Positions 1-64,000 of a DNA stretch of 64,000 nucleotides are shown piece by piece (within the stretch, counting starts at the first letter, position 1; every line of letters starts with the position of its first letter). The DNA lies in contig NZ_WQNH01000023.1 of assembly GCF_009812055.1 (NCBI RefSeq), positions 1-64,000 on the forward strand. The letters are read 5' to 3'. The DNA is from Chelativorans xinjiangensis (GTDB lineage: Bacteria > Pseudomonadota > Alphaproteobacteria > Rhizobiales > Rhizobiaceae). Under the pieces are notes generated by a model. It saw only the letters and a list, made by a program, of their open reading frames with translations, was not told where the DNA came from and searched no databases. The translations under genes and the position numbers were made by a program.

Positions 1-60
1 AACGCAATACTCCGGACAGGACAACCATGGCGCGCGCAAAACACTTGACAGCCAAGACAG

Positions 61-228
61 TCGCTCTGTCCTGCCGGACATCTCCCCCACGAGGGGGGAG
101 ATTGCTCCGGCCGCTTGCTCGGGCACCTATTCTGCGACGTAGCCGGTTGGCGAAACCCGTCATTACGGCCGATCTCCCCCCTTGTGGGGGAGATGTCCGG
201 CAGGACAGAGGGGGGCGCGAAAGGGCGT
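61..228. repeat. Composite palindromic repeat, copy 1
   Basis: Two arms at about 63-104 and 169-218 are near-exact inverted copies of each other, sharing the core TCCTGCCGGACATCTCCCCC and its reverse complement, around a unique 65-bp middle. Each arm also holds its own small hairpin (CTCCCCC...GGGGGAG). The same arrangement, with the same flank GGGGGGCG-GAAAGGGC after the right arm, recurs inside cobG at 36401-36557. Translation of one frame gives the DVRQDRGG/EMSGRTEGG-like peptides common in spurious rhizobial ORFs. This is seen directly; the element name is not known to me. Confidence 0.85.
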
Positions 229-280
229 CAACCTCTCCGATCGCACGGCACACTCTCCCTTCCAGGACTTGCACCCGCCC

Positions 281-2140
281 ATGACCTACGATCCCTCAAG
301 CGCCAATCCGCTCGCCGGCAACCCGCTGAAGACCCGCGCCGATGTCGAAAAGGCACTGCACGACCTGTTCAATCCGTTGCTGCCGTTCTTCTCCAAAGGC
401 GGCGCCCGCGTTCGCCTCACCGCTTCGGCCGCCCATTTCGACCGCATCGCAGCGGATGTCGAAGGCTTCGCCCGCCCGCTCTGGGGGCTTGCTCCGCTGG
501 CCGCCGGCGGTGGCCGTTTCGACCATTGGGCGCTCTATCGCGAAGGCCTTGCCAACGGCATGGACCCAGATCACCCCGAATACTGGGGCGAGGTGAACGA
601 CAGGGACCAGCGCATGGTCGAGATGGCGGCAATCGGCTTCACGCTGAAGATGGTGCCCCATCTCGTCTGGGAGCCGCTTCCTGAGCGGGCGAAGAAGAAC
701 GTCGCCGCCTATCTGACGCATATCCGCCGCTTCGACTATGCCGACAACAACTGGAAGTTCTTCCGCATCCTCGTCGATCTCGGGCTGGAAGAGGTGGGCG
801 TCGGCTTCGACCGCGAGCTGACGGAAAGATACCTCGAGGAACTCGACGGCTTCTATCTCGGCGACGGCTGGTACCGCGATGGGAATGTGCGCCGCATCGA
901 CCATTACATCCCCTTCGCCATGCACTTCTACGGCCTGATCTATGCCAGGCTTGCCAAGGGCGACGGGGAACGCACCGCCCGCTACCGCGCGCGGGCCGAA
1001 CAATTCGCCCGCGATATCCGCCACTGGTACGACGAGGACGGCGGCGCGCTCGCCTTTGGCCGCAGCCTCACCTACCGCTTCGCCTGCGCCGGCATCTGGG
1101 GCGCGTATGCCTTCGCCGATCTGGAGGCGCTGCCCTGGGCCGAGATCAAGGGCCAGTATATGCGCCACCTGCGCTGGTGGGCACGGCATCCCATAGCCGA
1201 CCGCGACGGCGTGCTGTCGGTCGGCTATGGCTATCCGAACCTTCTTATGAGCGAAAACTACAACTCCGCCGGCTCCCCCTATTGGGCGCTGAAGGCTTTT
1301 CTCCCCCTGGCTCTACCCGAGAGCCACCCGTTCTGGCAGGCGGAGGAAGCCCCCGCCGTCACCCGGCGGGAGCCGGTGCCGCTCAAGCATCCGGGCATGG
1401 TGATGATGCACACGCCCGGTAACGTGGTGGCGCTTTCCTCCGGCCAGCAGAACTACCAGATGCGCTTCGGCGCCGAGAAATACGCCAAGTTCGCCTATTC
1501 CTCGCGTTACGGCTTCTCGGTCGAGAGCGATGAGCGCGCCTATGCCAACGCCGCCTTCGACGGCATGATCGGCCTTTCCGACGATGGCCGGCACTATCGC
1601 GTGCGCGAGAGCAACGAAGCGGCGCTGATCGCCGGCGATACCCTCTACGGCAAATGGAAACCATGGGGTGATGTGACGGTCGAAACCTGGCTGGTGCCGG
1701 CCAATCCCTGGCATATCCGCGTTCACCGAATTGAAACGCCGCGGCCGCTCAATGCCACCGAGGGCGGTTTCGCCATTGCCCGCGCCGACCTCGACGCCGA
1801 TATCCGCGAGGAGGGCGAGGGCATGGCGCTCGCCCGCTCCACCACGGACCTGAGTGTCATCCTCGATCTTTCGGAGGGGGCAAAGCGGGTCGGACGTGCG
1901 CACCGCGCGATGCCCAACACCAATCTGATTTCCGCCAAGACCATCGTGCCGCAGTTGCGGGGGGAGATACCTGCCGGCACCACCCTGCTCGTGACGGCGG
2001 CGATGGCGCTGCCTGCGGGCGGTGACACCGAGGCCGCACTCGCCAGTCCACCCCCACCGCCCGACCTCGCCGCGCTCGAGCGCCTTTTCGCCAGCGAGGG
2101 CATCGAAGTCAGTGCCATCCAGGTGCTGGAGAGATTTTGA
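281..2140 (+). CDS. DUF2264 domain-containing protein
   Basis: A 619-residue soluble protein matching the DUF2264 family, which I recognise from the N-terminal NPLKTRADVEKAL region and the WYRDG, NYNSAGSPYWALKAF and Y-rich central segments. The family is predicted to adopt an alpha/alpha toroid fold like that of polysaccharide-processing enzymes; no reaction is established. The start is set at the ATG at 281 because the upstream in-frame extension is translated palindromic repeat (61-228), not protein. The stop overlaps the next start by one base (TGATG), so translation is probably coupled to the downstream dehydrogenase. First gene of a four-gene operon that looks devoted to modifying or breaking down a plant or bacterial glycan; that role is inference. 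Confidence 0.85.
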   Translation: MTYDPSSANPLAGNPLKTRADVEKALHDLFNPLLPFFSKGGARVRLTASAAHFDRIAADVEGFARPLWGLAPLAAGGGRFDHWALYREGLANGMDPDHPEYWGEVNDRDQRMVEMAAIGFTLKMVPHLVWEPLPERAKKNVAAYLTHIRRFDYADNNWKFFRILVDLGLEEVGVGFDRELTERYLEELDGFYLGDGWYRDGNVRRIDHYIPFAMHFYGLIYARLAKGDGERTARYRARAEQFARDIRHWYDEDGGALAFGRSLTYRFACAGIWGAYAFADLEALPWAEIKGQYMRHLRWWARHPIADRDGVLSVGYGYPNLLMSENYNSAGSPYWALKAFLPLALPESHPFWQAEEAPAVTRREPVPLKHPGMVMMHTPGNVVALSSGQQNYQMRFGAEKYAKFAYSSRYGFSVESDERAYANAAFDGMIGLSDDGRHYRVRESNEAALIAGDTLYGKWKPWGDVTVETWLVPANPWHIRVHRIETPRPLNATEGGFAIARADLDADIREEGEGMALARSTTDLSVILDLSEGAKRVGRAHRAMPNTNLISAKTIVPQLRGEIPAGTTLLVTAAMALPAGGDTEAALASPPPPPDLAALERLFASEGIEVSAIQVLERF

Positions 2141-3147
2141 TGCGGCCGAAACTCGTCTTCGCCATGGCGCCGAGCAGGACGCGGCACGTCTTCGACGAGC
2201 GTCTGCTCGCCCGGCTCGGCCAAAGCTGCGATGTCCTCTCCACGGCTCCGCTGGAGGAATTCTCCAGCAATGCCGCGCGCGACCTCCTGCGGCAGACGGA
2301 AATCCTGGTGACCGGCTGGGGCTGCCCCTTCGTTTCGACCGAGGTGCTGGCGGCAATGCCCGATCTCCGCCTCGTCGCCCACGCTGCGGGAACCGTCAAA
2401 TACACGCTCGACCCCGCCGTCTTCGAGGCCGGCGTCGCCGTCACCCACGCGGCGGAAGCCAACGCCGTGCCGGTCGCCGAATTCACGCTCGCCGCCATCA
2501 TCTTTGCAAACAAGCGCATCTTCGGCCTGCGCGATCTCTACTGCGCCGACCCTTCCCGCCGCTCCGTCTGGGAGCTGATGGATGAGCCGATCGGCAACTA
2601 TCGCCGCACGGTCGGCCTCGTCGGCGCTTCGCGCATCGGGCGCAAGGTGGCCGCTCTCCTCGAGATGCTGGAGGTCGAGGTGCTCCTGGCCGATCCCTAT
2701 GTCGATGGTACCGATCCTGTCGCCCGCCTCGCCGAGATCACTGATCTCGACGACCTCCTCGCTCGTGCCGACATCGTCTCCCTCCACGCCCCCTCGCTTG
2801 CCGCCACCCACCAGATGATCGGCGCGCGCGAATTGAAGCTGATGCGAGACGGCGCCACCTTCATCAACACGGCGCGCGGCGCGCTAGTCGACGAGGCCGC
2901 CCTTCTCGCGGAACTCGAGACCGGCCGCATCCAGGCGGTGATCGATGTCACGGACCCGGAGATCCCGCCGCGCGGCTCTCCCTTCTACACACTCCCCAAC
3001 GTCTTCCTCACGCCGCACGTGGCGGGCGCGGCCGGGCTTGAGCGTCTACGGCTCGGCCAGATGGTCGTCGAGGAGATCGAGCGCTTCGTCGCCGGCGAAC
3101 CGCTCCTCTACGCGATCGAGCCGCACATCCTGGAGCGGCTGGCATGA
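2140..3147 (+). CDS. D-isomer-specific 2-hydroxyacid dehydrogenase
   Basis: A 335-residue NAD(P)-dependent dehydrogenase of the D-2-hydroxyacid/phosphoglycerate dehydrogenase family. The cofactor loop reads GLVGASRIGRKVA, a GxSxxG variant of the Rossmann motif. The catalytic triad positions are visible: Arg in FINTARGALVDE, Glu in DVTDPEIPP and His in LTPHVAG. It would oxidise or reduce a 2-hydroxyacid/2-oxoacid pair, substrate unknown. ATG at 2140 is preferred to the TTG one codon earlier. It overlaps the DUF2264 gene by one base and the acyltransferase by four (ATGA), so it belongs to the same transcript. Confidence 0.9.
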   Translation: MRPKLVFAMAPSRTRHVFDERLLARLGQSCDVLSTAPLEEFSSNAARDLLRQTEILVTGWGCPFVSTEVLAAMPDLRLVAHAAGTVKYTLDPAVFEAGVAVTHAAEANAVPVAEFTLAAIIFANKRIFGLRDLYCADPSRRSVWELMDEPIGNYRRTVGLVGASRIGRKVAALLEMLEVEVLLADPYVDGTDPVARLAEITDLDDLLARADIVSLHAPSLAATHQMIGARELKLMRDGATFINTARGALVDEAALLAELETGRIQAVIDVTDPEIPPRGSPFYTLPNVFLTPHVAGAAGLERLRLGQMVVEEIERFVAGEPLLYAIEPHILERLA

Positions 3148-4793
3148 GTGAGGCCGAGCGTGTTCCCGGCGAGGCGGCGCAGGAGCACGAGGCGCGCCTG
3201 CAGTTCCTCACCTGGGAGCGCACGCCGGCCGATATCGACAGCCCCGCGCACCGCGCCCGCAAGAAAAGGCTCGTGCGCGACGCCGGCGCCAGCATCGCCG
3301 ACACGGCTTACGTGGCGGCCGAGGCGCGCATCTTCACCGATCGCTTTGTCCTCGGAGAACACGCCTGGATCGCCGGCCATGCGCTGGTGCGCGGCGACGT
3401 CGAATTCGGCGCCCACTGCACGGTCAATCCCTATGCCTGCATCTCCGGCAAGGTCGTCTGCGGCGACGGCGTGCGCATCGCCTCCCTCGTCTCCATCGTC
3501 GGCTTCAACCATGGCTTCGACGATCCCGACCGCCCGATCCATACCCAACCGCACGAGACGCTGGGTATCGTTATCGAGGACGATGTGTGGATCGGCGCCA
3601 ATGCTGTCATCGTCGACGGCGTCACGGTTCGTCGTGGTGCGGTGATTGCCGCCGGTGCCGTGGTGACGAAGGACGTGCCGGAAATGGCCGTCGTCGCCGG
3701 CGTTCCAGCAAAAGTCGTGCGCCGCCGCGGCGATCCTGGCGTCCGCTCCCGCCGCGGTGCAGCGGAGACGGCCCTTGAAAAGATAGGACGTACCGCCGCT
3801 GCCGAATGGCCGGCTGTACTGGCGAAGTACCGCACCGCCGAAGGCTACCTCTCGCCGGAGGCCGATGGCACCGCGCGCATGAGCATCCGGCACTTGTGCG
3901 ACGCCATCGAGATCGCCGCCGGCTTCGACGCGCTATCGGAGCATCTCGACGCCGGCAAGACCATCGAGCGCCTCCAGTCCGTGCAGGATCGGACCACCGG
4001 TCTCTTCCCGGACCCCTATCGCCCGCCGGAGCCGGGCAGGGCCCTGCGCGACGACGGGCTTGCACTCTACAACGTCCTCGCCGTCGGCTATGCGCTCGAA
4101 GTGCTGGGCGCCCGGCCGCTCCACCCCGTCTCCGCGGTCGAGGTCGATGCCCCCGCGCTGTGCGCCTGGCTCGAAAGTCTGCCGTGGAAGGCGCGCGCGT
4201 GGTCCGCCGGCGCCCATGTCGACGCCATAGCGACCGCGCTCTATTTCAACGCCCGTTATTTCACCACCGGCCGCGCCCGTGAGGTGCTGTTCGGCTGGTT
4301 GGCGATGAACGTCGACCGCGCCACCGGTCTGTGGGGCAGCGCAACCGCCGACGGCCTCCTGCAACCCGTCAACGGGTTCTACCGCCTCACGCGCGGAGCT
4401 CACGCTCAGTTCGGATTGCCGGTGCCGTGGCCGGAGGCGGCGATCGAGTCGGTCCTGACGAACCATCGCAATCACGGCGGTTTCTCCGGCCCGGCCTACA
4501 CAGCCTGCAACCTGCTCGACACCATCCACCCGCTTCGGCTCTGTCTCAAGCAGACGGACCACCGTCGCGGAGAAGCCGAAGCGATCGCCGAGGCCGTCAT
4601 CCTGCGTGCAGCGGAGCGCTGGCGGCCAGGCGAGGGCTTCGCCTTCGCGGACGGCCAGCTGGGCAGCCTGCAAGGTACGGAGATGTGGCTGTCGGTGCTG
4701 CATCTTTCCGCCGGCCTCCTGGGCCTCGCGGAGGCCTTCCCCTTCGTGCCGAAGGGCGTGCACCGTACGCACCCTGTCGGCCTCGGACTATAG
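3144..4793 (+). CDS. Hexapeptide-repeat acyltransferase fused to a C-terminal helical domain
   Basis: A 549-residue protein with two parts. Residues about 45-200 form a left-handed beta-helix acyltransferase domain of the maltose/galactoside O-acetyltransferase type, shown by hexapeptide repeats, the NHGFDD loop with its likely catalytic His, and the closing VIEDDVWIGANAVIVDGVTV and GVPAKVVRRR segments. Residues about 205-549 are mostly helical with repeated Trp/Leu-rich segments (SIRHLCDAIEIAAGF, YFTTGRAREVLFGWLAMN, GTEMWLSVLHLSAGLLGLA), resembling an alpha/alpha toroid. Stand-alone acetyltransferases are about 180-220 residues, so this is a fusion. Likely acylates a sugar; the second domain may hold the substrate. 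Start overlaps the dehydrogenase stop (ATGA). Confidence 0.8.
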   Translation: MSEAERVPGEAAQEHEARLQFLTWERTPADIDSPAHRARKKRLVRDAGASIADTAYVAAEARIFTDRFVLGEHAWIAGHALVRGDVEFGAHCTVNPYACISGKVVCGDGVRIASLVSIVGFNHGFDDPDRPIHTQPHETLGIVIEDDVWIGANAVIVDGVTVRRGAVIAAGAVVTKDVPEMAVVAGVPAKVVRRRGDPGVRSRRGAAETALEKIGRTAAAEWPAVLAKYRTAEGYLSPEADGTARMSIRHLCDAIEIAAGFDALSEHLDAGKTIERLQSVQDRTTGLFPDPYRPPEPGRALRDDGLALYNVLAVGYALEVLGARPLHPVSAVEVDAPALCAWLESLPWKARAWSAGAHVDAIATALYFNARYFTTGRAREVLFGWLAMNVDRATGLWGSATADGLLQPVNGFYRLTRGAHAQFGLPVPWPEAAIESVLTNHRNHGGFSGPAYTACNLLDTIHPLRLCLKQTDHRRGEAEAIAEAVILRAAERWRPGEGFAFADGQLGSLQGTEMWLSVLHLSAGLLGLAEAFPFVPKGVHRTHPVGLGL

Positions 4794-4805
4794 GAGAACC
4801 CGCCC

Positions 4806-5456
4806 ATGACCACTCAGCGAAAAGCCCTCGTCGTCTATGGCGGTATGGAGCTGCACACGCCAAAGCGCGGCGCCGAAACGGTGTGCGACCTGCTTGCAGC
4901 GGAGCATTTCGCGGTGACCCTCACCGAGGACTACGATGCGCTTGGCGCAGAGGATATCGGCACCTACGACCTTGTCGTGCCCGTCGTCACCGGCGGCACG
5001 CTCAGCCGCGAGAAAGGAGAGCGCCTGACGGCGGCGGTCCGCGCCGGCACTGGCCTGGCCGGCTATCATATGGGGCTCGCCACCAGCTTCCGCGACTGTG
5101 TGCCGTTCCGCTACGCTGCCGGCTGCTATTGGGTTGCCCACCCCGGCAACATCATCACCTACCGTGTCGACGTCACCAAGCCGGGCCACCCGATCATGGC
5201 CGGCATCGAAAGCTTCGAGCACACCTCGGAGCAGTATTACCTTCATTACGATCCGGCGATCGAGGTGCTCGCCACCACCACCTTCTCCGGTGCGCACCAT
5301 CCCTGGCGCAAGGGCGTGGTGATGCCCGTGGTGTTCACCACGACGCACGGGACGGGAAGGGTGTTCTATTCCTCCCTCGGCCATACGGCGGACGAACTGG
5401 AAATCCCCGAGGTGCGCACAATCCTGCAACGCGGGCTTTTATGGGCGGCGCGCTAG
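4806..5456 (+). CDS. ThuA-like domain-containing protein
   Basis: A 216-residue ThuA-family protein with a class I glutamine-amidotransferase-like fold. Seen: the opening strand ALVVYGGMELHTP, the VVPVVTGGTLSREKGERL turn, AGTGLAGYHMG in place of the usual GLVGIHG, and the late FTTTHGTGRVFYSSLGHT strand. ThuA was named from trehalose utilisation in Sinorhizobium, but family members sit in many sugar-catabolic operons and the reaction is uncertain. It begins 12 bases after the acyltransferase stop, after AGGAG at 4793-4797, and closes the operon. Confidence 0.85.
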   Translation: MTTQRKALVVYGGMELHTPKRGAETVCDLLAAEHFAVTLTEDYDALGAEDIGTYDLVVPVVTGGTLSREKGERLTAAVRAGTGLAGYHMGLATSFRDCVPFRYAAGCYWVAHPGNIITYRVDVTKPGHPIMAGIESFEHTSEQYYLHYDPAIEVLATTTFSGAHHPWRKGVVMPVVFTTTHGTGRVFYSSLGHTADELEIPEVRTILQRGLLWAAR

Positions 5457-5608
5457 GAAGTCTCCACAACCCTCCCGGAAAAGTGAGCGACAACTCGACG
5501 CTACCATAGTACTATCGGTCTACGGCAAGGGTTGCGGTTTCACGTAACCGGCCATCGTCAGGCTACGTGCGCCGCAGCCATACCGGACCCGATGGAGGGA
5601 GGAAGGTT

Positions 5609-6433
5609 ATGGCAGGTTTTCATGTTCTTGCAGGCGCCCAGAAGACGATTGCGCATCCCAAGGTCCGTACAGTCGATTTTGCGGACATAGTCGATGTTCT
5701 TCGCCGCGGCCTGGACGATTTTTGGGAGAAGCCCTCCCACTACGTTTTCCTGTGCCTGATCTATCCTATTGTCGGAATTATCCTGATCACGTGGGCATCG
5801 AGCGGCCATGCGCTGCAACTCATCTTTCCCCTCATCGCCGGTTTTGCCCTTCTCGGGCCGTTCGCGGCCATCGGCCTTTACGAGATCAGCCGGCGCCGCG
5901 AGCTCGACATGGATACGTCCTGGCGGCACGCTTTCGAGGTGCTGCGCTCGCCGGCGATTCCCTCCATGGTCGCCGTCGGCGCCATCCTCATGGTCATCTT
6001 CCTGGTGTGGATTTTCACCGCCCAGGCGCTCTACGCCTGGATTTACGGGCCCACCTTGCCGGAATCGTTCATCGGCTTCGTACGCGAGGTCCTGACCACG
6101 CAGCAGGGCTGGGCCCTGCTTCTCCTCGGCAACGGGATCGGCTTTATCTTCGCCCTTGTCGTGCTCAGCACCACATCGGTGGCTTTCCCCCTGCTGCTCG
6201 ACCGGGACGTTGGCGCCTACTCGGCTATCCAGACCTCGGCACGCGTCATGCTGGCCAACCCGCTTCCGGTGCTTTTCTGGGGCTTGATCGTTGCGGCGCT
6301 TCTGGTGATCGGCTCCTTGCCGTTCTTCGTCGGCCTCGCCGTGGTCATCCCGGTGCTCGGGCATTCGACATGGCACCTCTACCGCAAGACGGTGATAGCG
6401 CCGGGGGTCAGGAAGCGGCGGTCCGAGGAGTAG
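5609..6433 (+). CDS. DUF2189 domain-containing integral membrane protein
   Basis: A 274-residue polytopic membrane protein of the DUF2189 family. After a soluble N-terminus with VRTVDFADIVDVLRRGLDDF there are about six hydrophobic segments, including HYVFLCLIYPIVGIILITW, LIFPLIAGFALLGPFAAIGL and a pair near the C-terminus ending GHSTWHLYRKTV. The ATG at 5609 is chosen because GGAGGAAGG lies just upstream; a longer in-frame extension from 5567 has no ribosome site. No function is known. It is convergent with the oxidase operon, with only 15 bases between the stops. Confidence 0.85.
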   Translation: MAGFHVLAGAQKTIAHPKVRTVDFADIVDVLRRGLDDFWEKPSHYVFLCLIYPIVGIILITWASSGHALQLIFPLIAGFALLGPFAAIGLYEISRRRELDMDTSWRHAFEVLRSPAIPSMVAVGAILMVIFLVWIFTAQALYAWIYGPTLPESFIGFVREVLTTQQGWALLLLGNGIGFIFALVVLSTTSVAFPLLLDRDVGAYSAIQTSARVMLANPLPVLFWGLIVAALLVIGSLPFFVGLAVVIPVLGHSTWHLYRKTVIAPGVRKRRSEE

Positions 6434-6449
6434 GGGCGCTTCTGCCCCT
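6432..6449. terminator. Possible bidirectional terminator hairpin
   Basis: AGGGGC at 6432-6437 pairs with GCCCCT at 6444-6449 around a 6-base loop, exactly between the convergent stops of the DUF2189 gene and the oxidase subunit IV gene. There is no T-run on either strand, so it would be a weak or factor-assisted terminator. Confidence 0.3.
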
Positions 6450-6823
6450 CACCCCCCACCAACGAACGACGTCATGCGCGTGAGCGCGGTATAGTCGGAT
6501 TCGATCGCCATGATGGCGACGAACACGAGGACGGCGATCGGCGGCAGCAGGATGGCGTAAACCAGCGCCAGCCGTTCCCATACCATGTGCATGAACACCG
6601 CCACGATCAGCCCTGCCTTCAGGATCATGAAGGTGAGGATCAGGCTCCAGCGCAGATAGCCTTCGAAGCCGACATAGTCGACGAGATAGGAACAGGCGCT
6701 CAGGACGAACAGCCAGAACCAGACGACGAGATAGATGCGGATCGGGTGCTGCTGGCCTTCGGCATGCTCCGCAATGGCGGTCTGCGAGTATTTCCGATGG
6801 GGTTGTTCCGCGTGGGAAGCCAT
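6449..6823 (-). CDS. Cytochrome c oxidase subunit IV family protein
   Basis: A 124-residue protein with three hydrophobic helices (IYLVVWFWLFVLSACSYLVD, LILTFMILKAGLIVAVFMHM, ALVYAILLPPIAVLVFVAIM) after a hydrophilic N-terminus. The central KAGLIVAVFMHM is typical of prokaryotic oxidase subunit IV (CyoD/CtaF-like). It is the last gene of the cox operon, 9 bases after subunit III. It probably stabilises the subunit I/III complex in the inner membrane. Confidence 0.85.
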   Translation of the reverse strand: MASHAEQPHRKYSQTAIAEHAEGQQHPIRIYLVVWFWLFVLSACSYLVDYVGFEGYLRWSLILTFMILKAGLIVAVFMHMVWERLALVYAILLPPIAVLVFVAIMAIESDYTALTRMTSFVGGG

Positions 6824-6832
6824 GACCGTTCC

Positions 6833-7555
6833 TCACCACAGATAGAAGAAAGCGAAGATGAAAACCCAGACGAGATCGACGAAGTGCCAGTAAAGGCCCA
6901 TGGTCTCCACGTGCTCGTAGTCGCCGGGGCGGCTCGTGAAGAAGCCGCGGTCGCCGCGATCGTATTCGCCGCGCCAGACCTTGCGGGCGACGATGAGCAG
7001 GAAGAGGACGCCGAAGCTGACATGCGTGCCGTGGAAGCCGGTGATCATGAAGAAGGTGGCGCCGAACTGCGGTGCGCCCCACGGATTGCCCCACGGACGG
7101 ACGCCCTCGGTGATGAGCTTCGTCCACTCGAAGGCCTGCATGCCGACGAAGGTGGCACCGAGTGCCGCCGTGGCAAGCAGGAGTGCCACCGTCGCGCCCT
7201 TGTTCTTCCGGTAGGCGAAGTTGACCGCCATCGCCATGGTGCCGCTGGACGAGATCAGCACGAAGGTCATGATGGCGATCAGGATCAGCGGGATGTCGGC
7301 GCCAAACATATGCAGCGCGAAAACCTCGCTGGCATTGGGCCACGGCACCGTGGTCGAACTGCGCGCCGTCATGTAGGCGAGCAGGAAGCAGGAGAAGATA
7401 AAGGTGTCGGACAGGAGGAAGATCCACATCATGGCCTTCCCCCAAGAGGCGCTCTTGAAGGCGCGCTGATCCGACGCCCAGTCGGTGGCCACACCGCGTA
7501 TGCCGCTCGGGCGGGCAGGCTTGGCTCCGAAGCCGTTCAGCGTGGTCTCGCCCAT
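6833..7555 (-). CDS. coxP: Cytochrome c oxidase subunit III (CoxP-like)
   Basis: A 240-residue heme-copper oxidase subunit III. Helices and signatures seen include MWIFLLSDTFIFSCFLLAYM, FAYRKNKGATVALLLATAALG, FFMITGFHGTHV and the closing YWHFVDLVWVFIFAFFYLW, the last being the family hallmark. It lies 13 bases after another subunit-III-like gene; two consecutive subunit III genes after subunits II and I match the coxMNOP order of Bradyrhizobium. The symbol rests on that synteny. Supports proton uptake and stability of subunit I. Confidence 0.9.
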   Translation of the reverse strand: MGETTLNGFGAKPARPSGIRGVATDWASDQRAFKSASWGKAMMWIFLLSDTFIFSCFLLAYMTARSSTTVPWPNASEVFALHMFGADIPLILIAIMTFVLISSSGTMAMAVNFAYRKNKGATVALLLATAALGATFVGMQAFEWTKLITEGVRPWGNPWGAPQFGATFFMITGFHGTHVSFGVLFLLIVARKVWRGEYDRGDRGFFTSRPGDYEHVETMGLYWHFVDLVWVFIFAFFYLW

Positions 7556-7568
7556 CTTCGTTTCCCCT

Positions 7569-8276
7569 TTACGTCAGTATCTGCCGGCAGAGCGCGAGCA
7601 GGTCCCCGGCCCAGCCGGCCAGGAGGACGAAGACGCCAAGCCAGACGAGGAGCAGGAAGTGCCAATAGGCGGCGCACAGTTCGACGCCGAGGCGCAACTG
7701 CTCCGCCGCCACGCCATCGTCCCATGCCTTCACTATGGTCCGCCCGAGAGCGACGAGGCCGCCCAGGATGTGCAGCCCGTGCACGCCGGTCATCAGATAG
7801 AAGAAGCCGTTGGCCGGGTTCACATCCAGATAGTGCCCGCCAGCCGCCAGCTCCCGCCACGCCGTCACCTGGCCGGCCAGGAAGACGAATGTGGCAAGCG
7901 CCGCGGTCACCAGCGCAAGGCGCGTTATCTCCCGGCGGCGCTCGCGTGCCGCGCGCACGGCGCAGGAAAGGGCGACGCTGGCAAGGATAAGGATCGCCGT
8001 GTTGACCCACAGGATGCGGGGGAGCGGTGGCGCCTGCCAGTCGGCATAGTCCATGCGCATGAAATAGGCGCTGGCGAATAGCGCGAAGAGGCTGCCGACG
8101 ACGGCGAGGAAGACGGCCAGCGCGACCTTGGCCGTGGGCATGCCCGAAACGTCGGTCTCCGGTAGGGCGGTGCGCACGCCGTGCTCCAGCCATGGCTTCT
8201 CCATCACCTTCTGGTGAAAGAGCCACCAGAAGGAGAAGCCGATCACCACAGCCAGAAAGACGAGAACGACGCTCAT
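7569..8276 (-). CDS. coxO: Cytochrome c oxidase subunit III-like protein (CoxO-like)
   Basis: A 235-residue membrane protein related to subunit III: NGFFYLMTGVHGLHILGGLV and AAYWHFLLLVWLGVFVLLAG correspond to the HG/H and YWHFVD regions of the neighbouring subunit III, but the final Asp of YWHFVD is Leu here. The start is put at the ATG at 8276, which overlaps the subunit I stop (ATGA). Equivalent to CoxO of the coxMNOP operon by position and sequence pattern. The exact role of the second subunit III is not established. Confidence 0.85.
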   Translation of the reverse strand: MSVVLVFLAVVIGFSFWWLFHQKVMEKPWLEHGVRTALPETDVSGMPTAKVALAVFLAVVGSLFALFASAYFMRMDYADWQAPPLPRILWVNTAILILASVALSCAVRAARERRREITRLALVTAALATFVFLAGQVTAWRELAAGGHYLDVNPANGFFYLMTGVHGLHILGGLVALGRTIVKAWDDGVAAEQLRLGVELCAAYWHFLLLVWLGVFVLLAGWAGDLLALCRQILT

Positions 8277-10048
8277 GCGGGCCTCGCTGCCGCTTTCTCC
8301 GGCCACGGATCATTCTGGGGGATGAAATCCTCCGGCGCGCCGGGGACCGAGTAGTCATAGGCCCAGCGGTAGACCACCGGCCGCTCGTCGCCCCAGTTGC
8401 CGTGCGGCGGAGGGGTGATGGGCGTCTGCCATTCCAGGCTCGTGGCGCGCCAGGGGTTGGGGCCGGCCTCCTTGCCGAAGCGCAGGCTCCAGACGAGATT
8501 GAACAGGAACACCATCTGCGCGAAGCCGACGACCAGGGCCGCCACTGAGATGAAGGCGTTGAGGTTGCCCACCGGCGCAGTCATGAAGGCCGCCTCGCCG
8601 ATCTCGGGATAGCGCCGCGGCACGCCGACGAGCCCCACATAGTGCATGGGGAAGAAGATCGCGTAGGCGCCGACGAAGGTGACCCAGAAGTGGAACTTGC
8701 CCATCCAATCTTCGAGCATGCGCCCGGTGATCTTCGGATACCAGTGATAGATGGCGCCGAAGATCACCATGATCGGTGCAACCCCCATCACCATGTGGAA
8801 GTGGGCGACCACGAACATCGTGTCGGACAAGGGCACGTCGACCACCACGTTGCCGAGGAAAAGCCCCGTCAGCCCGCCATTGACGAAGGTGACGATAAAG
8901 GCGAGCGCGAACAGCATCGGCAAGGTGAGATGGATGTCGCCACGCCAGAGCGTCAGCACCCAGTTGTAGACCTTGATGGCCGTGGGCACTGCGATGATCA
9001 GCGTCGTGGTGGCGAAGAAGAAGCCGAACCATGGATGCATGCCGGAGACGTACATGTGGTGCGCCCACACGATGAAGGAGAGCGCGCCGATGATGACGAT
9101 CGCCCAGACCATCATACGGTAGCCGAAGATATTCTTGCGGGCATGGGTCGAGATCAGGTCCGAGACGATGCCGAATGCCGGGAGCGCGACGATGTAGACC
9201 TCCGGGTGGCCGAAGAACCAGAACAGGTGCTGGAATAGGATCGGGCTGCCGCCGCCGTAGCTCAACTGCTCGCCCATCTCGACGAGCGCCGGCATGAAGA
9301 ACGACGTGCCGAGCACCCGATCGAACAGCATCATCACGCAGGCCACGAAAAGGGCCGGGAAGGCGAGCAGTGCCATCACCGTGGCGGTGAAGATGCCCCA
9401 GACGGTCAGCGGCATGCGCATCAACGTCATACCGCGCGTGCGGCCCTGGATCACAGTCACCGCATAGTTCAACCCTCCCATGGTGAAGCCGATGATGAAG
9501 AGGATCAGCGATACCAGCATCAGGATGATGCCCCAACTCTGGCCGCCGGGCGTGCCACCGAGGATCGCCTGCGGCGGGTAGAGCGTCCAGCCCGCCCCTG
9601 TCGGCCCGCCGGGCACGAAGAAGCTCGCCACCAGAACGAGGACCGCCAGCAGATAGACCCAGAAGCTCAGCATGTTGACGTAGGGGAAGACCATGTCCCG
9701 AGCGCCGACCATGAGCGGTATGAGATAATTGCCGAAACCGCCGAGAAAGAGCGCGGTCAGGAGGTAGATCACCATGATCATGCCGTGCATGGTGATGAAC
9801 TGGTAGTAGGCCTCCGGCGTGATGAAGCTGAAGGTACCGGGAAAGCCGAGTTGCAGCCGCATCAGCCAGGAAAGCACCAGCGCTACCAGGCCGATGGCGA
9901 CCGCGGTGCCGGAATACTGGATGGCGATGACCTTGGCGTCCTGCGAGAAGACATAGGTCGTCCACCAGCTCTTCGGATGATAGAGCTCAAGCTCGGGGAC
10001 TTCCGCAGGCGGGATGTCCCGTTCCATGCGAGGTGTGGCATCGACCAT
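8273..10048 (-). CDS. coxN: Cytochrome c oxidase subunit I
   Basis: A 591-residue heme-copper oxidase catalytic subunit with twelve predicted helices. Metal ligands are in place: His in ITMHGMIM for low-spin heme, GHPEVYIVALP with the CuB His-Tyr pair and the glutamate that marks A1-type proton channels, the adjacent HH of WAHHMYVSGMHP, and HFH of VVAHFHMVMG for the two hemes. It reduces O2 to water while pumping protons. The predicted oxidase is CuA-containing and aa3-type, fed by cytochrome c. The gene follows subunit II after 66 bases, with an AGGAGGTGA ribosome site. Confidence 0.97.
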   Translation of the reverse strand: MVDATPRMERDIPPAEVPELELYHPKSWWTTYVFSQDAKVIAIQYSGTAVAIGLVALVLSWLMRLQLGFPGTFSFITPEAYYQFITMHGMIMVIYLLTALFLGGFGNYLIPLMVGARDMVFPYVNMLSFWVYLLAVLVLVASFFVPGGPTGAGWTLYPPQAILGGTPGGQSWGIILMLVSLILFIIGFTMGGLNYAVTVIQGRTRGMTLMRMPLTVWGIFTATVMALLAFPALFVACVMMLFDRVLGTSFFMPALVEMGEQLSYGGGSPILFQHLFWFFGHPEVYIVALPAFGIVSDLISTHARKNIFGYRMMVWAIVIIGALSFIVWAHHMYVSGMHPWFGFFFATTTLIIAVPTAIKVYNWVLTLWRGDIHLTLPMLFALAFIVTFVNGGLTGLFLGNVVVDVPLSDTMFVVAHFHMVMGVAPIMVIFGAIYHWYPKITGRMLEDWMGKFHFWVTFVGAYAIFFPMHYVGLVGVPRRYPEIGEAAFMTAPVGNLNAFISVAALVVGFAQMVFLFNLVWSLRFGKEAGPNPWRATSLEWQTPITPPPHGNWGDERPVVYRWAYDYSVPGAPEDFIPQNDPWPEKAAARPA

Positions 10049-10114
10049 CGCTTCACCTCCTTAGGCCTCCCGGCCGCGCCGGAACGTGCCGGTTAAACCG
10101 TCTCCTGTCTCATC

Positions 10115-10942
10115 TCACGGCCCGGCCTCCTCGGCCGCGCCGAGTTTCTGCGGGGCGGAAAGGTCGGCGAAGGTGGATTGTCCCTCGAGCCAGGCCAGGT
10201 AGTCCTCCTCCGTCTCCACGGCGACCATGCCGCGCATATAGCTGTGCCCGGTGCCGCACAGCTCCGCGCACAGCACCTCAAACGTCCCCGTCCTTGTCGG
10301 TGTGAACCAGAAATAGGTGACCATGCCCGGCACCATGTCCATCTTGGCGCGGAACTCGGGCACGTAGAAATCATGCAGCACGTCGATCGAGCGCAGCAGC
10401 ATCTTCACCGGCTTATCGATGGGCAGGTGCAGGTCGGCCGCTTCGATGACGATGTCGTCCTGGCCGGCGGGGTCTTCAGGATCGATGCCCAGCGGGTTCT
10501 CGAAGGTAACGAGCCGGTTGTGGGACTTGCCGAGCTTGCCGTCCTCGCCGGGCAGCCGGAAGTTCCACTGCCACTGCTGCCCCACCACCTCAACCTCGGT
10601 TGCCTCGTCGGGAACGGTGACGAACTGCGACCAGACGTAGAGGCCTGGCGCCAGCATCGCCGCCACACCCACCGCCGTCACCACGGTGAGCCACCATTCC
10701 AGCCTCTTGCTCTCCGGCTGGTAGGCCGCCTTGGCGCCTTCCTTGTGGCGGAAACGGAAGACGCAATAGGCCATGAACAGGATCACCGCGCTAAAGACGG
10801 CGCCGGTAATCCAGAAGGTGATGATGAGCGTATCGTCGATATAGCCCCAGTTGGACGCAATAGGCGTCCACCACCATGGGCTCAAGATATGGAACAATAT
10901 CGAGCCCAGGACCACAAGAACGAGTATCAGCGCGACGGCCAT
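10115..10942 (-). CDS. coxM: Cytochrome c oxidase subunit II
   Basis: A 275-residue subunit II. Two N-terminal membrane helices (about residues 1-22 and 40-62, then 85-105) anchor a periplasmic cupredoxin domain. The CuA site is complete: His in SIDVLHDFYVPEF, and CAELCGTGHSYM with both cysteines, the His and the Met. VGQQWQWNFRLPG is the tryptophan-rich electron-entry loop. No cytochrome c domain is fused at the C-terminus, so a separate cytochrome c is needed; one is encoded divergently at 11538. First gene of the operon. Confidence 0.95.
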   Translation of the reverse strand: MAVALILVLVVLGSILFHILSPWWWTPIASNWGYIDDTLIITFWITGAVFSAVILFMAYCVFRFRHKEGAKAAYQPESKRLEWWLTVVTAVGVAAMLAPGLYVWSQFVTVPDEATEVEVVGQQWQWNFRLPGEDGKLGKSHNRLVTFENPLGIDPEDPAGQDDIVIEAADLHLPIDKPVKMLLRSIDVLHDFYVPEFRAKMDMVPGMVTYFWFTPTRTGTFEVLCAELCGTGHSYMRGMVAVETEEDYLAWLEGQSTFADLSAPQKLGAAEEAGP

Positions 10943-11291
10943 TCTCCGTCCCTCCCGGCCTCCTGGAGAACCTCTCCTCCCTCAGGAAGCCGGCGGCATA
11001 CTAGCCTGAAACGGCTGTGAATATCCAGAGCCGGCCGGCGCACCTCCGGTTGGTCGAAAGGTTTCGATGCCCTGAGCGACGGAGCTTTCTTCAGCTTTTT
11101 CTGCCGGCGCCTTGCCGGCCGACTTGGCTTAACTTGCGTCTTCTCATCCCTTTTTAGAGACCGTACGTGTAACACGCTGCTGCACAAGGCTGGCGCCGGC
11201 GGTTGTTCTTCTGTAACCTGTGGAAAATGAGGCAGGCCGGCATATTCGGATGTTGCCGAGATGCCTCCGATTTCGTCCGGGAGGTCGTGCG
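10943..11291. other. Intergenic region between divergent cox and cytochrome c transcripts
   Basis: These 349 bases separate the coxM start from the small ORF at 11292 and must hold the cox promoter. I see an 11-bp perfect palindrome CGTGTAACACG at 11166-11176, and a GC-rich self-complementary stretch (GCCGGCGCCTTGCCGGC) around 11103-11119. No long reading frame with coding character and no RNA gene was recognised. Confidence 0.5.
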
Positions 11292-11372
11292 ATGGACGCC
11301 AAAACCTCGTTCTTGGTCGCGCTTTCTGTGGTAATACTGCTGTTGATCGGCTTCGGCCTCATTCCCGTTTGA
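11292..11372 (+). CDS. Putative 26-residue single-helix membrane peptide
   Basis: ATG at 11292 opens a frame of 26 codons ending TGA at 11370-11372. The product begins MDAKTSFLVALSVV, continues through an uninterrupted hydrophobic run and ends GLIPV, so it would be one transmembrane helix with a short charged N-terminus. A good ribosome site, GGGAGG at 11279-11284, lies 7 bases before the ATG. It sits between the divergent oxidase operon and the cytochrome c gene. Tiny helices of this kind are accessory subunits of several terminal oxidases (CydX and CcoQ are examples), but this one is not recognised and may be chance. Confidence 0.5.
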   Translation: MDAKTSFLVALSVVILLLIGFGLIPV

Positions 11373-11537
11373 AGCGGCGGGCCGCGCCGCTTGGTTGCCG
11401 GATTTGCGGCTTTATGTCACAGGAGCCTGCGACAATTTGCCCATTGTTGGGGCCGGGGAGGGGCAACAGGATAAACGCATGGGGAGGCGATTGCGCCGCT
11501 GGATGCGTGCCGGCGAGCGAGAGGGAGGAGGTTCCTC

Positions 11538-11939
11538 ATGAAATCGATATCCCGAGGCGTTCGGATTGGCCTTGCCATCGCTCTGCTGGCCCCGATTCCG
11601 GCACTGGCCCAGGAGGGCGACCCGGCCGCCGGAAAGACGGTATTCAACAAGTGCCGGGCCTGCCACGAGGCGGAGACGGACAGAAACAAGGTCGGCCCGT
11701 CCCTGCTCGGCGTCTTCGGCCGCACCGCCGGCACGTTGGAATCGTTCCAGTCGCGCTACTCCCCGAATATGAAGGAATTAGGCGAGGAGGGGCTCGTGTG
11801 GGACGAGGAGAACCTGACCGCCTATCTGCGCGATCCCAAGGCTGTCGTTCCGAAGGGCAAAATGGCTTTTGCCGGCCTCAAGAACGACGAGGACCTCGCC
11901 AACGTGATTGCCTATCTGCAGGCAGATCCCAAGCCTTGA
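11538..11939 (+). CDS. Class I c-type cytochrome
   Basis: A 133-residue exported monoheme cytochrome. Residues 1-25 are a Sec signal peptide ending APIPALAQ. The heme site is CRACH at about residue 39, with the axial Met in PKGKMAFAGL. The rest follows the mitochondrial/bacterial cytochrome c pattern (KVGPSLLGVFGRTAG, ENLTAYLRDPKA, DLANVIAYLQ). The ATG has GGAGGAGG upstream. Being next to a CuA oxidase whose subunit II lacks a fused heme domain, it is the likely electron donor; that partnership is inference. Confidence 0.93.
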   Translation: MKSISRGVRIGLAIALLAPIPALAQEGDPAAGKTVFNKCRACHEAETDRNKVGPSLLGVFGRTAGTLESFQSRYSPNMKELGEEGLVWDEENLTAYLRDPKAVVPKGKMAFAGLKNDEDLANVIAYLQADPKP

Positions 11940-12071
11940 ATCGCGGCAGGGGCGGGGCCAAAACGGAGCTGCTGGTGCCACGACGGGTGCCGGCATCTCC
12001 CGACAACCCGCTCCGCCTAGCGCATCGGCCCGAGAATTTGAATCGATTTTCGGAAAGCACGGCGTTGTAGT

Positions 12072-13973
12072 CTATGCTTCCTCCCCGATCCACACCTGCA
12101 TCGGCCCGGGTCCGCGGTTGTTCCAGAGGAAATACGGAATGGCCGTCAGCGTTGCCGGCCATTCATCGGGCGGATCGGTGCGGTAGAGCGTGCCGTGCCA
12201 GTCGCTGCCGTCGATGGCCTTCCCCTCGGCGGTGAGCAGCGTCACGCCGTCGAAGAGGTCTTCCCGCGCCGCTGCCCGCACCTCTGCGCCGCGCGGCAGG
12301 CGCGTCTGCCGGACGGGGATGCCGGGGTTGTCGGCATGCTCCAGGCAATAGACCAGCGGTCCGCGCTTCAGCGCCACGCGCCCAAAATCGGCGGTAACCT
12401 GCGGGTTGGCGTAGATGCGTTCGGGCTGCATGGGCAGGTCGAGTTCGACACGATCGCCCTTGGCCCAGCGTCGGCGGATGTCGAGATAGCCGTTGACGGT
12501 GTTCGTCGCGACATCGACCGCCTCGCCGTTCACCTTCGCCCGCGCCCCGCGCGCCCAGCCGGGGATGCGCAGCTTGACGCCGAATTCGGCCTCGGCTTCC
12601 GGGGCGAGCGTGATGGAGACGGCGCCGGACCAGGGGTAGCCGCTTTCCTCCACGACGCCGACCCTGGTGCCCGCAACATCGAGCGTGGTCTCGGTGCCGC
12701 CGTAAAGGTGCACGATGAGGGAGTCCGCACTGGTGGCGTAGAAATAGCCACTGACGGAGGCGATCAGGCGCGAGGCGTTCATGGTGCAGCACGGGCAGGG
12801 ATGCCAGGTCCAGCGCGTGTGGCTGCCGTCGCTTTCCAGCGGGTTGTCGTAGAAATAGTGCTCGCCGTCGCGGCTCAGCCCCGTCAGGGCGCCGTTGAAG
12901 AGGGCGAGTTCGAGCGTGTCGGCGTATTTGCCTTCGAGGTCGAGGTTGAGCATGCGCTGCGCCCACAGGATGAGGGCGACGGAGGCGCAGGTCTCCGCGT
13001 AGGCCGTGTCGTTCGGCAGGTCGTAGTCCTTGGTGAAGCCCTCGTTGTGGGCGGAGGGGCCGACGCCGGCGGTCACGTACATCCGCTTGGTGGTGATGTC
13101 TTCCCACAGCCGCTCGCAGGCCTTTTTCAGCGCCGCGTCATCGAGCTCGGCGGCGAGATCGGCCATGGCCGTATAGAGATACATGGCGCGCACGGCGTGG
13201 CCGACGGCCTTGTCCTGTTCGCGCACCGGCTTGTGCGACTGTGAGTATTCGTGCGTTCCCGCCCAGTAGTGGTTGTCGCCGCGCGCTTCGGCCTCGACGT
13301 CGAAATAGTTCGGCTCGGCTCCCCGCTCGTTGATGAAGTAGGCGGCAAGGTCGAGGCGGCGCTTGTCGCCCGTCAGGTGGTAGAGCTTGACCAGCGCCAG
13401 CTCGATCTCCGGGTGGCCGGGATAGCCGCGCTTCTGGCCGGGGCCGGTGCCGAAGACATCGGCGATGTGGTCGAGATAGCGCTCCATGATGTCGAGGAAG
13501 CGGCGGCGGCCGGTCGCCTGGTAGTAGGCGATGGCGCCCTCCAGCAGATGGCCGGCATTATAGAGCTCGTGATTGTCCCTGAGGTTGGTCCAGCGGTTCT
13601 CCAATTCGCGCTGGATATACCAGCAGTTCAGGTAGCCGTCGGGAAGCTGGGCCTTGGCCAAGTCCTCGACGATGGCGTCGATCCGCGCCTCGATCTCGGC
13701 ATCGCGCTTGTGGGCGAGCGCGTAGCTTGCCACCTCGATCCACTTGCCGACATCCGAATCCCAGAAGATCTGCGTGGTGAAATTGTGCCGGTTAGGCGGG
13801 ATGGAGACGGGGGGCACGGGCTTCGGCAGCTTCAGCGATTCAAGGATGCCGTGCGCGGCCAACTGGCGGTGCTGACTGGGCACGGTGCGGGCGAGCACCG
13901 TGTCGAGCCGCTCGCGCCAGAAGGTGCCGGTGAGTTTGACATCCGTGAATCTGGCCGGTGTGTATTTACGCAT
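12072..13973 (-). CDS. Glycoside hydrolase family 127 (DUF1680), beta-L-arabinofuranosidase-like
   Basis: A 633-residue cytoplasmic enzyme (no signal peptide) of the DUF1680/GH127 family. N-terminal FWRERLDTVLARTVPSQ and NNFTTQIFWDSDVGKWIE-like segments start the alpha/alpha barrel. The zinc/catalytic site of this family is recognisable: Glu and Cys in YAETCASVAL and the cysteine pair in WHPCPCCTMNASRL, where one Cys is the nucleophile in characterised members. It would release arabinofuranose from imported oligosaccharides. Its start overlaps the end of the upstream lacI by 8 bases, tying it to the regulator and ABC module of the same operon. Confidence 0.9.
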   Translation of the reverse strand: MRKYTPARFTDVKLTGTFWRERLDTVLARTVPSQHRQLAAHGILESLKLPKPVPPVSIPPNRHNFTTQIFWDSDVGKWIEVASYALAHKRDAEIEARIDAIVEDLAKAQLPDGYLNCWYIQRELENRWTNLRDNHELYNAGHLLEGAIAYYQATGRRRFLDIMERYLDHIADVFGTGPGQKRGYPGHPEIELALVKLYHLTGDKRRLDLAAYFINERGAEPNYFDVEAEARGDNHYWAGTHEYSQSHKPVREQDKAVGHAVRAMYLYTAMADLAAELDDAALKKACERLWEDITTKRMYVTAGVGPSAHNEGFTKDYDLPNDTAYAETCASVALILWAQRMLNLDLEGKYADTLELALFNGALTGLSRDGEHYFYDNPLESDGSHTRWTWHPCPCCTMNASRLIASVSGYFYATSADSLIVHLYGGTETTLDVAGTRVGVVEESGYPWSGAVSITLAPEAEAEFGVKLRIPGWARGARAKVNGEAVDVATNTVNGYLDIRRRWAKGDRVELDLPMQPERIYANPQVTADFGRVALKRGPLVYCLEHADNPGIPVRQTRLPRGAEVRAAAREDLFDGVTLLTAEGKAIDGSDWHGTLYRTDPPDEWPATLTAIPYFLWNNRGPGPMQVWIGEEA

Positions 13974-15066
13974 GGTCTTCCGTTCCCGTTTGAGTGATCA
14001 CACCACTAGCGCCGCAGGATTGGCGGATCACCAGCGTGCATGGCAGGCGGCTGACGCCCCGCATCGGCGCACCGTCGATCATGGCGATCAGGCGGCGGCC
14101 GGCTTCACGGCCGAGCGCGCGGAGATTGAGGTCGACGCTGGTGAGCGGCGGGCGGCTTGCTTCGGTCATCACGTTCCAGTTGTCGAAGCCGACGATGGCG
14201 ACGTCCTCGGGCACGGCAATGCCGCGCTCGCGCAGCGCGTCGGCGGCGCCGCGGGCGATCTGGTCGTTGCCGCAGAAAAGTGCGTCCGGCGGCTGGCGGC
14301 CGGGGGCGAAGAGCCGCGCTGCCGCGTCGTAGCCCCATTTCTCCGACCATTCGCCGCTCAGGTAGTAGCCTTGCCCTTCCGCAAGCCCCGCTGCCGCCAG
14401 CGCCTGACGATATCCGTCGCGGCGCAGGCGCACAGCCTCGAAGCGCTCCGGCCCGGTGATGTGGGCGATGCGCTTGCGCCCGAGCCCGATCAGATGCTCG
14501 ACCGCCATGCGTGCACCGCCCTCGTCATCCGGCAGCAGGCACACGGCATCGGGGTCGTCCGACTGGGAGAACACGTAGATGACCGGCAGTCCGCGCAGCG
14601 CGCCGTCGAGCCCCGGCCGGCGGTCGGCGCGGCGCGCGGTGACCACAACGCCATCGACCCGCTTGCCCAGAAGCTGCTCCACATGCTGGCGCTCGCGCTC
14701 CGGGTCGTCGGTGGCATTGCACATGAAGACAGCGATCTGCCGGTCCGCCAGGCAGGCCTCCAGGCCCTCGGCGATCGGCATGGTGAAGCGGCCGAAGCTG
14801 TCGTTGGAGATCAGCCCGACGGTAAAGCTGTGCCGCCGGTGCAGGCTCTGGGCCAGGCTGTTGGGGCGGAAGCCGAGCGCGTTGGCCGCGGCGACGATGC
14901 GCTCCCGCGTCTCGGCCTTCAGGCTGCCGTTGTTGTTGAGCGCCTTGGAGACCGTGCCGATGCTGACGTTGGCCATACGCGCCACGTCGCGGATGGTGGG
15001 CCCCTCCCGGCGCTGCTGGCGGCCGTCTTCTGGGTCGCGGTCCATGGGGCTGGCTCGATCTCCCAT
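13966..15066 (-). CDS. LacI family transcriptional regulator
   Basis: A 366-residue regulator. The helix-turn-helix lies near residues 22-45 (TIRDVARMANVSIGTVSKAL), followed by the hinge region NALGFRPNSLAQSL and a periplasmic-binding-like sugar sensor (VGLISNDSFGRFTMPIAEG, PDALFCGNDQIARGAADAL, VAIVGFDNWNVMTEASRPPLTSV). ATG at 15066, nine bases after the permease stop, is chosen; ATG at 15045 is an alternative that still keeps the HTH. It most likely senses the sugar handled by GH127 and the transporter just upstream. A candidate operator is the palindrome at 18308-18323. Confidence 0.9.
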   Translation of the reverse strand: MGDRASPMDRDPEDGRQQRREGPTIRDVARMANVSIGTVSKALNNNGSLKAETRERIVAAANALGFRPNSLAQSLHRRHSFTVGLISNDSFGRFTMPIAEGLEACLADRQIAVFMCNATDDPERERQHVEQLLGKRVDGVVVTARRADRRPGLDGALRGLPVIYVFSQSDDPDAVCLLPDDEGGARMAVEHLIGLGRKRIAHITGPERFEAVRLRRDGYRQALAAAGLAEGQGYYLSGEWSEKWGYDAAARLFAPGRQPPDALFCGNDQIARGAADALRERGIAVPEDVAIVGFDNWNVMTEASRPPLTSVDLNLRALGREAGRRLIAMIDGAPMRGVSRLPCTLVIRQSCGASGVITQTGTEDHA

Positions 15067-15074
15067 TGCGGCGC

Positions 15075-15962
15075 CTATTTCACCGCGCCGCTCAGGAAAC
15101 CGGAGACGTAGTAGCGCTGCAGGAGGAAGTAGATGGCGATGCAGGGGATGACGGAGACGACGACGCCCGCCTGTAGCGGGCCCCAGGAGACGGAGCCGTA
15201 GAAGCTGTCGATCACGCCGGTGAGCAACACCGGCAGCGTGAAGGCGGTCTCCTTGCTCATGAAGATGAGGGCGGCGAGGAACTCGTTCCAGCTCATGATG
15301 AAGGCGAACAGCGAGACCGTTACCATGCCGGGCATCGCCAGCGGCATGAAGATGCGGCCGAGGATCTGCAAGGGGCTGCACCCGTCGACTATCGCCGCTT
15401 CCTCCAGTTCGCGCGGGATGCCCTCGAAGGCGTTGCGCATCACGTAGACGCTGAAGGGCAGTTGGAGGATCGTGTGGATGATCGCCAGGCCGACATGGTT
15501 GTTGGTCAGTCCCAGCTTGGTGAACATCAGGAAGAGCGGCGTCAAAAGCGCCTGATAGGGGATCATCATGCTGGCGAGCAGGACGAGGAACAGCACCTCC
15601 TTGAACGGCACATGGAAGCGGGCAAGCCCGTAGCCCGCCGGCACGGCAAGGACGAGGCAGAAGACGATGGTCAGGAAGGCCACCATGAAGGAGTTGAACA
15701 GATAGGTGGGGAGCCCGGCCTGGTATCCGTAGACCTTCAGATAGCTTTGCAGGCTGAAGGAATGCGGCAGGTAGTCCGGTGGCACGGCGGCCACCTCCGC
15801 CTCCGGCTTGAAGGAGGCGAGGAAGGACATCACCAGCGGCCAGGCCATGATGGCGATCACCAGCCAGCAGATCAGCGCCACGATCACCCGCGCCGGCAAT
15901 CTGGTGCCGACCCTGCGGGTGGAGACGCCGATGGCGCCTCTTTCGAGGGGGATGTCGCTCAC
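15075..15962 (-). CDS. Carbohydrate ABC transporter permease (MalG type)
   Basis: A 295-residue inner-membrane permease of the CUT1 family with six predicted helices. The cytoplasmic EAA loop that contacts the ATPase reads EEAAIVDGCSPLQILGRI, and the protein ends with RYYVSGFLSGAVK, typical of MalG-like subunits. Its ATG overlaps the stop of the partner permease (ATGA at 15959-15962). No ATPase gene is present in this module; the MalK-type protein at 19595 probably serves it. Confidence 0.93.
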   Translation of the reverse strand: MSDIPLERGAIGVSTRRVGTRLPARVIVALICWLVIAIMAWPLVMSFLASFKPEAEVAAVPPDYLPHSFSLQSYLKVYGYQAGLPTYLFNSFMVAFLTIVFCLVLAVPAGYGLARFHVPFKEVLFLVLLASMMIPYQALLTPLFLMFTKLGLTNNHVGLAIIHTILQLPFSVYVMRNAFEGIPRELEEAAIVDGCSPLQILGRIFMPLAMPGMVTVSLFAFIMSWNEFLAALIFMSKETAFTLPVLLTGVIDSFYGSVSWGPLQAGVVVSVIPCIAIYFLLQRYYVSGFLSGAVK

Positions 15963-16834
15963 GAGGACCCTTTCCGGCTGGTCAGCGCGATCTGGACCGC
16001 CGCACCCGCCATGATGATCACCATCAGGATGAGCGACAGCGCGCTGCCGTAGCCGAGTTTGAAGTAGACGAACGAGTTCTGATAAATCCAGTAGACCGAG
16101 GTGAAAGTCTGCCCGCGCGGCGCGCCGCCGGTCATGATGTAGAACTGGTCGAAGGCGAGCATCGAGCCGATGGCGCTGATGAGTGTCGCCAGCAGGATGC
16201 TGCGGGCGGCGAGCGGCAGGATGATGCGGCGCACGCGCTGCCAGTAGCTGGCGCCGTCGATCATCGCCGCCTCGATGAGGTCGTCACCGATGGACTGGAT
16301 GCCGGCGACCATCAGGATCATGCCGAAGCCGACGATCTTCCACGTCACCGAGATGATGACGGCGAGCTGGCCGAGTTCGGCCTTGCGGAACCACACCAGC
16401 GGCTTGTCGAGAATGCCGATATCGACCAAGAGCCTGTTGAACAGGCCCACCTGCTGATCGAACAGCCACAGCCAGATGAAGCTTGAGGTGGCAAGGCCGA
16501 TGACCACCGGCAGGAAGATCGCCCCGCGTGTGAACTGCTTGAGCCGGGTGTTTTCGGTGGTCAGAAGCGCGGCGAGGAAGCCCAGCCCCATCAGTACCGG
16601 CGTGATGTAGAGCGTGTAGCTGACCGTGAACCAGAGCGAGCGCCAGAAGCCTTTGTCGGAGAAGGCCTTCGCGTAATTCTCCAGCCCCACGAACTCGCCG
16701 CCGCCGAGCAGCGAGGCATCGGTCGTCGAGGTGTAGACGAGCTGCCCCAGCGGATAGAGCACGAACACGGCCACGAACAGGAGGGCCGGCGTCATGAACA
16801 GGAGCCCGACATATCTGCTGGAGTTGGCGTACAT
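15959..16834 (-). CDS. Sugar ABC transporter permease (MalF type)
   Basis: A 291-residue CUT1 permease. ATG at 16834 (MYANSSRYVGLLFM) is chosen because the upstream in-frame extension is polar and unlike the family. Six helices are predicted; the EAA loop is EAAMIDGASYWQRVRRIILP. The protein pairs with the MalG-type permease downstream to form the channel. It lies 104 bases downstream of the binding-protein gene. Confidence 0.92.
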   Translation of the reverse strand: MYANSSRYVGLLFMTPALLFVAVFVLYPLGQLVYTSTTDASLLGGGEFVGLENYAKAFSDKGFWRSLWFTVSYTLYITPVLMGLGFLAALLTTENTRLKQFTRGAIFLPVVIGLATSSFIWLWLFDQQVGLFNRLLVDIGILDKPLVWFRKAELGQLAVIISVTWKIVGFGMILMVAGIQSIGDDLIEAAMIDGASYWQRVRRIILPLAARSILLATLISAIGSMLAFDQFYIMTGGAPRGQTFTSVYWIYQNSFVYFKLGYGSALSLILMVIIMAGAAVQIALTSRKGSS

Positions 16835-16938
16835 TGGTCTCGGTTCTTGCGTTCTCAGACTCTTTGATACCGGCGCCAACGGGGCGCCGGTATCAGCGTG
16901 TTTCCTGCTTTCGCCGAACACGTCTTAAGCGGGTGCCC

Positions 16939-18201
16939 CTACTCTCCCGCGATCTCGATCATCCTCTCGCGCGCTTCCTCGATGGCCTCGTCGATCTCGC
17001 CGTCGAAGACGGCGCGCTGCAACATGTTGATCCAGGGGCTTGCGTCCGAATTCACCATGTCGGCGAAATGGAAGACCCACGGCACATAGCCCACCTTGAG
17101 CGCTTCCGCCGTCACCTGCACCTTCGGCTGGTCCGCGAAATACTTGTTGTCGGTGGCGAGATCGGCGCGCACGGGCAGGATGCCGTTCTTGGCCAGCCCC
17201 TCCAATTGGGCCTCGTCGGTGAGCACCCAATTGATGAACTCGCGCGCCAGTTCCTCGTTCTTGGAGCCGCGCGGGATGGCGATGGTGTCGCCGCCCACAA
17301 AGCCCGAGACCTGGCCTTCCTCAAGGCCCGGCAACAGGGCTACGCCGTAATCGAGGTCGGGGAAGTCCGACTCCATCAAAGGAATGACGAAGCCGCCCGT
17401 GCCGGCGATACCGACATTGCCGTTGGTGAAACCGGAGACGAAATTCGCCCCGTTGTCCGTCTCCGCGCTCTCCGGCACCAGGCCCTCGGTCCACATGTCG
17501 CGGTAGACCTGAAGCACCTCCTTCACCGCTTCGCCCTCGAGCGCGGTGTCCTCGCCGTCGCGCGGCAGTATCTTGGCGCCGCCGGCGACCATCAAAGGCG
17601 AGGTGACGAAGATGTTGCAGCCCGGGCAGGAGCCGGCGAAGTAGAAGCCGTAGGTGTCGTCGCCAAGGGCAGCGATCTTCTTCGCCATCTCGTGAATTTC
17701 GTAGATCGTGCGCGGCGGCTTCTCCGGGTCGAGGCCGGCCTCGCGGAACAGGTCCTTGTTCCAGGCGATGACCGAGACGTCCGGCGCGAAGCCGGTACCA
17801 TAGGTACGGCCCTCGTAGGAGGAGATGTCCTTGTAGGCGTCGATCACCTTGTCGAAGTTAGGATTTTCCGCTGCCTCGTCGGAGATGTCGACGAGCGAGT
17901 CTGCCTTCATGAAGTCCGGCATGTAGATGAGATCGAGCGAGATCAGGTCCGGCGGCTCGCCGGCGGCGATGCTGGTGGCGAGCTTGGTCACCATCTGCAG
18001 ATTGGGGATGACGGTCAGTTCGATGCGGTTGTCCGGGCGGCTCTCGTTCCAAAGGTCGACGAGCACCTTGCCGGCATTGGCTGCGGTGCCGTCGCGCACC
18101 CACATGGTCATCTCCTGGGCGAAGACCGTGCCGGTCATAAAGGCGGCCGTCGCCGTGGCCAGCACGGCAGCCCCGACACGCCGGGCGTTCAACACTCTCA
18201 T
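16939..18201 (-). CDS. Sugar ABC transporter substrate-binding protein
   Basis: A 420-residue periplasmic binding protein. Residues 1-27 are a signal peptide ending MTGTVFAQ. The mature part begins EMTMWVRDGTAANAGK and shows the family-1 features (TVIPNLQMVTKLATSIAAGEPPDLISLD, ALLPGLEEGQVSGFVGGDTIAIP, EFINWVLTDEAQ). The ATG at 18201 has GAGGAAAT upstream; in-frame sequence before it is non-coding. It is the first gene of the module permease-permease-lacI-GH127, so an arabinose-containing oligosaccharide is a reasonable ligand, by context only. Confidence 0.92.
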   Translation of the reverse strand: MRVLNARRVGAAVLATATAAFMTGTVFAQEMTMWVRDGTAANAGKVLVDLWNESRPDNRIELTVIPNLQMVTKLATSIAAGEPPDLISLDLIYMPDFMKADSLVDISDEAAENPNFDKVIDAYKDISSYEGRTYGTGFAPDVSVIAWNKDLFREAGLDPEKPPRTIYEIHEMAKKIAALGDDTYGFYFAGSCPGCNIFVTSPLMVAGGAKILPRDGEDTALEGEAVKEVLQVYRDMWTEGLVPESAETDNGANFVSGFTNGNVGIAGTGGFVIPLMESDFPDLDYGVALLPGLEEGQVSGFVGGDTIAIPRGSKNEELAREFINWVLTDEAQLEGLAKNGILPVRADLATDNKYFADQPKVQVTAEALKVGYVPWVFHFADMVNSDASPWINMLQRAVFDGEIDEAIEEARERMIEIAGE

Positions 18202-18307
18202 TATTTCCTCCCATATCGCGGAACCGGCCACGGAGCCCGCCATGCTCCGCGGCAGGAACAGGCTCCCCTTCCGCTGGCCGCGGCTCCTCCCGCTGATATC
18301 GCCAATT

Positions 18308-18323
18308 AGGAAAACCTTTTCCT
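18308..18323. promoter_or_regulatory. Candidate LacI-type operator upstream of the binding-protein gene
   Basis: AGGAAAACCTTTTCCT has 7-base arms (AGGAAAA/TTTTCCT) around a 2-base centre, the size and A/T-rich arm layout of LacI-family operators. It lies about 107 bases before the ATG of the substrate-binding protein and 44 bases past the upstream AnmK gene. A regulator of the right family is encoded in the same operon. Confidence 0.4.
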
Positions 18324-18345
18324 TTTGTGAAGGTGACATGAGACG

Positions 18346-18364
18346 AGCCCCTTCGGAAGGGGCT
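18346..18364. terminator. Hairpin after the AnmK gene
   Basis: AGCCCCTT at 18346-18353 and AAGGGGCT at 18357-18364 form a perfect 8-bp stem with a CGG loop just downstream of the AnmK stop. The minus strand lacks a clear T-run, so termination would be partial; it could also limit read-through or mRNA decay between the two transporter modules. Confidence 0.45.
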
Positions 18365-18366
18365 GT

Positions 18367-19506
18367 TCAGGTGGAGCTGGCGCCGATGGGCGCCGCCGGC
18401 GCCAGAACGCCGCCGGACTGCGGCGCGCGCACACCGGTCGTCTGCGGAAAACTGTATGGCAGCCCGCGCAGGGAGCGGATCGCCAGATAGGCAAAGCACT
18501 CCGCCTCCACCGCGTCGCCGCGCAGGCCAACGCTCTCCGCGGGTAGCGCCTCCACGCCGGCCCGCCTGCCGATCTCCCGCATCATGAGCGGGTTCCTGCG
18601 GCCGCCGCCGCAAACGACGAGCCGCTCCGGCCTTCGCGGCAACAGGTCGAGCGCCTTGCCGACGGCGCCGGCGGTGAAGGCCGTGAGCGTTGCCGCGCCA
18701 TCGGCAAGCGTGAGCCCGTCGGCCATCGCGGCTGGAAAGTCGAACCGGTCGAGCGACTTCGGAAAGGGGGCGGCAAGGAACGGATGCTCCAGGAGCGCCC
18801 GCAGTCGCTCCTGGTCCACGGTGCCGCCGGCGGCGATTTCCCCGTCCCGGTCCATGGCCCCGGCATCGTACCGGGCGATCCAGTCGTTGAGCGGGGCGTT
18901 GGCCGGTCCGGTGTCGAAAGCGACCAGCCGCTCGCCGTCGCACCAGGTGATGTTCGCCACGCCGCCGAGGTTGAGGATGGCGGTGTCGGCCCCCGCGCCG
19001 ATCTTCTCAAGCATCGCTTTGTGGTAGATCGGCGCGAGGGGTGCCCCATGGCCGCCCGCCGCCACGTCGGCGGAGCGGAAATCGTAGACCACGTCGGTGC
19101 CGACGATCGCCGCCATCCGCGCGCCGTCGCCCAATTGCCGCGTCCGCCCGCGCCGATCGCCTTCGGGCGCAACATGCAGCACGGTCTGCCCGTGAAAACC
19201 CACCGCCGCGATGTCGGCGGGCTGAAAGCCGTGCTCTTCCAGAAACGCCTTCACCGCATGAGCCTGTGCCTCGCTAAGCGTAATCTCCGCCTCCCGGAAT
19301 ATCGCCGGCTCCGGCCCCTCGAAGCCCCACGCGCGGGCAGCCTGCAGCGTTTCGGCCAGCAATTCGCGCATCCCGGCGGGGTAGGGCGCGAGCGCCCACG
19401 GCCCGAACGCCTCGATCCGTTCGCCATCCGTCTTGATCGCCGCGATGTCGATATTGCCGTCGAGAACGGTCCCGGTCATCAGGCCGATGGCCCACACTGG
19501 CTGCAT
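18367..19506 (-). CDS. anmK: Anhydro-N-acetylmuramic acid kinase (AnmK family)
   Basis: A 379-residue sugar kinase of the ASKHA fold. Seen: the N-terminal phosphate loop as [15 protein letters not shown] where the usual form is [20 protein letters not shown], the [10 protein letters not shown] phosphate-2 motif, [13 protein letters not shown] and [10 protein letters not shown]. AnmK opens 1,6-anhydroMurNAc to MurNAc-6-phosphate during peptidoglycan recycling. The altered first loop looks like the rhizobial subgroup, so the true substrate could differ. It stands 88 bases after the ATPase gene, between two sugar-transport modules. Confidence 0.85.
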
Positions 19507-19594
19507 GTTCCCGTTTCTCCTTTGTGCAGGGTTTTGGCGAGGAGCTTAGCGGCTTTTCACAGCGGGAGCGATGCGGGGGTGAGGGTAAACCCAC

Positions 19595-20692
19595 TCACAT
19601 CTCTTCAGCCACTTCCCCCTCCGCCACCCGCCTCCCATCGGCATCGAAGGCATGAAGAAACCGCTCGTCGAGCGCAAGCGAAACCGTGTCGCCGCTGGTG
19701 ATTCCCCGCTGCCCCGCAAGCGCGGCGACGATGCGCGGCTGGCCTTCCGCCTCGGCGTGGATGATGGTCTCGGGGCCGAGCGCTTCGACCAGGGTCACCG
19801 TGGCGGGGATGCGCGCCTGCCCGCCCTGCGTTTCGATGTGGTGCGGCCGTACGCCGATGGTGATGGGCTCGCCCTTGGGTCGTGCCGGAATGTGCAGCGA
19901 CAGCATGTGCCCGCCGTCGAGCTCGATGCGGGCGGCGCCCGCTTCGCCGCCCGCAAAGCGGCCTTCCAGGAAATTCATGTGCGGGGCGCCGATGAAGCCG
20001 GCGACGAAGCGGTTGGCCGGGCGGTTGTAGAGTTCGAGCGGCGTGCCGATCTGCTCCACCCGCCCATCGCGCAGGACGACGATGCGGTCTGCCAGGGTCA
20101 TGGCTTCCGTCTGGTCGTGGGTAACGTAGATCATGGTGGCGTCGAGCCGCTTGTGGAGCGCGGCGAGCTCGGCGCGCATCGTCACGCGCAACTCGGCGTC
20201 GAGGTTCGACAGCGGCTCGTCGAGCAGGAAGACGCCCGGCCGGCGCACCATGGCACGACCGATCGCCACGCGCTGGCGCTGACCGCCGGAGAGCTGCCGC
20301 GGCTTGCGCTCCAGAAGCTCCTCGATCCTCAGCATGCGGGCGATCTCGGTCACACGCGCCTCGATCTTGTCTCTCGGCGTCTTCGTGTTCTCCAGCCCGA
20401 AGGAGAGGTTTTGACGTACGCTCATATGCGGATAGAGCGCGTAGGACTGGAACACCATGGCGAGCCCGCGGTCGGCGGCCGCCAGATGGTTCACCACCTC
20501 GCCATCGAGCACCACGTCGCCCGAGGTCGCCTTCTCCAGGCCGGCGATGATGCGCAGTAGCGTGGACTTGCCGCAGCCGGACGGGCCGACGAAGACGACG
20601 AACTCCCTATCCTTCACCTCGATATCGACGTGGTGGAGCACGCCGACCGGGCCGAAGGACTTGCTGACGTTTTTCAGTTCGAGATGGCTCAT
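19595..20692 (-). CDS. ABC transporter ATP-binding protein, MalK/UgpC family
   Basis: A 365-residue ATPase. Walker A is GPSGCGKST, Q-loop follows, the signature is LSGGQRQRVAIGRAM and Walker B is VFLLDEPLSNLD; the switch His is in THDQTEAM. Residues about 240-365 form the MalK-type OB-fold regulatory domain (ITIGVRPHHIE). It is the only ATPase gene for two binding-protein/permease/permease sets in this region and probably energises both, as shared MsmK/UgpC-type ATPases do elsewhere. Ten bases separate it from the upstream permease. Confidence 0.95.
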   Translation of the reverse strand: MSHLELKNVSKSFGPVGVLHHVDIEVKDREFVVFVGPSGCGKSTLLRIIAGLEKATSGDVVLDGEVVNHLAAADRGLAMVFQSYALYPHMSVRQNLSFGLENTKTPRDKIEARVTEIARMLRIEELLERKPRQLSGGQRQRVAIGRAMVRRPGVFLLDEPLSNLDAELRVTMRAELAALHKRLDATMIYVTHDQTEAMTLADRIVVLRDGRVEQIGTPLELYNRPANRFVAGFIGAPHMNFLEGRFAGGEAGAARIELDGGHMLSLHIPARPKGEPITIGVRPHHIETQGGQARIPATVTLVEALGPETIIHAEAEGQPRIVAALAGQRGITSGDTVSLALDERFLHAFDADGRRVAEGEVAEEM

Positions 20693-20702
20693 GTGCTGCG
20701 GC

Positions 20703-21755
20703 CTATTTGATGCCCGTCGATGCGATGCCTGAGGTGATGAAGCGCTGCAGGAAGGCGAAGATCACCACGACAGGCAACATGCTGACCACCGTCATCGCCA
20801 GAACGTAGTGCCATTGCACGTTAAGCTCGCCTTGGAAGGAGTTGAGACCCACCTGCAGGGTGTAGAGCTCCTGGTCGGATAGCACGATCAGCGGCCAGAG
20901 AAAGTCGTTCCACCGCCACATGACCGAGAAGATGGCAAGCACGGCCACCGCCGGCATGGCGAGCGGCAGGACGATGCGCCAGTAGATCTTCCATTCGGAG
21001 GCATGGTCCATGCGCGCGGCCTCCAGCAGCTCGTCGGGGATGGTCAGCATGTATTGGCGCAGAAGGAAGACGCCAGTGGGGGTGGCCACTGTGGGCAGGA
21101 TGACGCCCCACAGGCTGTTGAAGAGGTTGAGCCCGTTGATGACCGAGAACAGCGGGATGATGATCACCGAAAGCGGCACCATCAGCGTGGCGAGGATGAT
21201 GGCGAGCACGGCCGTGCGGCCCTTGAACTGGTATTTCGACAGTGCGAAGGCGGCCATGGAGTTGAAGATGAGCGTGATGATCGTCGCCACCACCGTCACG
21301 AAGACGGAGTTGTAGAAATAGCGCAGGAAGTTGTAGCGCTTGAACGGGGTCGAATAGTTTTCCGTCGCAAGCTTGATCTCGCGCACCGGCTGGCGGGCGG
21401 TTAGCGGCACGCGGATGATCTCTTCGGGCGCTTCCGGATCCGCCATCTGCGCCACCGTGCCGATGCGACGGACCTGAACCAGCAGATGCTCCTCGCCGTC
21501 CTCCATCATCACCCGGTAGAGCGGCAGCGGCTCGTCGAAGCCTTCGACGTGCACCATCGCCGTCTCGTAGGGCAATAGCGTCGGCGGGAACTCGCTCAAG
21601 GCCGCGCGGGTCTTGAAGGAGGAAAGGCCGAGCCAGATGACCGGCCCGAACATCAGCAGAAGCCCGGCCACAAGCCAGATCCAGGCCAGCACGTCGGTGA
21701 AGTGCCAGGAAGCGCCACCGCGCCGGCGGGTGAGGAAGGTGGCAATCCCGCTCAT
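20703..21755 (-). CDS. Carbohydrate ABC transporter permease with enlarged periplasmic loop
   Basis: A 350-residue MalG-type permease. The ATG at 21755 overlaps the preceding permease stop (ATGA). Between the first helix (LAWIWLVAGLLLMFGPVIWL) and the second there is a loop of roughly 90 residues rich in acidic and beta-forming segments (VMMEDGEEHLLVQVRRIG, EEIIRVPLTARQPVREI), much longer than in the other MalG-type permease of this window. The EAA loop is EAARMDHASEWKIYWRIVLP. The extra domain faces the periplasm and may contact the binding protein. Confidence 0.92.
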   Translation of the reverse strand: MSGIATFLTRRRGGASWHFTDVLAWIWLVAGLLLMFGPVIWLGLSSFKTRAALSEFPPTLLPYETAMVHVEGFDEPLPLYRVMMEDGEEHLLVQVRRIGTVAQMADPEAPEEIIRVPLTARQPVREIKLATENYSTPFKRYNFLRYFYNSVFVTVVATIITLIFNSMAAFALSKYQFKGRTAVLAIILATLMVPLSVIIIPLFSVINGLNLFNSLWGVILPTVATPTGVFLLRQYMLTIPDELLEAARMDHASEWKIYWRIVLPLAMPAVAVLAIFSVMWRWNDFLWPLIVLSDQELYTLQVGLNSFQGELNVQWHYVLAMTVVSMLPVVVIFAFLQRFITSGIASTGIK

Positions 21756-22780
21756 CGCTGCTCCTTCCGCTCGCGCCAGGCCGAGGCAAGAAGCTGTATC
21801 AGCGTCAGCACGATCAGCACGACGGCCATGAGGATGGAGGCGGCGGACGCCAGCCCCAGATTGCGCACCTGCTGGGCAAGGCCGGTCTCGTAGATGTACT
21901 GCACCAGGAAGAGCGTTGCGGTACCGGGGCCGCCGCCGGTGAGCACAAAGACCTCGTCGAAGACCTGCACGGCGCGGATCAGCGCCAGCAGGATGACGAC
22001 GACCATGTTGGGCCACAGAAGCGGCAGCGTGATGCGGGTGAGCACCCGCCAGCGCGGCGCGCCGTCCATCTCGGCCGCCTCGTAGAGGTCGCGCGGGATG
22101 GCCTGCAGGCCGGCGAGCAGAATGAGCGTGTAGAAGCCGAGATGCGCCCAGATGGACAGGAAAATGGCCCAGAACATCGCCCAGCCGCGGTTGACCAGCC
22201 ACAGGACCGGCTCGAAGCCCAGCTCTAAAAGGGCAGCATTCAGGAGGCCGTTCCTCTGCAGGATCCACTTCCAGATCAGCGCCACGACCACAGGCGACAG
22301 GAGCACCGGGAAAAAGAAGACGGCGCGCCAGAAGCCGCGCGCCCGCATCTCGCGGTTGAGCACGAGGGCCGTGGCAAGCGAGACCAGCACAAGTGCGGTC
22401 ACCTGCACGACGACGAAAAAGCCGGTGTTGCCGACGGCGCGCCAGAAGCGGTCCTCGCGGCAGGAGGCGGCGTCGAGGAAGTCGCGGCAGGCAAGCAGCG
22501 TCTCGTATTGCAGCGTACCGACGAAGACCCGGTTGTTGAGGAACAGCGCTCCGCCGCCGGTGAAGGAGTAGGCGACGTTTAGCGTCATCGGGAACAGCAC
22601 GAAGATGCCGAAGACAAGCATATTGGGCGCGAGAAACGCGGCCGCCACGCCGCCGAGCCCAAAGCGCCGCTGCACAAAGCTCATCGGGCGGTCTATGAGG
22701 TTCATCGCCCAGCGGACGGGTGCGAGCAGCAAACCGGCGAAATGCCCGCCGCCGATCCCTTGGCGCGTTTCGACTGTCAT
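21752..22780 (-). CDS. Sugar ABC transporter permease (MalF type)
   Basis: A 342-residue CUT1 permease. ATG at 22780 (MTVETRQGIGG) is preferred to a TTG six codons upstream. Six helices follow a cytoplasmic N-terminus; a periplasmic loop carries two cysteines (LLACRDFLDAASCRED), perhaps a disulfide. The EAA loop is EAAEMDGAPRWRVLTRITLP. It follows the binding-protein gene after about 77 bases and overlaps the partner permease. Confidence 0.92.
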   Translation of the reverse strand: MTVETRQGIGGGHFAGLLLAPVRWAMNLIDRPMSFVQRRFGLGGVAAAFLAPNMLVFGIFVLFPMTLNVAYSFTGGGALFLNNRVFVGTLQYETLLACRDFLDAASCREDRFWRAVGNTGFFVVVQVTALVLVSLATALVLNREMRARGFWRAVFFFPVLLSPVVVALIWKWILQRNGLLNAALLELGFEPVLWLVNRGWAMFWAIFLSIWAHLGFYTLILLAGLQAIPRDLYEAAEMDGAPRWRVLTRITLPLLWPNMVVVILLALIRAVQVFDEVFVLTGGGPGTATLFLVQYIYETGLAQQVRNLGLASAASILMAVVLIVLTLIQLLASAWRERKEQR

Positions 22781-22857
22781 AGCTTCAAGGGGCCCCAATC
22801 AGACCTTGCAGGAGAGGGTCCCAAACCGCGATCACGCTTCGATGCACCCGGCCGCCC

Positions 22858-24135
22858 CTACCGCTGCGCCTCCTCGATCTGTTGCGCTATGTCATCCTCG
22901 ATGCGGCTGTACGCATCCTCCAGCGAAAGCTCGCCGGCGACCACTTGGCCGAGGCGGCCGATGATGGCGAAGTAGGTGACGTTCGCCCACTCCCAGGCCG
23001 GCATGCGATTGGCGAGCGGCGCGAGGTTTCCAACGGCGCCGACGAAGGTATCGAGCGATTCCTTCACATTCGGATTATCGGACTGGTAGTCGAGACCGGC
23101 TTTGGTGAGCCCAGCATGGCCGGGCAGGAAGAGCGTGTGCTCGTAAAACTCTTTCAGGACCGGCTCGCTCGCCAGCCAGTCCATGAGGCGGGCGACCTCT
23201 TCGGGATGCTCCGTGTACTTGATGCCGACCACGCCGGCGCCGCCGGGAAGGCCGGTGCAGGCCGCCGGGCCGCAGGGGTTGGGAACGGCCGCCCAGTCGA
23301 AGGCGTCGCCGATGGTTTCGGCGAACTGGCCGATCTGCCAGGAACCGGAGTAGTACATGACGACTTCGGCGTTGGCGAATTCCTCGTTGGCGCCGCGATA
23401 GGTCGTGCCCGACACGCTGCCCCAGATCTCCGGCGACATGGTGCCGTCCTCGTGCCACCGAGCGATCCGCTCAGCCATGGCCTTGAACCCGTCGTCGATG
23501 ACGGCCGGCATGCCGTCCTCGCCGATAAATCCGGCTCCCATGGAGATGGCCGGCCCGGTGAAGCGGTGGCCGGAGCGGTCCATTGCGAGCGGGATCGGGA
23601 TGTCCTGGTCCTCGGCGACCTTCTTGACCGCTTCGGCCCATTCGTCCCAGGTGGCATCCTCGCCCGGCAGCTCTACGCCCGCCTGCTCGAAAAGCGTGCG
23701 GTTGACGAAGGGCCCGGTGACGGTGAGCTGCGTCATATAGCCAGGGATCATGTCGCTGTCTTGCGGCCGCATCCAGTCGAGATAATTGCCGAAATTCTCC
23801 TCCCAATAGGAAGGGTCCTCAACGAGGTGGCGCAGGTCGAGCCAGTGGGGCGCGAGGTCCTTCAGCGTGGTGACACGCGCCAGGTCCGGCCCCTGGCCCG
23901 CCTCCAACTGCACGGGAAGCTGATCGCGGATAACGGTGTAGGCGACGTTGTCGAGCACGACCTTGATGTCCGGGTTCTCCTCCTCGAACCGGGACAGAAG
24001 ATCGGCCATGACATCGCCTTCGTTGCCGTCGGAATACCACATGAAACGAAGCTCCACGGGGTCCTGCGCGTAGGCTACAGCACTGAACGATGCCGCGGCG
24101 GCAAGTGCGGCCACCAGGGTCGTCTTTCTCAACAT
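22858..24135 (-). CDS. Sugar ABC transporter substrate-binding protein
   Basis: A 425-residue family-1 binding protein with a 23-residue signal peptide ending FSAVAYAQ. Mature features: LRFMWYSDGNEGDVMADLL, the QLEAGQGPDLARVT pocket segment, VVMYYSGSWQIGQF and the C-terminal EWANVTYFAIIGRLGQVVAGELSLEDA. A strong GGAGGAG ribosome site precedes the ATG. It heads the module SBP-permease-permease-ATPase-anmK. The ligand is unknown; AnmK downstream might point to an amino sugar. Confidence 0.93.
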   Translation of the reverse strand: MLRKTTLVAALAAAASFSAVAYAQDPVELRFMWYSDGNEGDVMADLLSRFEEENPDIKVVLDNVAYTVIRDQLPVQLEAGQGPDLARVTTLKDLAPHWLDLRHLVEDPSYWEENFGNYLDWMRPQDSDMIPGYMTQLTVTGPFVNRTLFEQAGVELPGEDATWDEWAEAVKKVAEDQDIPIPLAMDRSGHRFTGPAISMGAGFIGEDGMPAVIDDGFKAMAERIARWHEDGTMSPEIWGSVSGTTYRGANEEFANAEVVMYYSGSWQIGQFAETIGDAFDWAAVPNPCGPAACTGLPGGAGVVGIKYTEHPEEVARLMDWLASEPVLKEFYEHTLFLPGHAGLTKAGLDYQSDNPNVKESLDTFVGAVGNLAPLANRMPAWEWANVTYFAIIGRLGQVVAGELSLEDAYSRIEDDIAQQIEEAQR

Positions 24136-24267
24136 CGAAATCTCCTCCCTTTCCCGACTACTTCTTTACACTTCCGACTTATGAGCGGGTCCTGTGCATG
24201 CGTCCGTCGCATGTTGCCCTCTTCGCACCCTGCCGTCCACCTGCCCAAGGCGGGAAGGGGTGCCGAA

Positions 24268-24285
24268 AAGGGGCGAATACCCCTT
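24268..24285. repeat. Short inverted repeat upstream of the binding-protein gene
   Basis: AAGGGG and CCCCTT are separated by 6 bases, in the 194-base gap between the binding-protein gene and the downstream transglycosylase gene. It could be an operator or a stem in the 5' leader; there is no T-run. Confidence 0.25.
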
Positions 24286-24329
24286 CGATTGGATATGAAG
24301 GTGACTCCGGTTTTCGAAGGCGGCCGCGC

Positions 24330-24911
24330 CTACCGTCCGCAGCGCTGCATCTGATAGGCGTAGTCGTTGGCCATGGCGGCTGCTTTGCTGGCGGCTTTCT
24401 TCATGTGTGCGTTGTTGCGCCAGGCGCCGCTAGAGTAGCCGGCGTGACCGGCATAGTAAGCCAGATAGAGATTGTAGGTGTCGTTGAGCGCGATGCCGTT
24501 CTTGTGGTGGCTCTGGCGGTGGTACCAGCCGACGAAGTCCACCGCGTCGGCGAAATCGCCACGGCGGGCGCCTTGCCTGCCGGTTTCGCGCCGATAGCGG
24601 TCCCATGTGCCGTCGAGGGCCTGGGAATAGCCATAGGCGCTGGATGGGCGCTTCCAGGGAATGAAGCCGAGCAGCTTTTTACGCGGGGGCCTGGCATTGG
24701 CCTTGAAGCCGGACTCGGCGCGGATGGTTGCCATCAGCACGGGAACCGGCACACCGTACTGACGCTCGACGCGCTTGGCATCGCTGTACCAGCCGCCGAA
24801 CCAGCCGTCCTTCTGGTCGAACACGGAACAGAGATCGTTGATGTTTCCTGGCGTGGAGGCACAGCCGCCAAGCGCCAGAAGCACAACGGCGATCATTATG
24901 GCGCGCATCAT
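24330..24911 (-). CDS. Lytic transglycosylase (SLT domain) lipoprotein
   Basis: A 193-residue outer-membrane-type lipoprotein. The signal peptide ends in the lipobox LGGC at residues 14-17. The SLT-like domain follows: catalytic Glu in ATIRAESGF, then SSAYGYSQALDGTWDRY, where classic SLT domains have a GLMQ/GLMQL turn, and YNLYLAYYAGHAGY matching the closing Tyr-rich motif. It would cleave peptidoglycan to 1,6-anhydromuropeptides. The nearby AnmK gene acts on such products, though they are in different transcription units. Confidence 0.85.
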   Translation of the reverse strand: MMRAIMIAVVLLALGGCASTPGNINDLCSVFDQKDGWFGGWYSDAKRVERQYGVPVPVLMATIRAESGFKANARPPRKKLLGFIPWKRPSSAYGYSQALDGTWDRYRRETGRQGARRGDFADAVDFVGWYHRQSHHKNGIALNDTYNLYLAYYAGHAGYSSGAWRNNAHMKKAASKAAAMANDYAYQMQRCGR

Positions 24912-25110
24912 GCGCTGGCCATAACCCGTAAAATTCTAACAATTCCTAACCGCGGCGGCGGAATCGGCTGGAAGAGGCCGACACGATAGGCACCTGGGAG
25001 ACGGAAGCGGCGGGTACACCGGGCTTTTGCCGATCGCACAGGCGTCCCGTGCCAGGCATCTAGCGCTTGCATAGGGATGGCAAAAATGACATCCATCCAC
25101 GCAGGGTTGT

Positions 25111-25131
25111 GCATTGCACGGGGTGTAATGC
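25111..25131. promoter_or_regulatory. Candidate operator of the TetR gene
   Basis: GCATTGCA and TGTAATGC form an imperfect inverted repeat (7 of 8 pairs) with a 5-base centre, ending about 20 bases before the proposed TTG start of the TetR gene. A second pair, GGATGG and CCATCC, lies at about 25075-25098. Autoregulation is a common arrangement in the family. Confidence 0.35.
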
Positions 25132-25150
25132 GCTTGGGGGTGAGAAGATA

Positions 25151-25840
25151 TTGAAAACGCCACGGAAGCGATCAAGTCGCCGTCGTGCGCCTGTTCGCAA
25201 AGCCACGCAGCTCGAGGCCAAGCTGCAACCGTCGCAGAAGCGCGCGAAAAGCACGTTCGAGACCATTCTCGACGTGACCGGCCGGCTGCTGGGCGAGGTG
25301 GGGGTCGAGCGGCTTTCAACCAACATGATCTGCGAACGGGCAGGGATGACGCCACCTGCGCTTTACCGATGGTTTCCCAACAAATACGCCATCCTGGCGG
25401 AACTTGCCCGCCGGATGACAACGGCGCAGCTGGAAGCGGTGGAAGGGTTGTGGCAGCAGCGGGCGGATGCCGTCGAGGCTTTTCCCGAGGCGGCGGACGA
25501 GATCGCCGAGGTCCTGAAGCAGCTGAACAAGATCACGCGGGGCAGGCCCGGGGGGATCTGGATCATGCGGGCCATGCGCGCCGTGCCGATGCTGCGGGAC
25601 ATACGAATGGCGTTCCGGACGCGGCTCGCCGCCATCATCCGCGACGGCCTACGCGCACGGGGGGTGCATGCGGCGCCGGAGGAGGAACTCGACATTGCCG
25701 CGCACCTGATCGCCGAGGCCATTTTGGCGGCCGACGAGATGGCGGCGGAAGGCCCGGCCTCCGATGTCGACGCCATCGCCCGGGAGATCGGATGGATGGT
25801 CGAGCTCTACGCCCGCAAACGCTGGGCGCCACTGCGGTAA
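25151..25840 (+). CDS. TetR/AcrR family transcriptional regulator
   Basis: A 229-residue regulator, start uncertain. TTG at 25151 is chosen because GTGAGAAG precedes it; an upstream TTG at 25067 would add 28 residues without family character. After an Arg/Lys-rich tail (TPRKRSSRRRAPVRK) comes the TetR DNA-binding region: ETILDVTGRLLGEVGVERLS, then the HTH NMICERAGMTPPALYRWFPN. The C-terminal ligand domain is helical and not assignable. Convergent with the phosphatase gene. No target can be named beyond itself. Confidence 0.85.
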   Translation: MKTPRKRSSRRRAPVRKATQLEAKLQPSQKRAKSTFETILDVTGRLLGEVGVERLSTNMICERAGMTPPALYRWFPNKYAILAELARRMTTAQLEAVEGLWQQRADAVEAFPEAADEIAEVLKQLNKITRGRPGGIWIMRAMRAVPMLRDIRMAFRTRLAAIIRDGLRARGVHAAPEEELDIAAHLIAEAILAADEMAAEGPASDVDAIAREIGWMVELYARKRWAPLR

Positions 25841-25884
25841 TAGCCTCTCGGTCACGGCGGGCGCCCGACCGATATCGACCTCCA

Positions 25885-26391
25885 TCAAAGGATATCCAAG
25901 ACGAAAGGCGTTCCCTCGTAGGCTTCCGTGCCTCGACCGATGGCGCGGATCGCTTCGACCATGCGGCCGCGCCGGTCAAGGATCTGGTCGGCGAAGGAGA
26001 CGATGCGGATGTTGGGCGTAGCGGACGGCGCGCGGCGGCGGAGTTCCCGGGCAAGCTCCATCTCGTCATGGTCGGGCTGGAGTGCGGCGGCGATGGAATA
26101 GGCAGCGGCTGTCGAGCGGCTGATGCCGGCGTGGCAATGCACCACCATCGGCGCCCTGCGGTCCCAGGACTGGGCGAAGTCGAGAAGCGTTTCAACATGC
26201 GCCCGCGACGGCGCGACCAGCCCCGGCATTTCCTCGACAATATCGTGCATGGCGATGTGCAGGCAGCAGGACGGGTCGAGATGGGCGGGCCGCGGAGGCT
26301 CGGCCTCAAGGGAAAGAAGCGAGATGAGATGGGTCGCGTTGGTCGCTTCCAGCGTTGCGGCAAGCTGGGAAAGGGGCGTGACGTGGATCAT
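25885..26391 (-). CDS. Protein tyrosine/dual-specificity phosphatase-like protein
   Basis: A 168-residue protein with the Cys-based phosphatase signature HCHAGISRS (CX5R) around residue 86. Upstream ISLLSLEAEPPRP and downstream LQPDHDEMELARELRR fit the small DSP-like fold. Its ATG overlaps the cobC stop by four bases (ATGA), so it is co-transcribed with a cobalamin gene. A phosphatase for a phosphorylated corrinoid-pathway intermediate is conceivable, but the family has protein and lipid substrates too, and no role in B12 synthesis is established. Confidence 0.85.
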   Translation of the reverse strand: MIHVTPLSQLAATLEATNATHLISLLSLEAEPPRPAHLDPSCCLHIAMHDIVEEMPGLVAPSRAHVETLLDFAQSWDRRAPMVVHCHAGISRSTAAAYSIAAALQPDHDEMELARELRRRAPSATPNIRIVSFADQILDRRGRMVEAIRAIGRGTEAYEGTPFVLDIL

Positions 26392-27434
26392 TGCGGTTGT
26401 CCTGCGGCTTTCCGCCAGCGGCGGAGCGATTGCGCCAGCCGGTGGAATTCTCCGTCTCCTCCAGGCAATCCTATACGCAGTGCGTGTGGATCGGCACGGA
26501 AATTGCGCACCAGGATCCCGTCCTTGCCGAGCGACCGGAAGAGGCTTGCCGCATCAACCGTCCGCAGGAAACGGAAGAGCGGCGTGCCGCCGGCGGCGGT
26601 GAGGCCGTTTTCAGCCAGCAGCGTATCGAGATCCAATGCTTGCCGGGTGAGGCGCTCGCGCATTTCCGCCTGCCATGGGAGATCGGCAAGGGCGCTCCGG
26701 CCGATTTCGAGCGCCGGCCCGCTGACCGCCCAGGGGCCGAGGCGGGCTCGCAGGATGTCCGCGGTTGGCTGGGCGGCAAGGGCAAAGCCGAGCCTGATGC
26801 CGGCGAGCCCGAAGAACTTGCCGAAGGAGCGCAGCACGACGATGCCGTCGGCTTCCACATCGCCGTCCAGTGCCTCAGTGCGCGGTCCGACATCCATGAA
26901 GGCCTCGTCGACGACCAGAAGGCCGCCCTTTGCCCGCATATGCGCTGCCAGATGCAGAAGGTCGGTACGCGCGGTAACGTGGCCGTCGGGATTATTCGGA
27001 TTGACGACGACGGCGAGGTCAGCGTCGTAGAGTGCCCTGAAATCGGAGACCTCAGCCACATCATGTCCGGCAATGGCGGCGGCGCGCCTGTGTTCTGCGT
27101 AGGTGGGCGACAACACGGCCGCCTTACCCCCGGCGGCGAGGCCCGCCACCAACGGCAGAAGGATCTGCGTACCGGGTGCGGCGGCGACGTTCATAGCGTC
27201 CGGGGCGCCGTAGGCCTCAACCGCAGCATCCATGAGGGCTTGAAGCTGTGCTTGCTCCGGCAGGCGCTGGAAGGCGCTGGCGGATATATCTGAAAGCGGA
27301 TAGGGATGCGGATTGATGCCCGTGGAAAGATCGAGCCAGGGCTTCGGCGCACCGGGGAAGAGCGCCTCCGCGCGCAAAAGACTGCCGCCGTGATCGGTCA
27401 CTTCCTTTGCCGGATCGTCCCTAAGCAATGCCAT
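26388..27434 (-). CDS. cobC: Threonine-phosphate decarboxylase / aminotransferase-like CobC
   Basis: A 348-residue PLP enzyme of the histidinol-phosphate aminotransferase fold. Seen: STGINPHPYPLSDI, NPNNPDGHVT, VVDEAFMDVGP and the PLP lysine in SFGKFFGLAGIRLG. It makes (R)-1-amino-2-propanol O-2-phosphate from L-threonine phosphate, the linker of the nucleotide loop. Salmonella calls this enzyme CobD; the name CobC follows the aerobic pathway. The start codon shares CATG (27432-27435) with the divergent cobD start, so there is no intergenic region. Confidence 0.93.
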   Translation of the reverse strand: MALLRDDPAKEVTDHGGSLLRAEALFPGAPKPWLDLSTGINPHPYPLSDISASAFQRLPEQAQLQALMDAAVEAYGAPDAMNVAAAPGTQILLPLVAGLAAGGKAAVLSPTYAEHRRAAAIAGHDVAEVSDFRALYDADLAVVVNPNNPDGHVTARTDLLHLAAHMRAKGGLLVVDEAFMDVGPRTEALDGDVEADGIVVLRSFGKFFGLAGIRLGFALAAQPTADILRARLGPWAVSGPALEIGRSALADLPWQAEMRERLTRQALDLDTLLAENGLTAAGGTPLFRFLRTVDAASLFRSLGKDGILVRNFRADPHALRIGLPGGDGEFHRLAQSLRRWRKAAGQPQ

Positions 27435-28401
27435 GTTCGTTCTTCTAGCCTTCCTGTCGCTCGTGATCGAACTGGCGCTCGGTTATCCGGATCGCCTGTT
27501 TCGCGCGGTCGGCCATCCGGTCGCGTGGATGGGCCGGCTGATCGGCTTTCTCGACCGGACGCTCAACCGGCAGGATTGGACGTTGCGAAGCCGCCGTGCC
27601 GGTGGCGTGGTGGCACTCTGCGTCCTGGTGGCGGTCGCGGGTGGGGTTGGGTGGGCACTGCAATCGCTGCTGGGCGCTGGTGCCGGCCTCCTTGTCACGG
27701 CGCTCTTCGCCAGTTCGCTCATTGCCCAGCGCAGCCTTGCATCGCACGTCGAGGCCGTTGCATCGGCGCTCGAGACCGAGGGGCTGGAAGCCGGGCGCCG
27801 GGCCGTCTCGATGATCGTCGGCCGTGACACGGCGGTGCTCGATGAGGCAGGGGTCTCCCGCGCGGCCATTGAAAGCCTTTCCGAAAACTTCTCCGACGGC
27901 GTGGTGGCGCCGGCTTTCTGGCTGGCGGTTTTTGGACTGCCGGGCGCGCTCGCCTACAAGGCCGTCAACACCGCTGACAGCATGATCGGCCATCGCACGC
28001 CGCGGCACGCGGCCTTTGGCTGGGCGGCGGCGCGTTTCGACGATCTCGTAAACTTGCCCGCTTCGCGTCTGACGGCACTGCTGATCGTAGCGGCGGCGTG
28101 GGTTACGGGGGCGGGCTCGGCGGCGAAAGCGTGGAGCGCCGTGCAGCGCGACGCGGGGCGGCACCGTTCGCCCAACGCCGGGTGGCCGGAGGCTGCCATG
28201 GCGGGTGCACTGGGGCTGGCACTCGCGGGGCCGCGCAACTATGGCGGCGTGCTGGTCGACGACGCGCTGATGGGAGAGGGCGGGCGGCGCGAGGCCATGG
28301 CGGCCGACATCCGCCGCGCGCTGCGCCTCTATAGGGCCGCCGATGCAATTCTGATCGCGCTCATGGGCGTCGTGGCGGGGCTTCTCTTTCTGCATGGCTG
28401 A
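27433..28401 (+). CDS. cobD: Adenosylcobinamide-phosphate synthase (CobD/CbiB)
   Basis: A 322-residue membrane protein. It opens with a hydrophobic helix and the family motif ALGYPDRLFRAVGHPVAWMG, and contains SLSENFSDGVVAPAFWLAVF, YKAVNTADSMIGHRTPR and RDAGRHRSPNAGWPEAAMAG, all highly typical of CbiB. It joins aminopropanol (phosphate) to adenosylcobyric acid. Its ATG at 27433 interlocks with the cobC start on the other strand. It converges on cobO with 18 bases between stops. Confidence 0.95.
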   Translation: MFVLLAFLSLVIELALGYPDRLFRAVGHPVAWMGRLIGFLDRTLNRQDWTLRSRRAGGVVALCVLVAVAGGVGWALQSLLGAGAGLLVTALFASSLIAQRSLASHVEAVASALETEGLEAGRRAVSMIVGRDTAVLDEAGVSRAAIESLSENFSDGVVAPAFWLAVFGLPGALAYKAVNTADSMIGHRTPRHAAFGWAAARFDDLVNLPASRLTALLIVAAAWVTGAGSAAKAWSAVQRDAGRHRSPNAGWPEAAMAGALGLALAGPRNYGGVLVDDALMGEGGRREAMAADIRRALRLYRAADAILIALMGVVAGLLFLHG

Positions 28402-28419
28402 TGAGCCTGTGGGGGATGG

Positions 28420-29034
28420 CTAGAACTCGACACCCTTCTGCGCCTTCACGCCGGCGGAGAAGTGATGCTTCACCTGTCCCATCTCGGTCACCAGATCGGC
28501 GGCTTCGACGAGTTGGGGCTTGGCGTTGCGGCCGGTCACCACCACGTGGAGACCGGCTCTTCTCGCCTTGAGTGCCCTCACCACCGCGTCCAGATCGAGA
28601 TAGTCGTAGCGCAGCGCGATGTTGAGCTCGTCGAGGATGACGAGGCCGAAGGAAGGCTCCGCCATCAGTTCCAGCGCCTTCCGCCACGCCCGCTCGGCGG
28701 CCGCGATGTCGCGCTTGAGGTCTTGCGTCTCCCAGGTGAAGCCTTCGCCCATCGAATGCCACTCCACCTGGTCGCCGAAGCGCTTGAGCGCGTCCTTCTC
28801 GCCGGTATGCCAGGCGCCCTTGATGAACTGCACGATGCCGACGCGCCGGCCATGGCCGAGCATGCGGAGCGCCAGGCCGAAGGCGGCGGTGGACTTGCCC
28901 TTGCCAGGCCCCGTATTGACGATCAGGAGGCCCTTTTCGACGTTCTTGTCGGCCACCTCGGCATCCTGCACGGCCTTGCGTTTGGCCATCTTGGCCTTAT
29001 GGCGTTCGGCTTCACGGTCTTCGATCTCGCGCAT
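28420..29034 (-). CDS. cobO: Cob(I)yrinic acid a,c-diamide adenosyltransferase
   Basis: A 204-residue CobA/CobO/BtuR-type adenosyltransferase. The nucleotide loop is NTGPGKGKSTAAFGLALR, followed by VGIVQFIKGAWHTGE, LVILDELNIALRYDYL and VVVTGRNAKPQLVEAADLVTEM. It attaches the adenosyl group to the reduced corrinoid. One base separates its ATG from the cobU stop, in the operon read leftward from the riboswitch at 30625-30792. Confidence 0.95.
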   Translation of the reverse strand: MREIEDREAERHKAKMAKRKAVQDAEVADKNVEKGLLIVNTGPGKGKSTAAFGLALRMLGHGRRVGIVQFIKGAWHTGEKDALKRFGDQVEWHSMGEGFTWETQDLKRDIAAAERAWRKALELMAEPSFGLVILDELNIALRYDYLDLDAVVRALKARRAGLHVVVTGRNAKPQLVEAADLVTEMGQVKHHFSAGVKAQKGVEF

Positions 29035-29035
29035 G

Positions 29036-29551
29036 TCACTTCACCTTCATCGGCAGGCCGGCGACCATGAAGACGACGCTGTCGGCCTCTGCCGCCACCA
29101 TCTGGTTGAGTTTGCCCGCCGCGTCCCGGAATTGCCTCGCCATCGCATTGTCCGGTACGATGCCAAGGCCGACCTCATTGGAAACGAGGACCCAGGGCCC
29201 GCGCGGGCGCTTGAGAGTGTCGATCAACTGTTGGCATTTCGCCCCCACGTCATCCCCGGCGAGCATCACGTTGGTCAGCCACAGCGTCAGGCAATCCACC
29301 AGAACCGGCTCTCCCTCAGCGGTCCCGGCAAGGACCTCCGCAAGTTCCAGCGGCGCTTCGAGGACCGTCCAGCGCTCGTCGCGCCGGGCGCGATGCTCCG
29401 CGATCCGCGCCTGCATTTCCGCGTCGAAGGCCTCTGCCGTGGCGATGTAGGTCCACGGCGGCGGAGAGGCTGCCACCAGCGCCTCGGCGTGGCGGCTCTT
29501 GCCGGAGCGCGCCCCGCCGAGGACGAAGGTCAATTGGCGGCCGTCAGGCAA
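29036..29551 (-). CDS. cobU: Adenosylcobinamide kinase / guanylyltransferase (CobU, CobP)
   Basis: About 171 residues. The N-terminal P-loop is VLGGARSGKSRHAE, then YIATAEAFDAEMQARI, VDCLTLWLTNVML and VSNEVGLGIVP, all diagnostic of CobU. It phosphorylates adenosylcobinamide and transfers GMP. No ATG lies at a sensible place; the TTG at 29551, overlapping the cbtA stop by 8 bases, gives the usual length of about 170-180 residues, though TTG at 29533 is possible. Confidence 0.92.
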   Translation of the reverse strand: MPDGRQLTFVLGGARSGKSRHAEALVAASPPPWTYIATAEAFDAEMQARIAEHRARRDERWTVLEAPLELAEVLAGTAEGEPVLVDCLTLWLTNVMLAGDDVGAKCQQLIDTLKRPRGPWVLVSNEVGLGIVPDNAMARQFRDAAGKLNQMVAAEADSVVFMVAGLPMKVK

Positions 29552-30278
29552 GGCTGTTCTGCGGCGTGCCGAGGGGCCCGGAAAACCGTGCGCGCACGAA
29601 GCCCATGGCGGCACCAAGCACCAGCCAGAACAGGAGGTTGGTGACCGTCACGGCCACCACGAAGCGCTGGTGCAGGTCGGCCGGAACCGGCGTCTCGTGG
29701 GTTGCCGGCTGTGGTGCGCCGACGGCATGCGGCGCCACGATCAGCGCAACGCCCAGCACGGCGAGCAACACCGAACGGCCGAACACGATCAGGGCAAGCC
29801 CGGCCGCCGTGGCGCCGACCGTGGCGATCCACCATACCTGCCTCGCGAAAAGGTCGGCCGCCGGCATGGCGGGGAGTTCCGGAGGCAGGCCGAGCCCCGG
29901 CGCCAGCGTGAAGACGGCAAAGCCGGCGAAGCCCCAGACGACGCCTTGCCGCCAGCCCGCAATGCCGCCGGCGATCTCCGAGGCGGCGACGAGCAGCAGA
30001 CCGAAGCCGATGCCCGTCACGACGTTGGCAAGGACGGTGTAGAAGGTGCGCTCCGCTCCGTCAGCCGGAGCCCAGGCCTCTTCGTCGTGGTGGTGGTCGG
30101 CAGCTGCGCCTTCGCCGTGATCGTGGGCGCCGTGATCATGGGCGGGCGCGGCGGCTTCGTAGGTTTCGGCCTGAAGGATCAGCGGAACGGTGAAGAAGCT
30201 TTGCAGCCCCGTCATGACGATGCCGGCGAAAAGCCCGGCGATGGCGGCAAGGAACACCGCGTTTCTGAAAACGGACAT
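29544..30278 (-). CDS. cbtA: CbtA family cobalt transporter subunit
   Basis: A 244-residue membrane protein with about five or six helices and a histidine-rich loop (HDHGAHDHGEG then DHHHDEE) near residues 45-68 that would bind cobalt. The ATG at 30278 has GAGG upstream; the in-frame extension from 30332 is leader sequence. Riboswitch-linked CbtAB pairs are predicted cobalt importers. It follows cbtB in the same transcript. Confidence 0.9.
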   Translation of the reverse strand: MSVFRNAVFLAAIAGLFAGIVMTGLQSFFTVPLILQAETYEAAAPAHDHGAHDHGEGAAADHHHDEEAWAPADGAERTFYTVLANVVTGIGFGLLLVAASEIAGGIAGWRQGVVWGFAGFAVFTLAPGLGLPPELPAMPAADLFARQVWWIATVGATAAGLALIVFGRSVLLAVLGVALIVAPHAVGAPQPATHETPVPADLHQRFVVAVTVTNLLFWLVLGAAMGFVRARFSGPLGTPQNSLA

Positions 30279-30396
30279 GGATTCGACCTCTGCTTGAAGT
30301 TTTGGTCCGAAAGGCGGCGGCCTTTCGGTCATGGATCATGCAAGTCGTGACCAGACGAATCGCGGCAGCGAAACAGCGGTCAGCAGGGGGCGTGAT

Positions 30397-30573
30397 CTAG
30401 TGGCAGGGGAAAGCCATGGAATGGCGATAGTCGTGTCCGGCGTTGTGGACGACGTCCATCTGCGCAAAGCCGGAAACTGCGATGATGAAGACGCCGAGCA
30501 GCCCGGTCATGAGAAGCGGGAGAACGCGCGATTTTGCGGATTCGAGCGCGCCAAAGGTCGTGGATGTAGTCAT
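30397..30573 (-). CDS. cbtB: CbtB family cobalt transporter subunit
   Basis: A 58-residue single-helix protein: a helix LPLLMTGLLGVFIIAVSGFA followed by a His-containing tail (VVHNAGHDYRHSMAFPCH) typical of CbtB. The ATG at 30573 has GAGGA 8 bases upstream. First gene downstream of the minus-strand cobalamin riboswitch. Partner of CbtA. Confidence 0.92.
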   Translation of the reverse strand: MTTSTTFGALESAKSRVLPLLMTGLLGVFIIAVSGFAQMDVVHNAGHDYRHSMAFPCH

Positions 30574-30624
30574 GTTCAAATCCTCTACCCTCCACCCGAG
30601 GGCTCTTGCGGTTTCGTCTCGTCG

Positions 30625-30792
30625 TAGGCAGGTCTCCTGGCTCGCGGGTCTTCACTTGGCCCGCCTTCCCGAAGCGAAATGCTCCAGTGGCTCTTGGGCG
30701 CAAGCTCGCCGCTCACAGTTGCGGGGGCAGCCGCGGATCGGGGCAAAAAGCCCTTACCGCGTTCCCTCTTTTCGTCCCCGAAGGGAACCGAC
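30625..30792 (-). ncRNA. Cobalamin riboswitch controlling cbtBA-cobU-cobO
   Basis: On the minus strand the core runs GCTGCCCCCGCAACTGT (around 30717-30733) and ends in the B12 box AGCCAGGAGACCTGCC at 30627-30642. The 5' part has GGTTCCCTTCGGGGA and the GGTAAGGGC element. It lies about 52 bases before the cbtB ATG. High adenosylcobalamin is expected to shut down cobalt import and late assembly genes. Confidence 0.95.
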
Positions 30793-30802
30793 GACAGGGC
30801 CG

Positions 30803-30830
30803 ACCTTAAACGAAATGCGCGCCGGGACAA
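30803..30830 (-). promoter_or_regulatory. Possible promoter of the cbtB transcript
   Basis: Read on the minus strand, TTGTCC and TAAGGT are 16 bases apart immediately upstream of the riboswitch. Match to the sigma-70 pattern is only fair. Confidence 0.3.
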
Positions 30831-30847
30831 GACGAAATTATCCTGCG

Positions 30848-30876
30848 TTGACAGCATAGCCGCTGCCCCTCTAAAT
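30848..30876 (+). promoter_or_regulatory. Sigma-70-like promoter of the rightward cob operon
   Basis: TTGACA at 30848-30853 and CTAAAT at 30871-30876 are 17 bases apart and sit a few bases before the plus-strand riboswitch. CTAAAT is close to the CTATAT -10 favoured in rhizobia. Confidence 0.6.
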
Positions 30877-30882
30877 GGTCGG

Positions 30883-31060
30883 CGACGGTCTTCCATCCGC
30901 CAGGGTGGGAGCTAAGAGGGAATGCGGTGCGCCTTCGGGCAATTCCGCAGCTGTCCCCGCAACTGTAGTCGGAGAGCTCTCCGCCACACGCCACTGAAGC
31001 CGGGTGCTTCGGGAAGGCGGCGGCAGGGCGACGATCCGTAAGCCAGGAGACCTGCCGTCA
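30883..31060 (+). ncRNA. Cobalamin riboswitch controlling DUF1636-cobW-cobN operon
   Basis: Plus-strand core: GCAGCTGTCCCCGCAACTGT around 30947-30966 and the B12 box AGCCAGGAGACCTGCC at 31041-31056. The 5' portion (GGTCTTCCATCC, AGGGAATGCGGTG) fits the family. The aptamer ends about 50 bases before the proposed start of the DUF1636 gene, so control of translation or early termination is expected. Confidence 0.95.
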
Positions 31061-31111
31061 CGAAACTTAATCCTGACCGCCCGGCGGGTGACCCGGGCAA
31101 AGGACGTGACC

Positions 31112-31549
31112 TTGGCTGACGGCTTACCAGATCGGGCGGACTCCCTCTCAATAGACGCTTCCGGCGATGCCGACCGAATCAGTCCGGTCACCGTCGTCGT
31201 GTGCAGTTCCTGCCGCCGCTCCACCGACCCCGAGGAACTGCCACGCCCCGGCGCGTTGCTTGCCAGGAGCACGGTAGAAGCCGCGGAAGGCGCCGATGTG
31301 CGTGTGCGCCAGGTCGCCTGCCTCGGCAACTGCAAGCGGGGCTTGAGCGCGGCGATCCTGCGCGAGGGGTCGTGGAGCTATGTCTTCGGCGAGCTTGAGC
31401 CCCACAGCGGGCCGGATCTTATCGCCGGAGCCGAACTCTTCGCCAATTCGAGCGATGGTTTCATGCCGTTTCGGCAGCGTCCGGAATCGTTGAAGCGTGG
31501 CCTTATCGCGCGCATCCCCACAACCGACAGCCTGAAGGAGGTCCCATGA
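31112..31549 (+). CDS. DUF1636 family metal-binding protein
   Basis: About 145 residues. Two cysteine pairs, VVVCSSCRRS and VACLGNCKRGLS, resemble the thioredoxin-like ferredoxin fold of DUF1636, a family found with cobalt/cobalamin genes. The start must lie after the riboswitch; TTG at 31112 is chosen because AAAGGA lies 8 bases upstream, with GTG at 31106 as an alternative. Its stop overlaps the cobW ATG (ATGA). A role in handling cobalt or an iron-sulfur cluster is inference. Confidence 0.82.
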   Translation: MADGLPDRADSLSIDASGDADRISPVTVVVCSSCRRSTDPEELPRPGALLARSTVEAAEGADVRVRQVACLGNCKRGLSAAILREGSWSYVFGELEPHSGPDLIAGAELFANSSDGFMPFRQRPESLKRGLIARIPTTDSLKEVP

Positions 31550-32583
31550 CCGTTTCGTTCGACCGCGTTCCCTGTACCGTCGTGACGGGCTTCCTGGGAG
31601 CCGGCAAGACGACCCTTATCCGCAACGTGCTGGAGCGCGCGAACGGGAAGCGCATCGCCATCATCGTCAACGAGTTCGGCGATGTCGGCATCGACGGCGA
31701 AATTCTGAGGAACTGCGGCATCGAAGGCTGCGCGGACGATGACGTTCTGGAACTTGCAAACGGCTGCATCTGCTGCACGGTTGCCGACGATTTCGTGCCG
31801 GCGCTTGACAAGATCCTGTCGCGCGATCCCAAGGTCGATCACATCCTTATCGAGACCTCCGGCCTGGCGCTGCCCAAGCCGCTGGTGCAGGCCTTCAACT
31901 GGCCGAACGTCAAGAACCGCGTCACCGTCGACGGCGTGGTGGCGGTGGTGGACGGGCCGGCGCTGGCGGACGGACAAGTTGCCGCCGATTTGGAGGCGCT
32001 GGAGCGGCAGCGCGCCGCCGACGCGTCGCTCGACCACGACGATCCGGTCGAGGAGGTGTTCGAGGATCAGGTCGCCTGCGCCGATCTCGTCATCCTGTCC
32101 AAGGCGGATCTTCTGGATGAGCAGGCGCTTGCCCGAGCCATGGGCGCGATGGCCGGCCATCTCTCGGACGCCGTCAAGGTCGTGCATGGGATGAACGGCA
32201 ATGTCGATCCGGGCGTGCTTCTCGGTCTCGGCCTTGCCGTCGAGGACGATATCGAGAACCGCAAGACCCACCATGACGGCGTGCTCGACCACGAACATGA
32301 CGATTTCGACACCTTCGTCATCGAGCTGCCGGCGGTCGCCAACCCCGATGAACTGGCGCGCAAGGTGGCACTCGCGGCGGAAGCGGAAAATGTGTTGCGC
32401 CTGAAGGGCTTCGCGCATGTGGAAGGCAAGCCGATGCGGCTTCTCGTCCAGGCCGTCGGCCCGCGCGTGACGCATCACTACGACCGTCCCTGGAAGGCAG
32501 AAGAAGCGCCGTCGACGCGCCTCGTCGTCATTGGCCTCAAGGGCCTCGACCGGGCGGCGGTCGAGAAGCTTCTGGCGGCATGA
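31546..32583 (+). CDS. cobW: CobW, GTP-dependent metallochaperone for cobalamin synthesis
   Basis: A 345-residue COG0523 GTPase. P-loop TGFLGAGKTT near residue 14, the metal-binding NGCICCTV (CxCC) near residue 75, guanine motif SKAD, and a His/Asp-rich insertion THHDGVLDHEHDDFD near residue 240 before the C-terminal CobW_C domain. It likely delivers Co2+ to the CobN-type chelatase. Four-base overlap with the gene before it; cobN starts 4 bases after its stop. Confidence 0.95.
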   Translation: MTVSFDRVPCTVVTGFLGAGKTTLIRNVLERANGKRIAIIVNEFGDVGIDGEILRNCGIEGCADDDVLELANGCICCTVADDFVPALDKILSRDPKVDHILIETSGLALPKPLVQAFNWPNVKNRVTVDGVVAVVDGPALADGQVAADLEALERQRAADASLDHDDPVEEVFEDQVACADLVILSKADLLDEQALARAMGAMAGHLSDAVKVVHGMNGNVDPGVLLGLGLAVEDDIENRKTHHDGVLDHEHDDFDTFVIELPAVANPDELARKVALAAEAENVLRLKGFAHVEGKPMRLLVQAVGPRVTHHYDRPWKAEEAPSTRLVVIGLKGLDRAAVEKLLAA

Positions 32584-32587
32584 GACG

Positions 32588-35500
32588 ATGCATATCCTCG
32601 CCACCAGCTCCGCCTCGCTCGAGGATCTGATCGAGCCGGTAGACCTTCGCCAGACGCCGGCGGAGATGGTCGCGCTATCGTTTACCGACAGCGACCTGGC
32701 GGGGATTGCGGCGGCGTGGAAGGCTGGCCGGGAGACGTTGCCCTCGCTGCGGCTCGCCGCGCTCGGCGACCTGCGCCATCCCATGTCGGTCGATCTATGG
32801 ATCGACAGCGTGGCTTCCCATGCGAAGGTCGTGGCGGCGCGTGTCCTCGGCGGCTACGACTGGTGGCGCTACGGCTGCGACAGGCTGGCGGCGGTTGCCC
32901 GCGAGCGTGGCATTGCGCTCATTCTGCTCCCCGGCGAATGCCGCGAGGGCGATGAGCGGCTTGCCGCGCTTTCGACGGTTTGCGGGGAGACTTACGAAAC
33001 CCTGCTCGGCTTTTTCCGTGAGGGTGGGCCCGAGAACATGGCGCTTTTCGTGCGCCATATGGCGCGCCTTGCCGGCCGCGAGATTTCGGTGGGCGAGGCG
33101 CGGGCGCTGGCGCGCGCCGGATACTATGCGCCGGGCCAAGGTGTCACCGGGTTGGCGCACTACCGGTCGCTGGCGGCGTCGGGCCGGCCGGTCGTGCCGG
33201 TGCTTTTCTACCGCTCCATGCTGCTGGCCAACGATGTGGCGCCAATCGATGCGCTTGCCCGTGCGCTGGACGAGAAGGGCGTTCTGGCGGTGCCTGTCTT
33301 CGTTTCCACGCTGCGCGATTCCTCCGCCCGGCAGCTTCTGGATGAGGCGGTAGAGGCGTTGCGGCCCGCCGCTCTCATCACCACCACCGCCTTTGCGAGC
33401 GGCATCAAGGGCGCGGAAGAATGCCTCTTCGACCGGCTCGGCCTGCCGGTCTTCCAGGTTGCCGTCGCGACAACCCGGCGCGAGGCATGGAAGAGCGGCC
33501 AGCGCGGCATGGCACCCGCCGATCTCGCCATGCATGTGGTGCTGCCGGAACTCGACGGCCGCATCATGGCCGGGGCGATCTCCTTCAAGGACAGGCAGGC
33601 GCCGGACCCGGCGCTGGCGGTCAGCCTGCAGGTCAACCGGCCGGAGCCGGATCGGGTGGCACAGGTGGCCGAGCGGTTGGCCGCCTTTCTTGCGCTCCAA
33701 TCCACACCGCGCGTGGGGCGGCGCATCGCCATCGTCCTGCCGGACTATCCGGCCGCAACGGGGCGCAGCGGCTATGCGGTCGGGCTTGACGTGCCGCAAA
33801 GCGCCATCGCCATGCTGCACGACCTGAAGGCGGAAGGGTATCGGGTGGAGGATGTTCCCGAGACGCCGCGCGCCCTGATGCGCCTTCTGGAGCGCGAGAG
33901 GGCCGGCATAGCCGCCGAAGATTATGCCGCCGCCTTCGCACACCTGCCGCAGGAGGCGCGCAACGCGGTAGAGACCGCCTGGGGCGTGCCGGGGGGCGAG
34001 GATTTTTGTTTCCGCGCAGCGCGCTTCGGCAACATCACTGTGGCTTTTGCGCCCGATCGCGGCCGCGCGGCGGACCGCAGGACGGAGTATCACGATCCAG
34101 TGCTGCCGCCCGGCCATCCGCTTATCGCCTTCGGCCTGTGGTTGCGTGAGGGGCTGGGCTGCCACGCACTTGTCCATCTGGGTGCGCACGGCACGCTCGA
34201 ATGGTTGCCGGGCAAGGCCGTCGCATTGAGCGGCACTTGTTTCCCCGAGCTCGTGGCTGGTCCGCCGCCGGTGGTCTACCCCTTCATCGTCAGCAATCCG
34301 GGCGAGGCGGCACAGGCCAAGCGGCGGATCGCCGCCGTGACGCTGGGCCATCTGACGCCGCCACTGGTCGGTGCCGGCTTGAGCGATGAGCAGCAGGCGC
34401 TGGAGCGCCTGGTCGACGAATATGCGCAGGCCGACGGCCTCGACCGCCGCCGCCGCGACCGGCTGGCAAAGCTGATCGTGGAGACGGCGCAGAACACCGG
34501 TCTTGCCCGCGAGGCCGGTGTTGACGAGGGGGACGACCCGGAAGCAGCACTGCTGCGCATCGATGCGTGGCTCTGCGACCTCAAGGATTTCGCCATCAAG
34601 GATGGGCTTCACATCTACGGCCGTGCGGCCGATGGCGAAGCCGATCCACTGCGGGTCGAGAGTGCGGAACGCGAACGTACCGCCTTCATCGCTGCGCTGG
34701 ACGGCAAGCGGGTACCGCCCGGGCCGTCGGGCGCGCCGTCGCGCGGTCGGACCGATGTGCTGCCCACAGGACGCAATCTTTTCACCGCCGATCCGCGCAC
34801 GCTGCCGACGCCTACTGCCGTGGCGCTCGGCACAACCGCCGCCGATGAGATCGTGCGGGCATATCTGCAGGAGCACGGCGACTACCCGCGCGCGCTGGTG
34901 CTCGACCTATGGGGCAGCGCCAGCCTGCGCACGGGGGGCGAAGAGATTGCGCAAGGTCTGGCGCTGATGGGCTGCCGCCCGCAATGGGATGCCGCCACCG
35001 GGCGCGTGACCGGCATCGAGGTGCTGCCGCCTGCCGCCTTCGGCCGCCCACGCATCGATGTCACCTGGCGCATCTCGGGGCTGTTCCGCGACATGTTCCC
35101 GACGCAGATCGCCTTGATCGACGCCGCCGTTGCCGCCGTCGCCGCGCGCGACGAGACGCAGGACGAGAACCCGCTTGCCGCCGCGGGACGCAGCGAGGGA
35201 AGGGTGCCGGCGCGTATTTTCGGCTCCGCCCCCGGCACCTATGGCGCGGGTATCGAGGAGCGTCTCGCGCGTGGCGACTGGCAGGATCGCTCGGAACTCG
35301 GCGAGGCCTATCTCGAAGCCGCCTCTCACGTTTTCGGCGGGGCGGAAGGAGAGGGGCGGGCGGCGCCCGGTGCCTTCGCGGAACGCGTCGGCCGGGCCGA
35401 CTTGCTGGTGCACACAGGCGACGATCCAGGCCGCGATATCCTCGAAGGTTCCGCCGACGTGGCCTTCATCGGCGGCTTTTCCGCGGCACTTGCAGCACTT

Positions 35501-35929
35501 GGCGGCAAGGCGGATCTCGTCGTGCTCGATACGACGGATCCCGAACGTCCGCGCGCCCGCTCGTTGACGTCTGCCGTCACGCGCGCCGTGCGCGCCCGCG
35601 CGCTCAACCCGCGCTTCATCGAAGGCCAGTTGCGGCATGGGCCGCGGGGGGCGGCCGAGTTTGCCGAGACCGTGGATCGCCTCGTCGGCTTCGCCGAGAC
35701 GACGAACGCGATCCCCGGGGGACTGATCGAGGCGGTTCACGCCGCCTATCTGGAAGACAGGCGGGTGTGCGACTTCCTGTTTCGGGAAAATCCGGCGGCG
35801 CTCCGCGCCATTGCCGAGCGCTTTGCCGACGCACGCCGACGCGGCCTCTGGCACCCGCGCCGCAATGCGGTGGACGACGGCCTTGCGGAATTGATCGCCG
35901 AAGCACGCAAGCAGGAGGAGGTTGCATGA
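32588..35929 (+). CDS. cobN: Cobaltochelatase subunit CobN
   Basis: A 1113-residue magnesium-chelatase-H-like subunit that binds hydrogenobyrinic acid a,c-diamide for ATP-dependent cobalt insertion. Recognised by GGYDWWRYG, HLGAHGTLEWLPGKAVALS, RTDVLPTGRNLFTADPRTLP and VIDVTWRISGLFRDMFP-type segments. It is somewhat shorter than the roughly 1250-1280 residues I know for aerobic CobN. The AAA+ partners CobS and CobT (chelatase) are not in this window. ATG at 32588 follows cobW by 4 bases; the end overlaps cobG by four. Confidence 0.95.
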   Translation: MHILATSSASLEDLIEPVDLRQTPAEMVALSFTDSDLAGIAAAWKAGRETLPSLRLAALGDLRHPMSVDLWIDSVASHAKVVAARVLGGYDWWRYGCDRLAAVARERGIALILLPGECREGDERLAALSTVCGETYETLLGFFREGGPENMALFVRHMARLAGREISVGEARALARAGYYAPGQGVTGLAHYRSLAASGRPVVPVLFYRSMLLANDVAPIDALARALDEKGVLAVPVFVSTLRDSSARQLLDEAVEALRPAALITTTAFASGIKGAEECLFDRLGLPVFQVAVATTRREAWKSGQRGMAPADLAMHVVLPELDGRIMAGAISFKDRQAPDPALAVSLQVNRPEPDRVAQVAERLAAFLALQSTPRVGRRIAIVLPDYPAATGRSGYAVGLDVPQSAIAMLHDLKAEGYRVEDVPETPRALMRLLERERAGIAAEDYAAAFAHLPQEARNAVETAWGVPGGEDFCFRAARFGNITVAFAPDRGRAADRRTEYHDPVLPPGHPLIAFGLWLREGLGCHALVHLGAHGTLEWLPGKAVALSGTCFPELVAGPPPVVYPFIVSNPGEAAQAKRRIAAVTLGHLTPPLVGAGLSDEQQALERLVDEYAQADGLDRRRRDRLAKLIVETAQNTGLAREAGVDEGDDPEAALLRIDAWLCDLKDFAIKDGLHIYGRAADGEADPLRVESAERERTAFIAALDGKRVPPGPSGAPSRGRTDVLPTGRNLFTADPRTLPTPTAVALGTTAADEIVRAYLQEHGDYPRALVLDLWGSASLRTGGEEIAQGLALMGCRPQWDAATGRVTGIEVLPPAAFGRPRIDVTWRISGLFRDMFPTQIALIDAAVAAVAARDETQDENPLAAAGRSEGRVPARIFGSAPGTYGAGIEERLARGDWQDRSELGEAYLEAASHVFGGAEGEGRAAPGAFAERVGRADLLVHTGDDPGRDILEGSADVAFIGGFSAALAALGGKADLVVLDTTDPERPRARSLTSAVTRAVRARALNPRFIEGQLRHGPRGAAEFAETVDRLVGFAETTNAIPGGLIEAVHAAYLEDRRVCDFLFRENPAALRAIAERFADARRRGLWHPRRNAVDDGLAELIAEARKQEEVA

Positions 35930-37323
35930 GCCTTCGCCGTGGCGCCTGCCCCTCGCTTTCCGCGCCGATGCAGACCGGCGACGGCCTGCTCGCCCGTCTC
36001 AACCCTGTGGGAGGCCATCTTTCCGGGCGCCAACTGGCGGGGCTTGCGCGGGTGGCGGAGAGGCTCGGCAACGGTATTCTGGAGATCACCGCTCGCGGCA
36101 GCCTGCAGGTGCGGGGACTGACGGAGGAGAGCGCGGTCGCGCTTGGCGTGGAGGTGGAGGCGCTGGGGATCGAGGTGCGCTCCGGGTTGCCGGTCGATAT
36201 CAGTCCGTTAGCCGGGCTCGACGCCGGGGAGGTTGCCGATCCGCGCGGGCTGGCCCGCGAGATTTGGGAGCGCTGTGAAGCCTTGGGGCTGAGTTCGCGG
36301 CTGGGGCCGAAAGTTTCGGTGACAGTCGATGGTGGTGGTTCGCTGGGGCTTGGCGGGGTGTTTGCGGACGTGAAGCTGGAAGCCGTGGCTGGCTTTCGCG
36401 CCCTCCTCTGTCCTGCCGGACATCTCCCCCACAAGGGGGGAGGTCGGCTGTCATCAACGTCTTTCCAAATTTCGGAAGAGGGGGCCGGCGCTAGCGGCCG
36501 ATCAATCTCCCCCCTTGTGGGGGAGATGTCCGGCAGGACGGAGGGGGGCGTGAAAGGGCACACCTTCTCCGACACGAGTACCACATGGCGCCTTCGCGTC
36601 GGCAGTGCCTCTGCCACCGCTCGCGAACTGGGTCACTTCGCGCAGGCCGATGCGGCGGAAACTACCCTGCGCATCCTAAAAGCCGTTGCCGAACGCGGTG
36701 CCGATGCGCGGGCGCGCAATCTTTCAGATGCTGAACTGGCTAAGGTTACGGGCTGCGAACCGGCCTCTAGCGCCACATCTGCTGAACCCATGCGCTCGCC
36801 GGTGGGCCGGTTCGCACTTGTCGGCGGTGGGCGGGCGACGGGGATGGCGCTTGCCTACGGGCAGATCGAAAGCGGTGCCCTTCTCGCCTTGGTGCAAGCC
36901 ATCGGAGAAGAGCGGGGCGTGTGCCTCGCGCGCGGCAGGGGCCTGCTCGTCCTGGGCGTGGGAGAACATGAGGGCACGGCGCTCTTAGCCGCCGCCGAAC
37001 GCCTCGGTCTCATCGCCAAGCCCGACGATCCGCGCCTTTCCATCGCCGTTTGCGCGGGTAAACCCGCCTGTGCCTCGGCACATCTGGCCACAAGGCACCT
37101 CGCCGACAGGATCGTCGCAAGCCGGCCGGACCTGCTCGACGGCGACTACCAACTGCATCTTTCAGGCTGCGGCAAGCAGTGCGCCCGCCCCTCCCGCGCG
37201 TCGGTGACGCTGATGGGTGTCGAGGGCGGTTTTGAGATCAGCGCCGAAGGCACCGCCATCCCATCCGATCTCAAGGCCCTGCTTTGCGAGCTGGCCGAGG
37301 AACAATTCAGGCAACGCCCATGA
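35926..37323 (+). CDS. cobG: Precorrin-3B synthase CobG with in-frame repeat insertion
   Basis: A 465-residue nitrite/sulfite-reductase-like monooxygenase that makes precorrin-3B in the aerobic pathway. Seen: RRGACPSLSAPMQTGDGLLAR, GRQLAGLARVAERLGNGILE, and the cysteines of the Fe-S/siroheme site in CAGKPACASAHLATR and LSGCGKQCARPS. Residues about 159-211 are the translation of a palindromic repeat (36401-36557), between VFADVKLEAV and TWRLRVGSAS, where relatives have a few residues. The reading frame is kept, so the enzyme may still work with a surface loop. ATGA overlaps link it to cobN and cobH. Confidence 0.93.
   Translation: MSLRRGACPSLSAPMQTGDGLLARLNPVGGHLSGRQLAGLARVAERLGNGILEITARGSLQVRGLTEESAVALGVEVEALGIEVRSGLPVDISPLAGLDAGEVADPRGLAREIWERCEALGLSSRLGPKVSVTVDGGGSLGLGGVFADVKLEAVAGFRALLCPAGHLPHKGGGRLSSTSFQISEEGAGASGRSISPLVGEMSGRTEGGVKGHTFSDTSTTWRLRVGSASATARELGHFAQADAAETTLRILKAVAERGADARARNLSDAELAKVTGCEPASSATSAEPMRSPVGRFALVGGGRATGMALAYGQIESGALLALVQAIGEERGVCLARGRGLLVLGVGEHEGTALLAAAERLGLIAKPDDPRLSIAVCAGKPACASAHLATRHLADRIVASRPDLLDGDYQLHLSGCGKQCARPSRASVTLMGVEGGFEISAEGTAIPSDLKALLCELAEEQFRQRP
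36401..36557. repeat. Composite palindromic repeat, copy 2, inside cobG
   Basis: Left arm about 36401-36443 and right arm about 36501-36550 are inverted copies sharing TCCTGCCGGACATCTCCCCC, with a middle of about 57 bases. Same structure and sequence as 61-228. In the cobG frame it encodes CPAGHLPHKGGG, a short linker and SPLVGEMSGRTEGG. No stop codon and no frameshift are introduced. Confidence 0.92.
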
Positions 37324-37949
37324 CAACCGACTACATCCGCGACGGTAAGGTCATCTACGAGAAATCCTTCGCCATCATCCGGGCGGAGGCCGATCTTTCG
37401 CGCTTTTCCGAGGCGCAGGCGGATGTGGCGGTGCGCATGATCCATGCCTGCGGGCTGGTTGAGGCGGCACGCGACTTTGTGTTCTCTCCCGACTTCGTGG
37501 AGGCGGCGCGGGCAGCGCTGGCGGCAGGCAGCCCGATCTTTTGCGATGCCGAAATGGTGGCGCATGGCATCACACGGGCGCGCTTGCCGGCCGGGAACGA
37601 GGTGCTTTGTACGCTGCGTGATCCGCGTACGCCCGAGATCGCCGGGAGGATCGGCAACACGCGCTCGGCCGCTGCACTCGAACTTTGGCGGGAGCGTCTC
37701 GAAGGCGCGGTGGTCGCCATTGGCAATGCGCCGACGGCGCTTTTCCACCTGCTCGACATGCTCGAAGCGGGGGCGCCGAGGCCCGCTGCGATTATCGGTA
37801 TGCCGGTCGGCTTCGTGGGCGCGGCGGAATCGAAGGAGGCGCTGGCGGCAGGCGGCCACGGTATTCCTTTCGCCATCGTTCGGGGGCGGCTCGGCGGCAG
37901 CGCCATGACGGCAGCGGCGGTGAATGCGTTGGCGAGGACGGGTATATGA
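37320..37949 (+). CDS. cobH: Precorrin-8X methylmutase
   Basis: A 209-residue mutase that moves a methyl from C-11 to C-12 to give hydrogenobyrinic acid. Typical segments: YEKSFAIIRAEADL, VRMIHACGLVEAARD, the catalytic-His region MVAHGITRARL, VAIGNAPTALFHLLDML and IGMPVGFVGAAESKEAL. ATG at 37320 overlaps the cobG stop by four bases, as does cobI with its own stop. Confidence 0.97.
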   Translation: MTTDYIRDGKVIYEKSFAIIRAEADLSRFSEAQADVAVRMIHACGLVEAARDFVFSPDFVEAARAALAAGSPIFCDAEMVAHGITRARLPAGNEVLCTLRDPRTPEIAGRIGNTRSAAALELWRERLEGAVVAIGNAPTALFHLLDMLEAGAPRPAAIIGMPVGFVGAAESKEALAAGGHGIPFAIVRGRLGGSAMTAAAVNALARTGI

Positions 37950-38671
37950 GCGGGCGGTTGATCGGCGTCGGCACCGGGCCGGGCGATCCGGAGCTTCTTA
38001 CGCTGAAGGCGGTGAAGGCACTTGGCGTGGCCGATGTGGTGGCGCATTTCGCGAAGCGGGGCAACGGCAGCAATGCGCGCGCCATCGTCGCGGCGCATAT
38101 GCGTGCGGATGTGGTCGAGCTGCCGCTGTTTTACCCGGTGACGACCGAGATTGCGAAAAGCGCACCGGCCTATGGCGAGGCCATCTCCTGCTTCTATGAG
38201 GAGGCGGCGGAAGCCGTGGAGGCGCATCTGGCGGCCGGGCGCACCGTTGCCGTCCTGAGCGAGGGCGACCCGCTGTTTTACGGCTCCTATATGCATCTGC
38301 ATGTGCGGCTGGCCGACCGCTATCCGACGGAGGTGATCGCCGGCATTACGGCGATGTCAGGCTGCTGGTCGGCCGTGGGCCTGCCCATCGTGCAGGGCGA
38401 CGATGTGCTTTCGGTGCTGCCGGGAACGCTGCCGGAAACCGAGCTTCAGCGTCGGCTCGATGATGCTGAGGCCTGCGTCATCATGAAAGTGGGGCGAAAT
38501 CTCGCAAAGATCCGCCGTGCGCTTCAGGCGACGGGCAGGCTTGGCGAGGCCATCTTCGTGGAGCGCGGCACCATGGCGGCCATGGCCACGATACGGCTTG
38601 CGGACAAGGCGGACGACGAGGCCGCCTATTTCTCCATCGTGCTGGTTCCGGGCTGGAGGGACAGGCCATGA
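37946..38671 (+). CDS. cobI: Precorrin-2 C20-methyltransferase
   Basis: A 241-residue SAM-dependent tetrapyrrole methylase: GVGTGPGDPELLTLKAVKAL at the N-terminus, VAVLSEGDPLFYGSYMHLH, AGITAMSGCWSAVGLPI and VIMKVGRN. It methylates C-20 of precorrin-2. Translation is coupled to cobH and cobJ through ATGA overlaps. Confidence 0.96.
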   Translation: MSGRLIGVGTGPGDPELLTLKAVKALGVADVVAHFAKRGNGSNARAIVAAHMRADVVELPLFYPVTTEIAKSAPAYGEAISCFYEEAAEAVEAHLAAGRTVAVLSEGDPLFYGSYMHLHVRLADRYPTEVIAGITAMSGCWSAVGLPIVQGDDVLSVLPGTLPETELQRRLDDAEACVIMKVGRNLAKIRRALQATGRLGEAIFVERGTMAAMATIRLADKADDEAAYFSIVLVPGWRDRP

Positions 38672-39432
38672 GCGGCCGGATCGTGGTGGTGGGCCTCGGC
38701 CCCGGCAGCCCGGACCAGATGACGCCGGAGGCGTGCGCCGCCCTTGCAGAGGCGAGCGACTTCTTCGGCTATGCGCCCTATCTCGACCGGCTCGAGCTTG
38801 CGCCCGGCCAGACGCGCCATGCTTCCGACAACCGGGAAGAGCTTTCGCGCGCCGGCGCGGCGCTCGAGATGGCGGCGTCCGGCCGCAGTGTGGCCGTGGT
38901 CTCCGGAGGGGATGCCGGCGTCTTCGCCATGGCCGCTGCCGTTTGCGAGGCGATCGAAGCAGGCCCTGCCGAATGGCGCGACATCGAGTTTCTCGTGGTG
39001 CCCGGCGTCACGGCCATGCTCGCCGTAGCCGCCCGCACGGGCGCTCCGCTCGGTCATGACTTCTGCGCCATGTCCCTGTCGGACAACCTGAAGCCGTGGG
39101 AGCTGATAGAGGCGCGGCTGCGGGCGGCGGCGGGAGCGGGTTTCGCGCTTGCCTTCTACAACCCCGTGAGCCGCGCGCGGCCGTGGCAGCTCGGCCGGGC
39201 GTTCGAGATTTTGCGCGAAATTCTTGCACCAGCCACGCCCGTCATCTTCGGCCGTGCCGCCGGCCGGCCCGACGAACGCATGACGGTCACGACGCTGGGT
39301 GAGGCGCGCTCCGACCAGGCGGATATGGCGACGTGCGTCATCGTGGGCTCGGCGGAGACGCGTGTCGTTGCGCGCGAGGGCCGGCCGCCGCTCGTCTATT
39401 CCCCGCGCTCGGCCGGGAGGCAGGCGAGATGA
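38668..39432 (+). CDS. cobJ: Precorrin-3B C17-methyltransferase
   Basis: A 254-residue SAM methylase that contracts the ring at C-17. Motifs: VVVGLGPGSPDQMTPEA, VVSGGDAGVFAMAAAV, VPGVTAMLAVAARTGAPLGH, DFCAMSLSDNLKPWELI and LAFYNPVSRARPWQL. Its last 37 bases overlap the end of cobK on the opposite strand. It ends the first stretch of the rightward cob operon. Confidence 0.96.
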   Translation: MSGRIVVVGLGPGSPDQMTPEACAALAEASDFFGYAPYLDRLELAPGQTRHASDNREELSRAGAALEMAASGRSVAVVSGGDAGVFAMAAAVCEAIEAGPAEWRDIEFLVVPGVTAMLAVAARTGAPLGHDFCAMSLSDNLKPWELIEARLRAAAGAGFALAFYNPVSRARPWQLGRAFEILREILAPATPVIFGRAAGRPDERMTVTTLGEARSDQADMATCVIVGSAETRVVAREGRPPLVYSPRSAGRQAR

Positions 39433-40169
39433 CGGATGCGCTCTATCGCTGCTTCCACAGTGGCCACCGCGTCGCTTGCGGGCGGGTGCGGGCGGCGCAC
39501 CATGACGACCGGCAGGCCGAGCGCCCGTGCGGCAGCGATCTTGCCGTAGGTCGCGTTGCCGCCGCTGTTCTTGGCGACGACGATCTCGACACCGTTCTTC
39601 TCAAGCAACGCTCGCTCAGCCGCCTCGTCGAAGGGGCCGCGCTCGTGGATGAAGCGCGCGTTGGCGGGCGCGGCGGCAGGCTCCACGGGGTCGACGCTGC
39701 GCACGATGTAGAAATGCCACGGAAAGGCCGCGAAGGGAGCGAGTTCCTGCCGGCCGATGGCGAGGAACACCGTGCGCGGCTCTGCCCCGAGGAGCTTGGC
39801 CGCTTCCGTGGCATTCTCCGCCTCGATCCACCGGTCACCATCGACGGCTTGCCAGGGCGGGCGCTCCAGAGAAACGAGCGGTACCGCCGCCTGCTTCGCC
39901 GCACGCGCGGCGTTCTCCGAAATGCGGGCGGCGAAGGGATGCGTGGCGTCGAGCAGGATGCCGACGCCGTTTTCGCGGATATACCGCGCAAGACCCTCCG
40001 CCCCGCCGAAGCCGCCGCGGCGCACGTCGCCGGCCTGCATGCGCGGGTTGGCGGTGCGGCCGGCCAGCGAGAGGGTAACGCGCAGCCCGCCTTCTTGAAC
40101 GAGCGCTTCGGCGAGCCGGCGCGCTTCGCCGGTGCCGCCGAGGATGAGAACGTGCCGAGGGTTCATCAT
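39396..40169 (-). CDS. cobK: Precorrin-6A reductase
   Basis: A 257-residue NADPH-dependent reductase acting on the macrocycle of precorrin-6A. Start MMNPRHVLILGGTGEARRLA (ATG at 40169, with a second ATG at 40166). Further family segments: DATHPFAARISENAARAA, WIEAENATEAAKLL, FHERGPF-like FIHERGPFDEAAE and VAKNSGGNATYGKI. It is the only antisense gene within the rightward cob string: its 3' end overlaps cobJ by 37 bases and its start codon shares CATG (40167-40170) with cobL. Confidence 0.95.
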   Translation of the reverse strand: MMNPRHVLILGGTGEARRLAEALVQEGGLRVTLSLAGRTANPRMQAGDVRRGGFGGAEGLARYIRENGVGILLDATHPFAARISENAARAAKQAAVPLVSLERPPWQAVDGDRWIEAENATEAAKLLGAEPRTVFLAIGRQELAPFAAFPWHFYIVRSVDPVEPAAAPANARFIHERGPFDEAAERALLEKNGVEIVVAKNSGGNATYGKIAAARALGLPVVMVRRPHPPASDAVATVEAAIERIRHLACLPAERGE

Positions 40170-41409
40170 GCCATCTAGGGAAGGGACGGCACTCGGCGCA
40201 ACGGGAAAGTGGCTCGCAATCGTCGGCATCGGCGAGGACGGGGCGGAGGGGCTGAGCCCGGCGGCGCGGCAGCTCGTTGCCGAGGCCGAATTCGTTTTCG
40301 GCGGGCGGCGGCATCTCGATCTGGGGCGGGAACTGATACGGGGCGAGGCGCGGCCATGGCCCGTGCCTTTCGACAGCGCCATGACGGATATCGTTCGCCT
40401 GCGCGGCCGCAGGGTCTGCGTGCTTGCCTCCGGCGATCCGTTCCATTTCGGCGTGGGGGCAACGCTTGCGCGCCATATCGAGGCGGCCGAGATGCAGGTT
40501 GTGCCCGCGCCGTCGGCCTTCAGCCTCGCAGCGTCTCGGCTCGGATGGGCGCTTCAGGACGTAGAGACTGTCTCGCTGCACGGACGGCCGGTGGAACTGA
40601 TCCTGCCGCTCCTTCACCCCGGCCGCCGCATCATCGCGCTCACTTCCGATGGCGACGGGCCGAAGGCGGTTGCTGCCCTCCTTGCGCGTGAGGGCTTCGG
40701 CACCTCGCGTATCCATGTGCTGGAAGCGCTGGGCGGGCGGCAGGAGCGGTCCGGCATCTTCCTGGCCGAGGCGATGGGAGATGCTTCTTTCAATCCGCTG
40801 AACGTCGTGGCGATAGAGGTGTCAGGTTCGGAGGATGCGCGTGTTCTGCCGCTTTCGGCCGGCCTTCCCGACGCGGCTTTCGAGCATGACGGGCAGATCA
40901 CCAAGCACAAGGTCCGGGCGCTGACGCTTTCAGCGCTCGCGCCGCGGCGCGGGGAGATGCTGTGGGACATCGGCGCCGGTTCGGGCTCGATTACCATCGC
41001 ATGGATGCTGGCCCATCCCTCCATGCGCGCTATCGCCGTCGAGACGGTTCCTGAACGTGCGGAGCGCATCCGGCGCAACGCTCGTGCGCTCGGTACGCCG
41101 GACTTGCAGGTGATCGTCGGTACGGCGCCGGCGGTACTCGGCGGGTTGCCTGCACCGGATGCGATCTTCATCGGCGGTGGCGGAAGTGATGCGGGTGTGG
41201 CGGACGCCGCTATGACGGCGCTCAAGCCCGGCGGACGGATGGTCGCCAACGCCGTGACGCTGGAGATGGAAGCCGTGCTCCTGCGGCTTCACGCGCGCCT
41301 CGGTGGGGATCTAACGAGGGTTGCGCTCTCCCGCGCTGCCTCCATCGGCGGCATGACCGGGTGGCGCCCGGCCATGCCTGTGACCCAGTGGAGATGGGTG
41401 AAGCCATGA
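40168..41409 (+). CDS. cobL: Precorrin-6Y C5,15-methyltransferase (decarboxylating)
   Basis: A 413-residue two-domain enzyme. The N-terminal CbiE-like domain (WLAIVGIGEDGAEGLSPAA, LASGDPFHFGVGATL) methylates C-5; the C-terminal CbiT-like domain from about residue 245 (ITKHKVRALTLSALAPRRGE, WDIGAGSGSITIAWML, IFIGGGGSDAGV) methylates C-15 and decarboxylates. ATG at 40168 interlocks with the divergent cobK start, so its promoter must lie in cobK or transcription continues from cobJ. Confidence 0.95.
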   Translation: MPSREGTALGATGKWLAIVGIGEDGAEGLSPAARQLVAEAEFVFGGRRHLDLGRELIRGEARPWPVPFDSAMTDIVRLRGRRVCVLASGDPFHFGVGATLARHIEAAEMQVVPAPSAFSLAASRLGWALQDVETVSLHGRPVELILPLLHPGRRIIALTSDGDGPKAVAALLAREGFGTSRIHVLEALGGRQERSGIFLAEAMGDASFNPLNVVAIEVSGSEDARVLPLSAGLPDAAFEHDGQITKHKVRALTLSALAPRRGEMLWDIGAGSGSITIAWMLAHPSMRAIAVETVPERAERIRRNARALGTPDLQVIVGTAPAVLGGLPAPDAIFIGGGGSDAGVADAAMTALKPGGRMVANAVTLEMEAVLLRLHARLGGDLTRVALSRAASIGGMTGWRPAMPVTQWRWVKP

Positions 41410-41771
41410 GGGTGGCGGGCATCGGATGCAGGTCGGGCGTTGCGGCGGGCGAGATCCTTGCGGCCGTGGAGGCGGGCGCGCCGGGGCTCGATGCCCTCGC
41501 CACCGCCGCCTTCAAGACGGACGAGCCGGGTATCGTCGCGGCAGCGGAGGTGCTTGGCATCCCTCTTATCGCTGTTTCGCAAGACGATTTGAAACGCGCC
41601 TCGGCGGGCTGCCTCACCCGCTCCGATGCCTCGCTCGCGGCGACGGGTGTTGCCTCTGTTTCGGAGGCTGCGGCCTTGGCGGTGGCCGGCGAGGGTAGCC
41701 GGCTCTTGGGCCCGCGCATCGCAACCGGCAATGTCACATGCGCCATCGCGCAAGGTAAGGACCAGGTATGA
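41406..41771 (+). CDS. cobE: Cobalamin biosynthesis protein CobE (CbiG C-terminal-like)
   Basis: A 121-residue protein matching the C-terminal domain of Cbi[20 protein letters not shown] at the start, [34 protein letters not shown] and [20 protein letters not shown]. CobE is found in aerobic B12 clusters; its exact step is not settled. ATGA overlaps with cobL and cobM. Confidence 0.93.
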
Positions 41772-42532
41772 CAGTACATTTCATCGGCGCCGGCCCCGGT
41801 GCCGTCGACCTCATCACGGTCAGGGGACGCGATCTTCTCGCCCGTTGCCCTGTCTGCCTTTATGCGGGCTCTATCGTGCCGGCGGAGCTTCTTTCCCACT
41901 GCCCACCCGATGCGCGCCTCATCGACACCGCGCCCATGTCGCTCGACGAGATCGAGGCCGAGTACCTGGCCGCTCATGAAGCCGGGCTCGAGGTGGCGCG
42001 GCTCCACTCGGGCGATCTGTCGGTCTGGAGTGCGGTGGCCGAGCAGATCAGGCGGCTGGAGCGGCATGGTATTCCCTATACGCTGACGCCGGGCGTGCCG
42101 GCCTTCGCCGCCGCTGCCGCCGCACTCGGGCGCGAGCTCACCATTCCGGAAATCGCGCAGAGCCTGGTGCTGACGCGCGTTTCCGGCCGCGCCTCCAAGA
42201 TGCCCGAAGGGGAGCGGTTGGAGGCGTTCGGCCGCACGGGCGCCACGCTCGCCATTCATCTGGCCATCCACGCGCTCGACCGCATCGTGGAGGAGCTTGT
42301 TCCGCTCTATGGACCGGATTGCCCGGTGGCCATCGTGGCGCGCGCGACCTGGCCGGACGAGCGCATTGTGCGTGGCACCCTGGCCACGATCGAGGCGGAA
42401 GTGGCGAAGGATCCCATCGACCGCACGGCGATGGTGTTTGTGGGGCGGGGCCTTTCGGCGGAGGGTTTTCGCGAAAGCGCGCTCTACGACGCCCATTACC
42501 AGCGACGTTTCCGGGGGCGCGACCCTTCATGA
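41768..42532 (+). CDS. cobM: Precorrin-4 C11-methyltransferase
   Basis: A 254-residue SAM methylase: [71 protein letters not shown] and [11 protein letters not shown]. It methylates C-11 of precorrin-4. Overlaps both neighbours by four bases. Confidence 0.96.
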
Positions 42533-43332
42533 GCCTTGCCGATGCCATAACGCGGCTGCCTTTCGAGCCGATGCCTTTCGCGCCGGGTCATGTCTGGCTC
42601 GCGGGCGCGGGGCCGGGAGGGCTCGGCTGTCTGACGTTGGAGGTGATCTCGGCCCTCAGCCTCGCGGATGTCGTGATCTACGATGCGCTGATCGATCCCG
42701 CCGCGCTTCGGGCGGCAGGGGAGGCGGAGCATTTCTTCGTCGGCAAGCGTGGGGGTAAACCTTCGACGCCGCAGGAGGAGATCAATCGCCTGATGATCGG
42801 CGAGGCCCGGTCGGGCCGGCGCGTGCTTCGCCTCAAGGGCGGTGATCCCAATACGTTCGGACGCGGCGGCGAGGAGGCGTTGGCGCTCGCCCATGCGGGT
42901 ATACACTTTCGCTTCCTGCCGGGCGTCACCTCGGCCTTCGGCGCGCTGGCGGCGGCACACATCCCGGCAACGCTGCGCGGTGTCAACAAGGCGGTGATCC
43001 TTGCCACCGGCCATGCTGCCGGCACGCCGGACGATCTCGACTGGGCGGCACTGGCGAGGACTGGACAGCCGATCGTCATCTACATGGGCATGAGCAATCT
43101 CGACAGGATCGCAGCGGCACTCATTGCCGGTGGTCTTGATGCAAGCACTCCCGCTGCCGTTCTCATGTCGGCGACGACCGTCGATGAAAAGGCGCTCGTC
43201 GGCACGCTTGGCGACATTCCGCGGCGGGCACGGGAGGAGGGTTTCGGTTCTCCGGCGCTGATCGTGGTGGGGGATATCGTCACCGTTCGTGAAACGCTGC
43301 TCAGGCCGCGCGGGGGAGGAACGACGGTATGA
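42529..43332 (+). CDS. cobA: Uroporphyrinogen-III C-methyltransferase
   Basis: A 267-residue SUMT making precorrin-2 from uroporphyrinogen III, the branch point into the corrin pathway. Motifs: [61 protein letters not shown] and [17 protein letters not shown]. No CysG dehydrogenase/chelatase domain is attached. ATGA-coupled to cobM and cobB. Confidence 0.96.
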
Positions 43333-44648
43333 CCGCCCGCGGCCTCATCATCGGTGCTCCGCGCTCCGGCTCCGGCAAGACCAGCGTGACCATCGGGCTC
43401 ATGCGGGCGCTGAGGCGCCGTGGGCTCGATGTCGCGGGCGCCAAGTCCGGTCCCGACTACATCGACCCCGGCTTCCATGCCGCCGCCACGGGCAGGGCAG
43501 GGGTCAATCTCGATAGCTGGGCGATGGCGCCCGGCCTGCTCGATAGCCTGCTGGCAAGGCAGGCGGAGGACGCCGACATGCTCCTCGTCGAGAGCGCCAT
43601 GGGCCTGTTCGACGGTGTGCGCACCCCTGCCGGCCGCACGGGCGCTGCCGCCGATCTCGCCCGACGCTACGGCCTGCCTGTTCTGCTGGTGCTCGACGTT
43701 TCGGGCCAGTCGCAAACCGCTGCCGCCGTTGCCCATGGCTTCGCCACCTTCGATGCCGGCGTGCGCATCGCGGGCGTCGTGCTCAATCAAGCCGCCAGCG
43801 AGCGGCACGAGCGGCAGGCGCGGGAGGCGATCGAGGCAAGGGCTATCCCGGTTCTCGGCGCGATCCATCGCAACCCGGACATGGCGCTGCCGGAACGGCA
43901 TCTGGGGTTGGTGCAGGCAAGCGAGCATGCGGCCCTTGAAGGTTTCATCGAGCGGCTGGCCGACATCATGGAGAAGTCTCTGGATCTCGATGCGATCCTG
44001 CAGACGGTATCCCCCGTAGAGGTGGTACCGGGTGCAACCGGGCATCACCTGCCGACGCCCGGCCAGCGTATCGCCATCGCCCAGGATGCAGCCTTCTCCT
44101 TCGTCTATCCTCACGTCGCGCGGCAATGGCGCGGGGCGGGTGCCGAGCTTGTCGCCTTCTCACCTTTGAACGACGAAGGCCCGGACCCTTCTTGCGACGC
44201 CTGCTGGCTACCGGGTGGCTATCCCGAACTCCACGCGGGCAGGCTGGCCGCTGCGTCTGGCTTCAAGCAGGCACTCCGCCGGTTCGCGGAAACCAGACCG
44301 GTCCATGGCGAGTGCGGCGGCTACATGGTTCTGGGCAAGGTGCTGGAGGACGCGGACGGCGTCAGCCATGAAATGACCGGGCTGCTCGGCCATGGGACGA
44401 GCTTCGCGCGGCGCAAGATCAATCTGGGCTACCGGGAGGCGCGGCTCCTCTCCGATTGTCCGCTCGGGCAAGCCGGAGAGACGGTGCGCGGGCACGAGTT
44501 CCACTATTCCCGGCTGATCGGGCGTGGCACGGACGAGCCGCTGGCCGAGCTTGCCGATGCGATTGGAAATGCGCTCGGACCTTCGGGCGGTCGGCGTGGC
44601 CTTGTCACCGGCACCTATTTCCATGCCATCGCGCGGGGCGGCGCATGA
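43329..44648 (+). CDS. cobB: Hydrogenobyrinic acid a,c-diamide synthase (CobB)
   Basis: A 439-residue ATP- and glutamine-dependent amidase. N-terminal DTBS-like domain: IIGAPRSGSGKTSVTIGLMR and KSGPDYIDPGFHAAATGR. C-terminal class I amidotransferase domain with the nucleophile in VHGECGGYMVLG near residue 328 and the His in VRGHEFHYSRL. In the aerobic pathway it amidates the a and c side chains before cobalt insertion. ATGA overlaps on both sides. Confidence 0.96.
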   Translation: MTARGLIIGAPRSGSGKTSVTIGLMRALRRRGLDVAGAKSGPDYIDPGFHAAATGRAGVNLDSWAMAPGLLDSLLARQAEDADMLLVESAMGLFDGVRTPAGRTGAAADLARRYGLPVLLVLDVSGQSQTAAAVAHGFATFDAGVRIAGVVLNQAASERHERQAREAIEARAIPVLGAIHRNPDMALPERHLGLVQASEHAALEGFIERLADIMEKSLDLDAILQTVSPVEVVPGATGHHLPTPGQRIAIAQDAAFSFVYPHVARQWRGAGAELVAFSPLNDEGPDPSCDACWLPGGYPELHAGRLAAASGFKQALRRFAETRPVHGECGGYMVLGKVLEDADGVSHEMTGLLGHGTSFARRKINLGYREARLLSDCPLGQAGETVRGHEFHYSRLIGRGTDEPLAELADAIGNALGPSGGRRGLVTGTYFHAIARGGA

Positions 44649-45412
44649 AGGGCGAAGCGGCCCACGCGCGAAGGCTTGCTGCCGACGCCATGGCTTGCAT
44701 CGGCTTCTACACGCGCCTGCCGTTGTCCGCGACGGTCGCCTCGTTTGCCGCCGCGCAATGGGCGGCGCCCTTGGCTGGTGCGGTCATAGGATTGGTTTCC
44801 GGCGGGGTCTTGTGGACAGTCGTTTTAGCCGGAGCTCCGGCCCCGGTCGCGGCGGCTGCCGCGCTGGGTGCCGGAATGCTGGCGACGGGAGCGCTGCATG
44901 AGGATGGGCTTGCCGATGTGGCGGACGGCTTCGGCGGTGGAAGGAACCGCGACGAGAAGCTCGACATCATGCGCGACTCGCGTGTCGGCACTTATGGAGT
45001 GCTGGTTCTTGTCGTCTCCGTGCTTGCGCGCTGGGCCGCTCTCGCCGCTGTCGCGGGCGCAGGGAGCTTTGCCGCGCTTCTGGCGCTGGTGGCCGCCCAT
45101 GCCGCTTCGCGGGCGCTGATGCCGCTTTTCATGATGCGCGTGCCGCCCGCGCGCGGGGACGGCCTTTCCGCAGGGATTGGCCGTGTCGAGGGGGCGGTTG
45201 CCTTCGCAGCGCTTGCGATCGGCGGCTTCTTTCTCGTTCTCGCCGGACCTTTCTTCACGTTGTTGTCGGCCGTACTTCTCGCAGTCTGGTTCCTGATCCT
45301 GGAACGGCTCTGCCGCCGTCAGATTGGTGGCCAGACCGGAGATGTGCTGGGCGCGCTTCAGCAGGGGGGCGAGGCCGCCGTCCTCATAACCGCTTCCGCA
45401 ATGCTCGCCTGA
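44645..45412 (+). CDS. cobS: Adenosylcobinamide-GDP ribazoletransferase (CobS, CobV)
   Basis: A 255-residue inner-membrane enzyme with about six helices. Diagnostic motifs: FYTRLPLS, GALHEDGLADVADGFGGG with acidic Mg-binding residues, and DKLDIMRDSRVGTYG-like sequence (EKLDIMRDSRVGTYG). It joins the lower-ligand nucleotide to adenosylcobinamide-GDP. This is not the chelatase subunit also called CobS. Overlaps cobB by four bases; cobT follows after 10. Confidence 0.95.
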   Translation: MKGEAAHARRLAADAMACIGFYTRLPLSATVASFAAAQWAAPLAGAVIGLVSGGVLWTVVLAGAPAPVAAAAALGAGMLATGALHEDGLADVADGFGGGRNRDEKLDIMRDSRVGTYGVLVLVVSVLARWAALAAVAGAGSFAALLALVAAHAASRALMPLFMMRVPPARGDGLSAGIGRVEGAVAFAALAIGGFFLVLAGPFFTLLSAVLLAVWFLILERLCRRQIGGQTGDVLGALQQGGEAAVLITASAMLA

Positions 45413-45422
45413 AGGAGAAAAG

Positions 45423-46436
45423 ATGACGGATCTCTCGTCGACCGATGCAATCCGCGCCGCCTGCCGGGGGCTGCCGGACGGCGATGTGGACGCCGCGCAC
45501 GCCGCCGCCGAGAGGCAGGGCACGCTGACGAAACCGCCCGGCAGCCTTGGCCGCCTGGAGGAGATCGCGGTTTTCCTCGCGCAATGGCAGGGCCGTGCCC
45601 AGCCCGCACTCAAGACGGTGGATATCCTCGTCTTCGCGGGATCGCACGGTGTCGTGGCGCGGGGGGTTTCCGCCTTCCCCAGTGAGGTCACGCAGCAGAT
45701 GGTCGCCAATTTCGCCGCCGGGGGCGCGGCGATCAATCAGCTTGCCAAAGCCGCCGGCGCGAGGCTGAGCGTCGTGCCGCTCGACGTCGAACGCCCGACC
45801 GGCGATTTCACCCGCGAGCCCGCCATGTCGGATGCCGAATTCGCGGACGCGGTGCTGACGGGATACCAGGCAGTGCCCGGCGATGCAGACCTCGTCTGCC
45901 TCGGCGAGATGGGCATCGGCAACACCACCGCGGCAGCGGCGGTGGTGGCCGCGCTGTTCGGCGGCGGTGGCGCTCGGTGGGTGGGACGCGGCAGCGGTGT
46001 CGATGATGCCGGGGTGAGAAGGAAAGCCGATGCGGTGGATGCAGCACTTGCCTGCCACGCAGGCGCACTGGCAGATCCGCTGTCCGCGCTGCGCCTTGTC
46101 GGCGGACGCGAGCTTGCGGCGATGTTCGGCGCCGCACTCGGTGCGCGCCGCAAACGCATTCCCCTCCTGATCGATGGCTTTGTCTGCACCGCGGCGGTTG
46201 CGCCGCTGGCCAGGCTGGAGACCGGCGGTCTGGCGCACGCGCTTGCCGGCCACGTCTCGGCCGAGGCGGCGCACGGGAAGGTGCTGGCGGAACTTGGCCT
46301 TCGCCCGCTGCTCGACCTCGGCATGCGTCTCGGGGAGGGATCCGGCGCCGCCGTGGCGATTTCTATCCTGCGCGCTGCGCTCGCCTGCCACAACGGCATG
46401 GCGACCTTTGCCGAAGCGGGCGTATCCGGGGGATGA
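45423..46436 (+). CDS. cobT: Nicotinate-nucleotide-dimethylbenzimidazole phosphoribosyltransferase (CobT, CobU of Pseudomonas)
   Basis: A 337-residue enzyme that makes alpha-ribazole phosphate. Motifs: LTKPPGSLGRLEEIA, ILVFAGSHGVVARGVSAFP, LGEMGIGNTTAAAAV, VGRGSGVDDAGV and the catalytic-Glu region LGMRLGEGSGAAVAISIL. Strong ribosome site GAAGGAGA. Not the chelatase CobT. Confidence 0.96.
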   Translation: MTDLSSTDAIRAACRGLPDGDVDAAHAAAERQGTLTKPPGSLGRLEEIAVFLAQWQGRAQPALKTVDILVFAGSHGVVARGVSAFPSEVTQQMVANFAAGGAAINQLAKAAGARLSVVPLDVERPTGDFTREPAMSDAEFADAVLTGYQAVPGDADLVCLGEMGIGNTTAAAAVVAALFGGGGARWVGRGSGVDDAGVRRKADAVDAALACHAGALADPLSALRLVGGRELAAMFGAALGARRKRIPLLIDGFVCTAAVAPLARLETGGLAHALAGHVSAEAAHGKVLAELGLRPLLDLGMRLGEGSGAAVAISILRAALACHNGMATFAEAGVSGG

Positions 46437-46447
46437 GGGACACGACC

Positions 46448-47206
46448 ATGCGGAAGCTTCTCGTCATCGGCATCGGTACCGGCAATCCCGAGCACATGAC
46501 CGTGCAGGCGATCAATGCGCTCAACCGCGCCGACATTGTGCTGGTGCCGCGCAAGGGTGCCGCCAAGGAAGATCTCGCCGAGCTGCGGCGTGATATCTGC
46601 CGGCGGTATATTTCCAATCCTGATACGAGGCTGGTCGAGTTCGACCTGCCGGTCCGTAACGAGCAGGAACCGTCCTATGACAAGCGCGTTGCCGACTGGC
46701 ACAACACCATCGCCGCGACCTATCGCGACCTGATCCTCGAGCACACAGGCGAGGCGGGCACTGTCGCCTTCCTCGTCTGGGGCGATCCTTCGCTCTACGA
46801 CAGCACGCTGCGCATCCTCGATCGTCTGGGCAATACGGCTGGCTTCCCCTTCGAGCGCGAGGTTATACCCGGGATCACCAGCATTCAGGTGCTTACGGCA
46901 AGCCATGGCATCGCGCTGAACACGGTGGGCAATCCGGTCCATGTCACCACCGGGCGCAGGCTCAAAGACGGCTTTCCCGAAAACGCGGACAGCGCTGTCG
47001 TCATGCTCGACGGCGACATGGCCTTCCGCACACTCGATCAGGATAAGTTCAGCATCTTCTGGGGTGCCTATCTGGGCTCACAAGACGAAATCATCATCTC
47101 CGGCGCGCTGTCCGAGGTGGGCGACCGCATCATCGAGACACGCGAGGATGCGCGTCGGCGCAAGGGGTGGATCATGGACACCTATCTGCTGAGGCGAAAC
47201 GCCTGA
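46448..47206 (+). CDS. cobF: Precorrin-6A synthase (deacetylating)
   Basis: A 252-residue SAM methylase that methylates C-1 and releases acetate, specific to the aerobic route. Motifs: LLVIGIGTGNPEHMTVQAIN, VPRKGAAKEDLAELRR, FLVWGDPSLYDSTLRIL, VIPGITSIQVLTASHGI and FWGAYLGSQDEIIISG. ATG at 46448 has GAGGG upstream; an ATG at 46433 overlapping the cobT stop would add five residues. Last gene of the cob string. Confidence 0.94.
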   Translation: MRKLLVIGIGTGNPEHMTVQAINALNRADIVLVPRKGAAKEDLAELRRDICRRYISNPDTRLVEFDLPVRNEQEPSYDKRVADWHNTIAATYRDLILEHTGEAGTVAFLVWGDPSLYDSTLRILDRLGNTAGFPFEREVIPGITSIQVLTASHGIALNTVGNPVHVTTGRRLKDGFPENADSAVVMLDGDMAFRTLDQDKFSIFWGAYLGSQDEIIISGALSEVGDRIIETREDARRRKGWIMDTYLLRRNA

Positions 47207-47224
47207 TCGGTATCCTCACCGGAT

Positions 47225-47239
47225 GAGGCGTATGCCGCC
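47225..47239. terminator. Possible hairpin after cobF
   Basis: AGGCG and CGCCT flank TATGC shortly after the cobF stop, preceded by a second small stem CTCA/TGAG. No T-run, so weak as a terminator. Confidence 0.2.
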
Positions 47240-47365
47240 TGAGGGCGTCGAAATCCTCGCCGGAAGGACGAAACGGCATCGGCAGATGCCTGTCGCCGCC
47301 ACAGGGCCGGAACAATCGCATGATGCCGACGTTCTTCACGGATCATCTTACCGTGGGAGGACAGC

Positions 47366-47569
47366 ATGAGCATTGCGCGCGTTACCGAAATATCAGCGAC
47401 TTCGTCCGATAGTTTCGACGATGCAGTGAAACAGGGTATCGAGCGAGCCTCCAAGACACTGCGCAACATCGAAAGCGCCTGGGTGAAGGATCAGAACGTC
47501 GAGATCCAGAACGGCAAGGTGGCCGCATACCGGGTCAACTTGCTCGTCACGTTCGTACTGGAGGATTAG
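47366..47569 (+). CDS. Dodecin family flavin-binding protein
   Basis: A 67-residue dodecin: VTEISATSSDSFDDAVKQGI, ERASKTLRNIESAWVKDQNV with the conserved Trp of the flavin-stacking site, and the closing strand YRVNLLVTFVLED. Dodecins assemble as dodecamers and store flavin. A GGGAGGA ribosome site precedes the ATG. Monocistronic by spacing. Confidence 0.93.
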   Translation: MSIARVTEISATSSDSFDDAVKQGIERASKTLRNIESAWVKDQNVEIQNGKVAAYRVNLLVTFVLED

Positions 47570-47782
47570 TGCTTCACCGGCTCCGGCCGCCGAGGCATTT
47601 TCGCCTGTCGGGCCTGCTTCTTCGCCTACCGGTCAACCCGCTCAGGGAAGCCCACGATCTCCACACGGATCGGGTGACATAAAACGTGATCGCGGGAGTG
47701 CGGGGCGGGCATCTGTCGGAGCGCGAACCGCGCTCTAACTGCGATGTTCTAGGGTGTGGTTGATCATCGTACGGAGGAAGCC

Positions 47783-48229
47783 ATGAAACACCAGACACCG
47801 CAGGAAATCGCGGCTGCCGCCAAGGTATATCCGATGCTGCAGAAGCCGCGCATGTCGCGGCGAGAGCGTATCGAGCGCTGGGCGGCGCTTCTCGAAAGCC
47901 ATGGCGGGCCGCTAAACGCGTTGAGGCAGATCGAATATCTGTCTCCGGCGGCGCGCAGAGACTACAGGGACGTGAATACGCCGCTGACCATAGCATTCAA
48001 TGACCAGGTGCTGCGCGACGAGGGGCTGAAGAGCGACGGGCTCGGCGACGCCATGGACTTCTTTGGTCTGAGCGAGTTCGAGGCGCACCGTCTTCTTTGC
48101 GATTGTCACTATCTTGGAAGGATGACGGGCAGGGCCGTGGCCAGAGGTCTTCGCCGCTATGTGGCACGGAAGGAAACCGGTGCAAGTGTGAGGCAGGCAA
48201 TCTGGCGTCTGTTCGGCTTTACTGCATGA
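47783..48229 (+). CDS. Uncharacterised 148-residue protein
   Basis: I do not recognise the family. The ATG at 47783 follows a good GGAGGAAG site; a longer frame from 47756 has none. The product is soluble and helical, with RMSRRERIERWAALLESHGG, EYLSPAARRDYRD and a central FFGLSEFEAHRLLCDCHYLG containing a CxC pair, then a basic C-terminus ending WRLFGFTA. Composition matches its neighbours, so it is probably an ordinary chromosomal gene. It stands alone between dodecin and the convergent efflux operon. Confidence 0.75.
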   Translation: MKHQTPQEIAAAAKVYPMLQKPRMSRRERIERWAALLESHGGPLNALRQIEYLSPAARRDYRDVNTPLTIAFNDQVLRDEGLKSDGLGDAMDFFGLSEFEAHRLLCDCHYLGRMTGRAVARGLRRYVARKETGASVRQAIWRLFGFTA

Positions 48230-48241
48230 GAAGATACGTGG

Positions 48242-48266
48242 CCCCGCTGAGCTCAGGCAAGCGGGG
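48242..48266. terminator. Possible bidirectional terminator hairpin
   Basis: CCCCGCT at 48242-48248 pairs with AGCGGGG at 48260-48266 around an 11-base loop, between the convergent stops of the unknown gene and the RND gene. No T-run. Confidence 0.3.
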
Positions 48267-48339
48267 GTTCATGTAACCGGGGTTGTAACGGATCATTGCG
48301 GTGGTGCGGCGGTTCGCTATTGCCGCTTCACGCCGAGCC

Positions 48340-51300
48340 TTAGGCCGCCTCTCCGACGATAAGCGCTCCGCTTTCCTGTTCCTCCCCCTTCTTCGCACTG
48401 CCGATGCGGATGCGGAAGAATAGCGCGTAAAGCACAGGCACGGCGATCAGGGTGAGCAGGGTGGCAAAGGCAAGCCCGCCCATGATGGTCACCGCCATTG
48501 ACGCGAAGAAGGCGTCGGGCAGAAGCGGGATCATGCCGAGCACGGTGGTGACGGCCGCCAGGAAGACGGGCCGCAGACGGCTCACGCTGGCATCCACCAC
48601 GGCCGTTTCCGGCACGATGCCCGAGGCGATCTGCGCATCGATCTCGTCGACGAGCACGATGCCGTTCTTCATCAGCATGCCCGACAGGCTCAAAAGTCCG
48701 AGCAGCGCGGTGAAGCTGAACGGCAGGCCGGTGAACAGAAGACCGGCGACCACGCCGCACACGGCCATCGGCACGACCAACCAGATGATCAGCGGCTGGC
48801 GCATCTTGCCGAACAGCAACACCGAAATGACCAGCATGATGAGGAAGCTGAGCGGCAGCTGGCTGCCCAGCGACTGCTGCGCATCGCGCGAATTCTCGTA
48901 CTCTCCGCCCCATTCGAGCTGGTAGCCGGTGGGCAGAGGCAGAGCCTCGATCGATGTGCGGACGCTGCCCAGCGCGTCGGTCGGCGTCAGGCCGGCTATC
49001 GGCTCGGCCTGGACGGTGAGCGTGCGCACCCGGTTGCGGCGGCGGATGAGCACCTCCTGCGGCTCCGTATCGAAGCTGGTGACGATCTGGGTGATCGGCA
49101 CATAGGCGTTTTCGCCGGAGCTCCATACCAGCCGGTCCTGCAGGCGCCCGACATCGAGCCGCTCCTTGGCCGGCGGGCGCGCCACGATGGGGATCGCCCG
49201 GTCGCTCTCGCGGTAGGTGCCGGCCTGGACGCCGGTTGTGGCGAAGGCAAGCGTCTGGGCCACATCGGTACGGCTGACGCCGGAAATGCGCGCGCGCTCC
49301 TCGTTGATCTCGGGCGCGATGACGAGTTCGCGCTGTCGCCAGTTGTGACGAATGTCCATGAGCGTGCCGCTTCGATGCATGATAGCGATGGCCTCGTCGG
49401 CAAGGCGGCGCAGCACGGCCGGATCGTTGCCCGAGAAGCGCGCTTCCACCTTGGCCCCGCCGCCGGGGCCGAAGACCAACCGCTCGGTGCGGATCTCGGC
49501 GTTCGGGTATTTCCGCCCCAATTCCTCGCGCAGCTCGGCGGCCAGCGCATCGATCTGGTCGCGGTCCTCCATCTCGACAATGAACTGGCCATAGGCCGTG
49601 TTTGGCTGCTCGGGCGCATAGGTGAGCATGAAGCGGCTGGCGCCTCGGCCGATGAAGCTGGCGACGGCCGTCACGCCGGGCTTGTCCTTGATGATCTCTT
49701 CGATCTCGCCCATGTCGCGCGCCGTGGCGCGGATATCGGAGCCCTGCGGCAGGACGTAGTTGACGTAGAAGAGCGGCGTGTTGGAGTCGGGGAAGAACTG
49801 CTGCTTCACCAGGCCGAAACCGTAGAAGGAAACGCCCGTCAGAAGGATGAGTGCAACGACGGTGAGCCCGCGCACGCGCAGAGCGCCCCGCAGGAAAGCG
49901 CGGTAGGCGCCGTAGATCGGCCCGCGATAGGGATCGTCGTCGGCCGAGCCGGTTCCGGTCTTCAGCAGGTAGTGGCCGAAGAGCGGCGTGACCGTGATGG
50001 CAAGAATCCAGCTCAAGAGCAGCGATATGCCGATGACGGCAAAGAGAGAGAAGAGGAACTCGCCCGTGGCGTCGGGGGACAGCCCTATGCCGGCGAAGGC
50101 CATGATGCCGATAACGGTGGCGCCCAGGAGCGGAATCTGCGTGCGCCTGGCGGCATCGTCTGCGGCCACCTCGGCATTCACGCCCCTTTGCATGTTGATG
50201 AGCATGCCTTCGGCGATCACGATGGCGTTGTCGACCAGCATGCCCATGGCGATGATGAGGGCACCAAGCGAGATGCGCTCCATCTCGATGCCGAAGACGC
50301 CCATGAAGAACACGGTTCCCAGCACCGTCAGGAGCAGTGTGCCGCCGACGACGATGCCGACGCGCCAGCCCATGAAGATGCACAGCACGCCGATGACGAT
50401 GGCGACCGACATGGCCAGGTTCACCATGAAATCATTGATGGCCTGGTCCACCACGACATGCTGCTGATAGATGGGATTGATCTCAACGCCGAGCGGAATG
50501 CGCGCGGAGAGCTCGGCAAGCTTTGCATCGACTGCCTGGCCGATCTCGACGATATTGGCGTCGGCCACGCCGGCGACAGCGAGCGTAAAGGCCTCCTCGC
50601 CGTGGAAGCGGATCAGCTCGTCGGGCACCTCGGTGGGCGCGCGTACCACCTTCGCCACGTCGAGCAGGCTGATCTGCTCGGTCGTGCCGGGCCGGCCGAC
50701 CCTGAGCGCCTCGATCGCCGCCACAGAATCGAAGGAAGGCTGCATGGAGATGCGCACGTGGCGGTCGCCGATCCGCACCGCACCGGCATTTTCCACCGCG
50801 TTCTCGCTCTGGATGGTGGACAGCACCTGGGAGACGGGAATGCCGAAACGGGCAAGGCGCTCGTTGGAGATCTCGATATAGATCGTCTCGGTCGGCTCGC
50901 CCGCTGTCGTGACCTTTGCCACGTCGGGTACGGTCAGAAGCTCGCGGCGCAGGAAGGTTGCGATGTCGCGCTTATCGGCATCGGAGAAGCCAGGCGCGGT
51001 GACGGCGTAGAAGAGGCCGAACACGTCGCCGAAATCGTCGTTGACGACCGAAGGGCCGGCGCCGCTCGGCAGCGAGGAACGGGCGTCGTTGATCTTGCGG
51101 CGCAACTCGTCCCAAATCTGCGGGATTTCGGAGCCGTCGTAGGTCGACTTGATCTCCACCTCAAGCTGGGACATGCCGGGCGTCGACTTCGAGGTCACGA
51201 AATCGAGCTGCGGCATCTGTTGGACGGCCGACTCGAGAACCTCGGTGACTTCCTGCTCGACCTCCTCTGCGGTGGCACCCGGGTAAGGCGTCACGACAAC

Positions 51301-51435
51301 AGCCTGCTTGATGGTGAAGGCGGGGTCTTCCAGGCGGCCGACGCTGTTCAGGCCCCAGAGCCCGCCCAGGAGGCAGAGGAGGACGATCATCCAGGTGTAG
51401 ATCGGGCGTGCGATGGCGAGACGCGCAATGTTCAT
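48340..51435 (-). CDS. RND family efflux transporter permease
   Basis: A 1031-residue inner-membrane proton-driven pump of the HAE-1 (AcrB-like) superfamily. It starts NIARLAIARPIYTWMIVLL, contains VVTPYPGATAEEVEQEV in the first porter domain, IVIGVLCIFMGWRVGIVV, the GALIIAMGMLVDNAIVIAEG helix with the proton-relay Asp region, and the second-half equivalents ending RPVFLAAVTTVLGMIPLL. Last gene of tetR-MFP-RND; no outer-membrane channel gene is present. Substrate not predictable. Confidence 0.95.
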   Translation of the reverse strand: MNIARLAIARPIYTWMIVLLCLLGGLWGLNSVGRLEDPAFTIKQAVVVTPYPGATAEEVEQEVTEVLESAVQQMPQLDFVTSKSTPGMSQLEVEIKSTYDGSEIPQIWDELRRKINDARSSLPSGAGPSVVNDDFGDVFGLFYAVTAPGFSDADKRDIATFLRRELLTVPDVAKVTTAGEPTETIYIEISNERLARFGIPVSQVLSTIQSENAVENAGAVRIGDRHVRISMQPSFDSVAAIEALRVGRPGTTEQISLLDVAKVVRAPTEVPDELIRFHGEEAFTLAVAGVADANIVEIGQAVDAKLAELSARIPLGVEINPIYQQHVVVDQAINDFMVNLAMSVAIVIGVLCIFMGWRVGIVVGGTLLLTVLGTVFFMGVFGIEMERISLGALIIAMGMLVDNAIVIAEGMLINMQRGVNAEVAADDAARRTQIPLLGATVIGIMAFAGIGLSPDATGEFLFSLFAVIGISLLLSWILAITVTPLFGHYLLKTGTGSADDDPYRGPIYGAYRAFLRGALRVRGLTVVALILLTGVSFYGFGLVKQQFFPDSNTPLFYVNYVLPQGSDIRATARDMGEIEEIIKDKPGVTAVASFIGRGASRFMLTYAPEQPNTAYGQFIVEMEDRDQIDALAAELREELGRKYPNAEIRTERLVFGPGGGAKVEARFSGNDPAVLRRLADEAIAIMHRSGTLMDIRHNWRQRELVIAPEINEERARISGVSRTDVAQTLAFATTGVQAGTYRESDRAIPIVARPPAKERLDVGRLQDRLVWSSGENAYVPITQIVTSFDTEPQEVLIRRRNRVRTLTVQAEPIAGLTPTDALGSVRTSIEALPLPTGYQLEWGGEYENSRDAQQSLGSQLPLSFLIMLVISVLLFGKMRQPLIIWLVVPMAVCGVVAGLLFTGLPFSFTALLGLLSLSGMLMKNGIVLVDEIDAQIASGIVPETAVVDASVSRLRPVFLAAVTTVLGMIPLLPDAFFASMAVTIMGGLAFATLLTLIAVPVLYALFFRIRIGSAKKGEEQESGALIVGEAA

Positions 51436-51482
51436 GGCGTGAGTTCTTTAATTATATGAATGGTTTGGGGTGGCTTTGGTCG

Positions 51483-52541
51483 TCAGAACGCGTCCATCGG
51501 ATGCACGATCATGCCCTCGCGCAGGAGCTGCCCGCCTGCCGCCACGACGAGTTCGCCGATGTTGAGGCCCGAAAGCACCGGCACCCGGTCGCTGACGAGC
51601 GTGCCGATCTCCACTTTGCGCGGACTGACCGCGCCGGTCTCAGTGTTGTAGACCCAGACGCGAAAGGCGCCGTCAGCACGGGTGTCGACCGCGGCGATGG
51701 GCACGGAATAGACCTCTTGGGCTTGCGGCGCCGCGCTGTTGACGGCGACGGAGACGGTCATCCCGGGCAGGAGATTGACGCCGCTCGGCGGTGCCATGCC
51801 GAAGGTTACCTCGTAGGTCTGGGCGACAGCGTCGGCTTCGGTGTTATGCTCGCGATATTCGAGCGGGTAGCGCTTGTCCGTCCCCGGGATCGCCGCCTCG
51901 GCCTCGATAAGGTCGGGGTCGTTGACCAGCCGGAGAACGTCTTCCGGCACGGAGATCTTGACGCGGAACTCGCTGATGTCCTGGATACGCAGGACCTCTT
52001 GGCCGGCTTGCACATTGGTGTAGGCGTCGGTGAGGCGGCGTGTGATCAGCGCATCGAATGGGGCTTCGATCGTGGTATTGGAAAGGTCGCGTAAGGCGTT
52101 CTCGGCCGCCACCTTCTTCAGCTCATAGTCGGTCTCCGATTGGTCGAAGGCGGCACGCGAGATGGAATTGCTGCCAAGCAGCTTTTCCTTGCGCTCGAAA
52201 TCTGCCTTGGCGAGTTCGGCGGAGAGCTTCGCCTGGCGCAGTGCAAGCTCGTAATCGGTCGGGTCGAGGGCGGCCAGAAGGGCGCCCTTCTCGATCTTCG
52301 TGCCTTCGCTGACCGGCATCTCGATCAGTTCACCGCCGACGCGGAAGGAGACGTCGACCGTGCTGACCGGCGCCAGCCGGCCGACGAAATTGCGCGTGCC
52401 GATAGCGGCGGACTGTGAGACCGGCTCGATCGCCACGGTCTGAACCTGCGGTTCCGCGGCCTTGTTGGCTTCGCTTTCCGAGCAGGCGGCAAGAAGGAGG
52501 GCGGCCAGCGCCAGTGCGCCGGAGCGATAAAATGCGGACAT
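51483..52541 (-). CDS. RND efflux periplasmic adaptor (membrane fusion) lipoprotein
   Basis: A 352-residue adaptor. Lipobox LLAAC at about residues 16-20. Then the lipoyl/barrel-sandwich start (VDVSFRVGGELIEMPVSEGT), a coiled-coil hairpin about residues 95-145 (LRQAKLSAELAKADFERKEK), and the beta-barrel and membrane-proximal parts (LLPGMTVSVAVNS). It links the pump to an outer-membrane channel encoded elsewhere. 47 bases before the pump gene. Confidence 0.93.
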   Translation of the reverse strand: MSAFYRSGALALAALLLAACSESEANKAAEPQVQTVAIEPVSQSAAIGTRNFVGRLAPVSTVDVSFRVGGELIEMPVSEGTKIEKGALLAALDPTDYELALRQAKLSAELAKADFERKEKLLGSNSISRAAFDQSETDYELKKVAAENALRDLSNTTIEAPFDALITRRLTDAYTNVQAGQEVLRIQDISEFRVKISVPEDVLRLVNDPDLIEAEAAIPGTDKRYPLEYREHNTEADAVAQTYEVTFGMAPPSGVNLLPGMTVSVAVNSAAPQAQEVYSVPIAAVDTRADGAFRVWVYNTETGAVSPRKVEIGTLVSDRVPVLSGLNIGELVVAAGGQLLREGMIVHPMDAF

Positions 52542-52566
52542 GGGACGCTATCCTATTTACAGGCGC

Positions 52567-53163
52567 CTATTTACAGGCGGTTGCAGCCAGTTCGTCGAGT
52601 TTTTCGAGGAGTTCGGCCCGCTTTTCGGGCGGGAAGATGCCGATATCGAGAAGGGCGTGGAACATGAGACCGTCGGCTGCCGCCCACAAGAGGGCAGCCA
52701 TGTCCCGATCCTCACACTCCTGTCGAACCTGTTCCCAGCGCTTTGCGAGTTCCGCGTGGAGGGGAGTGAGCATTTCGGGGTCTTCCGCCGCCACGGCCAG
52801 GATGGCCCTGCTGAGAGTCGGATCGAGGCACTCCTTGTTCGCGGTCGTCCTGATGATGGCCCTCAGCGTGGGGTTGGGGCCATCGGCAAACTCTTCGCGA
52901 AAGGCCTCGAGCAGCTGGATCGTGTTCTGCAACATCCGATCGAGCATGCCCTTGAGCAGGCGTTCCTTGTTGGGAAAGTTGTAGAGCACGCCGCCCTTGC
53001 TGAGGCCGGCTTCGCGCGCCACGCCGTCAATCGTCAGATGGGCGGCGCCGTCGCGCTTCACGATGCGCTGCGCGGCATCCAGGATCTCCTCGCTAGAATT
53101 CGAGGCACGCCGGTCTGCCCGCGCCGTCGTGGTGGTCGTTTCGCTCATCATTTCACTCATCAT
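52567..53163 (-). CDS. TetR/AcrR family repressor of the efflux operon
   Basis: About 198 residues. N-terminal DNA-binding domain: SSEEILDAAQRIVKRDGAAH, DGVAREAGLSKGGVLYNFPN, KERLLKGMLDRML. The C-terminal helical domain is of the TetR_C type. Several ATGs are close together (53163, 53160, 53151, 53148) with no clear ribosome site; the longest of them is given. First gene of the operon with the adaptor 25 bases downstream. It likely represses its own promoter through the palindromes at 53260-53293. Confidence 0.9.
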   Translation of the reverse strand: MMSEMMSETTTTTARADRRASNSSEEILDAAQRIVKRDGAAHLTIDGVAREAGLSKGGVLYNFPNKERLLKGMLDRMLQNTIQLLEAFREEFADGPNPTLRAIIRTTANKECLDPTLSRAILAVAAEDPEMLTPLHAELAKRWEQVRQECEDRDMAALLWAAADGLMFHALLDIGIFPPEKRAELLEKLDELAATACK

Positions 53164-53259
53164 TCCGTGTGCCCGTCCGGGAATGCGGGCCATGGTCAGG
53201 TGCCGCATTCCCGGAGTGCAAAGACTTGGGAGGTCAATTCGACGCTGAGTTCTTACTCA

Positions 53260-53293
53260 ACCGTCCAGACGGTACATATACCGTCCAGTTGGT
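53260..53293. promoter_or_regulatory. Tandem TetR operators
   Basis: ACCGTCCAGACGGT at 53260-53273 is a palindrome (ACCGTC/GACGGT). A related copy, ACCGTCCAGTTGGT, lies at 53280-53293, exactly 20 bases later, about two helical turns. Both lie in the promoter of the tetR-MFP-RND operon. Confidence 0.75.
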
Positions 53294-53301
53294 ACAGTCA
53301 A
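53273..53301 (-). promoter_or_regulatory. Promoter of the tetR-MFP-RND operon
   Basis: On the minus strand TTGACT (53296-53301) and TATGTA (53273-53278) are separated by exactly 17 bases. One operator palindrome fills the spacer and the other begins at the -10, an arrangement that would block RNA polymerase when the repressor is bound. Confidence 0.65.
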
Positions 53302-53382
53302 GAGGTATGTTGCGGCGCAATAGAAGATGCCGCTGCCGCCCCGCGACGGTCGATCCCGATGCCGGTGCTTTTGCGCAAGCAA

Positions 53383-53398
53383 ATGCAAACGATTGCAT
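53383..53398. promoter_or_regulatory. LacI-type operator near the amidohydrolase remnant
   Basis: ATGCAAACGATTGCAT shares the 14-base core TGCAAACGATTGCA with the site at 56046-56061 before the M24 operon. It lies immediately upstream of the gene remnant at 53404-53572, suggesting that the lost gene belonged to the same regulon. Confidence 0.6.
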
Positions 53399-53403
53399 TT
53401 CGC

Positions 53404-53572
53404 CTCCATCGTGTTGCAGGCCGGACCGGCCAATGTCGACACGGTCATGGTGGACGGCGTTGTCCGCAAGCGGGCAGGGCGGCTGCTTGCGGCCGACCTC
53501 GACCGCCGCGCGGACGAGCTTGCCGCCTCCGGTGCGCGAATTCTCACCGAATTCCGCAGTGCCCAGAGTTGA
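53404..53572 (+). pseudogene. C-terminal remnant of an amidohydrolase
   Basis: The frame reads VLQAGPANVDTVMVDGVVRKRAGRLL, then ADLDRRADELAASGARIL and ends TGA at 53570-53572. This matches the last 50 or so residues of TRZ/ATZ-type cytosine-deaminase-like amidohydrolases (the NVDTVxVDGxxxKxxGxLL strand pair and final helix). The catalytic barrel, of more than 350 residues, is absent; sequence upstream of about 53399 is non-coding. A deletion that left only the tail is the simplest reading. Confidence 0.65.
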
Positions 53573-53578
53573 AGCTGG

Positions 53579-54637
53579 TCAGGCCAGTTTCCCGGCAACA
53601 AAGTCGGCAGCCATAGGGCGATAGGCCCAGGCGATATTGTTGCAGACGTGATTGCCATCCGGGTAGATCACAAGTTCCGCACTGTCCGCCCAGGCAGCGC
53701 AGCGCTCGGCTTCTCCCGGCGGAAAGATGCGGTCCTTGCCGCCGTGGATGATGAGCGTCGGGCAGGAGGCTGGAAGGGTGCCCGCAAGGGTGAAGGCGCG
53801 CGCCCGCTCCGCCGCCTCTTCCATGTCGGCGGCGCCAAGTGCGTAGGTCATGTTGTCACGGTAGACCGGCGGGAAACCTGGCCACATGGCCGCCAGATCG
53901 TGAAAGCCGTTGATGGAGACCACGGCCTTCAGGCCGGGTATGGCACCGGCAGCTCTCAGCGCCAGGTGGCCGCCGAAGGCCATGCCCACCAGCGCGATGC
54001 CGTCGGCAATTCCGGGCACGCCATGAACGTGTTCGACAACGGCGGCGAGCGCGGGGCCGATATCCGCCCTGAGCGGCCCGAGGCTGCGGCCTTCGCCCTG
54101 ACCCGGCCCGTCGACCGACAGCGTCGCAAGGCCGCGTTTCAGGAAATGCGCTTCGAGCGCCGGAAACTCCTCCTTCGTGGAGTCGGAGCCGGGGATGAGA
54201 ATGGCGAGAGGGTAGGGTGCGGTGCCGCGCACCGGCTTGCGTAGCGCCGCCCGGATGACACCGCCTTCGAAAGGGATCGACAGAATTTCGCCCGGCGGAT
54301 CGAGCATCGGCAATGCCCGCGCATAGGCTTCGCACTTTGCGCGGGCTGCCGCGTTCTTCTGGGCGATGTCGTCGAAGAACATGAATTGTGCGAAGTGATA
54401 GAACAAGCTCGCGCGGGCAAAGGCCTCGCCCGCTGTCACGCGACGGCCGAGAGACAGAGCTTCTTCTCCAGCGGCCCGGTGGCGTTCGCCTTCCGCGGTC
54501 CAGGCGCGGCACCAGTTCTCCCAGGTGCCGGCAGCCTCCATCACCGCCTTCGCCGTGGTCGAGGGGATGCCGGCCACCTCCATGCGCGGCAGCCAGTGGC
54601 CGGCGACTTCCATGAGGCGGTTTTCCGTAGCGGCCAT
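53579..54637 (-). CDS. Alpha/beta hydrolase lacking the catalytic serine
   Basis: A 352-residue protein of the FrsA / 2,6-dihydropseudooxynicotine hydrolase-like group: helical N-terminal part with WENWCRAWTAEGERH, then the core LAILIPGSDSTKEEFPALE, LSVDGPGQGEGRSLG, TLIIHGGKDRIFPPGEAE (acid) and YPDGNHVCNN (His). At the nucleophile elbow, where GxSxGG is expected, the sequence is GMAFGG: Ala at residue 220. The GCC codon is clear on both strands. It may be inactive on esters or use other chemistry. Ends 6 bases from the amidohydrolase remnant, convergently. Confidence 0.88.
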   Translation of the reverse strand: MAATENRLMEVAGHWLPRMEVAGIPSTTAKAVMEAAGTWENWCRAWTAEGERHRAAGEEALSLGRRVTAGEAFARASLFYHFAQFMFFDDIAQKNAAARAKCEAYARALPMLDPPGEILSIPFEGGVIRAALRKPVRGTAPYPLAILIPGSDSTKEEFPALEAHFLKRGLATLSVDGPGQGEGRSLGPLRADIGPALAAVVEHVHGVPGIADGIALVGMAFGGHLALRAAGAIPGLKAVVSINGFHDLAAMWPGFPPVYRDNMTYALGAADMEEAAERARAFTLAGTLPASCPTLIIHGGKDRIFPPGEAERCAAWADSAELVIYPDGNHVCNNIAWAYRPMAADFVAGKLA

Positions 54638-54659
54638 GGGAGGGTTCCTGTTGCCGAGC

Positions 54660-54766
54660 TAGATCATTTCACCATTTCATGGAAACGGCGAAACGATCTA
54701 ACCTTTTATCTTGCCGCAATTCCGGACGGAAAACCGGTTCCCACTTTTCCTGGAATTGCTTCTAGA
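54660..54766. repeat. Rhizobial REP-like intergenic repeat
   Basis: Starts TAGATCATTTC and ends TCTAGA. Contains CCGGACGGAAAACCGGTTCC and the outer inverted arms TAGATCATTTC / GAAACGATCTA. I recognise it as the repeat widespread between genes in Hyphomicrobiales (typical string GTGGGAACCGGTTTTCCGTC). Its end covers the stop codon (54762-54764) of the neighbouring lacI gene. Confidence 0.8.
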
Positions 54767-55853
54767 GGGGGCGGACGCGCGGTTTAGCCGTGTCCCCGTC
54801 TTGCCCGTTCGGGGCGTGGATGGCGCGGGTCGAGCCGCGGACGATCAGTTCGATGGGGAGCACGATATGTTCCGCCTCGTATTCGCCGGGCGGGCGCTCG
54901 ATCATTTTGACCAGCAATTGCCCGGCTTCGAAGCCGACCTTGTTGGACTGGATGCGGATGGTGGTGAGGGGTGGCTGCATCCGCTCCACCATCGGCATGT
55001 CGTTGTAGCCGGTCACCGACACGTCCTCCGGGCAGCGCCGGCCGTGCCGGGAAAGCGCGGCGATGGCGCCGACCGCCAGCCGGTCGTTCGAGCAGACAAT
55101 GGCCGTGAACTCGGCGCCGCTCGCCAAAAGCTCCTCCACGCAACGTTCGCCTTCCGCCTCGTTGAAAGCATTGGCGAAGACGACGAGGCCGGGATCGTCC
55201 GCGAGCCCCATCGGCCCCCGATATTTCTCGAAGCCGGCATAGCGGGCGGCGCCCGTCGACAGGGACTGGGGGCCCGCGATGTTGGCGACGCGCCGGTGAC
55301 CGAGCGAGACGAGATGGGTGAGCACCCGGCGGATGCCTTCCGCCTCGTCGTTGACGACGGAGGCCACGGTGCTGTCGTCCACCCGCCGGTTGACGGTGAT
55401 GACCGGCAACCCCTCGGCGGCCAGCTTGGAGACGGCGGCGTCCTCGCGCTCGACGCTCGCCAGGATCAGCCCGTCGACGCCGCGCGAGCGGAAGGTTTCG
55501 ACAAGGCCGGTCTCGCGGCGCATGTCGCCATCGGTGTTGCCGAGGATGGCGACGTAGCCGCGGCTTGCCAGCGCATCCTCCACACCGCGGATGATCGGCG
55601 GGAACACGGGGTTGGTGATGTCGGGCACGACGACGCCGATGGTGCGCGTGCGATTGGTCTTGAGCGAATAGGCGGCCGCGTTCTGGCGGTAGTCGAGCCG
55701 CTCGCTCGCTTTCAATATCTGCTCGGCCACCTCCGGCGTGATGAGATGCCGCGTGCGCGGATCGAGCGCGCGGGAAACCGTCGAGACATGGACCCCTACC
55801 GCATTGGCAACGTCCTTGAGCGTCACGCGTTTCTTGATGGACGTCTTCTGCAT
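54762..55853 (-). CDS. LacI family regulator of the M24/E1-E2 operon
   Basis: A 363-residue regulator. HTH near residues 11-33 (TLKDVANAVGVHVSTVSRAL), hinge KASERLDYRQNAAAYSLKTN, effector domain (TIGVVVPDITNPVFPPIIRG, AIVCSNDRLAVGAIAAL, VTGYNDMPMVERMQPPLTTI). ATG at 55853 is chosen because in-frame codons before it run into the operator region. It is divergent from the operon at 56153, and related CG-centred palindromes lie before both. Autoregulation and control of the operon are inferred. Confidence 0.92.
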   Translation of the reverse strand: MQKTSIKKRVTLKDVANAVGVHVSTVSRALDPRTRHLITPEVAEQILKASERLDYRQNAAAYSLKTNRTRTIGVVVPDITNPVFPPIIRGVEDALASRGYVAILGNTDGDMRRETGLVETFRSRGVDGLILASVEREDAAVSKLAAEGLPVITVNRRVDDSTVASVVNDEAEGIRRVLTHLVSLGHRRVANIAGPQSLSTGAARYAGFEKYRGPMGLADDPGLVVFANAFNEAEGERCVEELLASGAEFTAIVCSNDRLAVGAIAALSRHGRRCPEDVSVTGYNDMPMVERMQPPLTTIRIQSNKVGFEAGQLLVKMIERPPGEYEAEHIVLPIELIVRGSTRAIHAPNGQDGDTAKPRVRPL

Positions 55854-55906
55854 GGTGGCTGGTGCGGCTCCGGAATCAAACGAACTCCGGCCAGAATACC
55901 GTTTCG

Positions 55907-55920
55907 TGCAAACGTTTTCA
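55907..55920. promoter_or_regulatory. LacI-type operator before the regulator gene
   Basis: TGCAAACGTTTTCA has a perfect AAACGTTT centre and 12 of 14 palindromic positions. It lies 54 bases upstream of the lacI ATG at 55853 and resembles the sites at 56046 and 53383. Confidence 0.6.
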
Positions 55921-56018
55921 AATGCACGGAGCGGGGGGCGTCGGTTGGGCCCAATCCGGAAGAGCGGGCCTCTCGACGGCGGGAAAGGCGAACGTGAACC
56001 GCATGTCCGATCTTGCGA

Positions 56019-56047
56019 TTGACACCGTGCATCGATGATGGTTATGT
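56019..56047 (+). promoter_or_regulatory. Promoter of the M24/E1-E2 operon
   Basis: Perfect -35 TTGACA at 56019-56024, a 17-base spacer, and -10 TTATGT at 56042-56047. The LacI operator begins at the last bases of the -10. Confidence 0.75.
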
Positions 56048-56061
56048 GCAAACGATTGCAC
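56046..56061. promoter_or_regulatory. LacI-type operator overlapping the operon promoter
   Basis: GTGCAAACGATTGCAC: arms GTGCAA/TTGCAC around a CG centre. It starts at the -10 element and extends over the expected transcription start, a classical repressor position. Confidence 0.75.
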
Positions 56062-56152
56062 CAGCCACACAGTGCTGGGAAAAGACATCAGCGGCACGCA
56101 TCACCGGTGACGGCCATACCTCAATGAACGCCGAAACCGGGAGGAGGAGGCG

Positions 56153-57469
56153 ATGAACGAACATATCCTGCAACCGCGTGAGATCGATGTGGGCGCAGCA
56201 CTGAGAGAGGCGCTGGCGCCCAACTGGCGCTGGGACCGGGCGATCCCCGCCCCCGGTCATATGAGCGTCGACTTCGAGGTGCGCGTCGACCACCGCCGCA
56301 TGCATGCCTATCGGCTGGCCAGGGCGCGTCAGGCGTTGAAGAATTCAAAGTGCGGCGCGCTGCTGCTCTTCGACGTCAACAATATCCGTTACGTGACCTC
56401 CACCAAGATCGGCGAATGGGAGCGCGACAAGCTGTGCCGCTTCGCGCTGCTTGCCGGCGACAACGAGCCGGTGCTGTGGGATTTCGGCTCGGCCGCGGTG
56501 CATCACCGCCTCTATTGCGACTGGATGCCGGAAAGCCACTTCCGCGCCGGCATGCTGGGCATGCGCGGTACGGTGCCGCCTGCGGTGGGGCTGATGAAGG
56601 CGCATGCGGAGGAGATTGCGGACCTCTTGCGCCAGGCTGGCGTGGCGGACATGCCTGTCGGCGTCGATCTTGCAGAGACGGCAATGCTCTTCGAGCTTCA
56701 AAGGGCGGGGCTCGACGTCGTCGATGGGCAGCAGATCATGCTCGATGCGCGCGAGATCAAGAACATCGATGAGATCGTGCTCTTGAACCAAGCCGCCGCG
56801 ATGGTGGACGGCGTCTACCATATGATCTGGGAGGAGCTGAAGCCGGGAGTGCGCGAGAACGACATCGTGGCTGCGGCCAACAAGATGCTCTACGAGATGG
56901 GCTCGGACGACGTTGAGGCGATCAACGCGATCGCCGGCGAGCGCTGCAATCCGCACCCGCACAATTTCACCGACCGGCTGATCCGCCCCGGCGACCAGGC
57001 CTTTTTCGACATCCTGCAGTCCTACCAAGGCTACCGCACCTGCTACTACCGCACGTTCAATGTCGGTCGCGCGACGCCGGTGCAGCGGGACGCCTATGTG
57101 AAGTGCCGGGAGTGGCTTGACGCAGCGATCGCGCTCATCAGGCCGGGTGTTTCCACCGATACAGTGGCCAGCGTCTGGCCGAAGGCGGAGGAGTTCGGCT
57201 TCCCCTCTGAAATGGCTGCATTCGGGTTGCAGTTCGGCCACGGGCTTGGGCTGGCACTGCACGAGCGGCCCATCATCTCCCGCCTCGTCTCGCTGGACAA
57301 CCCGATGGAGATCAAGACCGGCATGGTCTTCGCGCTGGAGACCTACTGCCCGGCCACCGACGGCTATTCGGCGGCGCGCATCGAGGAGGAGGTGGTGGTG
57401 ACCGATACGGGCTGCGAGGTGATCTCCCGCTTCCCCGCCGAGGAACTGCCCATCGCCAACCGCTACTGA
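56153..57469 (+). CDS. M24 family (creatinase/aminopeptidase P-like) protein with altered metal site
   Basis: A 438-residue protein with pita-bread fold, resembling DddP/Xaa-Pro aminopeptidase relatives: ALLLFDVNNIRYVTSTKIGE in the N-terminal domain, AREIKNIDEIVLLNQAAAMV linking to the catalytic domain. Metal ligands by alignment: D286 (FFDILQS), position 297 is Cys instead of the second Asp (GYRTCYYRTF, normally GYxxDxTRT), H363 (FGHGLGLALHE), E396 (FALETY) and E411 (RIEEEV). Four of five ligands are kept. GGAGGAGG precedes the ATG. First gene of a catabolic operon; substrate unknown, peptidase activity doubtful. Confidence 0.85.
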   Translation: MNEHILQPREIDVGAALREALAPNWRWDRAIPAPGHMSVDFEVRVDHRRMHAYRLARARQALKNSKCGALLLFDVNNIRYVTSTKIGEWERDKLCRFALLAGDNEPVLWDFGSAAVHHRLYCDWMPESHFRAGMLGMRGTVPPAVGLMKAHAEEIADLLRQAGVADMPVGVDLAETAMLFELQRAGLDVVDGQQIMLDAREIKNIDEIVLLNQAAAMVDGVYHMIWEELKPGVRENDIVAAANKMLYEMGSDDVEAINAIAGERCNPHPHNFTDRLIRPGDQAFFDILQSYQGYRTCYYRTFNVGRATPVQRDAYVKCREWLDAAIALIRPGVSTDTVASVWPKAEEFGFPSEMAAFGLQFGHGLGLALHERPIISRLVSLDNPMEIKTGMVFALETYCPATDGYSAARIEEEVVVTDTGCEVISRFPAEELPIANRY

Positions 57470-57508
57470 AGCCGGACGGCCTGCTTTGAAGAACGAGGAG
57501 AGCGCTCG

Positions 57509-58534
57509 ATGAATGTGCGCCAGAAGCCAGGCGCGGCCGCCCGCGTCAACGACGATATCGCGTCCGAGACGCGGCTCGATCTTTACCGGCGCCAGGTGGA
57601 GATCCGCGATTTCGAGAAACGGGCCTACGACCTGTTCCTGCAGAACCTCGTCAAGGGGACGAGCCACCTGTCGCTCGGCCAGGAGGCGATTGCGGCGGGC
57701 TTCGCGGTGGCCATGAAGGAAGGGGACAAGTCCTTCTGCACCTATCGCGGACATGCGCACACACTGGCGCGCGGCGTCGACATGGAGGCGGTGCTGGGCG
57801 AGCTCATGCAGCGCGACAACGGGCTGATGCGCGGCAAGGGCGGGTCGATGCATCTGACCTCCGTCGACCACGGCGTGATGGGCTCCTACGCCATCATCGG
57901 CGCGCATCTGCCGATTGCCTGCGGCGCGGCGTGGCGGGCGCAGTATCTCGGCGATGACGATGTGTCGGTCTGCTTCTTCGGTGACGGCACGACCAATATC
58001 GGTGCCTTTCACGAGGCGTTGAACTTCGCCGCCGTCTGGAAGCTGCCGGTGGTCTTTTGCTGCGAGAACAACCTCTACATGGAATATACGCCCATCGGCG
58101 AGGTGACGGCGGTGGAGAATCCGGCCGCTGACCGGGCCTCCGCCTATGGGCTTGAAAGCATCATCGTCGACGGCAACGACGCGGACGCGGTCTATCGCGC
58201 GGCTGAGGCCGCCTTTGCCAAGGCACGGGCTGGCGAGGGGCCGTCGCTGATCGAGTGCAAGACCTACCGCCACTCAGGCCATTCGCGCGCCGACCCCGGC
58301 AAATACCGCCCGGAAGGGGAGTTGGAGAAATGGCTGGAGCGGGATCCGGTGAAGGTCTACCGGGCGCGGCTTTCCGAGTTCGGCTTTTCCGAAAAAGAGA
58401 TCGCCGCCATCGAGCGGGAGAGCAAGGCGAAGGTGGACGCCGCGACGGAGGCCTGCAAGGGGGCGCCGCCGCCGCCGGATGAGATTCTTGCGACCGATGT
58501 TTATGCCGATGGGGGCTGGGCATGGCGGAACTGA
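57509..58534 (+). CDS. Thiamine-diphosphate-dependent dehydrogenase E1 component alpha subunit
   Basis: A 341-residue E1 alpha of the pyruvate/acetoin dehydrogenase group. ThDP motif GDGTTNIGAFHEALNFAAVW ... ENN, preceded by GSMHLTSVDHGVMGSYAIIG and followed by the phosphorylation-loop-like YRHSGHSRADPGKYR. It decarboxylates a 2-oxo acid or cleaves a diketone-like substrate and passes the acyl group to lipoyl E2. It overlaps the E1 beta gene by 13 bases. Substrate is not set by sequence; the usual choices are pyruvate or acetoin. Confidence 0.92.
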   Translation: MNVRQKPGAAARVNDDIASETRLDLYRRQVEIRDFEKRAYDLFLQNLVKGTSHLSLGQEAIAAGFAVAMKEGDKSFCTYRGHAHTLARGVDMEAVLGELMQRDNGLMRGKGGSMHLTSVDHGVMGSYAIIGAHLPIACGAAWRAQYLGDDDVSVCFFGDGTTNIGAFHEALNFAAVWKLPVVFCCENNLYMEYTPIGEVTAVENPAADRASAYGLESIIVDGNDADAVYRAAEAAFAKARAGEGPSLIECKTYRHSGHSRADPGKYRPEGELEKWLERDPVKVYRARLSEFGFSEKEIAAIERESKAKVDAATEACKGAPPPPDEILATDVYADGGWAWRN

Positions 58535-59499
58535 CCTATCGAGAAGCGGTGGCGCGCGGCATCGCGCAGGAACTGGAGCGGGACGAGCGGGTCGTCTTCC
58601 TGGGCGAGGACGTGGCCAAGGCCGGCGGCGTGTTCAAGGCGACGGTGGGGCTTTACGAGCAGTTCGGGCCGAAGCGCGTGCGCGACACGCCGATCTCCGA
58701 GCAGGCGATCCTGGGTGCGGCCATGGGGGCGGCGATGACGGGGCTGAGGCCGATTGCGGAGATCATGTTCTCCGACTTCCTTGCCGTGTGCTTCGACTAT
58801 ATCGCCAACGAGTTCCCGAAGTCCCGCTACATGTCGAATGGCCAGCTCCAGTGCCCGCTGGTGGTGCGGACCGGCAATGGCGCGGGCTCGCGCTTCGGCG
58901 CGCAGCACTCCCAGTCCGTCGAGAACTGGGCGATGATGATCCCGGGGCTGAAGGTGGTGGCGCCGTCTTCGCCAGTGGATGTGATCGGGCTTCTGGCGGC
59001 AGCGGTGCGCGATCCCGATCCGGTGGTCTTCTTCGAGCATAAGTCGCTCTACGGCACGAAGGGGGAAGTGCCGGACGGGGAGATCGTCGACCGGCTCGGC
59101 ACGGCGAAGGTGGTGCGCGCGGGCAGCAATGCCACCATCCTGGCGCTGGCGCTGATGGTGCCGCGCGCGCTTGAGGCTGCCGAAAAGCTGAAGGCCGAGC
59201 ATGGCATCGATGCCGAGGTGATCGACGTGCGCTCGCTCGTGCCGCTCGACACACAGACCATTCTTTCTTCGGTGGCGAAGACGGGGAGGCTCTTCACCGT
59301 CGAAGAGAACCCGCGTCTGTGCGGGTGGGGAGCGGAGATCGCCTCCATCGTGGCGGACGAGGCGTTCTACGATCTCGACGGCCCGGTGGTGCGGATCACG
59401 ACGCCGCATATCCCGCTGCCGGCGGCCGACAATCTGGAAGACATCGTCCTGCCGACGCCCGAGCGCATCGCCGAGCGCGTGCGCCGGGCAATGGCGTGA
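58522..59499 (+). CDS. Thiamine-diphosphate-dependent dehydrogenase E1 component beta subunit
   Basis: A 325-residue transketolase-like beta subunit: LTYREAVARGIAQELERDER, FLGEDVAKAGGVFKATVGLY, RVRDTPISEQAILGAAMGAA, RFGAQHSQSVENWAMMIPGL and the C-terminal EVIDVRSLVPLDTQTIL. Pairs with the alpha subunit; the start lies inside the end of that gene (13-base overlap). The aldehyde dehydrogenase follows 18 bases later. Confidence 0.94.
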   Translation: MAELTYREAVARGIAQELERDERVVFLGEDVAKAGGVFKATVGLYEQFGPKRVRDTPISEQAILGAAMGAAMTGLRPIAEIMFSDFLAVCFDYIANEFPKSRYMSNGQLQCPLVVRTGNGAGSRFGAQHSQSVENWAMMIPGLKVVAPSSPVDVIGLLAAAVRDPDPVVFFEHKSLYGTKGEVPDGEIVDRLGTAKVVRAGSNATILALALMVPRALEAAEKLKAEHGIDAEVIDVRSLVPLDTQTILSSVAKTGRLFTVEENPRLCGWGAEIASIVADEAFYDLDGPVVRITTPHIPLPAADNLEDIVLPTPERIAERVRRAMA

Positions 59500-59517
59500 G
59501 GGCGGAGGAGGTTCACG

Positions 59518-60966
59518 ATGAAACATGAAATCCCCTCCAGCCTCGCGAGCGGGCTCTACATCGGCGGCCAATGGCGCGAGGCTTCCGACGGGGGCACCTT
59601 TCCGGTCTACGATCCCGCACGGGAAGAAAAGATTGCCGATGTCGCCAACGGCACGGTGGAGGACGCCATCGCCGCGGTCGACGCGGCCAGTGCGGCCTTT
59701 GCCGGATGGGCGGCGAGGAAGCCGCGCGAGCGTGCTGAAATCCTGCGCCGGGCCTTCGACATACTGACCCGCGAGAAGGGGCGTTTCGCCCGGCTGATGA
59801 CGCTCGAGAACGGCAAGTCGCTTGCCGATTCCCTGGGCGAGATGGCCTATGCGGCGGAGTTCTTCCGCTGGTACGCGGAAGAAGCGGTGCGCAACATCGG
59901 CACGGTGATGCACTCGCCCGCCTCCGGCGCGCGCATCCTGGCGCATCACAAGCCGGCCGGTGTTGCCCTTCTCATTACGCCGTGGAATTTTCCGGCTGCC
60001 ATGGGGACACGGAAGATCGGGCCGGCGCTGGCGGCGGGATGCACTGTGGTCATCAAGCCGGCCTCGGAAACGCCGCTCACCATGCTGGCGCTGATGGAGG
60101 TGCTGGAGGAGGCGGGGGTGCCGGCGGGTGTCGTCAACGCGCTTGCCTCGCGCGCTTCGGGCGCCGTGGCCGACGTCATGCTGCACGATCCGCGGGTGCG
60201 GGTGGTCTCGTTCACCGGCTCGACGGCGGTCGGGCGCACGCTTTTGAAGAGCGCTGCCGACAATATCGTCAAGCCGGCGATGGAACTGGGGGGCAACGCG
60301 CCCTTCATCGTTTGCGCCGATGGGGATATCGACGCGGCGGTGGAGGGGGCGCTCGTCGCCAAGATGCGCAATATGGGCGAGGCCTGCACGGCGGCGAACC
60401 GCTTCTATGTGCATGACAGCGTGCACGATGAATTCGCGGAGAAGCTTGCCGCCCGCATGGGCGCCATGAGGATGGGCCACGGGCTGGAAGGCGCTGAGGT
60501 CGGCGCGCTGGTCAATGCCGACACGCGCGACAAGGTGGCCGGCTTCGTGGAGGACGCGGTCGCCAAGGGTGCCCGCGCGCTCTGCGGGGGCAGGCGGCAC
60601 GAGGGCAGGGGCTTCTTCTATCCGCCGACGGTGCTTGTCGACGTTCCCGATACGGCGAAGCTTTTGTGCGATGAGATCTTCGGTCCGGTGGCCGCCCTCC
60701 AGCGCTTTTCCGGTGAGGATGAGGTGGTGCGTAAGGCCAACGAGACCGAATACGGCCTCGTCGCCTACATCTACACGCGCGACCAGAAGCGCGGGCTCGG
60801 CCTCGCCGAAAAGCTCGAATTCGGGATGATCGGGCTCAATCGCGGCCTCGTCTCCGATGCGGCCGCGCCCTTCGGCGGTGTCAAGCAGTCCGGCCTCGGA
60901 CGCGAGGGCGGGCATGAGGGGCTGATGGAATTCCTGGAGACGCAATATGTCTCCGCGGAATGGTGA
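59518..60966 (+). CDS. NAD(P)-dependent aldehyde (succinate-semialdehyde-type) dehydrogenase
   Basis: A 482-residue ALDH. Catalytic Cys290 in MGEACTAANR and Glu256 in MELGGNAPF; cofactor loop FTGSTAVGRTLLKSAA; C-terminal AAPFGGVKQSGLGREGG as in GabD-type enzymes, which start similarly with YIGGQWREA. It oxidises an aldehyde or semialdehyde to the acid in the cytoplasm. GabD-like, but in this operon another semialdehyde is as likely. Strong GGAGGAGG ribosome site; E2 follows after 9 bases. Confidence 0.9.
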   Translation: MKHEIPSSLASGLYIGGQWREASDGGTFPVYDPAREEKIADVANGTVEDAIAAVDAASAAFAGWAARKPRERAEILRRAFDILTREKGRFARLMTLENGKSLADSLGEMAYAAEFFRWYAEEAVRNIGTVMHSPASGARILAHHKPAGVALLITPWNFPAAMGTRKIGPALAAGCTVVIKPASETPLTMLALMEVLEEAGVPAGVVNALASRASGAVADVMLHDPRVRVVSFTGSTAVGRTLLKSAADNIVKPAMELGGNAPFIVCADGDIDAAVEGALVAKMRNMGEACTAANRFYVHDSVHDEFAEKLAARMGAMRMGHGLEGAEVGALVNADTRDKVAGFVEDAVAKGARALCGGRRHEGRGFFYPPTVLVDVPDTAKLLCDEIFGPVAALQRFSGEDEVVRKANETEYGLVAYIYTRDQKRGLGLAEKLEFGMIGLNRGLVSDAAAPFGGVKQSGLGREGGHEGLMEFLETQYVSAEW

Positions 60967-60975
60967 GGTGAAGTG

Positions 60976-62304
60976 ATGGATGTCGTCATGCCGCAACTCG
61001 GCGAGACCGTGAGCGAGGGCACCATCAGCACCTGGTTCAAAACCGAGGGCGATGTGGTCTGCGAAGGCGATGTGCTGTTCGAGATCGAGACCGACAAGGT
61101 CTCGATGGAGGTGCAGGCCGTGGGCGCCGGTGTTCTGGAGAAGATCCATGTCGGTGCGGGCGCGACAGCGCCCGTGGGCGCCGTGGTGGCGGTCATCGCC
61201 GGCGAAAAAGAGCCGGCGAGCAAGGGGGACGCGACCGCCGCCACGGTGGACCCGCGGGCGGTGGAGACCATGCCTGCCGAGGTGCCCGCCCCGGCATCGG
61301 AGCCGGCGGCAAGGATGAACGGGCACGGCGGGCTCGATCCCTTCTTCGAGGTGCGCACGCCGGAGCGCAACTACGGCAAGGCCGAGGCCGCGAACGGGGT
61401 GAAGATAACGCCGCTCGCCCGCCGGCTGATCGCCGAGGCCGGGCTTGATGCCGTGATGCTGGCCGAGGAGGCGGCGAGGCAGGGCAGGCGCCGCGTCGTC
61501 AAGGCGGATGTGGAGGCAGCGCGCGCGCCCGTGCCGGCGAGGCCGGTCGAGACACGGGAGCCGAAGCCTGAGCCGGGGCAAGCCGAGACCGGACCGGATA
61601 TCGATGTCGTCCCGCTCAACCGCATCCGCAAGCGCTCGGCCGAGCACCTGGCGGATGCCTGGCGCGCAGTTCCGCATGTGGTGCAGGCGGTCGAAGTGGA
61701 TTTCACGCGGCTCGACAGGGTGCGCCGCAGGGCCAATGAGGCGAATGCGGAGCGCTGGGGCTTTCGGCTTTCCTATCTGCCTTTCATTGCGCGTGCGACC
61801 TGCCTTGCCATCCGCGATTATCCTCAGGTGAATGCGCGGCTCGACGGCGACCGCCTGCTGGTCGCCCGGCGCGTTCATCTCGGCATCGCGGTCGATCTCG
61901 ACCATGACGGACTTGTGGTGCCGGTCATCAGGGGCGCCGACGACTTGACGCTGGTGGGTCTTGGCCGGGCGATCAACGAGGCGGTGGCGCGGGCGCGGGC
62001 AGGAAGGCTGACCGCCGACGACCTTTCCGGGGCCACCTATTCGCTCTCCAATTCCGGCACGTTCGGCACGCTGTTCACGGCGCCGATCGTCAACGCGCCG
62101 CAGGTGGCGATCCTTTCCACGGACGGCGTGAAGAAGAAGCCGGTGGTCGTATCGGATGAAGATGGCGACCGCATCGGCGTCGGCCTGATCGGCATCCTGG
62201 CGCAATCCTTCGACCACCGTGCCTTCGACGGCGCCTATTCGGCAGCCTTCCTCGGGCGCTTGCGCGCAATCATCGAAACCCGCGACTGGTCCCAGGAAAT
62301 ATGA
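60976..62304 (+). CDS. 2-oxo acid dehydrogenase E2 component (dihydrolipoamide acyltransferase)
   Basis: A 442-residue E2. One lipoyl domain at residues 1-76 with the lipoyl Lys41 in EIETDKVSM, a linker rich in Ala/Pro/Glu, the E1/E3-binding domain about residues 136-175 (KITPLARRLIAEAGLDAVML), another linker, and the catalytic domain with SFDHRAFDGAYSAAFLGRL (His and Asp of the HxxxD motif). ATG at 60976 is preferred to the GTG one codon earlier. No E3 gene is in the window. Confidence 0.93.
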   Translation: MDVVMPQLGETVSEGTISTWFKTEGDVVCEGDVLFEIETDKVSMEVQAVGAGVLEKIHVGAGATAPVGAVVAVIAGEKEPASKGDATAATVDPRAVETMPAEVPAPASEPAARMNGHGGLDPFFEVRTPERNYGKAEAANGVKITPLARRLIAEAGLDAVMLAEEAARQGRRRVVKADVEAARAPVPARPVETREPKPEPGQAETGPDIDVVPLNRIRKRSAEHLADAWRAVPHVVQAVEVDFTRLDRVRRRANEANAERWGFRLSYLPFIARATCLAIRDYPQVNARLDGDRLLVARRVHLGIAVDLDHDGLVVPVIRGADDLTLVGLGRAINEAVARARAGRLTADDLSGATYSLSNSGTFGTLFTAPIVNAPQVAILSTDGVKKKPVVVSDEDGDRIGVGLIGILAQSFDHRAFDGAYSAAFLGRLRAIIETRDWSQEI

Positions 62305-62352
62305 CCGGCGCAGGCGGAACGATCCCGACATGAAGACTTTGACGGAGGGTCT

Positions 62353-63327
62353 ATGACGATGCAGGAAAACAAACACAGGCTGGGCTGGATCGGTCTCGGC
62401 CGCATGGGCTTTCCGATGGCCGAGCGCCTGGTGAAGCGCGGCTACGACGTCCATGTCTGGAACCGCACAAGGGCCAAGGCCGAGCCGCTGGCGGAGAAGG
62501 GCGCCCGGCTCGTCGACCGTCCCGCCGATCTTGCGGACGTCGATATCCTGTTCACCATGGTCTCGACGGGGGACGATCTGGAACAGGTCTATTTCGGCGA
62601 GAACGGCGTGATCGACGGTGCTGCAAGCCCGGTGCCGCGCATCCTCGTCGACTGCTCCTCCATCGGCGTCGACCAGTCGGAGGAAATCCGCGCACGCGTC
62701 GATAAGGCGGGCGCGGCGTTCCTGGTGGCGCCCGTGTCCGGCAACGGCAAGTGCGTCAAGGCAGGCAAGCTCAGCCAGGTGGTCTCGGGCGATCGGGACG
62801 TCTTCGAGACGGTCAGGCCCTATCTGGAGACGATCGCCGGTAACGGCGTTGCCTATGTGGGCGAGGGGGAACTGGCGCGCATCTGCAAGATCGCCCACAA
62901 CGTGCTCTTGGGCGTCGTCACGCAGAATCTGGCCGAGATCACCATCCTGGCGGAGAAAGCCGGCGTGCCGCGCCATGCCTTTCTGGAGTTCATCAACAAC
63001 TCGGTGATGGGCTCGATCTTCACCCGCTACAAGACGCCGGCGCTTGTCAATCTCGACTGGACGACGACCTTCACGCCGGAGCTTTTGCGGAAGGACTTGG
63101 ACCTTGGGCTGAAGGCCGGGCGCGAGATGGGGGTGGCGATGCCGGTGACGGCGACGACGCGGGAGGCGCTGCAGAGCCATTTCGGTGCTGCGATGTTGCA
63201 GGAGGACCCGGAGGCCTATCTGCAGAAGGATTTCGCAGCGCTGATCGAGACGGTGGCGCTGGCATCGGGGCATAAGCTTGTGAGCGAGAACAAGCCGGTG
63301 AAGACGGGGCTGGAGGTGGAGGAGTAG
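62353..63327 (+). CDS. NAD(P)-dependent beta-hydroxyacid dehydrogenase (3-hydroxyisobutyrate dehydrogenase family)
   Basis: A 324-residue oxidoreductase: Rossmann motif IGLGRMGFPMAERL with WNRTRAKA after strand 2, substrate loop VAPVSGNGKCVKAGKLSQVV (normally DAPVSGG), catalytic Lys in GELARICKIAHN and the DLGLKAGREMGVAMPVT helix. It would interconvert a 3-hydroxyacid and a semialdehyde. With the ALDH of the operon this suggests hydroxyacid to semialdehyde to acid. GGAGGG precedes the ATG at 62353. Last gene of the operon. Confidence 0.9.
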   Translation: MTMQENKHRLGWIGLGRMGFPMAERLVKRGYDVHVWNRTRAKAEPLAEKGARLVDRPADLADVDILFTMVSTGDDLEQVYFGENGVIDGAASPVPRILVDCSSIGVDQSEEIRARVDKAGAAFLVAPVSGNGKCVKAGKLSQVVSGDRDVFETVRPYLETIAGNGVAYVGEGELARICKIAHNVLLGVVTQNLAEITILAEKAGVPRHAFLEFINNSVMGSIFTRYKTPALVNLDWTTTFTPELLRKDLDLGLKAGREMGVAMPVTATTREALQSHFGAAMLQEDPEAYLQKDFAALIETVALASGHKLVSENKPVKTGLEVEE

Positions 63328-63456
63328 GTTTTCCATCGGGGATAAAATCGCCCTTGGCTGTTGGGGGCGAGCGCCATCGCCGCCACGCCCGGTTTTCACC
63401 GTCTGGCCATTTCAAAGAACCCACCCTTCGGGAAGGCTCCCTCGAGGTGGTGGGAA

Positions 63457-63515
63457 GACGGGCGGCCTTCGTGTCGCCAGTCTAATTTTTTTCAGCGACC
63501 CTCGGGCCGCCCGTC
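63457..63515. repeat. 11-bp inverted repeat flanking a T-run
   Basis: GACGGGCGGCC at 63457-63467 and GGCCGCCCGTC at 63505-63515 are perfect inverted copies, with TAATTTTTTT in the 37-base middle. Confidence 0.7.
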
Positions 63516-63562
63516 CGGCGTTTTTAAGTCTCCGCCCGTTCCGCTTCCACGAAGCCGGATCC

Positions 63563-63580
63563 GGAAGGCTTAAGCCTTCC
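63563..63580. repeat. 18-bp perfect palindrome
   Basis: GGAAGGCTTAAGCCTTCC reads the same on both strands. No adjacent gene suggests what it serves. Confidence 0.7.
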
Positions 63581-63920
63581 ACGACAGGGCGCTCCCGCGC
63601 CCCCGTCTTTCCGGCTCCCCTTTAAAGTGCACCGTCCGGCACGCGCCGCCCGTAGTGGCGGCAGGGGAACCCTTGGGCGGAGCCTCCCCGGGCCGGCCGC
63701 CACGTTAGCGGCCCGCCGGAGGCGCCGGCCCCTCCCCGCGAGACCGCCGTCGCGATCCACGTTCCCGCGGGAGGGACGGGGAGCATGATAAGAGCGGCGC
63801 GGGCAGGGGGGATAAAATACGCGGTTGGGCGGGGCGAAAAAATTATAAGCGATTGTTTTGGACCGAATGTTTTTTTGAGGGGGCGGGAATTTATCCCCGT
63901 GGGTGCCGGCCCCCTCTCTT

Positions 63921-63973
63921 GCGATTTCTAAGGCTTAGCCTCCGCTTCGCTCCAGCTAAACCTAAGAAACCGC
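63921..63973. repeat. 19-base imperfect inverted repeat
   Basis: 63921-63939 and 63955-63973 match in 16 of 19 positions as inverted copies (core TTTCTAAGGCTTAGC against TTTCTTAGGTTTAGC), directly before the hairpin at 63973. Confidence 0.7.
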
Positions 63974-63999
63974 TATCTCCCCCACCGAGGGGGAGATAG
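63973..63999. repeat. Hairpin related to the composite palindromic repeat, probably cut by the window edge
   Basis: CTATCTCCCCC and GGGGGAGATAG form a perfect 11-bp stem around ACCGA. The arm resembles the ATCTCCCCC...GGGGGAGAT hairpin of the elements at 61-228 and 36401-36557, so a third, partial or diverged copy is likely. Confidence 0.7.
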
Positions 64000-64000
64000 G

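Follow-up and report, generated by a model that had tools for sequence, protein, structure and literature searches.

The 64,000-nucleotide stretch of Chelativorans xinjiangensis DNA analysed here (the window) contains a cobG gene in which, according to a preliminary description, a palindromic repeat is inserted in frame at 36401–36557. How can such an element enter the gene for precorrin-3B synthase, and what becomes of it there? The preliminary description likened the case to the palindromic elements of Rickettsia (RPE) and proposed that CobG be aligned with its relatives, that a target duplication be looked for, that copies of the repeat be counted across the genome and that the protein be modelled.

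Alignment of the cobG copy with 29 other copies and with an empty site confirmed the in-frame palindrome and revealed that the span first given is the core of an element of about 170 bp (Table 1), corresponding to about 55 added residues. Despite the insert, cobG is a single uninterrupted open frame of 465 codons. Folded as RNA, the element forms one hairpin of −140.9 kcal/mol (z −14.3), and none of 200 shuffled sequences was equally stable. In the predicted structure of CobG (mean pLDDT 82.6) the score falls below 50 only at residues 1–11 and 164–215. The latter stretch is the insert; it falls between the predicted strands 149–154 and 220–225, and the model indicates that it is probably a disordered loop. 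Matches to MIR1437, MIR1846 and mir-3173 at 36379–36567 were weak and below the gathering score, and were rejected as an Rfam assignment for the repeat; they probably reflect just G+C-rich hairpins.

Table 1. Features of the window, with position, strand and supporting evidence.
Feature	Position	Strand	Evidence
Second copy of the repeat family, apparently intergenic	61..240	+	Repeat search, copy alignment
Cobalamin riboswitch preceding the cob genes	30869..31073	+	Rfam RF00174, 140.9 bits
cobW	31546..32583	+	TIGR02475 above cut-off
cobN	32531..35929	+	NF008973 and TIGR02257 above cut-off; start codon not settled
cobG, precorrin-3B synthase (465 aa with the insert)	35926..37323	+	TIGR02435, 295.8 bits against a cut-off of 234.8; best Foldseek match NirA (1zj8)
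Palindromic repeat in frame in cobG (residues ~156-212)	36393..36562	+	Alignment with 29 other copies, empty-site alignment
Left arm of the cobG repeat	36400..36444	+	Copy alignment, RNA folding, sequence
Right arm of the cobG repeat, an inverted copy of the left arm	36505..36549	+	Copy alignment, RNA folding, sequence
cobH, overlapping the cobG stop	37320..37949	+	NF006136 above cut-off
cobI	37946..38671	+	NF004647 and TIGR01467 above cut-off
cobJ	38668..39432	+	NF004648 and TIGR01466 above cut-off

To judge from its sequence, CobG with its insert looks functional. It matches TIGR02435 above the cut-off, its model matches siroheme nitrite and sulfite reductases in a Foldseek search, and outside the insert dN/dS is 0.224 between the window and C. 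salis, 0.343 between the window and C. alearense and 0.265 between C. salis and C. alearense. The indels beside the insert (27 nt and 3 nt) preserve the frame, and there are none inside it between the window and C. salis. The gene lies among other cob genes behind a cobalamin riboswitch, its further neighbours being a CbiE/CbiT (cobL-type) gene, cobM, cobB and cobT; cobK was not identified by a profile scan of the one frame scanned at its place. Two cobalamin riboswitches, at 30610–30807 and 30869–31073, stand back to back on opposite strands.

When the genome was searched with the repeat arm, allowing up to 3 mismatches, at least 100 forward and at least 90 reverse matches were obtained, against 0 and 0 with a reversed-pattern control, which excludes chance as the source of the family. 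We gathered at least 89 distinct copies, a sample in that 40 of 163 candidates were scored in one search. In an alignment of 30 copies, including that of cobG, many full copies finish in GGCGCC, with inverted arms (CTTCGCGCC...) inside. The family resembles a MITE in having inverted repeats at its ends and in being shorter than a few hundred base pairs, and its copy number and the fold of the cobG copy identify it as a hairpin-forming repeat family. The family also occurs on Sinorhizobium and Rhizobium replicons, and among the best 30 matches on plasmids, for which the gene table is incomplete, 28 had no annotated gene and 2 lay in unannotated records.

The preliminary description further held that the element at 61–228 recurs in cobG, and that it is a mobile unit whose one frame is open. 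The element at 61–228 is indeed a real copy of the family, although part of its left outer arm is absent, and an empty site and the copy number agree with an inserted, repeated palindromic unit. The frame open to a copy is not a single one, however. Over 89 copies, 296 of 534 frames are stop-free, a mean of 3.3 of 6 per copy. An open frame through a copy is therefore cheap, and we rejected it as proof of selection.

In the 89 copies, 47 frames run on without a stop for 40 residues or more to each side of the repeat. Pfam profiles were used to judge these frames because a coding-potential score proved weak, being poor even for cobG after the insert; 42 of the 47 were scanned and 5 left out. The copy lies within a recognisable protein in two cases, CobG and a hydantoinase/oxoprolinase. 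Of the other 40 scanned frames, 31 had no Pfam match, and in 8 of the 9 that had one the domain begins after the repeat, so that the repeat is probably upstream of the gene there. The genome-wide count is at least 89 distinct copies, two of them found in frame within a recognisable protein, a figure that covers in-frame copies.

Alignment with close relatives revealed the empty site, in the cobG of C. alearense; the cobG of C. salis carries the insert. (Apart from the start residue, the CobG of G008 is identical to that of C. salis (L061) and the CobG of G002 to that of C. alearense (L064).) Relative to C. alearense, the compared stretch of cobG is 174 bp longer in C. salis and 144 bp longer in the window, which lacks 27 and 3 nt that adjoin the insert in C. 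salis. Judged by its flanking sequence, the window is 93–94% identical to C. alearense and 86–88% identical to C. salis, yet it is with C. salis that the insert is common, which makes loss in C. alearense likely. On the sequences compared, the insert is best read as older than the window species, C. salis and C. alearense and as lost in the last, or else it entered the window species and C. salis in parallel; since it is common to C. salis, the insertion is probably not recent. The loops of the window and C. salis inserts have the same length and an identity of 0.76, and among 64 other copies in the window's own genome the highest identity is 0.68 with the loop of the window and 0.71 with that of C. 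salis, which supports common descent of the two inserts only moderately. The empty-site alignment displayed no clear target duplication at cobG, nor was a clear one seen at the hydantoinase gene, the other site examined for the duplication that the preliminary description proposed to look for. In another Chelativorans genome (G010; L034, ~2300–2420 and beyond) the CobG linker that holds the window insert is occupied, in frame, by a different palindromic repeat; this repeat has nine matches in its own genome, including its own site, and more in relatives.

In the hydantoinase/oxoprolinase gene (G000:C40:3687-7616, 1310 aa) the in-frame copy occupies residues ~250–308. The full insert is absent from all 15 other Chelativorans genomes; the linker is plain in C. 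alearense (G002), whose best-matching piece shows 97% identity. The repeat is therefore found in frame inside two conserved genes and is absent from some relatives. In the linkers of G013 and G006 (L191, L201) we found a stretch like the right arm (21/24 and 20/24 nt), as good a match as which was obtained in none of 500 shuffles. These remnants suggest that the linker may have been visited before, and the gene may be a second recurrent host of the repeat. In the plain linker of C. alearense (L193 and L160), 12 nt are the same as in the outer arm of the repeat, which suggests that short homology guided the insertion.

To see CobG over a wider range, we used 78 loci, namely the best 80 of 218 rows by similarity to the window protein minus two Chelativorans rows, which represent Mesorhizobium, Aminobacter, Pseudaminobacter, Aquamicrobium, Ensifer and others. 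The window's repeat family is present in frame in 56 of the 78, in 53 as a complete copy by a strict pattern and in 3 as a nearly complete one (L090, with masked letters, L118 and L134). By our reading of the linkers, a further 8 have in-frame remnants (L063, L065, L071, L073, L088, L091, L124 and L131), 2 are doubtful (L092, L101) and 12 are without the repeat. In these loci the repeat occupies a different linker from that of Chelativorans, a second one that lies between the halves of CobG. From their largely identical flanks we take the core Mesorhizobium inserts to occupy one site; we are less sure of this between genera. The C-terminal CobG motif that follows the linker is missing in none of the 80 rows, and the model of a Mesorhizobium CobG (L066) has pLDDT below 50 only at residues 1–11 and 218–281, the latter being the insert. 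A family-wide search gave a CobG match in 113 of 247 genomes. The insert had been regarded as an unusual rhizobial case; it is not a lone oddity, since CobG is host again and again across Mesorhizobium and its neighbours.

Among the 53 complete copies the loop between the arms occurs in one orientation in 28 and in the other in 25, the labels of L110, L133 and L140 being weak because the score differences are small. In L077 and L079, whose backbones differ by 12.5%, loop identity is 0.64 forward and 0.91 inverted; the corresponding values are 0.58 and 0.91 for L113/L119 and 0.67 and 0.94 for L089/L112, against a maximum of 0.67 in 400 shuffled-loop comparisons. Compared with the remaining loops taken from the M. 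ciceri genome (17 entries, excluding the two of CobG itself), the loops of L075, L077, L079 and L105 reach at most 0.74, a comparison made for this genome. The inverted match between near relatives, compared with these values, argues for in-place inversion in the M. ciceri clade. Inversion in silico about the axis of the palindrome left 44 of the 53 copies stop-free and yielded the sequence type seen in relatives, whereas about other axes only 10 or 21 of the 53 stayed open, and 14 of the 53 in a first trial with fixed 45-nt arms. Selection for keeping both orientations open was considered and rejected, since 44 of 53 is not clearly above the proportion among control copies open forwards (12 of 18 and 6 of 8).

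On a tree of the 80 rows, a quick one with many weak forks, at least 19 changes of orientation are required, compared with a mean of 18.07 in 300 shuffles, 77% of which gave 19 or fewer. With changes as frequent as for shuffled labels, flipping would be saturated at the scale of the tree. Among 119 near pairs (backbone difference <0.16), the loops match at ≥0.8 in the same direction in 12 and inverted in 10; in the other 97 neither orientation does so, and inversion is therefore visible only where the loops are still comparable. Replacement by other copies is also likely, given near pairs with unrelated loops such as L096/L121 (backbone difference 8.3%, loop identity 0.54 and 0.62, no better than chance). 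Among the other copies scored in the genome of L121, the best candidate donor of its loop is 89% identical, which is suggestive only.

The arms behave differently from the rest of CobG. At third positions they differ by 0.084 compared with 0.376 elsewhere in the protein, and their divergence hardly tracks that of the rest (r 0.24, third positions; 1378 pairs in both cases). The triplets at the hairpin tip are exactly complementary in 35 of the 53 copies, though the tips vary; in other genomes the tip variants are mixed among the matches listed. Exchange with the rest of the genome as the whole cause of arm uniformity was rejected: when the 53 copies were ranked by how near their arms are to those in the genome of L077, the CobG of L077 itself came only 29th and that of its relative L079 28th, although L075 came 1st and L105 4th.

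We consider it quite probable that a hairpin repeat was inserted in a tolerant loop of CobG and was then flipped, replaced and deleted in frame by way of its arms. This reading starts from what can be seen in the DNA: the insertion, its frame and empty site, the recurrence at a second CobG linker, both orientations with loops that match in close relatives, and the in-frame remnants. A non-autonomous, MITE-like hairpin repeat of Hyphomicrobiales would have entered a tolerant, probably disordered loop and would be read as ~55 extra residues; its translation and its mode of movement we infer. The insert would survive because several frames run through its arms and loop without a stop and because the CobG loop tolerates additional residues, and its effect on the enzyme is presumably close to neutral. 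Within the gene the repeat would stay dynamic through its inverted arms. Its centre could flip in place, presumably by recombination or template switching between the arms, and because such a flip leaves the length unchanged the downstream frame would be kept. The centre could also be replaced by that of another copy, presumably through exchange, and the repeat could be deleted in frame with remnants left behind.

Could the two orientations result instead from separate insertions either way, or from flips between the arms during assembly? The two arms of a copy are almost exact inverted repeats, perfect over 44 nt in 17 of the 53, and orientation is as random on the tree as shuffled labels, a pattern that assembly flips would produce as well. 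Even so, we regard this as unlikely. In the M. ciceri clade the loops of near relatives are 0.89–0.91 identical when inverted, beyond anything found among that genome's other extracted loops, which speaks against separate insertions. As to assembly, short-read assemblers often use words longer than the inverted runs in question: the longest perfect run has a median of 40 and a maximum of 58 nt, and none of the 53 reaches 77. What is more, both orientations are represented among records with NODE_ names (10 and 6), and 9 of the 53 copies would gain a stop if flipped, yet no row has lost the C-terminal motif.

The conservation of the arms bears on a different proposal, that the insert has been domesticated, with an mRNA hairpin or an extra protein loop that is useful and arms that are kept by selection. 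Third positions far better conserved than in the rest of CobG, an arm divergence that hardly follows the backbone, tips that in 35 of 53 copies are exactly complementary although they vary, and the presence of the family in CobG of many species are all consistent with it. We nevertheless judge domestication quite unlikely, since 22 of the 78 CobGs have no repeat, a remnant only or a doubtful one, and loops are inverted or wholly different between near relatives. Copies at other places in the genomes also have uniform arms, so that arm conservation in CobG could result from exchange between copies or from correction of one arm by the other, with no need for selection on the enzyme. As for a decaying cobG, or an insert that is an assembly error in one genome, the low coding score just after the insert would fit, but the same insert is found in C. 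salis, in a separate record, the frame is kept through indels at a dN/dS of 0.22–0.34, TIGR02435 is matched above the cut-off, the predicted fold is confident, and the neighbouring cob genes are intact; we hold this to be very improbable.

In Rickettsia and Wolbachia, conserved genes carry palindromic repeats in frame and are apparently not inactivated by them (PMC10969869, PMC2229807, PMC4224334), and a guanylate kinase with an RPE insert is described there as translated and active, with a changed substrate affinity (PMC2229807). The cobG repeat appears to work like RPE; the earlier suggestion of an RPE-like palindrome in an apparently working cobG finds support in the empty site, in the number of copies and in a host gene that is intact and constrained. 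The likeness meant here to RPE and the Wolbachia elements (WPE) is one of behaviour, both being short hairpin repeats in frame in conserved genes. Their hosts are Rickettsiales, whereas the present family belongs to another order of Alphaproteobacteria, and here 2 of 89 sampled copies were found in frame inside a recognisable protein, but one gene, cobG, harbours the family in many species and in two different linkers. The present loop also appears to flip and swap inside the gene, which we did not find described in the RPE texts consulted, and apparent in-place inversion within a coding gene would be the new part.

For rhizobia, dozens of intergenic RIME repeats, conserved in sequence and secondary structure, are reported (PMC2573895); palindromes such as RIME are described there as intergenic (PMC2573895, PMC2245857), and are among the repeats listed in PMC2873474. 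RIME, the Sm repeats and the AB/C motifs are described as intergenic, whereas the present family also lies inside cobG and the hydantoinase gene. The present family could conceivably be RIME1. ERIC, YPAL and Correia elements are presented as small and non-autonomous, mostly with terminal inverted repeats, and their open frames can fuse to others (PMC2229807). The present family differs in its unrelated hosts, in having no clear target duplication at the two sites examined and in arms of ~45 nt or more. In the openly accessible literature (titles and starts of abstracts) we found no report of a rhizobial CobG insert of this kind or of its inversion.

The invertible DNA segments of phase variation likewise hold sequence between inverted repeats in either orientation. 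In cobG, on the other hand, both orientations are usually open, so that the protein would change and not be switched off. It is conceivable, though doubtful, that the CobG of Mesorhizobium contains a living invertible segment, with two forms of the enzyme per population, loops of ~22–28 residues, and cobG as a docking site for the exchange of repeat centres. If this were true, the flipping segment would be a frame-neutral counterpart of phase variation. In the literature as far as it was accessible, protein-coding palindromes have been known mainly from Rickettsia and Wolbachia; here they are found in another bacterial group, in one enzyme and in dozens of species, and insertion, inversion, replacement and in-frame loss can be traced at one site. 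The system would allow tests of how repeats make new protein loops and of the speed at which inverted repeats flip in bacteria.

Copies also lie in other genes. The ninth of the scanned frames with a Pfam match, L162:1062-2318, encodes a class I tRNA-synthetase-like protein (Pfam tRNA-synt_1c) whose C-terminal tail is a truncated copy read in frame. In the M. ciceri genome we inspected 22 distinct copies and scanned ten frames; a domain precedes the repeat only in CobG, and one ABC ATPase domain is cut. In the latter case (L241) the copy lies in an ABC-transporter ATPase gene, separating the Walker A motif from the rest of the protein, the two being in different frames, apparently a gene-breaking, out-of-frame insertion that provides a natural contrast to cobG.
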